The notes beneath the pieces were generated by a model that did not search any database, had not been told where the DNA came from, and saw nothing but the letters and a program-made list of their open reading frames with translations. The translations under genes and the position numbers were made by a program. A DNA stretch of 49,291 bases, from positions 1 through 49,291 of the forward strand of contig JAJFGG010000033.1 in the NCBI GenBank assembly GCA_021776235.1. Reading direction: 5' to 3'. How positions within the stretch are numbered: position 1 is the first letter of the stretch; the number at the start of each line of letters is the position of its first letter. This document shows positions 1 through 49,291 of this stretch, one piece after another. The DNA comes from Alphaproteobacteria bacterium. Lineage in GTDB: Bacteria > Pseudomonadota > Alphaproteobacteria > GCA-2731375.

Positions 1-125
1 CGCATATCTACACGCTCGGCAGCCTCGGCAATAAAATGTGCAAGATCATCATCGGCCACCCAATCCTTAAGATCAGGCGGCAGAAGCATCCATTGCGAGC
101 GGTCATAAGAGCGAAAATTAGGCAT
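1..125 (-). CDS. IS1182-type transposase, N-terminal fragment cut by the window edge
   Basis: The reverse strand reads from an ATG at 125 to the window edge with no stop, giving 41 codons. The opening, MPNFRSYDRSQWMLLPPDL, followed by WVADDDLAHFI, matches the start of IS1182-family (DDE) transposases, which begin with a tyrosine/aspartate-containing stretch, then LLPP and an HFI motif. The catalytic domain lies outside the window, so it cannot be said whether the element is intact. It points away from boxB, and its terminal repeat should lie between 125 and about 400, but I could not identify it. The family call is moderately sure; the subgroup is not. Confidence 0.72.
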   Translation of the reverse strand, partial: MPNFRSYDRSQWMLLPPDLKDWVADDDLAHFIAEAAERVDM

Positions 126-187
126 CCAGAATCATAGCAGACCAGACCAGAATTACAGCTTAAAACACGCTCAAATCCGACAGACTG

Positions 188-292
188 CTAGAGCACATTT
201 AATCCAAATGTGTTCAGACTCTTCAAGATAGAGCAATTGAACCAATCACTCGAGCCACACTAGCGACTCCAATTGATTGGAAATTGCGCTAG
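188..292. repeat. Palindromic intergenic repeat with CTAG ends
   Basis: The segment starts CTAGAGC and ends GCGCTAG, a near-perfect inverted pair. Inside is a perfect 7-bp hairpin, CACATTT / AAATGTG (194-200 and 206-212, 5-nt loop). A longer imperfect inverted repeat runs from AGCAATT near 231 to AATTGCGCT near 282-290. It fills most of the 281-bp gap between the transposase fragment and boxB, and otherwise this gap shows nothing. Short palindromes beginning CTAGAGC are a frequent dispersed intergenic element in Alphaproteobacteria. It could also be a terminator for boxB, although no T-run is visible. Confidence 0.4.
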
Positions 293-406
293 GCATTCTC
301 AACAAAATAGGCACGAAGCGGTCGTCGGAGCCTATCGGCCTGACCACCGCTCCGGTCCGAAATGCCGACAAGTCGAGCAGAGGAGCCTGCCGCGCTGCGC
401 CAGACC

Positions 407-1837
407 TTAATTCAGCCGGACATATTCGAAATCGATGGGTTGATTATTGATGCCGCGGGCGGGCGGGGCGATCCAGCCGGCGTATTTGCCTGGCTCCGTG
501 ACCGGCTGCATCAAGCCAATAACATAAGCGCGGTCGGCCTCAGTGGGCAGCCAGTCGCCATGCTTCTGGGTCCATTCGGCCTCGGTAATGACCTGGCCCT
601 CGGGGCTGACCCGCACGCCTGAGGTATTCGCGAGATTGAAACTGCCGATCTGGCGGTTGAAGGCACGATGGGGCAGTTTCAATTGGAAATCGATACCCTG
701 ACGCTTGATAATCTGGTTCCACCGCCGGACGCCACGGTCACAATCAGTGACATAGTCATCGCGCAGGCGTTCGTTGATGACCGTCAGGGCGTTATCCTGG
801 TTGGTGACGAATTTTTCGCCCTCCAATTCCAGGATGGGATACAGCGCATCACCCAGGGTGTGATCGTCGTCGATCTTGGTTTCTTCGAAACGGCCCTTCA
901 GTCCCATGGAATAGAAGTTCGCCGCATTGGTTGACCGTTCGGAACCGAACAGGTCAAGAGAAACAGAGAAATGGAAATTGAGGTATTTCTGCAGGGTCGG
1001 CAGATCGATGCCGCCCATTTTGCGGACCTGGTCTTCACCATGCTCCTTCATCAATTCACAGGCCCGCTGGATGACCCGGCCGACGCCGGTCTCGCCGACG
1101 AACATATGATGGGCTTCCTCTGTCAGCATGAAACGGCAGGTGCGCGATAGGGGGTCAAAGCCGCTTTCGGCCAGGGAAGCCAACTGGTACTTGCCGTCCC
1201 GGTCGGTGAAGTAGGTGAACATGTAAAAGGACAGCCAGTCGGGGGTTTTTTCGTTGAAGGCGCCCAGAATGCGCGGCTTGTCCGGGTCACCCGAATGCCG
1301 TTGCAGCATCTCGTCGGCCTCTTCCCGGCCATCGCGGCCAAAATAGCCGTGCAGCAGGTAAACCATGGCCCACAAATGCCGTCCTTCCTCCACGTTAACC
1401 TGAAACAGGTTGCGCAGGTCATAAAGGGACGGCGCCGTAAAGCCCAATTGCCGTTGCTGTTCCACCGAAGCTGGCTCGGTATCGCCCTGGGTGACGATCA
1501 GGCGGCGCAGCATGCCGCGGTATTCGCCAGGCACATCCTGCCAGGCGTCCTCGCCCTTGTGCTCGCCAAAATTGACCTTGCGGCCTTCCTCGGGCTCGGC
1601 GAGAAAAATGCCCCAGCGGTATTCGGGCATTTTCACATAGCCGAAATTCGCCCAACCTTTGGCATCGACGCTGATCGCGGTGCGCAAATAGACGTCGTGT
1701 TTTTGAAATTCGGTCGGCCCCATTTCAGCCCACCATTTTTGATAGTTCGGCTGCCAGGCCTCCAAGGCCCGTTGCAGGCGGCGGTCTTCCGATAGATCGA
1801 CGTTATTGGGAATGCGTTCCTGATAATCAATGGCCAT
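407..1837 (-). CDS. boxB: BoxB, diiron benzoyl-CoA 2,3-epoxidase (oxygenase subunit)
   Basis: A 476-residue protein that inserts one oxygen atom of O2 into benzoyl-CoA to give the 2,3-epoxide, normally with electrons from the reductase BoxA. A four-helix diiron pattern is visible: E121, the ExxH pair E151/H154, D212, and the second ExxH pair E241/H244 (in TEEAHHMF). Length and the opening MAIDYQERIPNNVDL fit the family. An in-frame ATG 16 codons upstream exists, but the start at 1837 is preferred because AAAGGAGGG stands just upstream. That ribosome binding site lies inside the last codons of boxC, whose TGA is only 4 nt from this ATG, so translation is probably coupled. The gene is last in the boxC-boxB operon. 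No BoxA gene is found in the window. Confidence 0.95.
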   Translation of the reverse strand: MAIDYQERIPNNVDLSEDRRLQRALEAWQPNYQKWWAEMGPTEFQKHDVYLRTAISVDAKGWANFGYVKMPEYRWGIFLAEPEEGRKVNFGEHKGEDAWQDVPGEYRGMLRRLIVTQGDTEPASVEQQRQLGFTAPSLYDLRNLFQVNVEEGRHLWAMVYLLHGYFGRDGREEADEMLQRHSGDPDKPRILGAFNEKTPDWLSFYMFTYFTDRDGKYQLASLAESGFDPLSRTCRFMLTEEAHHMFVGETGVGRVIQRACELMKEHGEDQVRKMGGIDLPTLQKYLNFHFSVSLDLFGSERSTNAANFYSMGLKGRFEETKIDDDHTLGDALYPILELEGEKFVTNQDNALTVINERLRDDYVTDCDRGVRRWNQIIKRQGIDFQLKLPHRAFNRQIGSFNLANTSGVRVSPEGQVITEAEWTQKHGDWLPTEADRAYVIGLMQPVTEPGKYAGWIAPPARGINNQPIDFEYVRLN

Positions 1838-1841
1838 GGGG

Positions 1842-3491
1842 TCAGACCCTCCTTTTATCGAATTCGCTACGTTGGCCGCTGCCATACAGCGGCAGAGCGC
1901 CGGTTTCGCCGACCGCGTTGGGGCGCTGGAATATCCAGTTCTGCCAGGCGGAGAGGCGCGAGAAGATTTTGCTTTCCAGGGTTTCCGGTCCGCCGAAGCG
2001 CAGGTTCGCCTCCATGCCGGTCAATGCATCGGGAGAGAAGGCGGCGCGTTCTTCAATCGCTATGCGTATCTCGTCCTCCCAATCAATATCGTCGGGGGCG
2101 AAGGTGACGAGGCCGGCGTCTTCCGCCGCAAGGGCATCCATGGCCTCGCCCTGGCGCTGTTCCAGGGCCGAGACCGTATCCGCATCGTCCAGGAAACGGG
2201 ACTGCAGCCGGGTCAGCCCATTGACCATATCATAGGAACCAAAGTTCATGGCGGTCAGGGACATCGTGGCCGGGGGCCGGTTGTCGCCTTCGAACTGGCC
2301 ATCAAGCATGTAACTGCGGTCGGCGGCCAGGGCCAGTTCCAGCAAGGTGCCGGTAAAACAGGACGCCGGTTCGATTACGGCGAAGATGCTACGGGATGTC
2401 ACATCGATGCGTTTCAGGGTGCGTTTCAGATACAGGGTCACTTCGCGCACCAGCCAATGATCCTGGTTGGCGGCCATGATTGCATCATGCGCGGCGACCA
2501 GTTCGCTATCGCCGCTGGTATGGAACAGCCAGGTGCCGATTTCGTTCTCGTTGCTGCGCAGATGCAGGATCGCATCGTCCAGTTCGCGCGCCAGCCGCAG
2601 GGGCCAGTAGTCGGCGCCCTGAGTTTGGATGGCATCCGTATCTGCCGGCGGCGCCTGGATCGGCGCCTGCACGGCCAGGCTGGCGGTGCGGGCAATTCGG
2701 TCAATCTCCACCGCCAGGGTGGAATAGCGGATGCTGTCGCCATCGATGGTGCGTTGCAACGGTGTCAGGGCTATACCCTGACCTTCGGCCGGACGGTCCG
2801 AAGCGGCCACCGCCTGGGCCGCGCGGGCGGCCACGGCGTCATCGTATTTGGAGCGTGGCGCGATCTCGTCAATCAAGCGCCAGTCCACGGCGCGTTGGCC
2901 GCGGATGCCCTCTTCCAGGGTACAGAAGAAATCCGCCCGGTCGCGCCGCACCTTGCGCTTGTCGGACAGACGGGTCAGTCCGCCGGTGCCGGGCAACACC
3001 GCCAGCAGGGGTACTTCGGGCAAAGACACGGTGGTGGCGCCGTCGTCGATCATGACAATCTGATCGCAGGCCAGGGCCAGCTCATAGCCTCCGCCGGCGC
3101 AGGGGCCGTTGACGGCGGCGATATAGATCTGCCGCGAATGGGCGGAGGCGTCTTCGATACTATTGCGGGTCTCGTTGGTGAATTTGCAGAAGTTTACTTT
3201 ATGGTCGTGTGATGAGGTCGCCAGCATGCGGATATTGGCGCCGGCACAAAAAATTCTGTCCTTGGCCGAGGTCATGACAACAGCCGCCACTTCCGGATGC
3301 TCAAAGCGCAGGCGCTGCACTGCATCGTAAAGTTCGATGTCTACGCCCAGGTCGTAGGAATTCAGCTTCAATTCATAACCGTCCCGCAGACCGCCGCCTT
3401 CATCAACGGCCATGGCCAGGGTGGCCACGCGGCCGTCGATGGACAATTGCCAATGGCGGTAGGACTCCGGATTCGTGCGGAATTCAATCAT
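1842..3491 (-). CDS. boxC: BoxC, 2,3-epoxybenzoyl-CoA dihydrolase (benzoyl-CoA-dihydrodiol lyase)
   Basis: A 549-residue crotonase-superfamily enzyme. It adds water to 2,3-epoxybenzoyl-CoA and cleaves the ring to 3,4-dehydroadipyl-CoA semialdehyde, releasing formate. The N-terminal half carries the enoyl-CoA-hydratase oxyanion-hole segments FCAGANI (about 81-87) and NGPCAGGGYEL (about 128-138). The long C-terminal half is typical of BoxC and makes it about twice the size of an ordinary crotonase. I chose the ATG at 3491 (MIEFRTNPESYRHW) over one 17 codons upstream, because the upstream part would run through the promoter and because GGGGA precedes the chosen start. It is the first gene of the boxC-boxB operon, and its final codons hold the boxB ribosome binding site. 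Confidence 0.95.
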   Translation of the reverse strand: MIEFRTNPESYRHWQLSIDGRVATLAMAVDEGGGLRDGYELKLNSYDLGVDIELYDAVQRLRFEHPEVAAVVMTSAKDRIFCAGANIRMLATSSHDHKVNFCKFTNETRNSIEDASAHSRQIYIAAVNGPCAGGGYELALACDQIVMIDDGATTVSLPEVPLLAVLPGTGGLTRLSDKRKVRRDRADFFCTLEEGIRGQRAVDWRLIDEIAPRSKYDDAVAARAAQAVAASDRPAEGQGIALTPLQRTIDGDSIRYSTLAVEIDRIARTASLAVQAPIQAPPADTDAIQTQGADYWPLRLARELDDAILHLRSNENEIGTWLFHTSGDSELVAAHDAIMAANQDHWLVREVTLYLKRTLKRIDVTSRSIFAVIEPASCFTGTLLELALAADRSYMLDGQFEGDNRPPATMSLTAMNFGSYDMVNGLTRLQSRFLDDADTVSALEQRQGEAMDALAAEDAGLVTFAPDDIDWEDEIRIAIEERAAFSPDALTGMEANLRFGGPETLESKIFSRLSAWQNWIFQRPNAVGETGALPLYGSGQRSEFDKRRV

Positions 3492-3525
3492 TCGGTCTGG
3501 TCCCCAATATCTCGTTTGTCCGGTT

Positions 3526-3576
3526 CTGCACCCCAATTGCAATAGGCATTATAATGCATAATATCGAAAGTTCAAG
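3526..3576 (-). promoter_or_regulatory. boxCB promoter with overlapping TGCA operator
   Basis: On the minus strand TTGAAC (3570-3575) and TATAAT (3548-3553) are separated by 16 nt, a near-consensus sigma-70 promoter about 50 nt ahead of the boxC ATG. The spacer ends in the palindrome ATGCAT (3554-3559), directly against the -10 box. Two more TGCA tetramers lie at 3538-3541, about where transcription would start, and at 3527-3530. Operators of the BzdR/BoxR regulators are built of TGCA repeats, so this is the likely BoxR site. Binding here would cover the -10 box and start point, which fits repression relieved by benzoyl-CoA. The promoter is direct reading; BoxR binding is inference. Confidence 0.65.
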
Positions 3577-3578
3577 AA

Positions 3579-4532
3579 TTATTTCGCATGTTTCACTGTC
3601 TGTACCGTTGGTTTGCCGCGCACGCCCTCGCGATAAATGATGTAGATGCCGGTGGCGATCAGGATGGCGGCGCCGCCCACGGTCCAACGGTCGGGCAGGT
3701 CGTCAAAGACCAAATAGCCAAACCAGGTGTTCCATAACAGTGCCGTATAGGACAGCGGCGCCAGCACGGCGACGGGGGCAAACTTAAACGACTGGATCAG
3801 GGCGTAATGCCCGATCGCGCCCATCAATCCGAGTGCGGCCAGCATCAGCCATTGTTCCAGCGACACCGGATTGCGCCAGAAAAACGGCACCACCAATGTC
3901 ATTGCACCGGCGCCGACCAGACCAGAGAAGAACAAGGTGGTAATGGGGTCGTCTGTGGTGGACAACATGCGCGTGGTGATTTGGTAAAGGGCAAAACCAA
4001 GCGCCATCAGCAGCAATATCCACACGGCCCAATGCATCACGCCGAGACCCGGGCGGACGATAATTATGGCACCAACAAAGCCGATGGCGACGGCGGTCCA
4101 ACGCCGCCGACCCACCACTTCTCCCAGCAAGGGTACGCTCAGGGCGGTGACCAGCAGGGGCGAAATGAAACTGATGGCCACGGCATCGGCCAAGGGCATG
4201 TATTGGATCGCCGTGAAAAAGGCGACCGTGCACAGCACCAGAATTAGAGAACGGAACCATTGCAGTGCGGGGCGGCTTGTCCGCAACAGGCTGCGACCGC
4301 GTTTGGGCCAAAAGATCACGGCCATGAACGCGAAATGGAAGAAATAGCGCGCCCAACTGATTTGCATCACCGGCAGGCTCTGGCTCAAATACTTGGCTTG
4401 CAAATCCATCAGCGAAAGCAGAAACATCGCAAACAATGCCAGCACAATGCCCGCCAGCTGATTTTGCCCCGTCACGGCGGGCTTCACCGCGGCACCAGCT
4501 CCTGTGGTCCCCCGGGTGCCTCGCGCGGTCAC
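3579..4532 (-). CDS. EamA/DMT-family inner-membrane transporter
   Basis: A 317-residue protein with about ten hydrophobic helices in two homologous halves, the drug/metabolite transporter layout. The first half opens with LAMFLLSLMDLQAKYLSQ and contains the family's pattern of a positively charged loop followed by ADAVAISFISPLL. The second half has VAVLAPLSYTALLW. The substrate cannot be read; members export amino acids, nucleosides or other metabolites. The start is a GTG directly after the TAG stop of the giant coiled-coil gene (no bases between), so the two are probably translated from one message. The first 20 residues are Ala/Gly/Thr-rich and a later start is possible. It ends 3 bp from the boxC -35 region, and boxCB has its own promoter. 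Confidence 0.85.
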   Translation of the reverse strand: MTARGTRGTTGAGAAVKPAVTGQNQLAGIVLALFAMFLLSLMDLQAKYLSQSLPVMQISWARYFFHFAFMAVIFWPKRGRSLLRTSRPALQWFRSLILVLCTVAFFTAIQYMPLADAVAISFISPLLVTALSVPLLGEVVGRRRWTAVAIGFVGAIIIVRPGLGVMHWAVWILLLMALGFALYQITTRMLSTTDDPITTLFFSGLVGAGAMTLVVPFFWRNPVSLEQWLMLAALGLMGAIGHYALIQSFKFAPVAVLAPLSYTALLWNTWFGYLVFDDLPDRWTVGGAAILIATGIYIIYREGVRGKPTVQTVKHAK

Positions 4533-7500
4533 CTAGTTTAAACGTCCCAGGGCCTTGGACATCAGCATGTATAATTTGCCCACATCCGAGGATAACAGCA
4601 CCGCCGCCAGGATATCTTCGGGATCGTTCTCCTCGGCCTGCGCCAATGCTTCCTGGAACTGGACGAGATAGCGGTCTACGTGCTCGCGGAAACCGTCGTC
4701 ATCTTCGTAATTGTTCCGGATGGCCTCCAGGGAGAAGCGGTCGCGGTTGCGCACAATGCGGCGGGCGAAAATGCCGCGGTCGCCGTCCAAATAGCGTTCC
4801 CAGGCATCCTCGGGCACATTCTTTTCCAACGCCCGGTCAAGATCAATGGCCAGGGAATTCATGCGCTCTGTCACAAAAGCCATATTGCGCATAAAGGCTT
4901 TGCGCCGGTTCGAGGCGCTGTTCTCTTCGATATTGGCCGCATCCGTCATAGCTTGTTCGCTGATCTGGCGCAATTCGTCGACCTGGCGGCGATAGGTGGC
5001 GCTGACCGATTCCGCGGCCTGGCCGGTACGCTCGGTCAATTGTTCCAATTCACCGGCGTTTTGGGCCAATTGTTCGCCCAGGCGCAACAGCCGCTTTTCG
5101 CTGCCCTTGGCCTGATCGGACAACTCATTCACCGCCAGACGCAAATCCTTGCTCAATTCGGCGATTTGCTGCGACAGCCGGTTGGATTCATTACGCAGCT
5201 CATTGCCCTGACCAGCCATGTCCTGACCGGCTGCTTTTAGCCTTTCGGCGCCACGCTCACCCGCCGCCGCGACATTCTGTATTTCCTGGCGAAAGGCAAT
5301 GCCGGCGCCCAGAATTCGCGTTGCCTCACGATCAGAGGTTTCATTCAAGGCGGTGGAGGCATTGTCGAAGCTGATATGGGCGCTGCGTAAACGGGCCGCC
5401 GCTTCGTCCGCCGCCTCCGCCACGCGGGAGGTGCCCCGGCCCAAGACATCAATGGCTTCGGCCAAATCGGACTTTGATTGGACCGCCACCGCGCTCATTT
5501 GATTGGCCCGCTGCTGAAGCGCATCGCTGACACCACCCGACTGCTGGCTCAGGGCTTGGCTTTGCTCCACGAAACGGGCCAGGGATGTTTCGATGCGCGC
5601 CGTCGCCGCCGCTGCCACGTCGTTCAGTTGATCGCCCTGCCCGCGCAGGGACTGCGCCAGACCGGCCATGTTCTCAACTGCCTTTGTGGAGGTGCCCTCC
5701 GCTTGTGCGCTGCCCTGGCTCAATAAGTCCATGATCTGGTTCAGATAGACCCCGCCCTTGGTGGTAGCCGCGCCCAGGGTCTCGAGTTCCCCGTGCAGCG
5801 CACTGCTTGCTTTGGCCAGGTCATCCAGTGCCGAGGATGATGCCTGGTCCAGGGCATCTGTACTTTTCTCCAAAATGGCCTCTATCTGGCCGGCCCGTTC
5901 TGCAATCGCAGTGGTGACTTTCTGCAAGGCCTCGGCCCGGCCGCTCAGATCCTGGCTCAGACGCGCCGTTCGTTTCTCGGCCATGTCGGCGGTTTCTTCC
6001 AGCACCGCGGCATGCTGCTGCATGGTGGCGCCCAGGGCCGTCGCTTCGGCCTGAACCCGGTCCGTGGCCGCGGTCAGGTGTTGCGCGTTCTGGCGTAGGG
6101 TTTCCCCGGTGGCGTCCACCGCCGCATTGGCCTGCCGGGCCGCCGCCGTGACGCCATCAGCCTCTTCCCGCAGGTTGGCGGTGGTATTGTGTATTTGTGT
6201 CAAGGCACGCTCGCCTTCGACGGCCAGGGTGTCGGCGGCCTCCAGGTATGCCGCTTCCGTGGCGCGCATTTCCGCCGCCGCCGCAGTCCCGGTCTGGGCC
6301 AGACCGGCAATGCGCTCTTCCAGTTGCCGCCCCGCCCCTTCGGTTCGCGCGGCCGCGGCCGTTACGCCTTCGATGCCTTTGTCCAGAACGGATTGTACGG
6401 CCTCGATACGTTGCCCTGCGGTGTCCGCGGTGCTGGCCACCCGATCGGTTGTCGCCTGGGCGATCTGCCGCAAATTGGTTTCCGCACCTTCGGTTAGTTC
6501 GCTAAGGCGTCGTTGCGCGGTACTTGTCAGGTCGTCAATGTGCAAGTCCGTGCGTTGGGTAAAGTTATCGATCCGTTCCTCAACCGTGCCGGCCATGGCA
6601 TCGATTCGGTCCTCGGCGCTGCTTGTCAGGTCCTCAATTTGCCCGGACGCGGCGTCGGTAGAGGATTGCATTCGGCGCATGGCCTGTTCGAGGCCTTCGC
6701 CGGCCTCGCCCACGGTTGCCGCCGATTGCCGTGAAGCGGCGGCGATGGCTTCGGCCCGGGCGTTCAGATGCTGGCTGGCCTGGCCAATCTGCTGGTCTGC
6801 TTGCTTGGCGGCCTGCACCACCTCTTCCGCCGTTGCCGCGAATTGGCCGCCCGCGTCGGCAATCCGTTCCCCGGCCTTTCCGGTGGTAGCATCTAGGATT
6901 TCCAGATTTTGTTGCACCCGAGCCTCTATGCCGTGGGATATGGTCTCCACCTCGCTGGAAAGCTGACGCAGGCTGCTGCCGTCCCGGCGCATGGCTTCGC
7001 CCGTGCGCTTGGCCTCGGCCCCGATCTGGGCCGAGACTTCCTGCAGCCATTCACCTTCCTGATGCAAGTTCTGGTGCATCTCGCCGCCGCGGTTAATCAT
7101 ATCATCAACCGCCTGGCTCAAATCCGCGATCTGGGCCTGCAATCCGGCTTCCATCGTACTGGCCTGGCCGATGGTGCGTTGCGCCAGGCTCTCCAGATTT
7201 TCCACGATGTCCGTGATCCGCGCCTCGAACTCCTGGCGGATGGCCTCAGCGGATTGGCTGGCATCCTGGCCAATTTTATCCGTGTTTCCCGCGACGGATT
7301 TGCCAATTTCGTCAATACGTTGCTGAAAGGCATTACTCAACGCCAAGGCATTCAGGGCGGCTTGACGCGAGGCATCCTCGGAATAGCTGGTGACCACCGC
7401 GGCGCCGTCCTTGAAGGATTGCCCGATTTCCTCGGTGCGGCGCGTGACGAAACTGGCAATTTTGTCTGTCTCGCTGGCGATTTGCAGCGTGCGTAGTTTG

Positions 7501-10301
7501 AACGCCTGGGCCACTGCATCGGCCTTGGATTCTCCGAGGCGGGCGCTGTCTTCAACAGCATTGTTGAAGGCCTCGGCCCGGCCTCGCAATTCGGCTTCAA
7601 CCTTGGTCACCGTGGCGCGCAGGTCATCAACCGTACCCTCGGCAAGGGTTAAAAGTTGTCCGCGCCGGGCGTCAAGGTCGGCCAGCAAGGCATCAATCCG
7701 TTCGGCGGCATGATCGGTCATGCGGTCGGCGGTCCGCCGTGCCTCATATTCTTCTTCCCGCAGGCGCTCGGAAATCACCTCGGCGTGTTGCGAGACATCC
7801 GAAGTGATGCGCCTGGCCACATCCGCCAGCGCGGTGGCGCGCGCGTCCACATTCGATTGCAGGTTGGACCAGTCCTGATCGATCCCGTCGATGGTACGGT
7901 TCATATCGCCGCTGACCCGTTCGATGCGCGACAGCAGGGTCGCGCTCAATTCCTCCAGGCGGTGCACGGTTTGTTCCGTGGCCGTGGTGGTGGCTGTGCG
8001 CAAATCGTCCGTCTGGGCACGAATACGGTCGCCGGTATCGCTCACACGGGTTTCCAGCCGGTCAATTGTCAGATCGATTTCCTGTCCCAGTTTGCCGACG
8101 GTCTGGCGCACCCCGTCGGCCATCTGATCGGCCTGGCCGGCGACGGTTTTTTGGGTCTCGGCCGAGGTTGCTTCGATGCCCTGCAATTGCCGGGCGTAAT
8201 GCTGTCGCAATTGTTCGGCGCTGGCTACGGCCTGGTCGGTCATCTCGCCGGTACGCACCAGCAACTGGTCCAGGGAGTGGCTGTAGTCCTGACCCATCTG
8301 ATCCACGACGTCGCGTACGCCGTCGGCCATTTCACCGGAGCGCCAGACGACGGTTTTCTGCGTCTGGACCGACGTCTGGTCAATTCCGGCCATCTGCTCG
8401 CCGAAATGCCGGCGCATATGTTCGGCCTGGGCCATGGCGTTGGAAGTCATTTCGCCGGTACGGAATTCCAGGCGGTCGACGGAAAGATTGAAGTGATCGC
8501 CAAGATCGTTGAGATTTTGTTCGATGCCATCGGCCAGACGGTCGGCGCGGCCGGCCAAGGCGCCGTGGGCCTGGTCCGTCGATTGTTCGATGGCGGCCAA
8601 TTTTTCCAGATACTGCAGACGCAATTGCTCTACCCGTTCCAGGGTGGTGTCACGCAGGTCGTCGGCGCGGTTGTTCAGGCCGTTGATGGATTGATCGAAG
8701 GCCTCGGTCATGAGGTTTAAGTTTTGCCGCATATGGCCGGCCATACGTTCGCTTTGTCCTGCTATGGCGGCCTGGATCTGGGCCGATTGCTTCTCAATCT
8801 CGGCCAGTTTGGCGCCATAATGCTGCTGCATTTCATCAGCCCTTGCGGCAGCGGCTTCGGTCATCTTGGTGCCGCGGCCGGTCAGGTCATCGATGTTCTG
8901 ATCGAAGCGTTTCGCCATTTGCTCCAGGCTTTGGGTCAGGTCCTGGGCCAGTTTTTCACCGCGCTCGGAAATGGCTATTTGGCTTTCGTCCGCGCTTTGG
9001 CCGATGGCGTTCAGTCTGGCTTCAAAATGCCGGCCGATGCTATCGGCCCCGGCCATGGCCTCGTCCTTCATGCCGCCGGCCCGCTCTGTCAGGTGGTCGA
9101 TGACGGTGTCAAAATCAGTCTCCACATGGGCCAGATTCTGCTGCAGGTCCGCCGCCATCTGCGCACTGCGGGTCGCGATGGTCGTTTGTGTCTGTTGGCC
9201 GGTGCGCTCGATCTCGTTCAGGCGGGCGCCATAATGCTGGCGGATTTGATCGGCCCGCGCCATGGCTTCTTCGCTCCAGGTCCCCGCCCGGTTATCCATA
9301 TGATCAATGGTCTGGGCGAACTTCTGATCCATTTCATTGGCGTTGTGGCTGATGCCATCGGCCATTTTATTGACCCGCTGGGACAAATTTTGCTGCGCCT
9401 GCTCGGCGTTCCGCTCTATTTCTGCCAAGCGGGCGTCGTAATGCTGGCCCAGACGGTCGGCCTGGCCCATGGTGCTTTCGGTCAGAGCCGTGGCCCTTGC
9501 CTCGGCCCGGTCCATGGCCTCGGCCAATGCTTCCGACTGTGCGTTGAGGACGCTGGCCACGTCTTCAGCGCGATGTTGCGATTGTGTAACCGAGGCCTCG
9601 AAATTACCGGACTGTTCCAATAATAATCCGTTAATCCGGCCGCCCTGTTCAGTCAGGCGTTCAGCTGCGCCTTCCAGGGCCCGCGCCCGCCCGCCCAATT
9701 CTTCGACCAAGGCTGCGGTGCGGGCGTTGGAAGAGGTCGAGCTGCGGCTGATATCTTCGACCCGTTGGCGCAACAGGCTTTCGACCTGACGCACCTGATC
9801 GGTGGCCTGCTCTGACGCCTGGGTCAATTCCTCGGCCTGGCGGCGCAGGGCGGTCGAGATCATTTCGATGCGGGCGCCTGCCTGATCGTCGGGATAAGTC
9901 AGACGCCGCAGTTCCGCCTGCAGCGCGGCGGCATGGTCAGTCATTTCGCTGCCTCGACGCAGATAAAATAATGCCAGCCACAGGACACCCAACGGAGCGA
10001 AGACAGCGCTAAGTACCGAAGCCAGTTCGTGGGGCAGGAGAAAGGCCAGGGCGTCCCAACCGACATAGCCGGTAACATAACTGACGCAAACAATCAGCCA
10101 GACCAGGGTGATCACCAAACCGATCATCAAGCCGCGGTGGAAATTGACTTCCCGTGGGGACCACCATCTTGGCGGCGGCGCGCCCGAGCCGCCGCCTGGC
10201 CCGCCGCCATAGCCGCTGCCACGCCCGTCGCGCTCACGCTCCCGCTCGACAGCCTCGGCCGGGATCGGCAATTGGGTAATCTGTGTTTCTATCTGCGGCA
10301 T
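4533..10301 (-). CDS. Giant TipN-like coiled-coil membrane protein (1922 aa)
   Basis: The protein has a Gly/Pro/Arg-rich cytoplasmic start (1-50) and two membrane helices at about 57-80 and 96-114. Roughly 1,700 residues of predicted coiled coil follow, rich in Ala, Glu, Gln and Arg. Residues 275-757 are seven tandem 69-residue repeats. A distinct, more hydrophobic C-terminal domain (about 1790-1922) contains NSLAIDLDRALEKNVP and ends LYMLMSKALGRLN. This design, two N-terminal helices anchoring a long cytoplasmic coiled coil, is that of TipN, the new-pole marker of Caulobacter, but this protein is about twice as long. The function is therefore inferred: spatial organisation at the cell pole or envelope. 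It lies 37 bp after an exported-protein gene and abuts the DMT gene. Chemoreceptor-like stretches are only coiled-coil similarity; no HAMP or signalling tip is seen. Confidence 0.7.
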   Translation of the reverse strand: MPQIETQITQLPIPAEAVERERERDGRGSGYGGGPGGGSGAPPPRWWSPREVNFHRGLMIGLVITLVWLIVCVSYVTGYVGWDALAFLLPHELASVLSAVFAPLGVLWLALFYLRRGSEMTDHAAALQAELRRLTYPDDQAGARIEMISTALRRQAEELTQASEQATDQVRQVESLLRQRVEDISRSSTSSNARTAALVEELGGRARALEGAAERLTEQGGRINGLLLEQSGNFEASVTQSQHRAEDVASVLNAQSEALAEAMDRAEARATALTESTMGQADRLGQHYDARLAEIERNAEQAQQNLSQRVNKMADGISHNANEMDQKFAQTIDHMDNRAGTWSEEAMARADQIRQHYGARLNEIERTGQQTQTTIATRSAQMAADLQQNLAHVETDFDTVIDHLTERAGGMKDEAMAGADSIGRHFEARLNAIGQSADESQIAISERGEKLAQDLTQSLEQMAKRFDQNIDDLTGRGTKMTEAAAARADEMQQHYGAKLAEIEKQSAQIQAAIAGQSERMAGHMRQNLNLMTEAFDQSINGLNNRADDLRDTTLERVEQLRLQYLEKLAAIEQSTDQAHGALAGRADRLADGIEQNLNDLGDHFNLSVDRLEFRTGEMTSNAMAQAEHMRRHFGEQMAGIDQTSVQTQKTVVWRSGEMADGVRDVVDQMGQDYSHSLDQLLVRTGEMTDQAVASAEQLRQHYARQLQGIEATSAETQKTVAGQADQMADGVRQTVGKLGQEIDLTIDRLETRVSDTGDRIRAQTDDLRTATTTATEQTVHRLEELSATLLSRIERVSGDMNRTIDGIDQDWSNLQSNVDARATALADVARRITSDVSQHAEVISERLREEEYEARRTADRMTDHAAERIDALLADLDARRGQLLTLAEGTVDDLRATVTKVEAELRGRAEAFNNAVEDSARLGESKADAVAQAFKLRTLQIASETDKIASFVTRRTEEIGQSFKDGAAVVTSYSEDASRQAALNALALSNAFQQRIDEIGKSVAGNTDKIGQDASQSAEAIRQEFEARITDIVENLESLAQRTIGQASTMEAGLQAQIADLSQAVDDMINRGGEMHQNLHQEGEWLQEVSAQIGAEAKRTGEAMRRDGSSLRQLSSEVETISHGIEARVQQNLEILDATTGKAGERIADAGGQFAATAEEVVQAAKQADQQIGQASQHLNARAEAIAAASRQSAATVGEAGEGLEQAMRRMQSSTDAASGQIEDLTSSAEDRIDAMAGTVEERIDNFTQRTDLHIDDLTSTAQRRLSELTEGAETNLRQIAQATTDRVASTADTAGQRIEAVQSVLDKGIEGVTAAAARTEGAGRQLEERIAGLAQTGTAAAAEMRATEAAYLEAADTLAVEGERALTQIHNTTANLREEADGVTAAARQANAAVDATGETLRQNAQHLTAATDRVQAEATALGATMQQHAAVLEETADMAEKRTARLSQDLSGRAEALQKVTTAIAERAGQIEAILEKSTDALDQASSSALDDLAKASSALHGELETLGAATTKGGVYLNQIMDLLSQGSAQAEGTSTKAVENMAGLAQSLRGQGDQLNDVAAAATARIETSLARFVEQSQALSQQSGGVSDALQQRANQMSAVAVQSKSDLAEAIDVLGRGTSRVAEAADEAAARLRSAHISFDNASTALNETSDREATRILGAGIAFRQEIQNVAAAGERGAERLKAAGQDMAGQGNELRNESNRLSQQIAELSKDLRLAVNELSDQAKGSEKRLLRLGEQLAQNAGELEQLTERTGQAAESVSATYRRQVDELRQISEQAMTDAANIEENSASNRRKAFMRNMAFVTERMNSLAIDLDRALEKNVPEDAWERYLDGDRGIFARRIVRNRDRFSLEAIRNNYEDDDGFREHVDRYLVQFQEALAQAEENDPEDILAAVLLSSDVGKLYMLMSKALGRLN
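8031..9479 (-). repeat. Seven tandem 69-residue (207-bp) repeats inside the coiled-coil gene
   Basis: Residues 275-757 divide into seven units of exactly 69 residues with no gaps. They start ESTMGQAD, EEAMARAD, DEAMAGAD, EAAAARAD, DTTLERVE, SNAMAQAE and DQAVASAE. Shared positions include an RxHY/F-like segment near residue 11, LxxIE near 18, a Gln near 29, an Arg then MA near 35-40, a FDxxID-like segment near 54 and an R-x-x-x-M near 64. The units have diverged in sequence but not in length, which suggests selection on a fixed rod spacing. Downstream repeats lose this phase. Confidence 0.85.
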
Positions 10302-10338
10302 TGGGCTATCCCTTCAGGACCCATGATTACAGCACATT

Positions 10339-10980
10339 TTACAAGTGGCCTGGATGAAGCGGTATATCCAATTGGGCATAAGGTGGGCGTACGTGCTGAA
10401 CAAGGAAAAACTTCGGCATTACCCCTGTATGGGTGACGGCCACCGCAAAGCGGGCCCGTTCGCCCGGATTGACTTGCCCCTGACTGAAGCGGATCACGTC
10501 GCGCGGTTCCGTCAGGTCCTCAACCTGCGCAAAACTGTCCGAGCGGAAAGGCCGGTTCACCGTTGCCATTTGGGCAAAGGACAGACCGTCGTAGTAATCG
10601 CTGCCGCGACCGGACTCGAACTCCAACTCCAGGGCATAATAATCCCAAATCATGTCGGTGCGGTTGATCACCACCTTTTGCAAGGCGAAACCAACCGCGT
10701 GCATGGTTTGCACCCGGCTGCCAAAGTCGGCCGACTCGACGTTGATGGCAAGCACCACCTCGCCGTCGCCAAAAACCTCTTCAACCAGCACAATAGGATC
10801 GTCCAGGCTGCCGGTGCCTGATGCCGCGAGCAGGCGAAAGTTGCCCGACGCTACGGAAAAACTAATCCCCGGCAAGGAAATACGGTTGGCCGCCGCCCCC
10901 TCTAGATCAGGAACCGCAACCAGGATCAGCACCGTCAATGCCAGATAAATGCGGGGGATTATGGTCAGTCGTATAGGCAT
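10339..10980 (-). CDS. Exported protein of unknown function
   Basis: I do not recognise this family. The 213-residue product begins with a basic residue, a hydrophobic stretch (about 7-25) and a likely cleavage region around VPDLEGAAA, so it should be exported or membrane-anchored. The mature part looks like a beta-rich domain, with many short alternating hydrophobic segments, and no cysteines are seen. Acidic and aromatic patches occur, for example WDYYALELEFESG near the middle. It is the first gene of a minus-strand set with the giant coiled-coil gene (37-bp gap) and the transporter, so a link to envelope organisation is possible but unproven. It is divergent from the molybdoenzyme gene. 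Confidence 0.75.
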   Translation of the reverse strand: MPIRLTIIPRIYLALTVLILVAVPDLEGAAANRISLPGISFSVASGNFRLLAASGTGSLDDPIVLVEEVFGDGEVVLAINVESADFGSRVQTMHAVGFALQKVVINRTDMIWDYYALELEFESGRGSDYYDGLSFAQMATVNRPFRSDSFAQVEDLTEPRDVIRFSQGQVNPGERARFAVAVTHTGVMPKFFLVQHVRPPYAQLDIPLHPGHL

Positions 10981-11165
10981 GCCCCATTGTCACTGACTGT
11001 GGGCCTCAGGTCAAAGCATGGCTTGGCCGCGCGAAGTGCTGTTTCCAAAGGTGTCGGTGGCGCGTGGCGGCTATCAATACCTGAGGAAGGCATCTAAACT
11101 GTCCCGTCACGGCGGTGGACTTGGCTTGAAACGACCTGTCCGCCCCAATGGGGGAGACGCAGGCA

Positions 11166-13382
11166 ATGACCGTACGGACCATATACGAGGCGCCGCGCCC
11201 GGCGGCCCGGCCGGAGGAAACCATCGTAACCAGTACCTGCGGCCATAATTGCGGCGGACGTTGTGTGGTCAACGCCCACGTGCGTCAGGGCCGGATAACC
11301 AGAATTTCCACGGATGCCCGGCGCTGGAACCCGGAACATCCGCCGTTGCCGGCTTGCGCCCGTGGCGTGGGTCAGATCGAGCGCACATATCACCCCGACC
11401 GGCTGCAATATCCCATGCGCCGCACGGGGCCGCGTGGGTCCGGCCAGTTCGCCCGCATTTCCTGGGACGAGGCCTTGGACGAAGTGGCGGCCCAGTTATT
11501 GCGCGTGCGCCAGACCTGGGGCAACGCGGCCATACTCGACGGTTCACGCTCGGGCACCCTGTCCATGTTGCATGGCAGGGGCCCCGCCAAGCGCTTTTTG
11601 CATCTGTTCGGCGGCTGCACGAATTTGTGGTCGAATATGTCGTGTGAAGCGGAGATTTTCGCCGTGCGCGCCACCTATGGCCCGGAAACCTCCTACAAGG
11701 CGGCCGGCCGGGAACCTACCGACTATGTCAATTCGAAGTTGATCTGGATGTGGGGCTGGTCGCCGGGTGACGGAACCTTTGGCACGGGCACCATGCAGTA
11801 TCTAAAGCACGCGAAAGAACAAGGCGTGCGCATTGTCTGTATCGATCCGCGCCGGACCCGCACCTCGGCCCAGTTGGCGGACGAGCATATCTTCATTCGC
11901 CCCTCCACCGATACCGCCGCGCTGATCGCCATGACCTATGTGATCGTCAGCGAAGGCTTGCATGATCAAGCCTATTGCGACCGGCACGTCCAGGGCTTTG
12001 ACGAGGCCACCCTGCCTGCCGGCGCACCGGCCGGTGCCTCCTATCGGGCCTATCTGATGGGCGAGGGCGACGGTATCGCCAAGACACCGGAATGGGCCGC
12101 CGGGATTACAGGTATTCCCGCCGCGACGATCCGACGCCTGGCCGTGGAATTCGCCAGCACCAAGCCGGCGGCCTTGCAGGCTGGATACGCGCCGGGGCGA
12201 ACGGCCTTTGGCGAACAGTTCCATCGAGCGGCTTATGCCCTGGCAGCGATCACTGGTAACGTGGGCGTCACCGGGGGCAATTCCGGCGTCAGCAATGGCG
12301 CCACTGGGAACAGCTATTTTCAGGCCTTTCCAGTGGGACGAAATCCGGTAACGTCGAATGTTTCCGCGCCGCTGCTGGCCGATCTGTTGGTGCGCGGCAA
12401 AAGCGGCGGCTATCCAGCGGATATCAAGCTGATCTATTCGGCGGGTGGCGATCTGTTTAATCAATGTCCGAACGCCGCGAAAACGGCCAAGGCATTGGAC
12501 AGCGTCGAATTCATCGTCGGCCAGGACCATTTTCTTACCCCGACCACCCGCCATGCCGATATCGTATTGCCGGCCACGACATTTTGGGAACGCAACGACG
12601 TTCACACGCCGTGGGCCGGTGCGGGTCACTACGCGATCTTCATGGGCCAGGCCATAGAGCCGATGTACGAATGCCGCAACGACCTGGATATCTTCTCGGA
12701 TTTGGCCGAACGCGTGGGCATCGAAGGCTATAACAACAGAGAGGAAGGGGATTGGCTGCGCCAACTGACCAAGGGCACGGTGGATGATTTTGATACCTTC
12801 AAGGCGCAGGGCGTGGCCCGCTTTCCGGCGCCAGCGGATGCCGTGGCCTTCGCCAAGCAGATCCGTGAACCTGAGACGCATAAGTTTTCCACGCCATCGG
12901 GCAAGATCGAAATTTACGCCAGCGCCATTGCCGAAAACCCCAATCCTTATGGCCTGGGCGCCATTGCGCCAATCCCGACCTGGGTCCCACATTTGGATCA
13001 CGACGGCGCCTATCCGCTCCGCCTCTGCAGTCCGAAATCAAGGGCCCGCACTCATTCCATTCACGGCAATCAGGAAAAGCTGGCCAGGGTTGACCCGGAT
13101 GATCTGTGGCTGCACCCCGGTGACGCCGCGGCGCGGGGTATACACGATGGCCAGATGGTCCGGGTCTTCAACGGCCAGGGCGCGACGGCCTTGCCGGCCA
13201 AGGTGACGGAAAATATCGCGCCCGGGGTGGTTTCCATCAAGGAAGGCGCTTGGTTCACTCCGGACGCAGAGGGCATCGACACCGAAGGGTGCGCCAATGC
13301 CGTGACCCTTGACCGCTCCGCACCCAGCGGTGCGACTACCTACAACACGAACTTTGTCGAGGTGCGGCCGGTCAATAGTTAA
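11166..13382 (+). CDS. Cytoplasmic DMSO-reductase-family molybdoenzyme, orphan catalytic subunit
   Basis: A 738-residue bis-MGD molybdoenzyme. An N-terminal [4Fe-4S] site is visible as C25-x3-C29-x3-C33 with C64. The molybdopterin domains follow with typical segments (RISWDEALDEVA, CIDPRRTRTS, a C-terminal SPKSRARTHSIHGN). Aligned to DmsA, the molybdenum-ligand position falls on the Ser of NMSCEAEIF, followed directly by a Cys. The start at 11166 is preferred to the ATG at 11148 because GGGGGAGA lies about 8 nt ahead of it. No twin-arginine signal is present, unlike DmsA, and no electron-transfer (DmsB) or membrane (DmsC) gene is adjacent. Substrate unknown; hydratase and transhydroxylase members of this family also lack such partners. 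It is convergent with boxR, so a role in aromatic metabolism is possible. Confidence 0.85.
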   Translation: MTVRTIYEAPRPAARPEETIVTSTCGHNCGGRCVVNAHVRQGRITRISTDARRWNPEHPPLPACARGVGQIERTYHPDRLQYPMRRTGPRGSGQFARISWDEALDEVAAQLLRVRQTWGNAAILDGSRSGTLSMLHGRGPAKRFLHLFGGCTNLWSNMSCEAEIFAVRATYGPETSYKAAGREPTDYVNSKLIWMWGWSPGDGTFGTGTMQYLKHAKEQGVRIVCIDPRRTRTSAQLADEHIFIRPSTDTAALIAMTYVIVSEGLHDQAYCDRHVQGFDEATLPAGAPAGASYRAYLMGEGDGIAKTPEWAAGITGIPAATIRRLAVEFASTKPAALQAGYAPGRTAFGEQFHRAAYALAAITGNVGVTGGNSGVSNGATGNSYFQAFPVGRNPVTSNVSAPLLADLLVRGKSGGYPADIKLIYSAGGDLFNQCPNAAKTAKALDSVEFIVGQDHFLTPTTRHADIVLPATTFWERNDVHTPWAGAGHYAIFMGQAIEPMYECRNDLDIFSDLAERVGIEGYNNREEGDWLRQLTKGTVDDFDTFKAQGVARFPAPADAVAFAKQIREPETHKFSTPSGKIEIYASAIAENPNPYGLGAIAPIPTWVPHLDHDGAYPLRLCSPKSRARTHSIHGNQEKLARVDPDDLWLHPGDAAARGIHDGQMVRVFNGQGATALPAKVTENIAPGVVSIKEGAWFTPDAEGIDTEGCANAVTLDRSAPSGATTYNTNFVEVRPVNS

Positions 13383-13416
13383 TCATGCTCTGTATCGGCG
13401 TTCGGACCGGTGGCAA

Positions 13417-14316
13417 TTAGGGATTATTCTTGTCCCTGTTCGGCACCATTTTGACCAATTCGTCCAGGCAGGCGTCCAGAGCGCGGGCCGTGGTGTCCAG
13501 GGTGGTATCGGCCTTGCGGTACAGGCTTTCGCGGCCATCCAGGATGCGGTGCAGATCTTTCATGGCTTCCCGGTTGCCGGCCATGGGGCGCTGGTCGCCC
13601 TGCGCCGCCACCCGGGCCATATGCTCCTCGGGTGAGGCTTGTAGCCAGATGGTGTAGCAAGAAGAGAGCAGGCGTTCATAGGTGCCGGGTTCGGTGACCA
13701 GGCCGCCGCCTGTCTCCAACACCGCCCTGGGATAGGCCTCGATCACCTGTTCCAGGCATTGCCGTTCCAGCCGGCGATAAGCGGTCCTACCAAGTAAATC
13801 AAAGATCTCGTCCAGGCCCATGCCGGCCTCTTCCTCTATCTGTCTGTTCAACTGCACGAAGGGCAGATCCAGGCGCTCGGCCAGGGCGCGCCCCAGGGTG
13901 CTCTTGCCTGCGCCACGCAGGCCGATCAAGGCGATGCGGCCGTTTTCCATGGCCTCTGGCGTATAACGCTGGCGCAGATAGCGATGCAAATCGGCCAGGT
14001 CGTCGCTGTTCAGTTCGGCCAGTTGCTCTAGAATCAAGGCCATTTCCACCGGCCGGTCCGGGCCGTCCTGAACCAGTTCCGAGAGCGGTAGATGCATGGC
14101 GGATGCGATTTGCCGCAACAGGATGATCGAGACATTGCCCCGGCCGCTTTCCAGTTGCGCCAGATAGCGCTCGGACACCCCGGATTCGGTGGACAAAATC
14201 TTGCGAGTCATGCCGCGCCGGGCCCTGGCGCCGCGCACCCGGTCGCCCAACAGGGCCAGATAGCGGCCATCGTCGTCGGCTCTTTCTGCCTGATCCTGTT
14301 CCATACGATGCTGCAT
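13417..14316 (-). CDS. boxR: BoxR, benzoyl-CoA-responsive regulator (HTH + shikimate-kinase-like domain)
   Basis: A 299-residue regulator. An XRE-type helix-turn-helix (about 24-82, with TESGVSERYLAQLESGRGN) is followed by a linker and a shikimate-kinase-like domain. That domain holds an intact Walker A loop, GLRGAGKST (132-140), and continues with ETGGGLV and an RPMAGN lid-like segment. This fusion is characteristic of BoxR and the anaerobic BzdR, in which the kinase-like domain binds benzoyl-CoA rather than making shikimate phosphate, and the protein represses until the ligand is present. It is divergent from the flavodoxin-ligase operon over a 155-bp space with TGCA sites, and convergent with the molybdoenzyme. 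An ATG four codons in (MEQDQAE) is an alternative start. Confidence 0.93.
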   Translation of the reverse strand: MQHRMEQDQAERADDDGRYLALLGDRVRGARARRGMTRKILSTESGVSERYLAQLESGRGNVSIILLRQIASAMHLPLSELVQDGPDRPVEMALILEQLAELNSDDLADLHRYLRQRYTPEAMENGRIALIGLRGAGKSTLGRALAERLDLPFVQLNRQIEEEAGMGLDEIFDLLGRTAYRRLERQCLEQVIEAYPRAVLETGGGLVTEPGTYERLLSSCYTIWLQASPEEHMARVAAQGDQRPMAGNREAMKDLHRILDGRESLYRKADTTLDTTARALDACLDELVKMVPNRDKNNP

Positions 14317-14471
14317 GGTTGCCTCGTCGCCATGAATTCGCTACCGATTAGGCATTGGAGCATAAGCTCGCAAAATATGCATTATATTTCTTTTTTTCTG
14401 TTTATCGAATAGAAAATGCAGTATAAATCATTTCTGCCTCTGGAAATTGACCAATAGAATTTGGGGGACGA
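14317..14471. promoter_or_regulatory. Divergent boxR / flavodoxin-ligase control region with TGCA palindrome
   Basis: An AT-rich 155-bp space between divergent genes. On the minus (boxR) strand TATAAT is followed directly by GCAT, placing the palindrome ATGCAT (14377-14382) against a likely -10 box. The 11-mer TATAATGCATA is identical to one in the boxC promoter. A second TGCA (14417-14420) immediately precedes TATAAA on the plus strand, a possible -10 for the flavodoxin operon. I found no convincing -35 boxes for either direction. The most likely reading is a BoxR operator that autoregulates boxR and controls the ligase operon. Binding is inference. GGGGGA ahead of the flavodoxin ATG is its ribosome binding site. 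Confidence 0.55.
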
Positions 14472-14930
14472 ATGGCGAAATCCATCACCATATTGATAGG
14501 CACCATCACGGGAACCGCTGAATTGGTGGCGGAAGATGTTGCGCCGGTGTTGGAAGAAGCCGGTTACGATGCCGCGATGCTGGATATGGACGGCCTGACG
14601 CCGGATGTGTTGTGCGAAAACGATCTGGTCCTGATCTGTACTTCGACCTATGGCCAGGGCGATGTGCCGGACAATGCCATGGAGTTGTACGAGGCGTTGG
14701 CCGAACAGCGGCCGGACCTGTCGAACTTGCGTTATGGTATGATCGGTTTGGGCGACAGCACTTACGCTGATACCTACAACCAGGGCAGCGCGCGGTTCGA
14801 CGTTCTGTTGCGGGAATTGGGGGCGCAACGGATCGGCGAAGTCATGCGCCACAATGCGTCAAGCGATGAACTGCCGGAAGAAGCAGGTGTCGTCTGGGCC
14901 AGGCAATGGGTCGAAATTCTGGCCGAATAG
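14472..14930 (+). CDS. Flavodoxin (MioC-like short-chain FMN protein)
   Basis: A 152-residue single-domain flavodoxin. The FMN phosphate loop TITGTAE (11-17) comes straight after the first beta strand. The isoalloxazine-facing loops appear as TSTYGQGDVPDN (57-68) and GLGDSTYADTYNQG (92-105), as in MioC and the flavodoxin domains of sulfite reductase. It would carry one or two electrons between a reductase and an oxidase or oxygenase in the cytoplasm. It is the first gene of the flavodoxin-ligase-hydrolase operon, 30 bp before the benzoate-CoA ligase and divergent from boxR, which implies expression on benzoate. With no BoxA in view, it is a candidate electron donor for BoxB; that link is a hypothesis. 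Confidence 0.88.
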   Translation: MAKSITILIGTITGTAELVAEDVAPVLEEAGYDAAMLDMDGLTPDVLCENDLVLICTSTYGQGDVPDNAMELYEALAEQRPDLSNLRYGMIGLGDSTYADTYNQGSARFDVLLRELGAQRIGEVMRHNASSDELPEEAGVVWARQWVEILAE

Positions 14931-14960
14931 AATTTTTGCAACCGTGGGAGGAACATTGAC

Positions 14961-16547
14961 ATGACGAGCGGCTACAGCACCTTTGATTTGTCCCAGGATC
15001 CACCTTTGGTCACCGTGCCGCAAGACTATAACCTGGCCGTGGATTTTCTCGACCGGCGGATTGACGAGGGCTTTGGCGATAAGGTTGCCTTTATCGATGC
15101 TGAGGGCAGCCACACATACGGTGCGTTGCAGGACAGCGCCAACCGCTTTGGCAATGCGATGCTTGATTTGGGGCTGCAGTCGGAGCAGCGTGTCATGCTG
15201 TTGCAGCTGGACAGTATTGATTTTCCCATTGCCTTCTTTGGCGCCATCAAGGCGGGCCTGGTGGCGGTGCCCGTCAATACACTGCTGACCACCGACGATT
15301 ATCAATACATGCTGCGGGACTCCCGGTCCCGTGCCCTGGTCGTCAGCGCCGAACTGTTGCCTGTCGTTGCACCAATCCTGGATCAATTGCCTGATCTGCG
15401 CCATATCATCGTGACGGGTACGGGTGAGTTGGCAGGGCATGCAAGCATGGCCGCCACCTTGGCGGGCGCAGACCCGGCGTTGCAGGCGGCTGCGACTTCC
15501 GCGGATGACGTGGCTTTCTGGCTCTATTCCTCCGGTTCCACGGGACGCCCCAAGGGCGCGCCGCATCTGCAGAGCGATATGATCAACACAGCGGTTCTCT
15601 ATGGCCTGGGCGTATTGGGCATTCGACCGGATGACGTGGTCTATTCCGCTGCCAAGTTGTTTTTTGCCTATGGTCTGGGGAATGCTCTGACCTTCCCCAT
15701 GATGGTTGGGGCTACCTCCGTTCTGATGGCAGGCCGGCCGACGCCAGAGGCCGTGATGGCTCGTATAAAGGACAACGAGGCCAGTATTTTCTATGGCGTA
15801 CCCACCCTGTATGCGGGCATTCTGGCCGATGACGGCATCGGCTGCGAAGCGTCCTCGCCGCGTTTGCGCCACTGCGTTTCCGCCGGCGAGGCCTTGCCGG
15901 AAGATGTCGCCAAACGTTGGGCAGAACGTTTTGGCGTGGAAATTCTGGACGGTATCGGCTCAACCGAGATGTTGCATATCTTCGTTTCCAACCGGCCCGG
16001 ACAGGTGCGTTACGGCAGCACTGGGATGCCGGTTCCGGGTTATCGCTGCCGCCTGACGGATGATGCGGGTGTGAACGTGGCCCCGGGCGAGATCGGTGAT
16101 TTGTTGGTCAGCGGACCATCATCGTCTCCCTATTATTGGAACAACCGGGAAAAAAGCATCGCCACTTTTGAAGGCGCCTGGACTCGTACCGGCGACAAAT
16201 ATTTCTGCGATGAGGACGGCTATTTCGTTTATGCGGGCCGCACCGATGATATGTTGAAGGTAGGCGGCATTTGGGTCTCACCGTTCGAGGTGGAATCAGC
16301 CCTGACGGCCCATGACAGCGTTTTGGAAGCAGCTGTTGTCGGGCACGCCGACAGCGATCAACTGATTAAGCCGAAGGCCTTTGTGGTTCTTCAGGCGGGT
16401 GGCGGCGACGCGGATCAGGCGTCCGCGCTGCAACAATTCGTCAAGGACCGTTTGGCGCCCTATAAATACCCGCGTTGGGTGGAATTTGTCGACGAACTGC
16501 CAAAAACCGCGACCGGCAAGATCCAACGTTTCAAGTTGCGCGGCTAA
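14961..16547 (+). CDS. bclA: Benzoate-CoA ligase
   Basis: A 528-residue ANL-superfamily ligase that converts benzoate, ATP and CoA to benzoyl-CoA, AMP and pyrophosphate, the entry step of the box pathway. The adenylate P-loop YSSGSTGRPKG spans 189-199. The A5-type motif is GIGSTEML, the ATP-ribose motif is TGDKY, the hinge region is GRTDDMLKVGGIWVSP, and the C-terminal catalytic lysine is K520 in TGKIQR. The segment AKLFFAYGLGNALTFP is typical of the benzoate/hydroxybenzoate ligase group. GGGAGG precedes the ATG. It lies between the flavodoxin and hydrolase genes (30- and 27-bp gaps). Substrate preference within benzoates (hydroxy-, fluoro-, aminobenzoate) cannot be read, but boxB/boxC/boxR nearby support benzoate. 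Confidence 0.92.
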   Translation: MTSGYSTFDLSQDPPLVTVPQDYNLAVDFLDRRIDEGFGDKVAFIDAEGSHTYGALQDSANRFGNAMLDLGLQSEQRVMLLQLDSIDFPIAFFGAIKAGLVAVPVNTLLTTDDYQYMLRDSRSRALVVSAELLPVVAPILDQLPDLRHIIVTGTGELAGHASMAATLAGADPALQAAATSADDVAFWLYSSGSTGRPKGAPHLQSDMINTAVLYGLGVLGIRPDDVVYSAAKLFFAYGLGNALTFPMMVGATSVLMAGRPTPEAVMARIKDNEASIFYGVPTLYAGILADDGIGCEASSPRLRHCVSAGEALPEDVAKRWAERFGVEILDGIGSTEMLHIFVSNRPGQVRYGSTGMPVPGYRCRLTDDAGVNVAPGEIGDLLVSGPSSSPYYWNNREKSIATFEGAWTRTGDKYFCDEDGYFVYAGRTDDMLKVGGIWVSPFEVESALTAHDSVLEAAVVGHADSDQLIKPKAFVVLQAGGGDADQASALQQFVKDRLAPYKYPRWVEFVDELPKTATGKIQRFKLRG

Positions 16548-16574
16548 TGGCTATTCGGGCCTGACGATCAATTC

Positions 16575-17381
16575 ATGGTAAGCAACTTTGACTATATAGA
16601 GGCGGCCGGCCAGCGTTTGGAATGCGCCTGGCTGGGGCCCGCCCCATGCACCGATCCCGCCGGTCCGCCGACCCTGGTTTTCCTGCACGAAGGCCTGGGT
16701 TGCGTCGCCCTATGGCGTGATTTCCCGGCTCAATTGGTTGCCGCCACCGGCCTTGGCGGTCTTGTCTATAGCCGCCAGGGTTATGGCGGCTCCGACCCCT
16801 GCGCACTGCCACGGCCCATAACCTATATGCATGACGAAGGTTTGCGGGTTCTGCCGGCGCTGTTGGCCGCCGCCGGCATCAAGCGGACCATCCTGGTCGG
16901 CCATTCCGATGGCGCTTCCATCTCGCTGATCTACGCGGGCGGCACCCCGGCCACGGCGTTGGACGGTTTGATCCTCGAGGCGCCCCATGTATTCATGGAA
17001 GAATGCAATGCGGCCAGTATCGCCAGGGTGCGGGAAACCTATGCCACCGGAGATTTGCGACAGCGTCTGGCGAAATATCACGGCGACAATGTGGATTGCG
17101 CCTTTCGCGGCTGGTCAGAACCCTGGTTGGGAAAGGGCTTCAGCAGCTGGAATTTGGAAGAGTATTTACCCAATATCTGCGCCCGCAAGCCGGTGCCAAC
17201 CCTGGTGATCCAGGGTACTGACGACGAATACGGCACCATCGCCCAGTGCCAGGCCATTGAACGGGGCATTGGGGCGGAAACTAGAACTCTGTTTTTACCT
17301 GATTGCGGCCACGCCCCGCACAAGGATCAGTTCAAACAGACCCTGGCAGCCATGGTCGCGCATATTGATGGTATCGTCTGA
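16575..17381 (+). CDS. Alpha/beta hydrolase of the box operon
   Basis: A 268-residue alpha/beta-hydrolase fold protein. The nucleophile elbow is GHSDG, the acid is probably in QGTDDEYG, and the histidine is in DCGHAPH. An oxyanion segment HEGLG lies near residue 38 and the SRQGYGGSD motif follows. Hydrolases with this profile sit in several aromatic-degradation operons, where they act on lactones, ring-cleavage products or CoA thioesters. Here the 27-bp distance to the benzoate-CoA ligase and the shared promoter suggest a role with CoA intermediates, perhaps removing dead-end thioesters or hydrolysing a lactone formed from the epoxide. The true substrate is unknown. It is the last gene of this operon. 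Confidence 0.85.
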   Translation: MVSNFDYIEAAGQRLECAWLGPAPCTDPAGPPTLVFLHEGLGCVALWRDFPAQLVAATGLGGLVYSRQGYGGSDPCALPRPITYMHDEGLRVLPALLAAAGIKRTILVGHSDGASISLIYAGGTPATALDGLILEAPHVFMEECNAASIARVRETYATGDLRQRLAKYHGDNVDCAFRGWSEPWLGKGFSSWNLEEYLPNICARKPVPTLVIQGTDDEYGTIAQCQAIERGIGAETRTLFLPDCGHAPHKDQFKQTLAAMVAHIDGIV

Positions 17382-17592
17382 AGCACCCATCGGAAGGCCA
17401 GTGCGATGTATCCTGGCGCCGCATAGGCGAACGCAAGGGTGCCTCGCGGCTTCAGCCGGCCTGGCACCACACCGGACACGAAGCCACACACCTTAGCGAC
17501 GGCGGTTCAAGCTTCGCTGCCTCAAACTCGAATATGCTAGCTTTTCGGCCCGCCCAATCTATCCAGCGATGCCGAAGCACAGGGAAGGCGCC

Positions 17593-17784
17593 CTAGGCGG
17601 CCTTCCTGCGCGGAATAAACGGCTGGCGAGGCTCGACCTCTAAATCACGGATCGATTTCGCTTTATGTTCGTCGCAGTACGAACTACCGTCGGCGCGAAT
17701 TTCCCCGCAGTATTCGTGGCTAGGGTGATCGCCGTGGGGCCACATGGGCCAAAGACACCCTCTGCGGGGCCTGATATCAAGCAT
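17593..17784 (-). CDS. Small protein resembling the C-terminal domain of GcrA
   Basis: A 63-residue protein, basic at its C-terminus. It has the spacing C10-x-W-P, then C26-G, then Y-C37-x-x-H40. This cysteine/histidine pattern resembles the C-terminal region of the cell-cycle regulator GcrA, which contacts RNA polymerase sigma-70. The DNA-binding N-terminal HTH of GcrA is missing, so this is not a full GcrA. It could be a zinc-binding small regulator or a decoy of the GcrA-sigma contact. GAGAGCGGAAA precedes the ATG. It stands alone between the hydrolase and an unrelated small gene; the gap 17382-17592 on its downstream side shows nothing recognisable. The family link rests on one short motif. 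Confidence 0.5.
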   Translation of the reverse strand: MLDIRPRRGCLWPMWPHGDHPSHEYCGEIRADGSSYCDEHKAKSIRDLEVEPRQPFIPRRKAA

Positions 17785-17981
17785 TTTCCGCTCTCATCAT
17801 GTTATTGAATAGGACACGTAACTGTGGAACACATTGGTTATATGTTGCGGCGCACCATTTTGTCAAGTAGTGAGTATCATTAATGAATCATCATTTTTCA
17901 CTTTTTTTGAATCGCCTTGTGGATAAGTCAAAAAAATTCCCTGCCTTTCGGTACCGCTTGCTATGAGATACTTTAGGCGCC

Positions 17982-18206
17982 ATGAGCTATCCCAGTGAAA
18001 GCCAAGTTCGCTATTTAAAGCGGGGGCTGACCCAGCCGGGCGGCAAATTGCCCTTGTTTGATGAACTGGGGCAGGAGATCGATAGCCGCACCATTCGCGC
18101 CTGCATCAAGGCCGGCTGGTCCGAACCCTGGTTCGCCAATCCGTTGAAGCCTGATTGGCTGGTCTGCCGCTTGACGGATAGTGGCCGGACGGTGCTGACG
18201 AAATAA
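17982..18206 (+). CDS. Small cytoplasmic protein of unknown function (74 aa)
   Basis: I cannot name the family. The 74-residue product looks like a compact globular domain. The opening YPSESQVRYLKRGLTQPGGKLPLFD is followed by a helix and a beta-hairpin-like end, WLVCRLTDSGRTVL, which resembles the wing of a small winged-helix protein such as a MarR/PadR fragment. It ends two residues after that segment. The codon pattern matches neighbouring real genes and there is no overlap with another credible frame. A 197-bp AT-rich stretch ahead (17785-17981) probably holds its promoter, although no strong pair of boxes is seen. A transcriptional or RNA-binding role is only a guess. Confidence 0.6.
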   Translation: MSYPSESQVRYLKRGLTQPGGKLPLFDELGQEIDSRTIRACIKAGWSEPWFANPLKPDWLVCRLTDSGRTVLTK

Positions 18207-18352
18207 TATCGACACCCCCTGGTGCAGTATGTCTATCAAGTGAATAGTCCCTGGCTGACGATTTTGTCTCTTGCGCGTGCCACGATCTCATCCTCGTGTT
18301 TCGGTCAATGGGGCAGCATTTATCAATTTGCGAGCAGGAGATCGTTTACGGC

Positions 18353-19510
18353 ATGTCCTACAAATCCTTTGACTTTACGCCCGAGCAGATTTTGATGCGT
18401 GACAGCATCCTGGGCCTGCTGGGGCGGGTGTTGCCGGCGGAAAAGATGCTGGAACTGGACAAAGCCTCGGCCTTTCCCGACGAAGCCTTCCGGGCCGTTG
18501 CGGCGGACGGTTGGCTTGGCCTGCCCATAGGGTCTGAATATGGCGGTGCCGGTGCCTCCAACAAGGATATGGCGGTCTTTATTGAGGCGATGGGCTATTA
18601 CCATTACGGTATCCGGTCAGCCTATATGACCACGGCGATCTACGGCGCCTCGCATTTGCAGTATCACGCCTCCGAGGCGCAGCGACAGGAAATGCTGCCC
18701 CGGCTGATCGCGGGAGAGTTAAAGATGTGCATTGCCTATTCGGAGCCCGACAGCGGCTCCGATGCTGCCGGTATTCGCACCCGCGCGGTTCGCGATGGCG
18801 ATGCCTACGTGATCAACGGGCAAAAAATTTATATCACCAATGCCCATGTCAGCGACTGGATGGTGGTTTCGGCAAAGACCGGCCCCACAGTCGCTCCCGG
18901 GGCCGGGCACAAGGCATTGAGTTTGTTCCTGGTGGACAGCAAGACACCCGGGCTGACGATCCAGCCCATGGATCCCCTGGGTTCCCGCACCTCTTTGCCG
19001 AATGAAGTATTCTTTGATGATGTTCGGGTGCCGGCCGGAAATTTGCTGGGTCGGGAAGGGGCCGCCTGGCCCATGCTGATGCGTGGACTGAATCAAGAGC
19101 GGCTGTTGCTGGCCGCGACATCGGCGGGACATTGCATGCGTATTTTGGAACTGGCCAAGGATTTCGCCATCAACCGCAAGGCTTTCGGTAAACCTATCAC
19201 GGAATATCAGGCGATCTCCCACAAACTTGCTGATATGCATATGCTGACCGAGTTGGCCCGCATGGCGACCTTCCACGCTGCGCGGATGCTGGACGCGGGT
19301 GAAGACGCTGTATTGGAGACCACCACTGCGAAGATCGTGGCGACCGAGAACAATTTCAAGGTCGCCGATCTGGGTATGCAGATCATGGCTGGGGCCGGCT
19401 ATATGGCGGGGGAAATGCAGAGATTGTTTCGCGAGGCGCGCCTGGGACCCATTGGCGGCGGTACCTCGGAAATTCTCAGAAATGTCATTGGCAAGCGCAT
19501 GGGGCTTTAG
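18353..19510 (+). CDS. Acyl-CoA dehydrogenase with IVD-type catalytic glutamate
   Basis: A 385-residue FAD flavoprotein with the usual domain order: helical N-terminus, beta-domain with YSEPDSGSDAAG (129-140), then the helical C-terminal domain. At the classic catalytic position near the C-terminus it has GGGTSEI (368-374) rather than YEGTSEI, so that Glu is missing. A glutamate at E249 in GLNQERLLLA matches the alternative catalytic site of isovaleryl-CoA dehydrogenase and long-chain enzymes. It should therefore be active, on a branched or otherwise bulky acyl-CoA. The ATG at 18353 is preferred to one 19 codons upstream, because AGGAG stands about 12 nt before it and the family begins here. 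It is a single gene, not in an obvious operon. Confidence 0.85.
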   Translation: MSYKSFDFTPEQILMRDSILGLLGRVLPAEKMLELDKASAFPDEAFRAVAADGWLGLPIGSEYGGAGASNKDMAVFIEAMGYYHYGIRSAYMTTAIYGASHLQYHASEAQRQEMLPRLIAGELKMCIAYSEPDSGSDAAGIRTRAVRDGDAYVINGQKIYITNAHVSDWMVVSAKTGPTVAPGAGHKALSLFLVDSKTPGLTIQPMDPLGSRTSLPNEVFFDDVRVPAGNLLGREGAAWPMLMRGLNQERLLLAATSAGHCMRILELAKDFAINRKAFGKPITEYQAISHKLADMHMLTELARMATFHAARMLDAGEDAVLETTTAKIVATENNFKVADLGMQIMAGAGYMAGEMQRLFREARLGPIGGGTSEILRNVIGKRMGL

Positions 19511-19632
19511 CAATATGGCAAATTGCCGTAGAACGATGCGGCATCGGGATCGCAGGGACAAATTTCACTCGCAACATCCCTGATGCGCTGGCAAACTGGG
19601 TCCTGATGCAGGGGGAAATTCGGGCAGACTGA

Positions 19633-19968
19633 ATGTCGGGTAAAAACGAAATAAAACGCACCATGAAGCTGGTGATCGACGGGGTCGACGATGTGCCGAA
19701 TGTCGACGAGGTGGTGCGGCGTGATCTGCGTCGATGGTTTACCAGCGTGCGTGACATCCTGACCCGCTTGCCGGAAGAGCGTTGGGTCGAGGCCGAGATG
19801 GTGGCCGATCAGGCCAAGGAACTATTGGCGTCCGCGTCGCTAAACCGCCTTAACCAAACAATGATCCTGTCGTCTTCGTCTGGTTTACGCCAGGCGGCGG
19901 AACGGCTGGACGATATCGCGCCGCGGGTTCTTACCCTGTGCCGTCAGGTCACGGACCAGTTCCGCTAG
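19633..19968 (+). CDS. Conserved-looking small helical protein of unknown function
   Basis: I do not recognise this 111-residue product. It looks mostly alpha-helical and charged, with a central RRDLRRWFTSVRDILTRLPEERW segment and an amphipathic C-terminal helix, and no signal peptide or membrane segment. The reading frame has normal codon usage for the window. It begins 122 bp after the acyl-CoA dehydrogenase on the same strand, so it may share its message, but a GGGGGAAA about 20 nt upstream of the ATG is farther than ideal for a ribosome binding site. No function can be given. Downstream it is followed by a gene-poor repeat region. Confidence 0.6.
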   Translation: MSGKNEIKRTMKLVIDGVDDVPNVDEVVRRDLRRWFTSVRDILTRLPEERWVEAEMVADQAKELLASASLNRLNQTMILSSSSGLRQAAERLDDIAPRVLTLCRQVTDQFR

Positions 19969-20082
19969 CGCAACGTCGAGATTGCCGGATACATCCTCTC
20001 CCCGGCCCTTTCGGGCATCCGGCCGGCACGGAAGATGTGCCATTCCAAGCCAGGTTCATAAGGGCTTTTGTAGCGATATCGC

Positions 20083-20233
20083 CTCTAGAGCGAATTCGAT
20101 GTCGAAGTACGCAACACAGGCTGCGACGGCGGCCCGGCGCTAACGCGCCGCCCACGCGGAGCGGTGCGCTTTGGCGCACGAGCGTGAGCGACAACAGCTA
20201 GACCTGATTTGATGAATATCGAAACTGGTCTAG
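20083..20233. repeat. Possible dispersed intergenic repeat with nested hairpins
   Basis: The 350-bp gap 19969-20318 holds no credible gene. Within it, a segment starting TCTAGAGCGAATTC and ending GGTCTAG contains three inverted pairs: GGCGC/GCGCC (4-nt loop), GTGCGC/GCGCAC (4-nt loop), and CTAGACC (20198-20204) with GGTCTAG (20227-20233). The CTAGAGC start is shared with the repeat at 188-292. This looks like a small palindromic dispersed element rather than a gene. It lies between the convergent 19633 gene and the response regulator, so it could also serve as a terminator. Confidence 0.4.
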
Positions 20234-20318
20234 GGCCTGGAACAAGCCGGCTGCCCGGGCGTGGCAGCTTTCATCAATCAGGTGCGGAAAAGCAACCCAA
20301 CACGATAAACCCTGGTGT

Positions 20319-20795
20319 TCATTTGGGCCTGACCATGGTTGTCAGGATTGTCTTTAGGGAGTTCGCCCGCTCATCAAGGGACCGGAGCTGATTTGCGTGT
20401 GTCACTGAATAACGTATTGATCTTTCCAGAATCGCGGGCGTCAAATCCGCCTTGCTTATGAAGTCGTTTGCGCCGGCCTCGCTGCCTTTTTGATCAATAC
20501 TGGGATCGTCCAGACCAGTGAGGAGTATCATGGGCAGATGTTCGCCCTGCAGTCTGTTTGTCCGAATGAAGTCAAGACCGTTTCGCGTGCCGATAAGAAA
20601 GTCGACCAGGCAGACATCCAGGTCCGTACTGCTCAAAATATTTGCGGCCTGGTCATAATCATGGGCGCGCGAGATTTCGTAACTGGCGTCATCAATATCC
20701 GCGAAAATTTCTTGGACAAGCTCGAAATCATCATCGTCGTCTTCAATAACAAGACATCTGATATCCGCAATACCGGTCATTTGGAATTCTTTCAT
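20319..20795 (-). CDS. Receiver-only response regulator
   Basis: A 158-residue single REC domain without an output domain. The acidic cluster is IEDDDDD (18-23), the phospho-accepting aspartate is D65 in CLVDFLIG, the switch Thr is in MILLTGLDD, and the conserved Lys is in FISKADLT. The tail after the domain is helical and short. Such proteins shuttle phosphate in relays or act by protein contact, as CheY and Rcp1 do. No histidine kinase is near, so its partner is encoded elsewhere. A second in-frame ATG at residue 6 (MTGIADIR) is an alternative start; neither has a strong ribosome binding site. Confidence 0.85.
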   Translation of the reverse strand: MKEFQMTGIADIRCLVIEDDDDDFELVQEIFADIDDASYEISRAHDYDQAANILSSTDLDVCLVDFLIGTRNGLDFIRTNRLQGEHLPMILLTGLDDPSIDQKGSEAGANDFISKADLTPAILERSIRYSVTHANQLRSLDERANSLKTILTTMVRPK

Positions 20796-21412
20796 TGCTT
20801 GTTTTGTCGGAGCGTTCGACTAGGGATTGTTCGGATAACGATGTGGCAATCGGCCAGTCAGACGGAACGCTGTTGGCTCCATTGAAGGCGTGCTACCGCA
20901 GCGATACAATGCGACCAGATGGGGCCTCTTGCCGAACTTGGCAAAGCTCGATGCGGAATAAGAGAAAGCAGAAGCGTAAGAACCGCCGGCAGTAACGGCA
21001 AAACGACTAGCTACCGAAACCGGCCTAGATTGATTTACGAAATGCGGTTCCATGCGACCTCGCGACACTTCAGCACCCTAAATATATACCGATGATTGGT
21101 GAACAAGGCCTTAACGCCCGCTTTTCTCTGCGTAGTTTCGCCGGAATTCCGGCGCCTGCCGAGGCAAGGGCGGAGGCAGCCGTCCAGGGTTCGGATGGTG
21201 ATGAATAACACCAAACTCGTTAGTGCATTGCGGCGCCTGGCGCGACTATCGAATTATGAAGGTGGCGGCCCTGGTCACGGCTGTGTCAAACCATTTGGTC
21301 TTGATTTGGTTTTGCGTCGTGGGCCTTTGAAAATGGACCTGCGGTTTGCTCCCAACACAGAGGCCAACTAATTGGGATCACTAAAACGACCCGAATGGTT
21401 GACTGTATTACT
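20796..21412. other. 617-bp stretch without a recognised gene
   Basis: Short frames exist on both strands (up to about 90 codons, for example 21096-21371 plus). None has a credible ribosome binding site or a protein pattern I recognise, and their composition is uneven. The part around 20930-21000 is A-rich and could be a decayed gene end. No tRNA, terminator or clear repeat was seen. The promoter of the 20795 response regulator should be in the first 100 bp. Confidence 0.4.
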
Positions 21413-22417
21413 CTAGGGCTTGCCGGTTATGGGTGCGATCAGGCAGCCCGGCGATGCCGGGGCATCGTGGCAGGCAAGAATTTCACGCACGGATTTTGCA
21501 TAGACAGCGTCCCACTGTGCCTTGGCGTAGAAATTTCCGGTCGGCATGAAATGGTTGGCCGGATAGCGCCGCGCCCAATTGTCTGCATTCTTGATCGGCA
21601 CCAGGCCGGCGGCCTCTTTGGTTGCCCAGCCCGAGGTAAAACCGATGCCCAGACGATGACAGCCGACGCAGGTATTGTTGCGGGTTCGCAAAGAAATCGG
21701 CTTGGCCCATATCTGAAAGTCCGGCCCGATATGCTTGTACCAGCCAAAGGGGTCGGTTGGTACCAGGTGCCAGACCTGGCCTATATTTGGGCTATACATG
21801 AAGGGGTCATTGTCATGACATTCGCCGCAGCGGTCAGCGGCCACCTGGGCCGGGCTTTGCCAAAATGCGCGGGCCGAAATATGGCCCGGAGGCGGGGTTT
21901 CCTCGTTGGGCGGCGGCACCCGTTCGGCATTCAGCGGCTGCCCATTCCTGCCCGTGGCCTGAAACCAGCAGGTGCTGCCGTCCGCGGCGCTGTGGGCAAT
22001 GACATCGATCTCGTCGAAAAGTAAATCGCCGGCGGGGCGGATGTACTTGCGACGGCAAAACGCCACGATCTGGTCGTCGCCCTGGGAGAAATTCAGGACC
22101 CGCGAAAAAGGCACGCACTGGCCATCGGAGTTTGCGCCGTTATCAAGCAGAGACGGGCGGTCGCAGTTCATGTCCGGGCTATAGCGGTCCGGTGTCCTGC
22201 CGCCGTCGACGGTTATCGGGATGACTTCGCCGCTTTGACAATTGAACGCCGGAATCTCACGTATCGCCAGCGCACACATCTTTCCATAGGCGATGATATC
22301 CTGGCTCTCGTACTGGCTGTCGGGCCACGCCGGCGCGACCGGGATGGCGAACAAGATTATCAGCAGGAAAACTGCATGCAGGCGCCTGGCCAAGTGCGGA
22401 TTGAAATACCTGTTCAT
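21413..22417 (-). CDS. Periplasmic diheme c-type cytochrome of the Mo-hydroxylase operon
   Basis: A 334-residue protein with a signal peptide (hydrophobic 13-30, likely cleavage near VAPAWPDS) and two heme c attachment motifs, CGECH (197-201) and CVGCH (250-254). The N-terminal half before the hemes has six further cysteines and no family I can name. Another Cys-His pair near the C-terminus (LACHDAPASPGC) is not a standard heme site. Its ATG overlaps the TGA of the iron-sulfur subunit gene by 4 bp, so the two are translationally coupled. The likely job is to take electrons from the exported molybdenum hydroxylase and pass them to the respiratory chain. The start at 22417 is preferred to a longer frame, which would lie inside the upstream gene. 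Confidence 0.8.
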   Translation of the reverse strand: MNRYFNPHLARRLHAVFLLIILFAIPVAPAWPDSQYESQDIIAYGKMCALAIREIPAFNCQSGEVIPITVDGGRTPDRYSPDMNCDRPSLLDNGANSDGQCVPFSRVLNFSQGDDQIVAFCRRKYIRPAGDLLFDEIDVIAHSAADGSTCWFQATGRNGQPLNAERVPPPNEETPPPGHISARAFWQSPAQVAADRCGECHDNDPFMYSPNIGQVWHLVPTDPFGWYKHIGPDFQIWAKPISLRTRNNTCVGCHRLGIGFTSGWATKEAAGLVPIKNADNWARRYPANHFMPTGNFYAKAQWDAVYAKSVREILACHDAPASPGCLIAPITGKP

Positions 22418-22935
22418 GGCGCCACAACCATCCCCCCCTGTTCGAGGATTGCCGCCCGCACCGCCTGGTAATACAACACGTAACCGCTGCATCGGCAGAT
22501 ATGCGCATCCAGGGCATCGTCAATGGCCTTGTCCAGGTCACCTGCAGGGATGGGACTGACCTGCAACCGTTCCCACAGCGTAATTGCAGCCATCAGGAAG
22601 CCGGGCGTGCAATAGCCGCACTGAAAAGAGAAATGCTCCAAAAACGCCATTTGTAAAGGGTGAAGCCCGCTAGCGGTCGCCACCCCTTCCACCGTAGTGA
22701 CCGCTACGCCCCGCAACTGTGAAAGTGGCGTCGAACAGGCGATCATGGGTTCTGGCGGCGCGCCGGGCTGGCGTCGGACCGACACAGTGCAGGCGCGGCA
22801 CACGCCAATACCGCAACAGAATTTAGTGCCGGTCAGGTTCAAGTTCTCTTGCAGGAAATCGACCAGGGGTATGTCGCCGTCCGCCGCCAGAGCACTAACG
22901 GGGTTGCCATTCACGGAGAAGGAAATATCGGCCAT
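22414..22935 (-). CDS. Two-cluster [2Fe-2S] subunit of a molybdenum hydroxylase
   Basis: A 173-residue protein of the xanthine-dehydrogenase small-subunit family (IorA/NicA/CoxS type). The plant-ferredoxin-like cluster is held by C41, C46, C49 and C67, and the second, alpha-helical cluster by C106, C109, C147 and C149 (QCGYCTPG and CRCSGY). It passes electrons from the molybdopterin site to the next carrier. It has no signal peptide, so it is presumably carried across the membrane folded and bound to the Tat-exported large subunit. The ATG at 22935 follows the large-subunit stop by 4 bp. Its TGA overlaps the cytochrome gene's ATG. Confidence 0.92.
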   Translation of the reverse strand: MADISFSVNGNPVSALAADGDIPLVDFLQENLNLTGTKFCCGIGVCRACTVSVRRQPGAPPEPMIACSTPLSQLRGVAVTTVEGVATASGLHPLQMAFLEHFSFQCGYCTPGFLMAAITLWERLQVSPIPAGDLDKAIDDALDAHICRCSGYVLYYQAVRAAILEQGGMVVAP

Positions 22936-22939
22936 GGAT

Positions 22940-25702
22940 CTAAAGTGCCTCCCTGATCTTTGCGGAGGTAATGGGCAAATCACGGAAACGGCGCGCCGTT
23001 GCATCGTAAAGAGCGTTGGAAATTGCCGGCGCAACCGAACACATCACCGCTTCTGCGATGCCCTTGGCGGTGCGGTCGCCGGGCAACGGCGCCAGCGTGA
23101 TCAGTTCCTGACCTTTAAGCGCCACGTCGCGGGCCATGGGCACATGATAGCGATGGAGGTTCCAGTTACCAAGCGCGGGACCTGCCGGTCCGGGCGGCAT
23201 GTCTTCGAGCAAGGTATAACCGATCGCCATGGCGACGCCGCCTTGGCTTTGGCCCGCGACGAGGCCCGGGATGATAATGCGCCCGGCATTGAGGATACTT
23301 ACTGAATTGCGCACGACCACTTCGCCGCTTTTGCCGTCGACGGTCAGGGCCAGCAGGTTGCCGCAGGGGGCAAACGTTGTCCGGGCATAGCGTGCCGAGG
23401 CGTCGTCGGGATAACGGCCATTAGCGCGGCGGACAAGGGTGGGCTGTGCCGCGCCAACGGTAAAGAGCGCCGCGCCGTCTATGGACCAATGGAACTGCCC
23501 CGATTTGGGCACCGTATAATCGGCCTCGACCCAGATTTCCTGAAAATAGGCGTGCACCAGGGAGGCACGCACATTGCCTCCGTCGCCATAAATATCGACT
23601 GCGAGGTCTCTCAACGATAGCGGCGGCAGGCCGAAATGTGGCGCCGTCAATGCCCCGTCAGTCCATAGTGTCTGCTGGGCGGTGATCCCGTCCACACGCC
23701 AAAGCCGCCGCGCGGCAGGCAGAATGGCAGTATCGAATAGGACCTTGCTGGCCTGTTCTACCGCATGGACTTGATGAAAGGCGGTCAGACAGGCGCTAGA
23801 GGATCCGGTTGCCTTTTTGGTCCAACCGGGATCATTCCAACTGCCGTTGGTCGTGGTCATTTGCAGCTGACTGAACAAGTTCGGATCGCCCATTTCTATG
23901 GAAGCGGCGTTGTTGCCCAGATACGCTCCGGTTGTCACCGCCAGGGTTGTAGCTGACCCGTTACCCATGTCGACCGCATCGGTCCGAACGGTCAGGCTGC
24001 CATCCAGGTTGATGCCAACGTAGCCAACCAGGCCATCCCCCGAGGTGCCATACGCCTGCATGGACATGGCATAGCCGACGCCATAGAGAAGGTTCCGTTG
24101 CCTCCAGAACCCGCGAGCGGCGTCTCTATCCCTCCATAAGCTGTGCTGTTCGGCAAGAGAAAGAATCTCGTCCAGACGCAAGGTTTCGGTGATCGGACCG
24201 CCAACCACGGTCTTGCCGCCCTTGCTGAGAATGTTACGCCGGCGCAAATCGATGGGATCCCAACCGTTATCGCGCGCCGCATCATCCAGCAAGGTCTCGA
24301 TGGCGAAGAACGCCTGCGGGCCGCCGAAGCCCCGTTGCGAGCCACCGGAAACGTTGGATGAATAGTTGGCCTGCGAGGAAATTGCTGCCTTTGGAATATT
24401 GTACGAACCGCCGGCGCAGAGCCCGGCAAGTTGGGCCACATAGGGGCTCAGATTTTTCCGCCCGCCGCCGTCGAAGTCCATATCGACGGCAATAGCCTGA
24501 ATTTTGCCACGGTCGTCGACCGCCAGCTTCGCACTTAGTTCGCAGGCATGACGTTTAAGGCCGGCCTGGAATTGTTCAAAACGGTCATAGGCAAGGCGGA
24601 CCGGACGACCGCCCCCATAGGCCGCGGCGAGGGCAAGGTTGAGCGTAAAAATCGATTTATCGCGGCCGCCAAAACCACCGCCCGGATAGCAGGAAACCAG
24701 ATTGACCGTCTTTACCATCACCGGGTTTTGCGGCCCGGCAAACATGGCCAGGGTGTCGGAAACATCGTGCTCCGGTGATTGCGTGCCAACCACCAGGGTC
24801 AGGCTCAGCGAGGATGCATCGTACCAGGCCAAACCGCTCTCCGGCTCCATGAACATGGGATCCATCGCCTGCATGGAACAATCGGCGCAATATCGCTTCC
24901 ACTTGCCGGAACCGATCTCGCGCTTGATCCGCCGGCGATACACATCTGCATTTTTCTTGTAATTCGCGTCCCAACCGTTTCGCGCGTAGGAGATGATATC
25001 GTCGCCGCCCGCCGGATCTGCAACGCGGACATAGTCGGTCAATGGCTGCAAGGCCATGCCCGGTTTGGGCGTCGCCTTGCCCGTATAGATCTGGAAGGCC
25101 GGGTTGAACTGCACGGCTTTTTCCACCGCGCGGAATACCTTGCGCGAGGGGCAAATAAGAAAGGCCACGGGTTGTCCGTAAAAGTCGGCGGACTGGCCCC
25201 GCGGTACAATAAATGGCCAGTGAATATCGCCCGGCAAATTGGTTTCGCCGCGCAGTATGTCTTCTCTCCGGTCCACATCCAGATCATGTTCTACACCGCT
25301 GGGGCGGCTGACCTTGTTCGTAATCTCGTCACCGTAGAGAACTTTCGTGGATTTGGCCTCGTCCGGAAGCAAACCAAGTTCCAGCCCGACGAAGGGTTTC
25401 TCCACGTTAATGGCCCGGATGATCATCACAGGCTGTTCGCCCTTGGGCCAACCAGGCATGGTCCAGGCGTGAAAATCGCGGGCATAGATGCTCTGCCCTG
25501 TTACCTTTGCCAGGCCGTCGATGCGGTAGCTGGCCTTGCCCGGTTCCGCCGACCAGCCCTGGTTCTCATCACCTAACGCTGCAATAGCGTTGTTTTCATC
25601 CGCGCGTAGCAGTCCAGCCGGAATCACGTTTACGGTAAAAGCGACCCCCGCCACGGTCTGTACAAAGGAGCGACGCGTCAAGGATGACTTGAACTGGGTC
25701 AT
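22940..25702 (-). CDS. Tat-exported molybdopterin subunit of a xanthine-dehydrogenase-family hydroxylase
   Basis: A 920-residue catalytic subunit. The twin-arginine signal is LTRRSFVQTVAG (8-19) followed by a hydrophobic segment, so the holoenzyme is periplasmic. Molybdopterin-cytosine-dinucleotide contacts are visible as PGGGFGGRDKS, SGGSQRGFGGPQAFFAIE and AGQSQGGVAMAIG. The expected catalytic Glu lies near the C-terminus in GIAEAV. Closest in layout are isoquinoline 1-oxidoreductase, nicotinate dehydrogenase and membrane aldehyde dehydrogenases. It hydroxylates an N-heterocycle or oxidises an aldehyde; the substrate cannot be read. A segment around YCADCSMQAMDP gives an extra CxxC. It is the first gene of the large-FeS-cytochrome operon. 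No XdhC-like maturation gene is adjacent. Confidence 0.9.
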   Translation of the reverse strand: MTQFKSSLTRRSFVQTVAGVAFTVNVIPAGLLRADENNAIAALGDENQGWSAEPGKASYRIDGLAKVTGQSIYARDFHAWTMPGWPKGEQPVMIIRAINVEKPFVGLELGLLPDEAKSTKVLYGDEITNKVSRPSGVEHDLDVDRREDILRGETNLPGDIHWPFIVPRGQSADFYGQPVAFLICPSRKVFRAVEKAVQFNPAFQIYTGKATPKPGMALQPLTDYVRVADPAGGDDIISYARNGWDANYKKNADVYRRRIKREIGSGKWKRYCADCSMQAMDPMFMEPESGLAWYDASSLSLTLVVGTQSPEHDVSDTLAMFAGPQNPVMVKTVNLVSCYPGGGFGGRDKSIFTLNLALAAAYGGGRPVRLAYDRFEQFQAGLKRHACELSAKLAVDDRGKIQAIAVDMDFDGGGRKNLSPYVAQLAGLCAGGSYNIPKAAISSQANYSSNVSGGSQRGFGGPQAFFAIETLLDDAARDNGWDPIDLRRRNILSKGGKTVVGGPITETLRLDEILSLAEQHSLWRDRDAARGFWRQRNLLYGVGYAMSMQAYGTSGDGLVGYVGINLDGSLTVRTDAVDMGNGSATTLAVTTGAYLGNNAASIEMGDPNLFSQLQMTTTNGSWNDPGWTKKATGSSSACLTAFHQVHAVEQASKVLFDTAILPAARRLWRVDGITAQQTLWTDGALTAPHFGLPPLSLRDLAVDIYGDGGNVRASLVHAYFQEIWVEADYTVPKSGQFHWSIDGAALFTVGAAQPTLVRRANGRYPDDASARYARTTFAPCGNLLALTVDGKSGEVVVRNSVSILNAGRIIIPGLVAGQSQGGVAMAIGYTLLEDMPPGPAGPALGNWNLHRYHVPMARDVALKGQELITLAPLPGDRTAKGIAEAVMCSVAPAISNALYDATARRFRDLPITSAKIREAL

Positions 25703-26200
25703 ATTTCACCAACCCTATTGATATCCCGAACCAGTGCGGCGAATGTCCGACCGCACGAACGCGTTCACTGATCATTGCAAAAATCGGAACGCTATTACGA
25801 ACGGGAATACTACGCCGTGTCCGGATTGCAATACAATCATCTGGAAGCAATTATTTTAGGCACTTTAGTTTCATGTTGCTTTGATAATCCAAATTATAAT
25901 TGATGCGTCAATTTCAATATTGTATCAGCACATACTATTGTCTGCTCTGGATTTCATTACATTGATCGTTATTTTCCGTCTTTGCGAATGTATGGCTGGC
26001 TATGCACAACGAAATGGTCCCACAGCTTCGCGTCACATAACGTCCTGTCTGACCCTGGACCGGCAACCCTGCCGCAATCGAAAACCATAGACCCGTTATG
26101 GCGCTCAAGCGCTCAGGGTCCGTCCAAGCCATCAGATTCTGCAACAACAAGACCCGATGGTACCTATTCTCCCTATCAGCAATCTCGCAGCGAGATTGTG
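25703..26200. other. AT-rich 498-bp gap upstream of the Mo-hydroxylase operon
   Basis: No credible gene was seen. The part 25840-25960 is strikingly AT-rich with several imperfect palindromes and probably contains the operon's promoter and regulator sites. I could not settle on one -35/-10 pair. The right end contains the hairpin described at 26180-26198. Confidence 0.4.
26180..26198 (-). terminator. Hairpin directly after the small exported-protein gene
   Basis: A perfect 8-bp stem, CAATCTCG / CGAGATTG, with a 3-nt loop starts 3 nt beyond the stop codon at 26201. No T-run follows on the minus strand, so intrinsic termination is uncertain; it may instead protect the 3' end of the message. 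Confidence 0.4.
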
Positions 26201-26542
26201 CTATTTGATATTACATTTCTTCTTGATCGCAGCAATGCGGGCATCCAGGTGGGCATCGTAATCGTCGGCCTTAACTTTTCCGTCTTTGTCACTGCCGCTG
26301 GTTACAGTGTTAAGTAAGAAACCAGCTGGCGTAATGGCAAAAATTCCTGAAACTGTTTGCTTTTTTACATGATGTTTCTCCGACTCGAGAACCCGTAAAT
26401 CACCTTCCGCGGTTGCACAGTTGATCGGTTTGTCCATGTTTTTCGGTTCGTCGGCGGCATTTGTGATGGCTGGCATGGCCAATATAAAGATCGCGGTGGT
26501 CAAGCCCGTCAATTCACCAAACAGTTTGTTTTTACGTTTCAT
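26201..26542 (-). CDS. Small exported protein of unknown function (113 aa)
   Basis: It begins KRKNKLFGEL, followed by a hydrophobic helix ending MPAITNA-A, a good Sec signal with cleavage after about residue 28. The mature part, about 85 residues, has an early Cys in INCATAEGDLRVLESEKHH, a central Gly/Ala-rich hydrophobic segment (VSGIFAITPAGFLL) and a last Cys three residues from the end. The two cysteines could form a disulfide in the periplasm. The ATG at 26542 is chosen because AAGGAAC lies about 6 nt upstream. The frame stays open 20 codons further upstream through a His/Met-rich stretch (HDHSAHAM) that is unlikely to be part of the product. The family is not recognised with certainty. 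Confidence 0.65.
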   Translation of the reverse strand: MKRKNKLFGELTGLTTAIFILAMPAITNAADEPKNMDKPINCATAEGDLRVLESEKHHVKKQTVSGIFAITPAGFLLNTVTSGSDKDGKVKADDYDAHLDARIAAIKKKCNIK

Positions 26543-26861
26543 TGCATGTTCCTTTTTTGGACTTTCCGTCATGGCATGTGCGCTGTGATCATGGGGCATC
26601 ACTGTGACAGTTTGTTTTTTTGATTACAATAGATCTATGTCAGGGGTTCATATCAGATTTTGTCCGCGTGCTTCAGGTGCCGCATCGTAAGTCCGGCCCG
26701 GAATGGGAGAGCGCCTCTCAATAAATCAACATATTGACCTGGCGAATGTCGTATCCCGGCCGGCCCGGATAGGCCAACAAAAAGCAGCGGATAAACCTAG
26801 CCGAAATCTTCAATAGGTCTGCTGCGGAATTTGCAATGAATCAGTACACCGGAATACAGGG

Positions 26862-27278
26862 TCAAGCATCTTCATCTTCTGGTCCGACCCATGCAAAGGG
26901 ATTAAAAGCGACTTCCCACAAATGGCCGTCCGGGTCTTGGAAATAACCATGGTAGCCACCCCATGATGCGTTCTGGGCCGGCTTGACGATGGTCGCTCCT
27001 GCCGATCGTGCTTGCTCGACCACGGCATCTACCTCCGCAGCCGATGCCACGTTGTGAGCAAGGTTGAACCCGTTATAGCCACTGCCCTCTGGTGAAACCG
27101 TCGCGTCCCTCGCGAGGGCATCTCGATTTGATAATCCTAACCATGTGCCGTTTAGGTTAAAGAAGGCAACGTCCGGAGGTGATGCCATTTTCGGAAAACC
27201 CAGGCCATCCTCATAGAACGCTATGGATCTGTCCAGATCAACAACGGCCAGGGCGATCATACTAATCCGGGGCTTCAT
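26862..27278 (-). CDS. VOC (glyoxalase/bleomycin-resistance) superfamily protein
   Basis: A 138-residue protein made of two beta-alpha-beta-beta-beta modules. The first starts SMIALAVVDLDRSIAFYEDGLGFP, the second contains YFQDPDGHLWEVAFNP, the usual end of this fold with the metal-binding Glu. The first ligand position, often His, is Met/Ile here, as in a common subgroup of small VOC proteins of unknown activity. It lies 30 bp downstream of the interrupted prephenate-dehydratase-like gene on the same strand, so the two were probably one operon. Substrate not known. The gap 26603-26861 on its far side shows nothing I can name. Confidence 0.85.
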   Translation of the reverse strand: MKPRISMIALAVVDLDRSIAFYEDGLGFPKMASPPDVAFFNLNGTWLGLSNRDALARDATVSPEGSGYNGFNLAHNVASAAEVDAVVEQARSAGATIVKPAQNASWGGYHGYFQDPDGHLWEVAFNPFAWVGPEDEDA

Positions 27279-27308
27279 CCTTTATCCTTTACGCAAAGGT
27301 AATGGGCA

Positions 27309-27902
27309 TCACGGTCCGCGGCCCTCAAAAAACAACCCTGCGGCCGGGCTATCGGGCCAGGCCAGCACACCACTTCGGCAGGTTGGTTCCGTTCCATACA
27401 CGAGCCAGGGATCGACGACCGGTCCAATGGTTTCCTCGACGCGGAATTTGCCTCGGTGTTACGTGGCGTATCGCAAAAGGGTGAGCCCTGAATCATACTT
27501 ACAATTGAGCAATCCCTCCGCCACGGCCACGGTGGAAGCCTCGGCGACGAGGTTCTCCCAACGTGAAGAATCTATGTACTCACGGGTAGCCTTAAGGAGA
27601 CCCAGGCTGGCCGGCAGACGGACCTCCGCGCGGGTCAGAACCGCCATGGCTTGGCTGGGCGATATAAACGTGTCGATGATGTGCGCCTGATTACGGTACC
27701 GCGCCACCAATCCGGTGACCGAGGGATGCACGGCGGCCTGTATCACGTGCCGCACGTCTCCACGCAGCATGGCATTCACCGCGTCATCGAAGTCTGCGAA
27801 CAGGTCAACGCGGGCATCGTCAAGGCGGTGGAACTCCAGGTAACGGTTTGCGACCCAGTCGTGATTGCTGCCCGCGGGACCAAGGGTCGCAAAGATCAAC
27901 AT
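27309..27902 (-). pseudogene. Prephenate-dehydratase-like gene interrupted by an in-frame TAA
   Basis: The frame opens at 27902 (ATLGPAGSNHDWVANRYL) with the N-terminal signature of the prephenate-dehydratase / type-2 periplasmic-binding fold. It runs 147 codons to LLNCKYDSGLTLLRYAT. A TAA at 27459-27461 then stops it. The same frame continues without a shift as HRGKFRVEETIGPVVDPWLVYG, exactly the kind of sequence expected next in this fold, and ends at a TGA at 27309-27311. A single change from CAA or GAA to TAA would explain it. It is either a recent pseudogene, a readthrough codon, a truncated but working protein, or a sequencing error. The enzyme activity is not assigned; related proteins include BacA-type prephenate decarboxylases. 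GGAGG precedes the ATG closely. Confidence 0.7.
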
Positions 27903-28175
27903 GGCCTCCGCCTTCGCTGTCCTGACAATGGCCGCGACAGGGCATGTGTTCTCACATCACCCTGCATCATGGTCCAACGATCCAGATCGAACTTTCCATA
28001 AGGTATGCTACCGTTGCAAAGATGCAATTGTTAGTCTTGGGTTTTCGCCAGTTTGTTTGCGCGGGGCGGCAGGAACGGTCGGATAATAGGAATAATTTGC
28101 GCTTTCGGGATGCAGACATGGCGCAACAATATATGCCAAAATCAGCAAGATGCTTGAAAATTGAGAGGAAGAATT

Positions 28176-28562
28176 ATGCCGAAATGGATCGATCATATTG
28201 TGGTGCGCGTCAAGGATCTCGACCAGAGCCTTGAGGACTATGAGACCAAGCTGGGTATGAAGGCGAGTAAAGGCCCGGACGAAATACCTGCTTTGGGCAT
28301 GACGCGGGCGATTTTGCCCCTGGGTGACGAGGGGCGCTTTATCGAACTTGCCGAGCCCCTGGGGGAAGGCGGGGCCATTGCCGGGGCGCTCGAAAGATAC
28401 GGCGAAGGTGTGCATCTAGTCGCCTTGGCCGTAGACAATTTGGCGGAAGCAACCGCCGAGATGAAAGCCAACGGCGCGCGGATCATTGAATCAGGAACCC
28501 AGGTTTTCGTGCATCCCCGCGACGGGCACGGTGTGATGTATCAATTGATTGAACGGGCCTGA
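28176..28562 (+). CDS. VOC-family protein similar to methylmalonyl-CoA epimerase
   Basis: A 128-residue single VOC unit beginning MPKWIDHIVVRVKDLDQSLED. Metal-ligand candidates are H6 (IDHIVV), the Glu in FIELAEP, and the His in GVHLVALAV. The fourth ligand, usually a Glu in a VxxELxE ending, is Gln here (GVMYQLIERA). That loss could lower or change metal binding. Methylmalonyl-CoA epimerase and lactoylglutathione lyase are the nearest well-known types; neither can be confirmed. GAGGAAGA lies about 3 nt from the ATG at 28176, and an upstream TTG is rejected. It stands alone, and the 273 bp before it show nothing recognisable. Confidence 0.78.
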   Translation: MPKWIDHIVVRVKDLDQSLEDYETKLGMKASKGPDEIPALGMTRAILPLGDEGRFIELAEPLGEGGAIAGALERYGEGVHLVALAVDNLAEATAEMKANGARIIESGTQVFVHPRDGHGVMYQLIERA

Positions 28563-29114
28563 GGGTCCAAATCTTACGGGCGAATCGCGTTCCTAAGATT
28601 CGAAAAACCGCGAGACTCTTGAGATCAGCCGTGCGCGAGATACCGAATAGAGCGAGGCTTCTGTTCGCTTCGCACCATTGGTGCTCGACGCCTTAGGCCG
28701 TCGCCGAAATTCCAGCGGGACGACGCAGCCATCTATTTGGGCATGCGCAAGGATCGCGTTCTTATTGGCGCGAACCCCGAAAACGGGAAGCCTGCAGGAC
28801 CGTCGGGGCTGGTTTCGGGTATCGTTGGCCTTCGATGGCGCAGTTTCCCGGGGGTTTCGGCGACCAGCCAAGAACCGCCCCGCCATTAATTTGGCGGGGT
28901 CCATTCCTTTGTCGGAAGTTCCCAACGCAGACCGTTTGTTAACGAATTCCACTTAGTCTTGATCGGGACCGTTCATGGCGACGCGGCTGCGTCCCAGGGA
29001 CAGTTGCAAACTGATCCGGAGCGCTTTGGGCGCGCGCGCCGGACCAGGGCAGCCTGCAATGTCGAATGGCCGCCAAAAGACCATTTACGCGATCGAACAA
29101 TGATGGAGAAGGCA
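28563..29114. other. 552-bp stretch with a strong hairpin and no clear gene
   Basis: Frames of about 90-120 codons exist on both strands, overlapping each other, with no recognisable family. A perfect 8-bp stem CCCCGCCA / TGGCGGGG with a 6-nt loop lies at 28878-28899, followed by TCCATTCCTTT rather than a clean T-run. The right end holds the promoter region of the response regulator. It could host a small RNA, but no promoter pair supports that directly. Confidence 0.35.
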
Positions 29115-29567
29115 ATGGAACAAAATGCGAAGACCGTGAACATCGTCATTGCCGACGACGATGCCGATGATCGATTTTTGATAGAAGATGCATTCAACGA
29201 ACTCAACGGCATGCATGAGCTGAATTTCGTCGAGGATGGCGAGGAGTTGCTCGAACTGCTTCGCGGCGACGGGCGTTATGCCGATGGCGGTGGCAAGGTG
29301 CGTCCCAACCTGATCCTTCTGGATTTGAACATGCCCAGGATGGACGGGCTTGTGGCGCTGAAAGAAATAAGGGCCGATCCAAAGTTGCACAATATGCCGG
29401 TTGTCATTTTGACGACGTCAGCATCCGACGACGACATAATTTCCGCTTATAAATCCGGTGCGAATTCCTATATCTCAAAGCCGGCTGCTTTCGAGGAATT
29501 GTTGGAGATTACCAAGGTACTTTCCGGCTATTGGGGCAACATCGTGCGCCCGTCGCCAAAAGATTAA
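29115..29567 (+). CDS. Receiver-only response regulator (Rcp1-like)
   Basis: A 150-residue single REC domain. The acidic pocket is IADDDADD (11-18), the phosphorylated residue is D70 in LILLDLNMPRMDG, the Thr is in VILTTSA, and the Lys is in YISKPAAFEE. The long acidic loop with GRYADGGGKVRP before the D70 strand is typical of the Rcp1 type of receiver, which partners phytochrome-like kinases. No kinase is adjacent. The start at 29115 (MEQNAKTVN) is chosen because GGAGAAGG ends 2 nt upstream; ATGs at 29100 and 29103 lack a site. It is convergent with lpdA. Confidence 0.88.
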   Translation: MEQNAKTVNIVIADDDADDRFLIEDAFNELNGMHELNFVEDGEELLELLRGDGRYADGGGKVRPNLILLDLNMPRMDGLVALKEIRADPKLHNMPVVILTTSASDDDIISAYKSGANSYISKPAAFEELLEITKVLSGYWGNIVRPSPKD

Positions 29568-29579
29568 CAGGATCAGGCC

Positions 29580-29594
29580 CGCCATTAGATGGCG
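29580..29594. terminator. Short hairpin between convergent genes
   Basis: CGCCAT-TAG-ATGGCG forms a 6-bp stem with a 3-nt loop in the 64-bp space between the response regulator and lpdA. There is no T-run on either side, so it is only a weak candidate for a two-way terminator. Confidence 0.3.
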
Positions 29595-29631
29595 CGGCGA
29601 TACTATCAACGGCTATTGAATTCAATCACCG

Positions 29632-31047
29632 TCAACTATTCAGTGGTTTGCCGGTGACGGCCAGGGCGGCTTCCTTGACGGCCTCGTTCAGGGTGGGGTG
29701 GGCATGGCAGGTCAGCGCAATATCCTCGGACGAAGCGCCCATTTCCAGGGCCAGAACCAGTTCGGCTATCATGGTGCCGGCGTCAGCGCCGATGATATGT
29801 GCGCCAAGCAGCCGGTCGGTTTCCTTGTCCGCCAGCAACTTGACAAAACCACCCTCGCTGTCGCCGCTGGAGCGCGCACGGCTGTTGGCGGCAAAGCTGA
29901 AACGGCCCTTATTGTAGGCGCGGCCGGCTTCTTTCAACTGCTCTTCGGATTTGCCTACGGTGGCGACTTCCGGCCACGTATAGCAGACGCCGGGAATGGC
30001 GTCGTAGTTAACCTCTGCCGTATGGCCGGCCAGCTTTTCAGCCAGGACCACGCCCTCTTCCTCCGCCTTGTGGGCCAGCATGGGGCGGTCGGGCAGCACG
30101 TCGCCAATGGCGAAAATACCCGTGACATTGGTCTGGTAGTCACCATCGACAGGTATGAAGCCGCGCGCGTCCATGGTAACGCCGGCCTCGGCCAGACCCA
30201 GGCCGTCGGTAAATGGCTTTCGGCCGATCGCGACAAGAGCCACATCCGCCTTTAGGGTTTCGCTATCGCCGCCGCTGGCCGGCTCCAGGCTTAGTTGCAG
30301 GCCGCCCTGAACTTTCTTAGCGGCCGTAACTTTGGTGCCCAGACGGAATTCCATGCCCTGCTTGGTCAGGCTGCGTTGCAGGTGACGAGATAGTTCGCCA
30401 TCCATGCCCGGCGTAATTCGGTCCAGGAACTCAACCACCGTGATCTTGGCGCCCAGCCGACCCCAGACCGAACCCATTTCCAGGCCGATATAGCCGCCGC
30501 CGATCACCACCAGATGCTTTGGCACCTTGCTTAATGACAGAGCGCCGGTGGATGACAAAATGGTCTTTTCGTCAATCTCCACCCCGGGCAGGCCCATGAC
30601 GTCCGAGCCGGTGGCAATGATGGTGTTTTCTGCCGTCAGGGTCCGCTCACCGCCGGCGCTCAGGGCGACGTGGACCTGACCCGGGCCGGCGATGCGCCCG
30701 CGGCCGGGGATATATTCCACCTTGTTCTTCTTGAACAGCCCGGCGATGCCGGTGGTCAGATCCGCGACAACCTGGTCCTTGCGGGCCATCATGGTTTTCA
30801 GGTCCACAGACAGGTTGGCGGCATTGATCCCATGCCGGGCGAATTCTACATCCGCCTCGTGATAAAGATGCGAGGACTGCAACAATGCCTTGGAGGGAAT
30901 GCAACCTACGTTCAGGCAGGTTCCGCCCAAGGTGCCGCGCATCTCCACGCATGCCGTGCGCAGGCCCAACTGGGCGGCCTTGATGGCGCCGATGTAGCCG
31001 CCCGGGCCGGCGCCAATGAAGACCGCATCGAATCTATCATCACTCAT
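29632..31047 (-). CDS. lpdA: Dihydrolipoyl dehydrogenase, E3 of 2-oxoglutarate dehydrogenase
   Basis: A 471-residue FAD/NAD disulfide oxidoreductase that reoxidises the dihydrolipoyl groups of E2 with NAD+. The FAD-binding fold is GAGPGGYIGAIKAAQ (12-26), the redox disulfide is C44/C49 in GTCLNVGCIPSK, the NAD site is IGGGYIGLEMGSVWGRLG, and the His-Glu base pair is in HAHPTLNEA near the C-terminus. Length is standard. It is the last gene of the mdh-sucCDAB-lpdA operon, 12 bp after sucB, so it belongs to the oxoglutarate complex. It may also serve other 2-oxoacid complexes if no second copy exists. Confidence 0.95.
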   Translation of the reverse strand: MSDDRFDAVFIGAGPGGYIGAIKAAQLGLRTACVEMRGTLGGTCLNVGCIPSKALLQSSHLYHEADVEFARHGINAANLSVDLKTMMARKDQVVADLTTGIAGLFKKNKVEYIPGRGRIAGPGQVHVALSAGGERTLTAENTIIATGSDVMGLPGVEIDEKTILSSTGALSLSKVPKHLVVIGGGYIGLEMGSVWGRLGAKITVVEFLDRITPGMDGELSRHLQRSLTKQGMEFRLGTKVTAAKKVQGGLQLSLEPASGGDSETLKADVALVAIGRKPFTDGLGLAEAGVTMDARGFIPVDGDYQTNVTGIFAIGDVLPDRPMLAHKAEEEGVVLAEKLAGHTAEVNYDAIPGVCYTWPEVATVGKSEEQLKEAGRAYNKGRFSFAANSRARSSGDSEGGFVKLLADKETDRLLGAHIIGADAGTMIAELVLALEMGASSEDIALTCHAHPTLNEAVKEAALAVTGKPLNS

Positions 31048-31059
31048 GGCAAGCTTTCG

Positions 31060-32382
31060 CTAGATTTCAAATAACAGGCGTTCGGGTTCCTCGATACATT
31101 CCTTGACCCGCACCAGGAAGGTCACCGCCTCGCGGCCGTCAATAATCCGGTGATCGTAACTTAATGCCAGATACATCATCGGCCGGGCCACGACTTCACC
31201 ATTTACCACCATGGCCCGATCCTGGATTTTGTGCATGCCCAGAATAGCCGATTGCGGCGGGTTCAGGATCGGCATTGAGAGCAGCGAACCATAAACGCCA
31301 CCGTTTGAGATGGTAAAGGTGCCGCCTTGCATTTCGTCAATGCTCAATTTGCCGTCGCGGGCGCGGCGGCCGAAATCGACGATCGCACCTTCGATGTCGG
31401 CGAATGACATGTCATTGGCATCACGCAATACCGGTACCACAAGGCCCTGGGGCGTGCCTACGGCAACGCCGACGTTGTAATAGTTCTTGTAGATCAGATT
31501 GTTGCCGTCGATCTCCGCATTGACAGCCGGCACCTCGGCCAGGGCCTGGGTACAGGCACGCACGAAAAAGGCCATGAAACCAAGGCGGTGGCCATGGCGT
31601 TTCTCGAAGACATCGCGGTATTTGGCGCGCGCCGCCATCACCGCGCCCATATCGACTTCGTTGAAGGTGGTCAGCATGGCGGCGGTGTTTTGCGCCTCCT
31701 TGAGGCGCCGTGCAATCGTCCTGCGCAGGCGGGTCATGGGGACGATTTCTTCCAGGCCCGCATTGGGGCGCAGGGTCCCGCCTTGCTGTCCCGCTGGTGC
31801 CGCCGCAACCCTTGCGGCCGGAATGACCTGTTGTGGGGGCGCTGCCGGCGTCTCCGGGGCCGCGACAGGGGCCGCTGCCGGCGCTGACGCGATAACCGGC
31901 GCGCTGCCGGAACCCATGTAATTCAGCACATCTTCTTTCAACAACCGGCCATCCTTGCCGCTGGCCGGAATGGCGGCGGGATCAAGCTTGTGTTCCTGCA
32001 CCAAACGGCGCACAGCCGGCGATAGTGGCGCAGCGGTCGCGACGCCCGCCGCCATCGGCGCAGCGGCCGGCGCCGCCACGGTCGGGGGTGGCGCGGCAAC
32101 AGGCGCCGGGGCGCTGGCCTGCCCGGCCGGCGCCGTGCTTGCGGTCTCGGCTTCATCAATGCGGCCCAATAAGCCACCCATGGCCACCGTGGCTTCTTCC
32201 GGCGCGACAATTTCGCGCAGGATACCAGCGGTGGGTGCGGGTACTTCCACCGCGACCTTGTCCGTTTCCAGTTCCACCAGCGGCTCGTCCTGGGCGATTG
32301 TTTCGCCGACCTGCTTCAGCCAACGGGCCACGGTCGCCTCGATCACGGATTCACCCAATATGGGAACCAGAATATCGATCAT
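31060..32382 (-). CDS. sucB: Dihydrolipoamide succinyltransferase, E2 of 2-oxoglutarate dehydrogenase
   Basis: A 440-residue core protein that transfers the succinyl group from lipoyl to CoA. Domains in order: lipoyl domain (about 1-77) with lipoyl-lysine K42 in ETDKVAVE; an Ala/Pro linker; the peripheral-subunit-binding domain ([13 protein letters not shown] to DVLNYM, about 124-158); a second Ala/Pro linker; then the catalytic domain with H411 and D415 in DHRIIDG. One lipoyl domain only, as usual for SucB. It lies 45 bp after sucA and 12 bp before lpdA. The long flexible linkers explain the strong low-complexity composition. Confidence 0.95.
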
Positions 32383-32427
32383 CTAAGATCCCTCGTTTTG
32401 TTGTCTTCACTCAGTTAAAGGTCGCGT

Positions 32428-35361
32428 TCAAAGACTCAGCGCCTTGGCGATCAAGGCGGCCTGTTCCTTCAGGTGAGTGGCCGTGTTTCCTGCGGCGGTA
32501 GAGGCGCTTTCGGTCCGCCCGATGTAACGCGGCCGTCCTGATTTATGGCCGATTTTATCCAGCACCTGCTCCAACCTGGGCATCACGAACCACCAGGCGC
32601 CCATGTTTTGCGGTTCTTCCTGGCACCAGATTACCTCCGCATTGGGGAAGCGGGCCAGTTCCTGGCACAGGCCCGCCTTGGGAAAGGGGTACAATTGTTC
32701 CATACGAAGCAGATAGATGTTATTTTTCTTGGCCACGTCCCGTTGCTCCAACAGGTCATAATAGACCTTGCCGCTGCACAGCACGACGCGACGGATCTTG
32801 TCGTCGGAGGCCAGCCGTTTGCTGTCGCCATCGTAGTCATCCCAAAGCAGGCGGTGGAAGCTGGAGCCCGGCCCCAGGTCGGCCAAAGTTGAAACACAGC
32901 GTTTATGGCGCAGCAACGATTTCGGCGTCATCAGGATCAGCGGCTTGCGGAATTTGCGATGCAGTTGCCGGCGCAGAATATGGAAGTAGTTGGCCGGCGT
33001 GGTGCAGTTTGCCACTTGCATATTGTCTTCGGCGCAAAGTTGCAGGTAACGCTCCAGCCGGGCCGAAGAATGCTCCGATCCCTGGCCCTCAAAACCATGC
33101 GGCAGCAGCATGACAAGGCCGCTCATGCGCAGCCATTTGCTTTCTCCCGACGAGATGAACTGGTCGATTATGACCTGGGCGCCATTGGCGAAGTCACCGA
33201 ACTGAGCTTCCCACATGATCAGGCCGCGCGGTTCGGCCAGAGAATAGCCATATTCAAAGCCCAGTACCGCCGCCTCGGAAAGGGCCGAGTTTATGACGTC
33301 AAACCGCGCCTGTCTCTTGTCCAGGTTGTTCAGCGGGGTGTAGGTATGTTCGTCGGTCTGGTCGATAAACTGGCTATGGCGCTGGGAAAATGTGCCCCGG
33401 GCGCTGTCCTGGCCCGACAGGCGGACGGGAAAGCCCTCCATCACCAATGATCCGAAAGCCAGGGCTTCCGCCGTGGCCCAATCAATATTTTCGCCACTTT
33501 CGATAATGGCCTGCTTGGCCGCCAGTTGGCGGCGCACGGTGCGGTGCACGTTGAAGTCGTCCGGCGCCTCGGTAATTACTTTGCCAATATGGTTCAGGGT
33601 CTTCAGTTTGACCGAAGTTTCGCCCCGCCGGGCCACGCCACGGGCCGTTTCCAGGCCTTGCCAGCGGCCTTCCAACCAATCCGCCTTGTTCGGTTTATAG
33701 GCCGTCGCCGCCTCGAAATCCTGTTCCATGCGGGCCTGGAAGTCGGCCACGCCGTTGTCGGCCTCTTCCTGGCTTATGATACTATCGGCGACCAGCTTTT
33801 CCGCGTAGATCTGGCGCGAAGTCGGGTGTTGGCCAATCGCCTTGTACATCAGGGGCTGGGTAAACGCCGGTTCGTCACCTTCGTTATGGCCATGGCGGCG
33901 ATAACAGTACATATCTATGACCACGTCTTTTTTGAATTGCTGGCGAAATTCGGCCGCGATCTTGCCGATGTAACAGACCGCTTCAGGGTCATCGCCGTTG
34001 ACGTGAAATATCGGTGTCTGCACGATTTTGCCGACGTCCGAGGGATAGGGCGACGAGCGGGACAAATTGGGGTTGGTGGTGAAGCCGATCTGATTGTTGA
34101 CGATGATATGGATCGTGCCGCCGACAGTGTAGCCGTCGAGATCGGACAGGGTAAAACATTCCGCCACCAGACCTTGTCCGGCGAACGCCGCATCGCCGTG
34201 CATCAACAGGGCCATGACCTTGCTGCGGTCGTCGTCATTTTGTTGGTCCTGCTTGGCCCTTGCCTTGCCTTGCACGACCGGATTGGCGGCTTCCAGATGC
34301 GATGGGTTGGCCGCCAGGGACAGATGCACCATATGGCCGCCCAATTCCCGGTCCGCCGAGGTGCCCAGATGATATTTCACATCACCCGAGCCCTGGACAT
34401 CCTGAGGATGGGCCGACTGTCCCTGAAACTCCGAAAAGATTGCCGTGAATGGCTTGCGCATAAGGTTCGACAGCACGTTCAAACGGCCCCGGTGCGGCAT
34501 GCCAAGCGAGATTTCCCGGGTTCCCAGTTGCGCCGCCCGGATCAGCACCGAATGCAACAGCGGCATCAGGCTCTCGCCGCCATCCAGGCCAAACCGCTTG
34601 GTGCCCGTGTGTTTTACCTGCAGGAAGCTCTCAAAACCTTCCGCTTCAACCAATTCGCGTAAAATCTGGCGCTTTTCGTGGTCCGTTAGATTGATTTCCT
34701 TGCCCCGGCCCTCAATGCGCTCTTGTATCCAGGCTTTCTCATCCGGCCCCATGATGTGCATGAACTCCACACCGATACTGCTGCAATAGGTCCGGTTCAG
34801 GATATCCAGAATTTCCCGCAGGGTGGCGTTTTCCAGGCCCAGGACGTAGTTGATGTAGATCGGCCGATCCAGATCCGCCTCGGTAAAACCAAAGCTGCGC
34901 GGGTCCAGTTCGGAATGGGAAACTGTTTTTTGCAGCGCCAGCGGATCCAGCTTGGCGTGCAAATGCCCTCGGACGCGAAAGTTCCGGATCAACATCAAGG
35001 CGCGCAGGCTGTCCATGGTGGCCTGGCGAACCTGCGCCGGCGTGACCGCGCCAAGCGCCGCCGGCGCCCGTTGGGCGCCGATCACCAAGTCCCGTTCCTC
35101 ACTACCGGTATAGGGGTCGGTCCGGCTTTCCAGGCTGGTGCGCGGGGCCCAGGGCGCCCCGCGGACTTCGGCGACCACGGCCTCCGCTTCGTCGCCCAAT
35201 TCGTTGAAGAATTGTTGCCACGATGCATCAACGGAACTGGGAGAGTCTAGAAACCGTTGGTAAAGCTGTTCGATAAAAGCGCTGTTGGCGCCAAATAGGA
35301 ATGACGAACCTTCAAGGTCCGCTCCTTCAGGGCTGTCGCCCTCAGAGGCCACTACGGACAT
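32428..35361 (-). CDS. sucA: 2-oxoglutarate dehydrogenase E1 component
   Basis: A 977-residue thiamine-diphosphate enzyme that decarboxylates 2-oxoglutarate and succinylates the E2 lipoyl group. It begins with the family's short E2-binding stretch (NSAFIEQLYQRFLDSPSSVD, then WQQFF). The ThDP region reads HGDAAFAGQGLVAECFTLS and HIIVNNQIGFTT, and the C-terminal part reads RMEQLYPFP and WCQEEPQNMGAW. The frame opens at a TTG at 35394, but the ATG at 35361 has GGTGG just upstream and is the better start. It lies between sucD and sucB in the operon. Succinyl-CoA made here is the substrate of SucCD. Confidence 0.95.
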   Translation of the reverse strand: MSVVASEGDSPEGADLEGSSFLFGANSAFIEQLYQRFLDSPSSVDASWQQFFNELGDEAEAVVAEVRGAPWAPRTSLESRTDPYTGSEERDLVIGAQRAPAALGAVTPAQVRQATMDSLRALMLIRNFRVRGHLHAKLDPLALQKTVSHSELDPRSFGFTEADLDRPIYINYVLGLENATLREILDILNRTYCSSIGVEFMHIMGPDEKAWIQERIEGRGKEINLTDHEKRQILRELVEAEGFESFLQVKHTGTKRFGLDGGESLMPLLHSVLIRAAQLGTREISLGMPHRGRLNVLSNLMRKPFTAIFSEFQGQSAHPQDVQGSGDVKYHLGTSADRELGGHMVHLSLAANPSHLEAANPVVQGKARAKQDQQNDDDRSKVMALLMHGDAAFAGQGLVAECFTLSDLDGYTVGGTIHIIVNNQIGFTTNPNLSRSSPYPSDVGKIVQTPIFHVNGDDPEAVCYIGKIAAEFRQQFKKDVVIDMYCYRRHGHNEGDEPAFTQPLMYKAIGQHPTSRQIYAEKLVADSIISQEEADNGVADFQARMEQDFEAATAYKPNKADWLEGRWQGLETARGVARRGETSVKLKTLNHIGKVITEAPDDFNVHRTVRRQLAAKQAIIESGENIDWATAEALAFGSLVMEGFPVRLSGQDSARGTFSQRHSQFIDQTDEHTYTPLNNLDKRQARFDVINSALSEAAVLGFEYGYSLAEPRGLIMWEAQFGDFANGAQVIIDQFISSGESKWLRMSGLVMLLPHGFEGQGSEHSSARLERYLQLCAEDNMQVANCTTPANYFHILRRQLHRKFRKPLILMTPKSLLRHKRCVSTLADLGPGSSFHRLLWDDYDGDSKRLASDDKIRRVVLCSGKVYYDLLEQRDVAKKNNIYLLRMEQLYPFPKAGLCQELARFPNAEVIWCQEEPQNMGAWWFVMPRLEQVLDKIGHKSGRPRYIGRTESASTAAGNTATHLKEQAALIAKALSL

Positions 35362-35432
35362 GTTTCCACCGACAGCTTCTGCCGTCGTCTCCAATGCGAT
35401 TTCAAGCCTTGCGCATACTGCGCGTGGAATGG

Positions 35433-36311
35433 TTAACCCTTCATTACGCTCAACATGGTGCTGCCCAGTTTAGCGGGCGAATCCGCCACTTCTATGCCGG
35501 CGCTCCGCATCGCTTCCATCTTGTCGCCGGCCGTTCCCTTGCCGCCTGAAATGATGGCGCCCGCATGGCCCATGCGCCGGCCGGGAGGGGCCGTGACGCC
35601 GGCGATAAAACCGACCATGGGCTTTTTGACCTTGGATTGTCGAATGAATTCGGCAGCCTCTTCCTCGGCCGTGCCGCCGATTTCGCCAATCATCACGATG
35701 CCCTCGGTTTCCTTGTCGCCCAGGAACATTTCCAGGCAATCAATGAAATTGGTGCCATTGATCGGATCGCCGCCAATGCCGATGCAGGTGCTTTGCCCCA
35801 AACCGGCCGCTGTTGTCTGACCCACGGCTTCATAGGTCAGGGTGCCGGATCGCGAAACAACGCCGATTTTGCCACGGGTGTGGATATGGCCCGGCATAAT
35901 GCCGATTTTGCATTCATCCGGGGTAATCACGCCGGGACAGTTCGGTCCGACCAGACGGGTCTTGCCCGAGGCCTGAAGGGCCCGCTTGACGGTGACCATA
36001 TCCAGCACGGGGATGCCTTCGGTGATGCAGATCGCCAGTTCGATCCCGCAATCTATGGCCTCCAGGATGGCATCAGCGGCATAGGGCGGCGGGACATAGA
36101 TCACCGAGGCGTTGGCCGCCGTCACTTCTATTGCATCGGCGACCGTATCAAATACCGGCAGGCCCAGATGGGTTTCGCCGCCTTTTCCCGGCGAGACACC
36201 GCCGACCATCTGGGTGCCATAGGCGATGGCCTGTTCTGAATGGAAAGTGCCTTGATTGCCCGTAAAGCCCTGGCAGATTACCTTGGTATCCTTATTGACC
36301 AGCACAGCCAT
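35433..36311 (-). CDS. sucD: Succinyl-CoA synthetase alpha subunit
   Basis: A 292-residue subunit that binds CoA and carries the phosphohistidine. The CoA/Rossmann start is [30 protein letters not shown] follows, and the active histidine is H249 in [13 protein letters not shown]. Together with SucC it converts succinyl-CoA to succinate with formation of ATP or GTP. The ATG overlaps the TGA of sucC by one base (TGATG), a coupled start that helps equal production of the two subunits. sucA follows after about 70 bp. Confidence 0.97.
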
Positions 36312-37480
36312 CAGGCGGCCTCCTTCACGGCGGCGACGACCTTCTCGGCCGCATCGCCCAGATCGTCGGCCGTGATGATGGTCAGGCCGGAGGCGGCCAT
36401 GATCTCCTTGCCTTTTTCAACATTGGTGCCCGCCAGGCGCACCACCAGCGGCTTGGTCAGATGCACTTCCCGGGCCGCCGATACAACGCCTTCGGCGATA
36501 ATGTCGCAACGCATGATGCCGCCAAAAATATTGACCAGGATGCCCTGGACGTTCTCGTCCGACAAAATGATCTTGAAGGCTTGCGTCACCCGCTCCTTGG
36601 TGGCGCCGCCGCCAACGTCGAGGAAATTGGCCGGCTCCCCACCATGCAGCTTGATAATATCCATGGTCGCCATGGCCAGGCCGGCCCCGTTCACCATGCA
36701 GCCGATGCTGCCGTCCAGCTTGATGTAATTAAGGTCCGCCTTGGCGGCTTCCAACTCGGCAGGATCCTCTTCATCCGGGTCCCGCATGGCTTCGATATCG
36801 GGCTGGCGATACAGGGCGTTGTCATCGAAGTTCATCTTGGCGTCCAGGGCGATGACGGCGCCGGCGCCGGTCACCACCATTGGATTGATCTCGACCAAAG
36901 AGGCGTCCGTATCGATGAAAGCCTTATATAAAGCCGTGATCAACTTGACGGCGGAGCCGACCTGTTTGCCTTCCAGGCCCAGGCCATAGGCCAGGCGACG
37001 GGCGTGATGGCCCTGCAGTCCGGCAATGGGGTCGATAACCAAAGTCTGAATTTTTTCCGGCGTGTCTTCCGCCACCGCCTCGATATCCATGCCGCCCTCG
37101 GTGGAGGCCATGATGGCGATGCGCGAGGTGCCCCGGTCCACCACCGCGCTCAGATACAGCTCCTGGGCGATGTTGCAGCCGTCCTCGATATACAGCCGCT
37201 TGACCTCCCGGCCGGCAGGCCCGGTCTGATGCGTAATCAGGTTCATGCCCAGCATTTTTGAGGCGATGTCGCGGACTTCGTCGAGGGATTTGGCCAGCTT
37301 GACGCCGCCGCCTTTGCCCCTGCCGCCGGCATGGATTTGCGCCTTGACCACCCAGACCGGTCCCGGCAAAGCCTTGGCCGCCTTGACCGCCTCATCCACG
37401 CTATAAGCCACGGCGCCGTCCGGTACGCTGACGCCATAGTTTTTTAGGAGGCTTTTGGCCTGATGTTCATGAATATTCAT
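36311..37480 (-). CDS. sucC: Succinyl-CoA synthetase beta subunit
   Basis: A 389-residue ATP-grasp subunit. It opens [17 protein letters not shown], the nucleotide-binding part follows ([20 protein letters not shown]), and the C-terminal CoA-ligase part contains [25 protein letters not shown] and [10 protein letters not shown]. It sets nucleotide specificity and binds succinate. It follows mdh by 44 bp and overlaps sucD by one base. Nothing unusual in length or motifs. Confidence 0.97.
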
Positions 37481-37524
37481 TACTGTCCCTATTGCCTGCG
37501 GCTGATATCCAACGAACGGCCCGG

Positions 37525-38640
<1,116 letters not shown>

Positions 38641-38832
38641 TCATCAACCGGTAATTTCGGCACCCTTGTACCCCCGGTAGCCATGGGGTGCAACGGCGGG
38701 CGCCCATAGGGTGCCAAAAATGTGAAGTAACAATCAACGCTTGGCCAAACAGGTCCGGGCTCGCTATCTTTGCCGGCAGTGCTGGTCGGGCCCGGCACGG
38801 CAGATATGGAATTTGAACCAGGGAGCCGATTG

Positions 38833-39213
38833 ATGAGCAGACGCGATGAATTGGTGGCCGAGGTCATGGATCTGTTGCACCGGTATCAAGACGCGATCGA
38901 GACCGGTAGCCGGGATGACATTCAGACCATGGTGCATCTGCCGGTCGCCTATATTGCCGAAGACAGCGTGCAACTGCGGGAACGCTACCCTTTCGATCCG
39001 GCAAAGCTGCGCGAAGCGACCGGCTTTCATCATGGCTGCTCCACCTACAACGTCGTGCATGTTGATGAAACCAAAGCCCATGTGCAGATCGACGCCACCC
39101 GCCTGCGGGCCGACGACAGCCCGATCGAGGTTGTGGGGGCGTTCTATATCCTGCAAAAGCGCGGCGGTGAGTGGAAAATTGCCGTTTTTTCCGGCGTCCG
39201 CACGCCAGCATAA
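38833..39213 (+). CDS. NTF2/SnoaL-like fold protein
   Basis: A 126-residue protein starting MSRRDELVAEVMDLLHRYQDAIETG, with the helix-loop-sheet order of the NTF2-like fold. A cone-shaped pocket is suggested by HLPVAYI and ATGFHHGCSTYNVVHVDE, and the ending GEWKIAVFSGVRTPA is typical. Members act as small isomerases, dehydratases or ligand binders, often on steroid or aromatic substrates. It is the first of three plus-strand genes with the two acyl-CoA dehydrogenases (39-bp gap), so it may handle an intermediate of the same catabolic route. GGGAG precedes the ATG, and the in-frame ATG 21 codons upstream is rejected. Divergent from mdh; the space between shows one GGCACCC/GGGTGCC inverted pair. 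Confidence 0.7.
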   Translation: MSRRDELVAEVMDLLHRYQDAIETGSRDDIQTMVHLPVAYIAEDSVQLRERYPFDPAKLREATGFHHGCSTYNVVHVDETKAHVQIDATRLRADDSPIEVVGAFYILQKRGGEWKIAVFSGVRTPA

Positions 39214-39252
39214 AGCTTCAGATATGGCTAATTTCAAAGACAGGTAACGCAC

Positions 39253-40461
39253 ATGAGTCCTTCCGCCAGTGAACTGAACGAATTTCAGGTCGAGGTTGCG
39301 GCCTGGTTCACGGACAACAAACCAGCCGATCCGGGCTTTTTGCTGCCCCAGAGCTTCATGGAAGTGGGCACGGATCAGCAGTTCGAGTTTCTGCGTGATT
39401 GGCAGCGCAAGGTCTACGAGGCGGGCTATCTTGGCATGGCCTGGCCGTCCGAGTACGGCGGCGGCGGCAGGGATCAGGCCTTTCAGGACATCGTGACGGC
39501 CGAAATGGCGCGCCAGAAGGCGCCCTTCATGACCAACACCATCGGGCTTAGCTGGGCCGGCCCGTTGATCCTGAATATGGGCACGGAGGCGCAAAAGCAG
39601 GCCTATATCAAACGCATTTTAAGCGCCGAGGATATCTGGTGTCAGGGCTTCTCCGAACCGGATAATGGCTCGGACCTGGGCAATGCCCAATTGCGCGCCG
39701 TCCGCGACGGCGATGAGTTCGTGCTGAACGGTTCCAAAATCTGGACATCGTTGGGAAGCTACGCCGACTACATGATCCTGCTGGCCCGCAGCAATACCGA
39801 GACCAATACCAAGTATGAAGGTCTAAGCTATTTCCTGGCGCCAATGAAAATCCCCGGCATCGACCCGGTGCCGATCCGCAAATTGACCGGCGAATACGGT
39901 TTCACCCAGACCTTTTTCGATGACGCGCGCATTCCCGATACCTGCCTGATCGGTGAGGAAGGCAAAGGCTGGCAAGTTGCCATGAAAACCCTGACCTTTG
40001 AACGCGCGGTCAGCGGCGGCCAGGCGGGCGGCGTGCATTCCATGCCCGTGTTCGCCAGCGAGGTGGTTGCCCTGGCCCGTCAGGCCCAGCGCGATGGCCG
40101 CCCGGCGATCGAGGACCCGTTGATCCGCGATCAACTCGTCGGCTTTCTGATGGAGGAACGCGGCCTGGAACTGAACAATCTGCGCGCCGATATACCAGGC
40201 CTGAATTCAGAGTGGCCGGGCGCCATCGCCATGGCCCGCAAGTTAACCAGTTCCGAGTGGCGCCGGCGCCTGAACCAGTTTGCCGTGACCTTGCAGGGGG
40301 CCAACGCCTCGCGCTATGTGGATGATGCCCAGGCCATCGACGGCGGCCGTTGGCAGCGCGGTTATTTCAACGCCTTTTCCGGCACCATCGGTGGCGGTAC
40401 CAGCCAAATTCAAAAAAACATTGTTGGCGAACGGGTCCTTGGCCTGCCGAAGTCCGAGTAG
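39253..40461 (+). CDS. Acyl-CoA dehydrogenase, catalytic subunit of a probable heteromeric pair
   Basis: A 402-residue flavoprotein. FAD and substrate segments are visible: FSEPDNGSDLGN (133-144), GSKIWTS, and the C-terminal GGGTSQIQKNIVGERVLGLP. The classic catalytic Glu site reads GGGTSQI, so it is absent there. E250 in TLTFERAVS occupies the alternative helix-G position and is likely the base. This layout is that of the catalytic subunit in the two-subunit enzymes described for steroid side-chain degradation (FadE26/27, FadE28/29 type). The next gene, 10 bp away, encodes the partner without such a Glu. The substrate is probably a bulky acyl-CoA; this is inference. Confidence 0.85.
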   Translation: MSPSASELNEFQVEVAAWFTDNKPADPGFLLPQSFMEVGTDQQFEFLRDWQRKVYEAGYLGMAWPSEYGGGGRDQAFQDIVTAEMARQKAPFMTNTIGLSWAGPLILNMGTEAQKQAYIKRILSAEDIWCQGFSEPDNGSDLGNAQLRAVRDGDEFVLNGSKIWTSLGSYADYMILLARSNTETNTKYEGLSYFLAPMKIPGIDPVPIRKLTGEYGFTQTFFDDARIPDTCLIGEEGKGWQVAMKTLTFERAVSGGQAGGVHSMPVFASEVVALARQAQRDGRPAIEDPLIRDQLVGFLMEERGLELNNLRADIPGLNSEWPGAIAMARKLTSSEWRRRLNQFAVTLQGANASRYVDDAQAIDGGRWQRGYFNAFSGTIGGGTSQIQKNIVGERVLGLPKSE

Positions 40462-40471
40462 GGGCGCTGTC

Positions 40472-41608
40472 ATGACGGAGCAAACCGAGCCATCCGGCAT
40501 TCTGTTCAGCGATGAACAGGCTCAGTTGTTGGAAATCGCGGCAACCTTCTCGGCCAACAAGGCGCCTATCGATGCCGTGCGCCGGCAGTTGGCGGCCGGG
40601 GACGCCATCACCGGGGAATTGTGGCGGGAAATCGCCGCCCTGGGCTGGCTGGGGATTGCCATACCCGAGGAATATGGCGGCAGCGGTCTCGGGTTGGGCG
40701 AGGTGGTGGCCATCGTTGAACCCATGGGTCGCAATTTACTGTCCTCGCCCCTGGCCGCCACGACCCTGGCGGCCCAGGCGATCCTGTGGGGCGGCAGCGA
40801 CCTCCAGAAGTCCCAATGGCTGCCGCAACTGGCTGGCGGCAGCGTCGCGGCCCTGGCCTTGACCGAGGCGCACGGCGATTGGGACCTATGTAATCTGACC
40901 TGCAGCGCCTCACGCAGCGGCGATATGCTGTCCCTGAGCGGCGGCAAGACCTTTGTCACGGACGCGGCCATGGCCGATTTATTCCTGCTTTCCGTGGCCC
41001 TGGAGGGCACGCCGGCATTGTTGCTGATGGAGAAATCGGCCCTGGGGGAGGCGGCCTTGCACCGCGAAGTGGTGATTGACGAAACCCGGCGCAGCTATGG
41101 TCTCAGCCTGGACGGCATAACGGTGCCGGCGGCAAATCTGTTGCCCGCGGCGAACATCGGCGGCGCTCTGAAAGGCCTGCACCTGGCGGCCTGCCTGCTA
41201 TATGCGGCGGAAATGTGCGGCGGCATGGCCGGCGTCATCAACATCACCTTGGAATACCTCAAGACCAGACGCCAGTTTGACCATTTCATTGGCGCCTATC
41301 AGGCCCTGAAGCACCCCATGGTGGATGCCCTGGTGGGCTTGGAGCAGGCCCGCTCGCACCTTTATCATGCCGCCACCGTCTTCCACATGCCCAGTGGGCG
41401 GGGCGAAGTGGCTGTTCGCATGGCCAAGGCCCAGGCCGCGGCGGCCTTTGCCTTTGCCTCCGACAGGGCGATCCAGTTTCATGGCGCCTTTGGTTTTACC
41501 TACGATTGCGATGCGCAATTGTTCCGCCGCCGCGCCCTATGGTGCGAACAACAGCACGGCGATGCCCTGCATCACCGCAAACATCTGGCGGATCTTCTAC
41601 TGGATTAG
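40472..41608 (+). CDS. Acyl-CoA dehydrogenase, probable non-catalytic partner subunit
   Basis: A 378-residue member of the family, shorter and more diverged than its neighbour. It keeps the N-terminal pattern GWLGIAIPEEYGGSGLGLGE and the C-terminal FAD/adenine segment QFHGAFGFTYDCDAQLFRRR. The helix-G region reads KGLHLAACLLYAAEM without the catalytic ER motif, and no GTSEI-type motif is present. In known two-subunit enzymes one subunit has lost the base and contributes to FAD binding. GGGGCG lies ahead of the ATG at 40472; the longer upstream frame overlaps the previous gene and is rejected. Expected complex: alpha2-beta2 with the 39253 product. Confidence 0.82.
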   Translation: MTEQTEPSGILFSDEQAQLLEIAATFSANKAPIDAVRRQLAAGDAITGELWREIAALGWLGIAIPEEYGGSGLGLGEVVAIVEPMGRNLLSSPLAATTLAAQAILWGGSDLQKSQWLPQLAGGSVAALALTEAHGDWDLCNLTCSASRSGDMLSLSGGKTFVTDAAMADLFLLSVALEGTPALLLMEKSALGEAALHREVVIDETRRSYGLSLDGITVPAANLLPAANIGGALKGLHLAACLLYAAEMCGGMAGVINITLEYLKTRRQFDHFIGAYQALKHPMVDALVGLEQARSHLYHAATVFHMPSGRGEVAVRMAKAQAAAAFAFASDRAIQFHGAFGFTYDCDAQLFRRRALWCEQQHGDALHHRKHLADLLLD

Positions 41609-41640
41609 CGCGGTGGCGGCTGGACGATAGTCCGAAAAGA

Positions 41641-42603
41641 TTAAATGGCCGATGTTCCGGTAATGGCGTTCAGGGGCGCGGCGTAGGCAGCGGCCGCTGC
41701 TGCATGGGATACACCGGCGGCGGATCTTGCGGGCCTATCTCCAGACGGCTCATCTTCCCTGCTCTGGCCCGCGAAGAAGCCTGCGACGAAACCGTCTGCG
41801 GGGTTTGTGGCGCGATCTGTAGCGGCATCAGCTTGCGGGGCCTCTTCCACATCCGGGGCGGCACCAGGGGCGGCACCAGCTTCGGTACCAGGGGCGGGAT
41901 TAGGCTCGGCAAGTTCCTGAGCCTTCAATTTGGCCAGTTCCACCTGTGCCGTCTGTTTCGCGGCGGCGGCTCTGGCGGCGACGGAACGATCCGCACCGGA
42001 TGGTTCAGCCGGCGCATTGGCGGCGCGCTGCACCACGGTCATTTTCTCTATGGTGGCCTTCGGATCGCCGGCCACGGGCGTGACATCGATAGAGACATGG
42101 CCGCTGTTGGCGTAGCGCTGGCCGTCGGGGCCCGTGGTATAGCCATATTGCGGCGCACCGGCGTATTGCCCACCCGCCGCGGCGTGGGCCTGCTCGTGAC
42201 GGTGGATCTCGGCGTCCTGTTTCTTCAGTTCTTGGACCTGCTTGCGCTCGCCCTCGGTCAGGCTGGCGGCTGGATCGGCGGCCTGGCCAGAAGTGGCGGC
42301 AGCGGCGTTGGGGGCGGCGTTTGAAGCGTCTGGGGCCGCGGGCGCGCCTTCGCCAGCCTGTGCATTGCCCTGCTCCTGGGCCGCCAGCAGGCTGTTCAGA
42401 TTGACCGGTGAGTGCGGCCGCGCGGCCGTGGACCGGTTGTCCTGGGCCTGGCCATCAGGGTTGTTTTGCCGGGCCGTTGCGTGGCGATGCTCCGCACGGC
42501 TCTCCGCCGCCGGCCTGACCTGCTCAGCCCCCTGGGCTGCCGGGCGCGGCGGGATATGCGGGCCAAGGCCAATGCCTGGCAATGCAACCACGTTTGATAT
42601 CAT
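41641..42603 (-). CDS. SprA-related putative metalloprotease (HExxH)
   Basis: A 320-residue, Ala/Pro/Gly-rich protein with one ordered core at about 115-215. The core has LKKQDAEIHRHEQAHAAAGG, giving the zinc-peptidase motif HEQAH, and then YTTGPDGQRYANSGHVSID. That pair is the signature of the SprA-related putative metalloprotease family (the CJM1_0395 type). Long low-complexity arms on both sides look disordered, and no signal peptide is present. Function is unknown for the family; a peptidase role has not been shown as far as I know. It is convergent with the acyl-CoA dehydrogenase genes (32-bp gap). The region 42604-42877 upstream contains its promoter, with nothing specific recognised. 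Confidence 0.8.
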   Translation of the reverse strand: MISNVVALPGIGLGPHIPPRPAAQGAEQVRPAAESRAEHRHATARQNNPDGQAQDNRSTAARPHSPVNLNSLLAAQEQGNAQAGEGAPAAPDASNAAPNAAAATSGQAADPAASLTEGERKQVQELKKQDAEIHRHEQAHAAAGGQYAGAPQYGYTTGPDGQRYANSGHVSIDVTPVAGDPKATIEKMTVVQRAANAPAEPSGADRSVAARAAAAKQTAQVELAKLKAQELAEPNPAPGTEAGAAPGAAPDVEEAPQADAATDRATNPADGFVAGFFAGQSREDEPSGDRPARSAAGVSHAAAAAAYAAPLNAITGTSAI

Positions 42604-42877
42604 CTAACCCATCACCGAGTTCAGCGGCGCTATTCGCCGCAATTACATTTGCTGATTATCGTCGAGCGCTCCCTAATAACCGATTAACCGCAATGGTTAA
42701 CGGCGGGTTAGGGCGGCAGGGGCAAGAGCGCGGCTTTGTGCCGCACGGTGACGTTCGAACAGCCTGATATATGCGTGTAAGCTCACCAATAAGTATACAG
42801 CCACGCGACCGGCTTTATCCGCTGCCGATCAACGTCTTTCGCTGCGATTTATGGCGGCTGGTGGCGTCGCCAAAATG

Positions 42878-44122
42878 CTAGAATGTCAGTGAGTAGTTCA
42901 AGATGAGGCGATTTTCTTCGGAATCAAAGGTTTCGGTCGATTTGACATAGGCATTTATCCAGGCAAAGGAGAGGTTTTCTATGAATGGCGGGCTGTAGCC
43001 TACGACAAGGTCACGCTCCCATTCCGAGCCCTCGCGCCCATCGTTTCGATCGATGTTGTCGCCGGAGGTGTAACGGGCCATGACGCGCAAACCGTCCAGT
43101 ATATCCTTGAAATCGTAGTCAAAGCGCGCCTGCCAGGACCGTTCTCCACCGCGGTCAAAATCCAGCCGCGTCACACTGAGCCAGTTCTTATAAGTACCGT
43201 CGTCTTGCACACCGCCATCCCAGGAAATCTGGTGTGCATCACCGCTGACCTTCTGTGCCCCGAGCGCCAGTTTGGCGTTCCCGTTGCGGAATTGCAGCGT
43301 CAGGCTGGAAAGACTCGAGTCATAGTCCGGACCAACATTGGTCAGGGCGCCCGCCCCATCATTCCAGCCGAAATACTGATAGGCATCCAGCAACAAGCTT
43401 GCGTCATCATCGATTTTCCACGGCAGTCTGGCATTCAAATATGCACGGTTCATGACGTCGTTGGCGTGCCCGGCCGAGGCCTCCACAAAGAGGCCATTAG
43501 CGAAGGTGTGTTTGGCTCCGGCAATATAGACGACGAACTCATCGCCGGTATTGTCCCGATAGCGCCCAAAACCATCGTCCGCCTTTGGGGAGCCTCTGTC
43601 CGTCGCCAGGCCATAAACGACCGTGCCGGCCAGATTAAGCGAAATGTCAGCCGCCTGACTGGTCGCCGGCAGGGCGCGGCTGGTATCGTCGTATTTCAGA
43701 GGTTGCGAGAGCTGCATCCGGCCGACTTTGAACTGGCCTTCATTTGGCAGCCTGAATTCCAAATTGGCCTCGCCAAATTTGGCATAAGAATTCTGGCTGC
43801 CGTCGGCATCATCTCTGAGCAGACCCGTGCCGCCTTTGCCCCTATCGCCGATCAGTTTCAAACTGCCGAAAAAATCCAAATTGAGTCTAGCAAGTTCACG
43901 CCAATAGGGTGATTGGTAGCCAAGTTTCATTGTCTGCGCCAAGGCTTCGGAATCCGGATTATCCTCCTCTTTGTCGCGATTGAAATAGAACGTCTTTAGT
44001 TGCAGTCTGAATTCACCAATGTCCGTGGCGGACGCTGCCTGCGTTCCCAGGACGGTGGTCAAGAGGAAAAGGCAAATTATTCTGCGGAGTTTAAGCAAGA
44101 ATTTCCCAAATTTTTCGAGCAT
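42878..44122 (-). CDS. OprD-type outer-membrane porin
   Basis: A 414-residue beta-barrel protein. The start at 44122 gives a basic N-terminus and a signal peptide (LKLRRIICLFLLTTVLGTQAASA). The mature part opens TDIGEFRLQLKTFYFNRDKEEDN, then FKVGRMQLSQPL, and has many alternating strand segments with Gly/Tyr/Asp turns. It ends LILNYSLTF with the terminal Phe required for barrel assembly. OprD-family channels take up amino acids or small carboxylates, including aromatic acids, so it might import benzoate-type substrates; that is speculation. A longer frame upstream is rejected because it precedes the signal peptide. The 315-bp space to the MetE-like gene contains its promoter. Confidence 0.85.
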   Translation of the reverse strand: MLEKFGKFLLKLRRIICLFLLTTVLGTQAASATDIGEFRLQLKTFYFNRDKEEDNPDSEALAQTMKLGYQSPYWRELARLNLDFFGSLKLIGDRGKGGTGLLRDDADGSQNSYAKFGEANLEFRLPNEGQFKVGRMQLSQPLKYDDTSRALPATSQAADISLNLAGTVVYGLATDRGSPKADDGFGRYRDNTGDEFVVYIAGAKHTFANGLFVEASAGHANDVMNRAYLNARLPWKIDDDASLLLDAYQYFGWNDGAGALTNVGPDYDSSLSSLTLQFRNGNAKLALGAQKVSGDAHQISWDGGVQDDGTYKNWLSVTRLDFDRGGERSWQARFDYDFKDILDGLRVMARYTSGDNIDRNDGREGSEWERDLVVGYSPPFIENLSFAWINAYVKSTETFDSEENRLILNYSLTF

Positions 44123-44437
44123 GAATGTTCCGCGATCCACCCTGCACAATCGCAATTCCCGTGCTGGTACGTCATTGCGATACTGGCGCAGGCACAGGAT
44201 ACGGATAATTTTCCACATTGATAAGTCAAACAAGAACTGCCGAATTTTACTCATTTGCTTTTGCACGCGTCCATGGGAATAAGAAGGAGAACCGCAAGGT
44301 GGTGTGAGGCGTCGGGCAGTTTGTCTGAACGGCATTTCCTCAATGCCATAGACGCAGTGCGCCGCCATCGGGGAAGATGCGCTAAAGGCGCTGGAGCGCG
44401 AACGGGAAAGGTCGGGCTTGTTTCGATAATTAATGAA

Positions 44438-45478
44438 TTAGGTCTCCAACTCCGCCCGCACTCGTTCGGCGCCGGCCGCCATGGCCATGGTCTTGCTGCG
44501 CGCCAGCCAACGGGGAATGGCGGAAAAGCCGCAGTCGGCGGTAATGGTCAACCTGGATGGCGGGACATGCCGCAGCACCTGGCGGATGCGCACGGCGACA
44601 TCCTCGGCGCTTTCCTGGTGAAACGACTTCACGTCAATGACCCCCGCCGCGATGTCATAGCGTTCGGACAGCGGCCCCAGGATATCCAGCTCCGCCATCT
44701 CGCGGTTGGCGAATTCCAGCACCAGCATGCGGGTTTCCAGAATGTCCATGGCGCCCAGCAACCTCTTCAGGCCGCGCGGCGACGACGGGCGCGAGGCGTT
44801 GTTGCCGAAACAGACATGCACCGCCGTGTGTTCCGTCAGGCCCCGGGTCACCTGGTTGATGCAATCGGCCGCCTCGGCCAGGCTTCTGCGTTCGGGCACG
44901 AAGGTCAGGCCCGGTTCGTCAAGCTGAATGAAATCCGCCCCGGTCCGGCGCAGGGCCTCGGCCTCGGCCCGCAGCATGGCAATGACATCGGCCATCAGGT
45001 CGGCGGCGGCGTTGCCGCCGTCGCCATAATGGGGGCTGGGCAGGATAGAGGCGGCAAAGGTCAGCGGGCCGGGAAAGGCGATCTTCAACTTGCGGCCCGG
45101 GGCCAGGCGGGCCAGGTCCTCGTATTCCCGCACCAGCCCAAGGCCATCCGGCGCCCCCACCTTGCCGCTGGCAAAAAACTTCGGCGCCATGTCATAGCCG
45201 GGCACGCCCAGCTTGCGCGGACGTTGCTGCCGCTCGATCCCGGAGATCCGTTCGTACATTTCATAGACAAAGCGCTGCCGGCGCAGCTCGCCATCTGAAA
45301 TTATGTCGATCCCGGCCTCCACCTGATCGGCAATGGCCAGCCGGGTGGCGTCCTCGAAGGCCTCGGTCACATCCATGGGCCCGGCCGCATCGCGCATATG
45401 CCGGCGGAACAGATGCATCCACCCCGGCAAGGCGTAACTGCCCACCCCCATGGTCGGTAAAATCGGCAGATCCGTCAT
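44438..45478 (-). CDS. MetE C-terminal-domain-like zinc methyltransferase
   Basis: A 346-residue TIM-barrel protein equivalent to the C-terminal catalytic domain of cobalamin-independent methionine synthase. Zinc ligands are visible in order: H221 and C223 in HVCFGNN, E255 in LEFANRE, and C316 in TADCGFS. The substrate segment IQLDEPGL is also present. The N-terminal folate domain of full MetE is absent. Such short proteins act as methionine synthases with other donors, or as alkyl-transfer enzymes related to epoxyalkane:CoM transferase. The ATG at 45478 (MTDLPILPTMGVGS) is preferred over one four codons upstream. The role here is unknown. Confidence 0.85.
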   Translation of the reverse strand: MTDLPILPTMGVGSYALPGWMHLFRRHMRDAAGPMDVTEAFEDATRLAIADQVEAGIDIISDGELRRQRFVYEMYERISGIERQQRPRKLGVPGYDMAPKFFASGKVGAPDGLGLVREYEDLARLAPGRKLKIAFPGPLTFAASILPSPHYGDGGNAAADLMADVIAMLRAEAEALRRTGADFIQLDEPGLTFVPERRSLAEAADCINQVTRGLTEHTAVHVCFGNNASRPSSPRGLKRLLGAMDILETRMLVLEFANREMAELDILGPLSERYDIAAGVIDVKSFHQESAEDVAVRIRQVLRHVPPSRLTITADCGFSAIPRWLARSKTMAMAAGAERVRAELET

Positions 45479-45516
45479 GTTGATACCCACCCCGCAGCCA
45501 TCCCGTCCCTGCCAGT

Positions 45517-45843
45517 ATGACCCAGGCGTTCCCCAAGGTGAAGACGGCTAGACTGGCCGTGGTCCCGAGGCAAGCTCACTGGGCCTCAATCAACCCATCT
45601 TGGCCTAAATTCTTTATCACCAAGCCGGTGGCATTACGATGGCTCGAGCAGGGCAGGAACCGGCTGTTCGCTTACCGGCATGCGTTGGCGATCGTCACCG
45701 ATGTGGTGCTGGATAATGTGGGGATGCGGGAGGTGGAGGAACGGCATGGGGTTCGGCATGGGCATGGGCGGCGGATAGTGCGAGGAGCGCTGGAGAGGTA
45801 TTGCTTGGTTGCGGGCTGGTTGGATAGGAGAGGTTGTCTTTAA
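45517..45843 (+). CDS. Possible small gene or gene remnant, DUF6456-like ending
   Basis: Only the last 60 residues look coding: LFAYRHALAIVTDVVLDNVGMREVEERHGVRHG and the end ALERYCLVAGWL. Third codon positions there are mostly G or C. The pattern, D-V followed by E-V/A-E-x-x-x-G and an Ala-Leu helix, resembles the C-terminal helix-turn-helix-like part of alphaproteobacterial DUF6456 proteins. The first half looks non-coding and no clear ribosome binding site is seen, so this may be the remnant of a longer gene. The remaining 45844-46128 sequence shows nothing else. Confidence 0.35.
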   Translation: MTQAFPKVKTARLAVVPRQAHWASINPSWPKFFITKPVALRWLEQGRNRLFAYRHALAIVTDVVLDNVGMREVEERHGVRHGHGRRIVRGALERYCLVAGWLDRRGCL

Positions 45844-46128
45844 GCAGGTTCGCGTTGCCGCGCATCGATCTCTGACGGGGCAAAAGCGGAAGTCGCCGAT
45901 TGGGGCCATTATCAGCGCTGTGTGCCATAGGGCAACATCCAAAATTTCCTACTGGCCGCCCTCATCTCTCGAACCACATCGCCGTTCCTGTATTGGCCAG
46001 TGCTTTCATGGCACGCGGCAAGGGCCAAGCGTGATAAGTTTTAATTCAAATGATTGAGCAGACACAACCGACTCCGCAAACCAAGATTGTTTGCTGGGAT
46101 TGCGATTAGCAAAAGGGGCGGGTTCAGC

Positions 46129-46941
46129 ATGTCAATTGAGCAATATGCAATAAGAGGCGGTCGGGCAGGGCGCGAGAGGCTGCGTCTCATATCGCGGGTG
46201 CTAAGGCCGCAAACCCTGGCGTTGTTCCATAGTGCCGGTGTAGGCGAGGGGATGACTTGTTTGGACATGGGCTGCGGCGGCGGTGATGCGTCTTTTGAGC
46301 TCGCTGTGGTCGTAGGACCCAACGGTCGTGTGCTTGGCATAGATATCGACAATGAAAAGCTCGCCATTGCACGCGATGAAGCTAGGGCCAAAGGGCTTGA
46401 TAATGTCGAGTTCCGTAACGCCAATGCCATGCATGAGGCAGACGAAACCGGCTCATTCGATTTTACCTTTGCACGGCAGTTGCTCTGCCATGTTCCAGAC
46501 CCTGCCCGCGTGCTCAGGGAAATGATCACTTTTGCATCGCCTGGCGGCTTGGTCGCTGTGGATGATGTCGATTTCAGTGGCTATTTCTGTCATCCGCCAT
46601 GTCCGGCGTTCGACCGTTATTTGAGCCTCCTGCGGCAAACCATGCATGCGCGCGGGGGCAATGCGGATATTGGCCCCGAGATCCCAGGTCTTTTGATAGC
46701 CGCCGGCTTGGAAAACGTTGAAATGCGGGTCGTACAAGCCGCCGCCACACAAGGAGAGATCAAGCTAGTTCAACCGATCACAATGGACAATATTACCGAG
46801 GCCGTGGTGGCCGATGGCCTCGCCAATGCCAGAGAAGTCAAAGAAATTTCAGATGAACTCTACGCCTATGCTGGAGACCCCGAAACGGTTATGAGCATGC
46901 CCCGGCACATCCAGGCCTGGGGACGCATACCACGGGACTGA
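46129..46941 (+). CDS. Class I SAM-dependent methyltransferase
   Basis: A 270-residue methyltransferase. Motif I is LDMGCGGGDAS (45-55), the acidic residue of motif II is in VLGIDIDNEKL, motif III is FRNANAMHE, and motif IV is FDFTFARQLLCHVPDPARVLREM. The C-terminal cap contains FCHPPCPAFDRYLSLL and probably sets substrate choice, which cannot be read. It resembles UbiE-like and small-molecule methyltransferases. The ATG at 46129 has AAAGGGGCGGG upstream; an earlier ATG 25 codons upstream is rejected. It stands alone. The 260-bp stretch after it shows no gene and should carry the DUF1254 gene's promoter. Confidence 0.88.
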   Translation: MSIEQYAIRGGRAGRERLRLISRVLRPQTLALFHSAGVGEGMTCLDMGCGGGDASFELAVVVGPNGRVLGIDIDNEKLAIARDEARAKGLDNVEFRNANAMHEADETGSFDFTFARQLLCHVPDPARVLREMITFASPGGLVAVDDVDFSGYFCHPPCPAFDRYLSLLRQTMHARGGNADIGPEIPGLLIAAGLENVEMRVVQAAATQGEIKLVQPITMDNITEAVVADGLANAREVKEISDELYAYAGDPETVMSMPRHIQAWGRIPRD

Positions 46942-47201
46942 GCACTTCAAATATTTCGACCGGTCTCAATCAAGCACCACCGGCAAGCTGAGGCAGAAAA
47001 GCGATTGGGGGAGATTTTTGGTAAGGGTCACTATCGATGTTTGCCGATGTTTTCGGCGATGCTTGATGTCAGGTGTTAAGCGGAAATGAGCCGACCAGGC
47101 CCGGATCCTCGAAGAGTGCCACAACCGGACTTGCGAGCTTTATTGCCCGCCCCCATAGATATTGCTAGCCTAAATAAAAATCAGGGTCGGGGAGAGAAGA
47201 T

Positions 47202-48677
47202 ATGAAACGGTTTGGGGCAGCGATTGCGGCTATCAGCATTGGGTTCGCGGGGCCCGCTCTTGCGCAGGACAGCCCGGTCACCTCGCCACTCATCAAGCAG
47301 ATGTATGACGGCGGTTGGCCCGATGCGGACGAGGTCAAGTCGGCGCACGAGCAGTTCCTGCTGCAGCGCGCGGTGCAGAGCTACATGATGACCTTGCCGA
47401 CGCTGAACGTCATCGGCATGCGCGACGGGTCCGAGGCCAAGTTCGGCGCCGGATACAACGTCCTGCCGATATGGAAGGACCGTATGGACAGCCGCGCGCT
47501 GGTGCCCACGCCGAACGCCGATGTGATCTATTCGATGAGCTATCTCGACCTGAAAGAAACCGGTCCGCTAGTGGTTTACGCGCCGCCGAAGGTCATCGGC
47601 ATGTTCACCGACTTCTACCAGCGCACGGTGACCGACGTAGGTGCAGCCGGGCCTGACCGGGCGCGGGGCGGGCTCTACTTGCTGCTGCCCCCGGACTATG
47701 AGGGGCCGGTGCCGGGCGGCTATTTCGCCTTCCGGTCATCGACCTACAACGTGTTCCTGTTCTTCCGCACCGTGCTGACCCAGGGCGACGACGGCCCGAG
47801 CACCAAGGAAGCTGTCGCCATCGCCGAGAAAGTGCGCATCTATCCGCTCGGCAGCAACCAGGGCAAGCGGCCGATGATGGAGTTCCCGAACGGCTCGGGC
47901 AAGCGGGTGAACATGATGTACCCGACCGACTTTTCCTATTGGGAGAAGCTGAAGAAGTACGTCGATTACGAGCCCGTCGGCGCCTTCCCGATGGAGCTTC
48001 GCGGCATGCTCGCCTCGCTCGGCATCGTCAAGGGTCAGCCGTTCGAGCCCAGCCCCGCCGCGAAGGCCGCTATGACCGAAGCGGTCGAACTGGCGCCGAA
48101 GATGATCTACGCCAACCGCATTACGCCGGGCTTCTTCAACCGCGGGAACTACTACGCCGACCGGCAGTATCAAAACGCCTGGAGCGGGACCGACGCAAAC
48201 TACAACATGCCGAACTTCACTGACATCGACGTGCGGGCCCAGTACTTCCAGTACGCCTATTCCTCGGCGCCTGCCATGGTCGTGGACCTGATCGGCCAAG
48301 GCTCGAAGTATCCGGTCACCATGCGGGACGCGGACGGCGCGCTTCTCGACGGCGCCAACACCTACAAGCTGCGCCTGCCGCCGAACATTCCGGCGGCGCT
48401 CTACTGGGCCGTGACGCTCTATAACGCGACCGACGGCACAATGCCTGAGACGGCCCAGCTTCTGCCTTCGCGTAACCAATACGATAAGGTGAAGACTGGC
48501 GATGACGGTTCGGTCGAACTGTGGTTCGGTCCGAAGAAGCCCTCGGGAGTCGACGAGAAGAACTGGATCCAGTCGATCCCGGGGCGGGCGCAGATGGTGG
48601 CCATCCGCCTGTACGGCGCCGGGACCGAGTTCTACGACCAGACATGGAAGCCGGACGACATCGTCAAGGTGAAGTGA
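47202..48677 (+). CDS. Exported DUF1254/DUF1214 protein
   Basis: A 491-residue protein with a Sec signal peptide, MKRFGAAIAAISIGFAGPALA, cleaved before QDSPV. The DUF1254 domain follows (about 60-190, with VLPIWKDRMDSRALVPTPNADVIYS in its core). The DUF1214 domain takes the C-terminal part (about 350-480, with LRLPPNIPAALYWAVTLYN and ending IRLYG). The function of this pair is not known; it is widespread in environmental Proteobacteria and has been linked to cell-envelope or lipid-related genes in some places. Very high G/C at third codon positions sets it apart a little from its neighbours. It lies next to the integrase, so it could have come with a mobile element. A GGGGAGAGAAG ribosome site precedes the ATG. 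Confidence 0.9.
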   Translation: MKRFGAAIAAISIGFAGPALAQDSPVTSPLIKQMYDGGWPDADEVKSAHEQFLLQRAVQSYMMTLPTLNVIGMRDGSEAKFGAGYNVLPIWKDRMDSRALVPTPNADVIYSMSYLDLKETGPLVVYAPPKVIGMFTDFYQRTVTDVGAAGPDRARGGLYLLLPPDYEGPVPGGYFAFRSSTYNVFLFFRTVLTQGDDGPSTKEAVAIAEKVRIYPLGSNQGKRPMMEFPNGSGKRVNMMYPTDFSYWEKLKKYVDYEPVGAFPMELRGMLASLGIVKGQPFEPSPAAKAAMTEAVELAPKMIYANRITPGFFNRGNYYADRQYQNAWSGTDANYNMPNFTDIDVRAQYFQYAYSSAPAMVVDLIGQGSKYPVTMRDADGALLDGANTYKLRLPPNIPAALYWAVTLYNATDGTMPETAQLLPSRNQYDKVKTGDDGSVELWFGPKKPSGVDEKNWIQSIPGRAQMVAIRLYGAGTEFYDQTWKPDDIVKVK

Positions 48678-48846
48678 ACGGGTCAAACGCCTTAGGATGC
48701 GTGGTGCCTCGCTTCATCGGCGAAACCGCAGGCTTTGGAACGAATGAATTGGCCTTGAGGTCCGAAACGGGTCAAGGAACTAAATCGCTCCCGCGATAAT
48801 TTTTGTCAGCGTGTGGTGAGGACTGCACGATAACGGGTTGGCCTGT

Positions 48847-48889
48847 CCTGTGTTGAGATTTGTGGTTTCCGAACCTCACTCAACACAGG
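48847..48889. repeat. Perfect 11-bp inverted repeat ahead of the integrase
   Basis: CCTGTGTTGAG (48847-48857) and CTCAACACAGG (48879-48889) are exact reverse complements around a 21-nt centre, 9 bp before the integrase ATG. Such palindromes lie at the ends of IS91-type rolling-circle elements and also serve as binding sites for tyrosine recombinases. The element's left border is probably within about 60 bp upstream. Confidence 0.7.
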
Positions 48890-48898
48890 AGCAGAACC

Positions 48899-49291
48899 AT
48901 GACCGACAAAACTATCAGCCCCTTGCGCCAGCGTATGATCGAGGAACTGACGGTCCGGGGATTTACGCCGGGCACGCAGCGAGGATACCTCGCGGCGGTG
49001 TCGAACTTCACGACATTTCTTGGCCGCTCGCCGGACCGGGCAGCGGCGGATGACTTGCGGCGTTTTCAGTTGGAGATGCGAACGAACGGGGCCACGGCGA
49101 CCACCATGAATGCCGCCGTCTCTGCATTGCGTTTCTTCTTTGGAGTGACCCTGGGCCGGGGCGATGCGAGCGTCGGGATGACCACGGTGCGCGAGCCGCG
49201 CAGACTGCCGGTTATTCTCAGCCCCGAGGAGGTCGCACGGCTTCTCGATCATGCGCCGGGGTTGAAGCACCGGGCGGCGCTATCGGTGTCC
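48899..49291 (+). CDS. Tyrosine recombinase/integrase of the IS91-associated type, N-terminal part
   Basis: From the ATG at 48899 the frame stays open to the window edge (131 codons). It reads TDKTISPLRQRMIEELTVRG, then TPGTQRGYLAAVSNFTTFLG, and later TTVREPRRLPVILSPEEVARLL. These are the SAM-like core-binding domain (about 5-95) and the first strand and helix of the catalytic domain of a XerD-like recombinase. The Arg-His-x-x-Arg-Tyr active site lies outside the window. This integrase type is normally found directly upstream of an IS91-family Y2 transposase, expected beyond 49291. Confidence 0.88.
   Translation, partial: MTDKTISPLRQRMIEELTVRGFTPGTQRGYLAAVSNFTTFLGRSPDRAAADDLRRFQLEMRTNGATATTMNAAVSALRFFFGVTLGRGDASVGMTTVREPRRLPVILSPEEVARLLDHAPGLKHRAALSVS

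Follow-up and report, generated by a model that had tools for sequence, protein, structure and literature searches.

A BoxR-linked flavodoxin as a candidate electron carrier to benzoyl-CoA epoxidase in an alphaproteobacterial box cluster without a recognizable boxA

Introduction

In the BoxAB system of the Azoarcus/Aromatoleum evansii type, BoxA has been characterised as an FAD protein that is specific for NADPH, carries two [4Fe-4S] clusters, is required in minor amounts and does not co-purify with BoxB (PMC4498308). The same source describes PaaE, the reductase of the related CoA-thioester epoxidase for phenylacetyl-CoA (PaaA and partners), as a protein that combines a flavin domain with a ferredoxin-like [2Fe-2S] domain. 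A study of the betaproteobacterial BoxR regulon deals with operons of the boxCBA type, and the word flavodoxin is absent from its main text (PMC6449761). Where BoxA is missing, the cluster has been read as incomplete (e.g., the chromosomal copy of P. xenovorans; PMC10803450), and a paper on UBA5794 actinobacteria lists boxBC and leaves boxA unnamed in that listing (PMC12008989). The closest working precedent for a flavodoxin that carries electrons to one monooxygenase is P450cin, where the chain runs from NADPH through cindoxin reductase and cindoxin (a flavodoxin) to P450cin; the mitochondrial system presented in the same article pairs a P450 with a [2Fe-2S] adrenodoxin (PMC9687028).

The stretch of DNA analysed here (49,291 nucleotides; hereafter the window) is one whole contig of an alphaproteobacterial genome (G000:C101). 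Its box genes resemble the BoxAB system in that BoxB and BoxC score far above their curated cut-offs, and in the divergent arrangement of boxR and bclA, which is known from the published regulon (PMC6449761). The locus differs in that no BoxA over the cut-off is present, and a flavodoxin together with an FprA-type reductase are the candidates for its place. Such a role for the flavodoxin would parallel that of cindoxin, whereas the acceptor would be a diiron epoxidase with a CoA-thioester substrate and not a cytochrome P450. No report of a flavodoxin proposed for BoxB was found in the open-licence PMC literature. To our knowledge, flavodoxin donors are known mainly with P450s.

A box locus without a recognizable boxA

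The features of the window are collected in Table 1. The likely start of boxC is the ATG at 3491, given that the profile match begins at residue 19. Since the contig ends 406 bp past boxB, the contig alone cannot exclude a boxA gene. In the whole assembly (6.36 Mb in 174 contigs, 98.4% complete), none of the 22 candidates, all of which were scored, exceeds 44.5 bits with the boxA model TIGR03224, whose cut-off is 459.2; a divergent boxA elsewhere in the genome was considered and rejected, the four matches being all partial and at most 44.5 bits. The first-pass annotation had described the locus as boxCB without boxA, and this description extends to the family, where boxB is present in all 15 genomes (this one, 10 congeneric species and four others), on contigs of 134–522 kb in four of them, and boxA over the cut-off in none. 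The boxA model is sensitive: of the 32 boxB genomes to which it was applied, four readily gave a boxA over the cut-off adjoining boxB. With one defining part missing, the locus is a variant of the box pathway cluster.

Table 1. Genes and putative operator half-sites of the box locus (window coordinates)
Feature	Position	Strand	Remarks
boxB, benzoyl-CoA 2,3-epoxidase subunit	407..1885	-	TIGR03225, 863 bits (cut-off 499.1)
boxC	1842..3542	-	TIGR03222, 949.9 bits (cut-off 712.3)
BoxR-type half-site ATGCATTATA	3550..3559	-	~60 bp before the likely start of boxC
boxR-type repressor	13417..14316	-	299 aa; NF006015 (benzoate-regulator family), 400.4 bits (cut-off 204)
BoxR-type half-site ATGCATTATA	14377..14386	+	boxR-flavodoxin intergenic; exact ATGCANTATA; conserved in relatives
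BoxR-type half-site ATGCAGTATA	14416..14425	+	second site, 39 bp after the first
Flavodoxin	14472..14930	+	152 aa; PF00258 Flavodoxin_1, 92.2 bits (cut-off 25); heads an apparent fld-bclA-hydrolase operon
bclA, benzoate-CoA ligase	14961..16547	+	528 aa; TIGR02262, 770.9 bits (cut-off 375.25)
Alpha/beta hydrolase	16575..17381	+	268 aa; PF12697, 48.3 bits

Among the genomes of the class that carry boxB at the curated cut-off (81 genomes, three weaker ones of 84 having been dropped), 67 are without a boxA match, where a match means E 1e-30 or better and includes one genome below the curated cut-off (G243, 415.9 bits). The textbook donor BoxA is thus the exception among the class genomes sampled, most records being metagenome-assembled genomes, with the best four candidates (boxA and FprA-type) or the best 10 (flavodoxin) scored per genome. 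One record that is 68% complete (G078; L112, which is G078:C308, and G078:C324) contains more than one boxB, one of them adjoining boxA, and on another, short contig a box-type flavodoxin; this genome may have both systems.

The flavodoxin and its operon

The flavodoxin gene leads the apparent benzoate-CoA ligase operon, as the first-pass annotation had it, with 30 bp between its stop and the start of bclA, and it lies divergent from the boxR-type gene, whose product combines HTH_3 with a shikimate-kinase-like domain (PF01202) in a Pfam profile search. The alpha/beta hydrolase that closes the apparent operon may be the lactone hydrolase of this pathway. The label MioC-like given to the flavodoxin at first pass is apt in that its nearest NCBIfam models are PRK08105 (130.9 bits, cut-off 160) and MioC (115.6 bits, cut-off 158). 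It differs from these short flavodoxins in scoring below both curated cut-offs and in its conserved box-gene context, and its scores, the operator sites and that context led to the rejection of a housekeeping MioC as the sole reading. The best solved relatives of the flavodoxin profile are, in order, 2m6r (flavodoxin), 2hna (MioC) and 4oxx (cindoxin, E 1.9e-30). The family alignment contains the conserved loops GTITGTAE, TSTYGQGD and GLGDSTY, found in 80, 80 and 78 of the 85 members examined, respectively, and the protein is predicted to bind FMN.

A molybdopterin oxidoreductase (11148–13382; 609 bits to the DMSO/selenate reductase family, under the cut-off of 777.7) adjoins boxR here and in the nine other genus members with this stretch fetched; formate dehydrogenase is listed in a published BoxR regulon (PMC6449761), and this gene might have that role. 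Between boxC and boxR, positions 4533–10301 encode a protein of 1922 aa with a repetitive, long coiled-coil-like sequence, homologues of which occupy the same position in the genus with variable length.

BoxR-type operator sites

According to a footprinting study, BoxR recognises the palindrome ATGCACTATAGTGCAT at multiple sites, mainly 3–5 DNA turns apart (PMC6449761). The sites of the present locus match one half of the ATGCACTATAGTGCAT palindrome, the second half being imperfect, and are predicted to be bound by BoxR. The window contains three exact matches to ATGCANTATA versus 0.14 expected, one before boxC and two between boxR and the flavodoxin, while the looser pattern TGCANTATAAW with one mismatch shows no enrichment in the window (five found versus 2.54 expected; 12 of 100 shuffles as high). 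Paired TGCANTATA sites, 39 bp apart, occupy the boxR-flavodoxin intergenic region in the window, in all 10 other family genomes fetched and in G015, and a TGCANTATA site is found ahead of boxC in all eight flavodoxin-bearing family genomes with that stretch fetched. In three family genomes that lack a flavodoxin match, boxC was fetched as well; a site precedes it in G012 and G014 and none does so in G013. Of the 71 boxR-flavodoxin intergenic stretches examined in named genomes, 63 contain a half-site in either direction (29 with at least two), whereas random stretches taken from these loci give an expectation of 1.8.

Across the 6.36 Mb of the genome, WWTGCANTATAWW has five matches: one before boxC, two before the flavodoxin and two elsewhere. 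The reversed WWTGCANTATAWW pattern has four matches, so there is no genome-wide excess, only a concentration at the box locus. Of the two other sites, one lies at an apparent rimP-nusA and one has no evident benzoate link, as judged from reading the open reading frames only; both look incidental. On that reading, the genes adjoining them do not resemble boxA; a boxA elsewhere under the same operator was what the first-pass annotation had named as a refutation. Half-sites are common to the flavodoxin and boxC, and the flavodoxin is divergent from boxR, in keeping with the earlier proposal that the flavodoxin-bclA operon is apparently under BoxR control.

Distribution and phylogeny of the flavodoxin

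The flavodoxin is present in 10 of the 11 genomes of the genus (counting the present one; only G002 lacks it, and there boxB lies at the end of a contig) and in one of the four other family members, and it is directly divergent from boxR in all 11 of these family genomes. A profile built from 20 members (A1) and run on 385 genomes of the class found 39 genomes at 170 bits or more, a limit that sits between the box clade (at least 171.7 bits) and a sister group of 10 class genomes at 143–161 bits, two of which are also in the group over the limit; the remaining non-sister matches are below 106 bits. Flavodoxins over this limit occur in 33 of the 81 class genomes with boxB versus 6 of the 304 without it.

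A second sample consisted of the best 80 of 188 flavodoxin loci from a collection of named genomes, about 10 of which apparently represent the family genomes again and whose record titles name Alphaproteobacteria, Betaproteobacteria and Acidobacteriota. Within these best 80 loci, boxR lies within 400 bp of the flavodoxin in 72 and some box gene lies alongside it in 75; bclA is seen in 59 loci, boxB in 47, with many of the loci truncated, and a homologue of the alpha/beta hydrolase in 45, several of which are truncated. Conservation of the flavodoxin in related genomes, a check that the first-pass annotation had called for, is thus seen next to boxR in relatives, and ahead of bclA in most loci. 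Because 72 of the 80 best named-genome relatives adjoin boxR, the flavodoxin can be regarded, on this genomic context, as dedicated to the box pathway.

A tree of 106 flavodoxins, made with a 'quick' method, unites the box group in a single clade of 82 rows (support 88), with two long rows (G097 and G211) falling outside it; the sister clade has a support of 99. Six flavodoxins without an adjoining box gene (G094, G127, G229, G393, G209 and G301) fall inside the box clade, suggesting that box genes were lost or relocated there. In three of these genomes (G094, G127 and G229; loci L143, L144 and L145), the box-type flavodoxin and a hydrolase form a pair without boxB, divergent from an aconitase gene, and G393 (L146) has a similar flavodoxin and hydrolase pair. 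In a plasmid collection, 111 records had a flavodoxin match, all below 60% identity (the 25 listed at no more than 43.2%), and 11 records had boxB, nine of them from Mycetohabitans.

A candidate reductase

An FAD/NAD(P)H-type protein of 325–467 aa adjoins boxB in several loci. The one member searched, which follows boxB in G289, matches adrenodoxin reductase (1cjc, E 8e-70) and FprA (1lqt, E 1e-55), and differs from these in having BoxB and the flavodoxin as its genomic neighbours. Among the 37 named loci with room after boxB, the next gene is FprA-type in seven, boxA in five and neither in 25; clustering of the next 2.2 kb in these 25 recognised no shared reductase. The combination of boxA and an FprA-type gene is found in none of the 80 named loci, and the boxA genomes G418 and G436 have an FprA-type reductase elsewhere in the genome. 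An FprA-type reductase following boxB in some clusters, at the place that boxA takes in others, is a new observation.

Within the class, an FprA-type gene lies on the same strand no more than 2.2 kb after boxB in nine of 81 genomes, eight of which have the flavodoxin. The copy in G376 contains an in-frame stop; in G362, an FprA-type gene follows boxB and there is no box flavodoxin match; and in G211, which is without boxB, the FprA-type gene is 181 bp from the flavodoxin. Anywhere in the genome, FprA-type reductases are found in 52 of the 67 boxB genomes of the class that have no boxA, in 5 of the 14 with boxA and in 38 of the 304 without boxB, these counts being uncorrected for kinship. They are also found in 34 of the 39 class genomes with the flavodoxin and in 14 of the 15 family members. 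A cultured carrier of the flavodoxin, Desertibaculum subflavum SYSU D60015 (locus L216), apparently corresponds to G106, in which boxB and an FprA-type gene are present and no boxA exceeds the cut-off. In the present genome the reductase is represented by two contig-end pieces (G000:C20:3-374 and G000:C171:2-925), near which the whole-genome scan for WWTGCANTATAWW found no operator site. The first-pass annotation had suggested that the flavodoxin could replace the ferredoxin part of BoxA, and a flavodoxin can indeed stand in for the carrier half only; the reductase half of BoxA is probably represented by a separate enzyme of the adrenodoxin-reductase/FprA type.

Two genomes of one genus (G206 and G298) have a Fer2/FNR reductase after boxB (L169:9115-10080, with a homologue at L179:6107-7132) and no boxA, box flavodoxin or FprA match. 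It is possible that this reductase is a third type of donor.

Co-occurrence of boxA, flavodoxin and reductase

Replacement of BoxA by the flavodoxin does not hold as a strict rule. The two genes occur together in five clusters titled Betaproteobacteria or Burkholderiales (L249, L262, L270, L276 and L281), and boxA is present in 9 of 42 flavodoxin genomes not titled Alphaproteobacteria, i.e., those of the 80 named loci whose titles do not name an alphaproteobacterium (some of these titles look wrong, and the genomes are of unstated completeness); the flavodoxin therefore does not simply exclude BoxA. Eleven of the 42 have an FprA-type reductase and 24 have neither boxA nor an FprA-type gene, so that another reductase must act in these 24 if the model is right. 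Within the class, 37 of the 67 boxB genomes without boxA are also without the box flavodoxin. An FprA-type reductase is found in 26 of these 37, and may thus serve another carrier there; seven have a sister-clade flavodoxin; G206 and G298 have the Fer2/FNR reductase after boxB, and G362 the FprA-type gene; and in the rest a motif scan of called open reading frames found no clear local donor near boxB. Six class genomes have the flavodoxin without boxB.

The association of the flavodoxin with absence of boxA among class boxB genomes (30 of 67 versus 3 of 14) is not significant (p = 0.14). On a BoxB tree of 105 rows, made with a 'quick' method, the state of boxA changes only four times, with three supported pairs, and independent contrasts of boxA against flavodoxin are therefore powerless. 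The tree over-represents the flavodoxin, since 26 of its rows come from genomes fetched via the flavodoxin; six boxA genomes out of 14 (G167, G181, G209, G277, G301 and G354) are missing from it, as are the flavodoxin genomes G198, G291, G368 and G389, and G007 and G324, in which boxB was unfetched or cut.

Sister flavodoxins and PaaA-like proteins

The sister flavodoxins are divergent from a PaaA-like protein of the diiron family in 5 of 10 genomes (G092, G197, G100, G135 and G380), at L114:9655-11041 in G092 and also in L154, L105, L156 and L157. The PaaA-like protein contains PF05138 in the one case tested, and the proteins score 54–77 bits to the PaaA model TIGR02156 (cut-off 280); a canonical PaaA over this cut-off is present in none of the 10 sister-clade genomes. 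The one cluster annotated gene by gene, the phenylacetate cluster of G092 (L114), includes PaaN, PaaK, PaaI and 3-oxoadipyl-CoA thiolase over their cut-offs. In G080 and G199 the neighbour of the sister flavodoxin is an enoyl-CoA hydratase-like gene, G223, G292 and G369 being outside the annotation on which the neighbour survey rests. The position of a flavodoxin beside a second enzyme of the superfamily supports the general idea of a flavodoxin donor. We suggest, tentatively and as somewhat short of probable, that a second type of benzoyl-CoA epoxidase is widespread, in which BoxB works with a flavodoxin under BoxR control and an enzyme of the adrenodoxin-reductase type instead of BoxA, and that flavodoxins of this group were recruited twice to diiron epoxidases of CoA thioesters, by BoxB for benzoyl-CoA and by a PaaA-like single-subunit enzyme in genomes lacking canonical PaaA.

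Proposed electron path and alternatives

We consider it fairly probable that the flavodoxin is dedicated to the box pathway, is regulated by BoxR, receives electrons from NADPH through an FprA-type reductase and in turn feeds the diiron centre of BoxB. NADPH would reduce a separate FAD reductase, most likely the FprA-type enzyme encoded elsewhere in this genome; the reductase would pass electrons to the flavodoxin as FMN carrier, and the flavodoxin would deliver them to the diiron centre of BoxB. Two proteins would then do the job that BoxA, with its FAD and two [4Fe-4S] clusters, does as one. A soluble flavodoxin that has its own reductase would be a reasonable functional substitute for BoxA. 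We infer this path and its direction; the gene identities, the boxA matches below the cut-off, the linkage, the operator motif, the flavodoxin clade and the FprA-type genes after boxB are directly observed.

The operator sites of the flavodoxin and its adjacency to boxR, which recur across Alphaproteobacteria, Betaproteobacteria and Acidobacteriota (as given in record titles), suggest a pathway-specific role and not one in general iron stress. They argue against the view that BoxB is fed by general ferredoxins or flavodoxins, with the box flavodoxin serving as an auxiliary or iron-sparing protein and not as the main donor. That view is unlikely, even though it gains from the 37 of 67 boxA-less boxB genomes of the class that have no box flavodoxin, from the five clusters in which boxA and the flavodoxin coexist, and from G206 and G298, which carry the Fer2/FNR reductase by boxB instead. 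Alternatively, the flavodoxin could serve some other BoxR-controlled enzyme in the metabolism of benzoate or a benzoate derivative, since its operon is shared with bclA and the hydrolase and not with boxCB, the flavodoxin-hydrolase pair is kept without boxB in four genomes (G094, G127, G229 and G393), and in G209 the pair is ~66 kb from a boxA-type cluster. This is decidedly improbable, as the flavodoxins of all five genomes and of G301 belong to the box clade, only G097 and G211 standing outside, and no other recurring adjoining oxygenase was noticed in an unsystematic reading of the loci.

The chance that the flavodoxin is incidental, and that a divergent boxA or an equivalent reductase is located elsewhere or in an assembly gap, appears very slight. 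While the end of the contig so close to boxB, in an assembly of 174 contigs at 98.4% completeness, leaves room for such a gene, boxA over the cut-off is absent from all 14 other family genomes, including four with boxB on contigs of more than 130 kb, and the flavodoxin is both conserved and operator-linked.

Implications

For this organism, the inference of the first-pass annotation that a flavodoxin could replace the ferredoxin part of BoxA is the best reading, now extended by a candidate reductase and by the operator link. With a donor named, the aerobic benzoyl-CoA pathway would become predictable in these bacteria, and working clusters would no longer be scored as incomplete. The system would also represent a flavodoxin-driven diiron monooxygenase.
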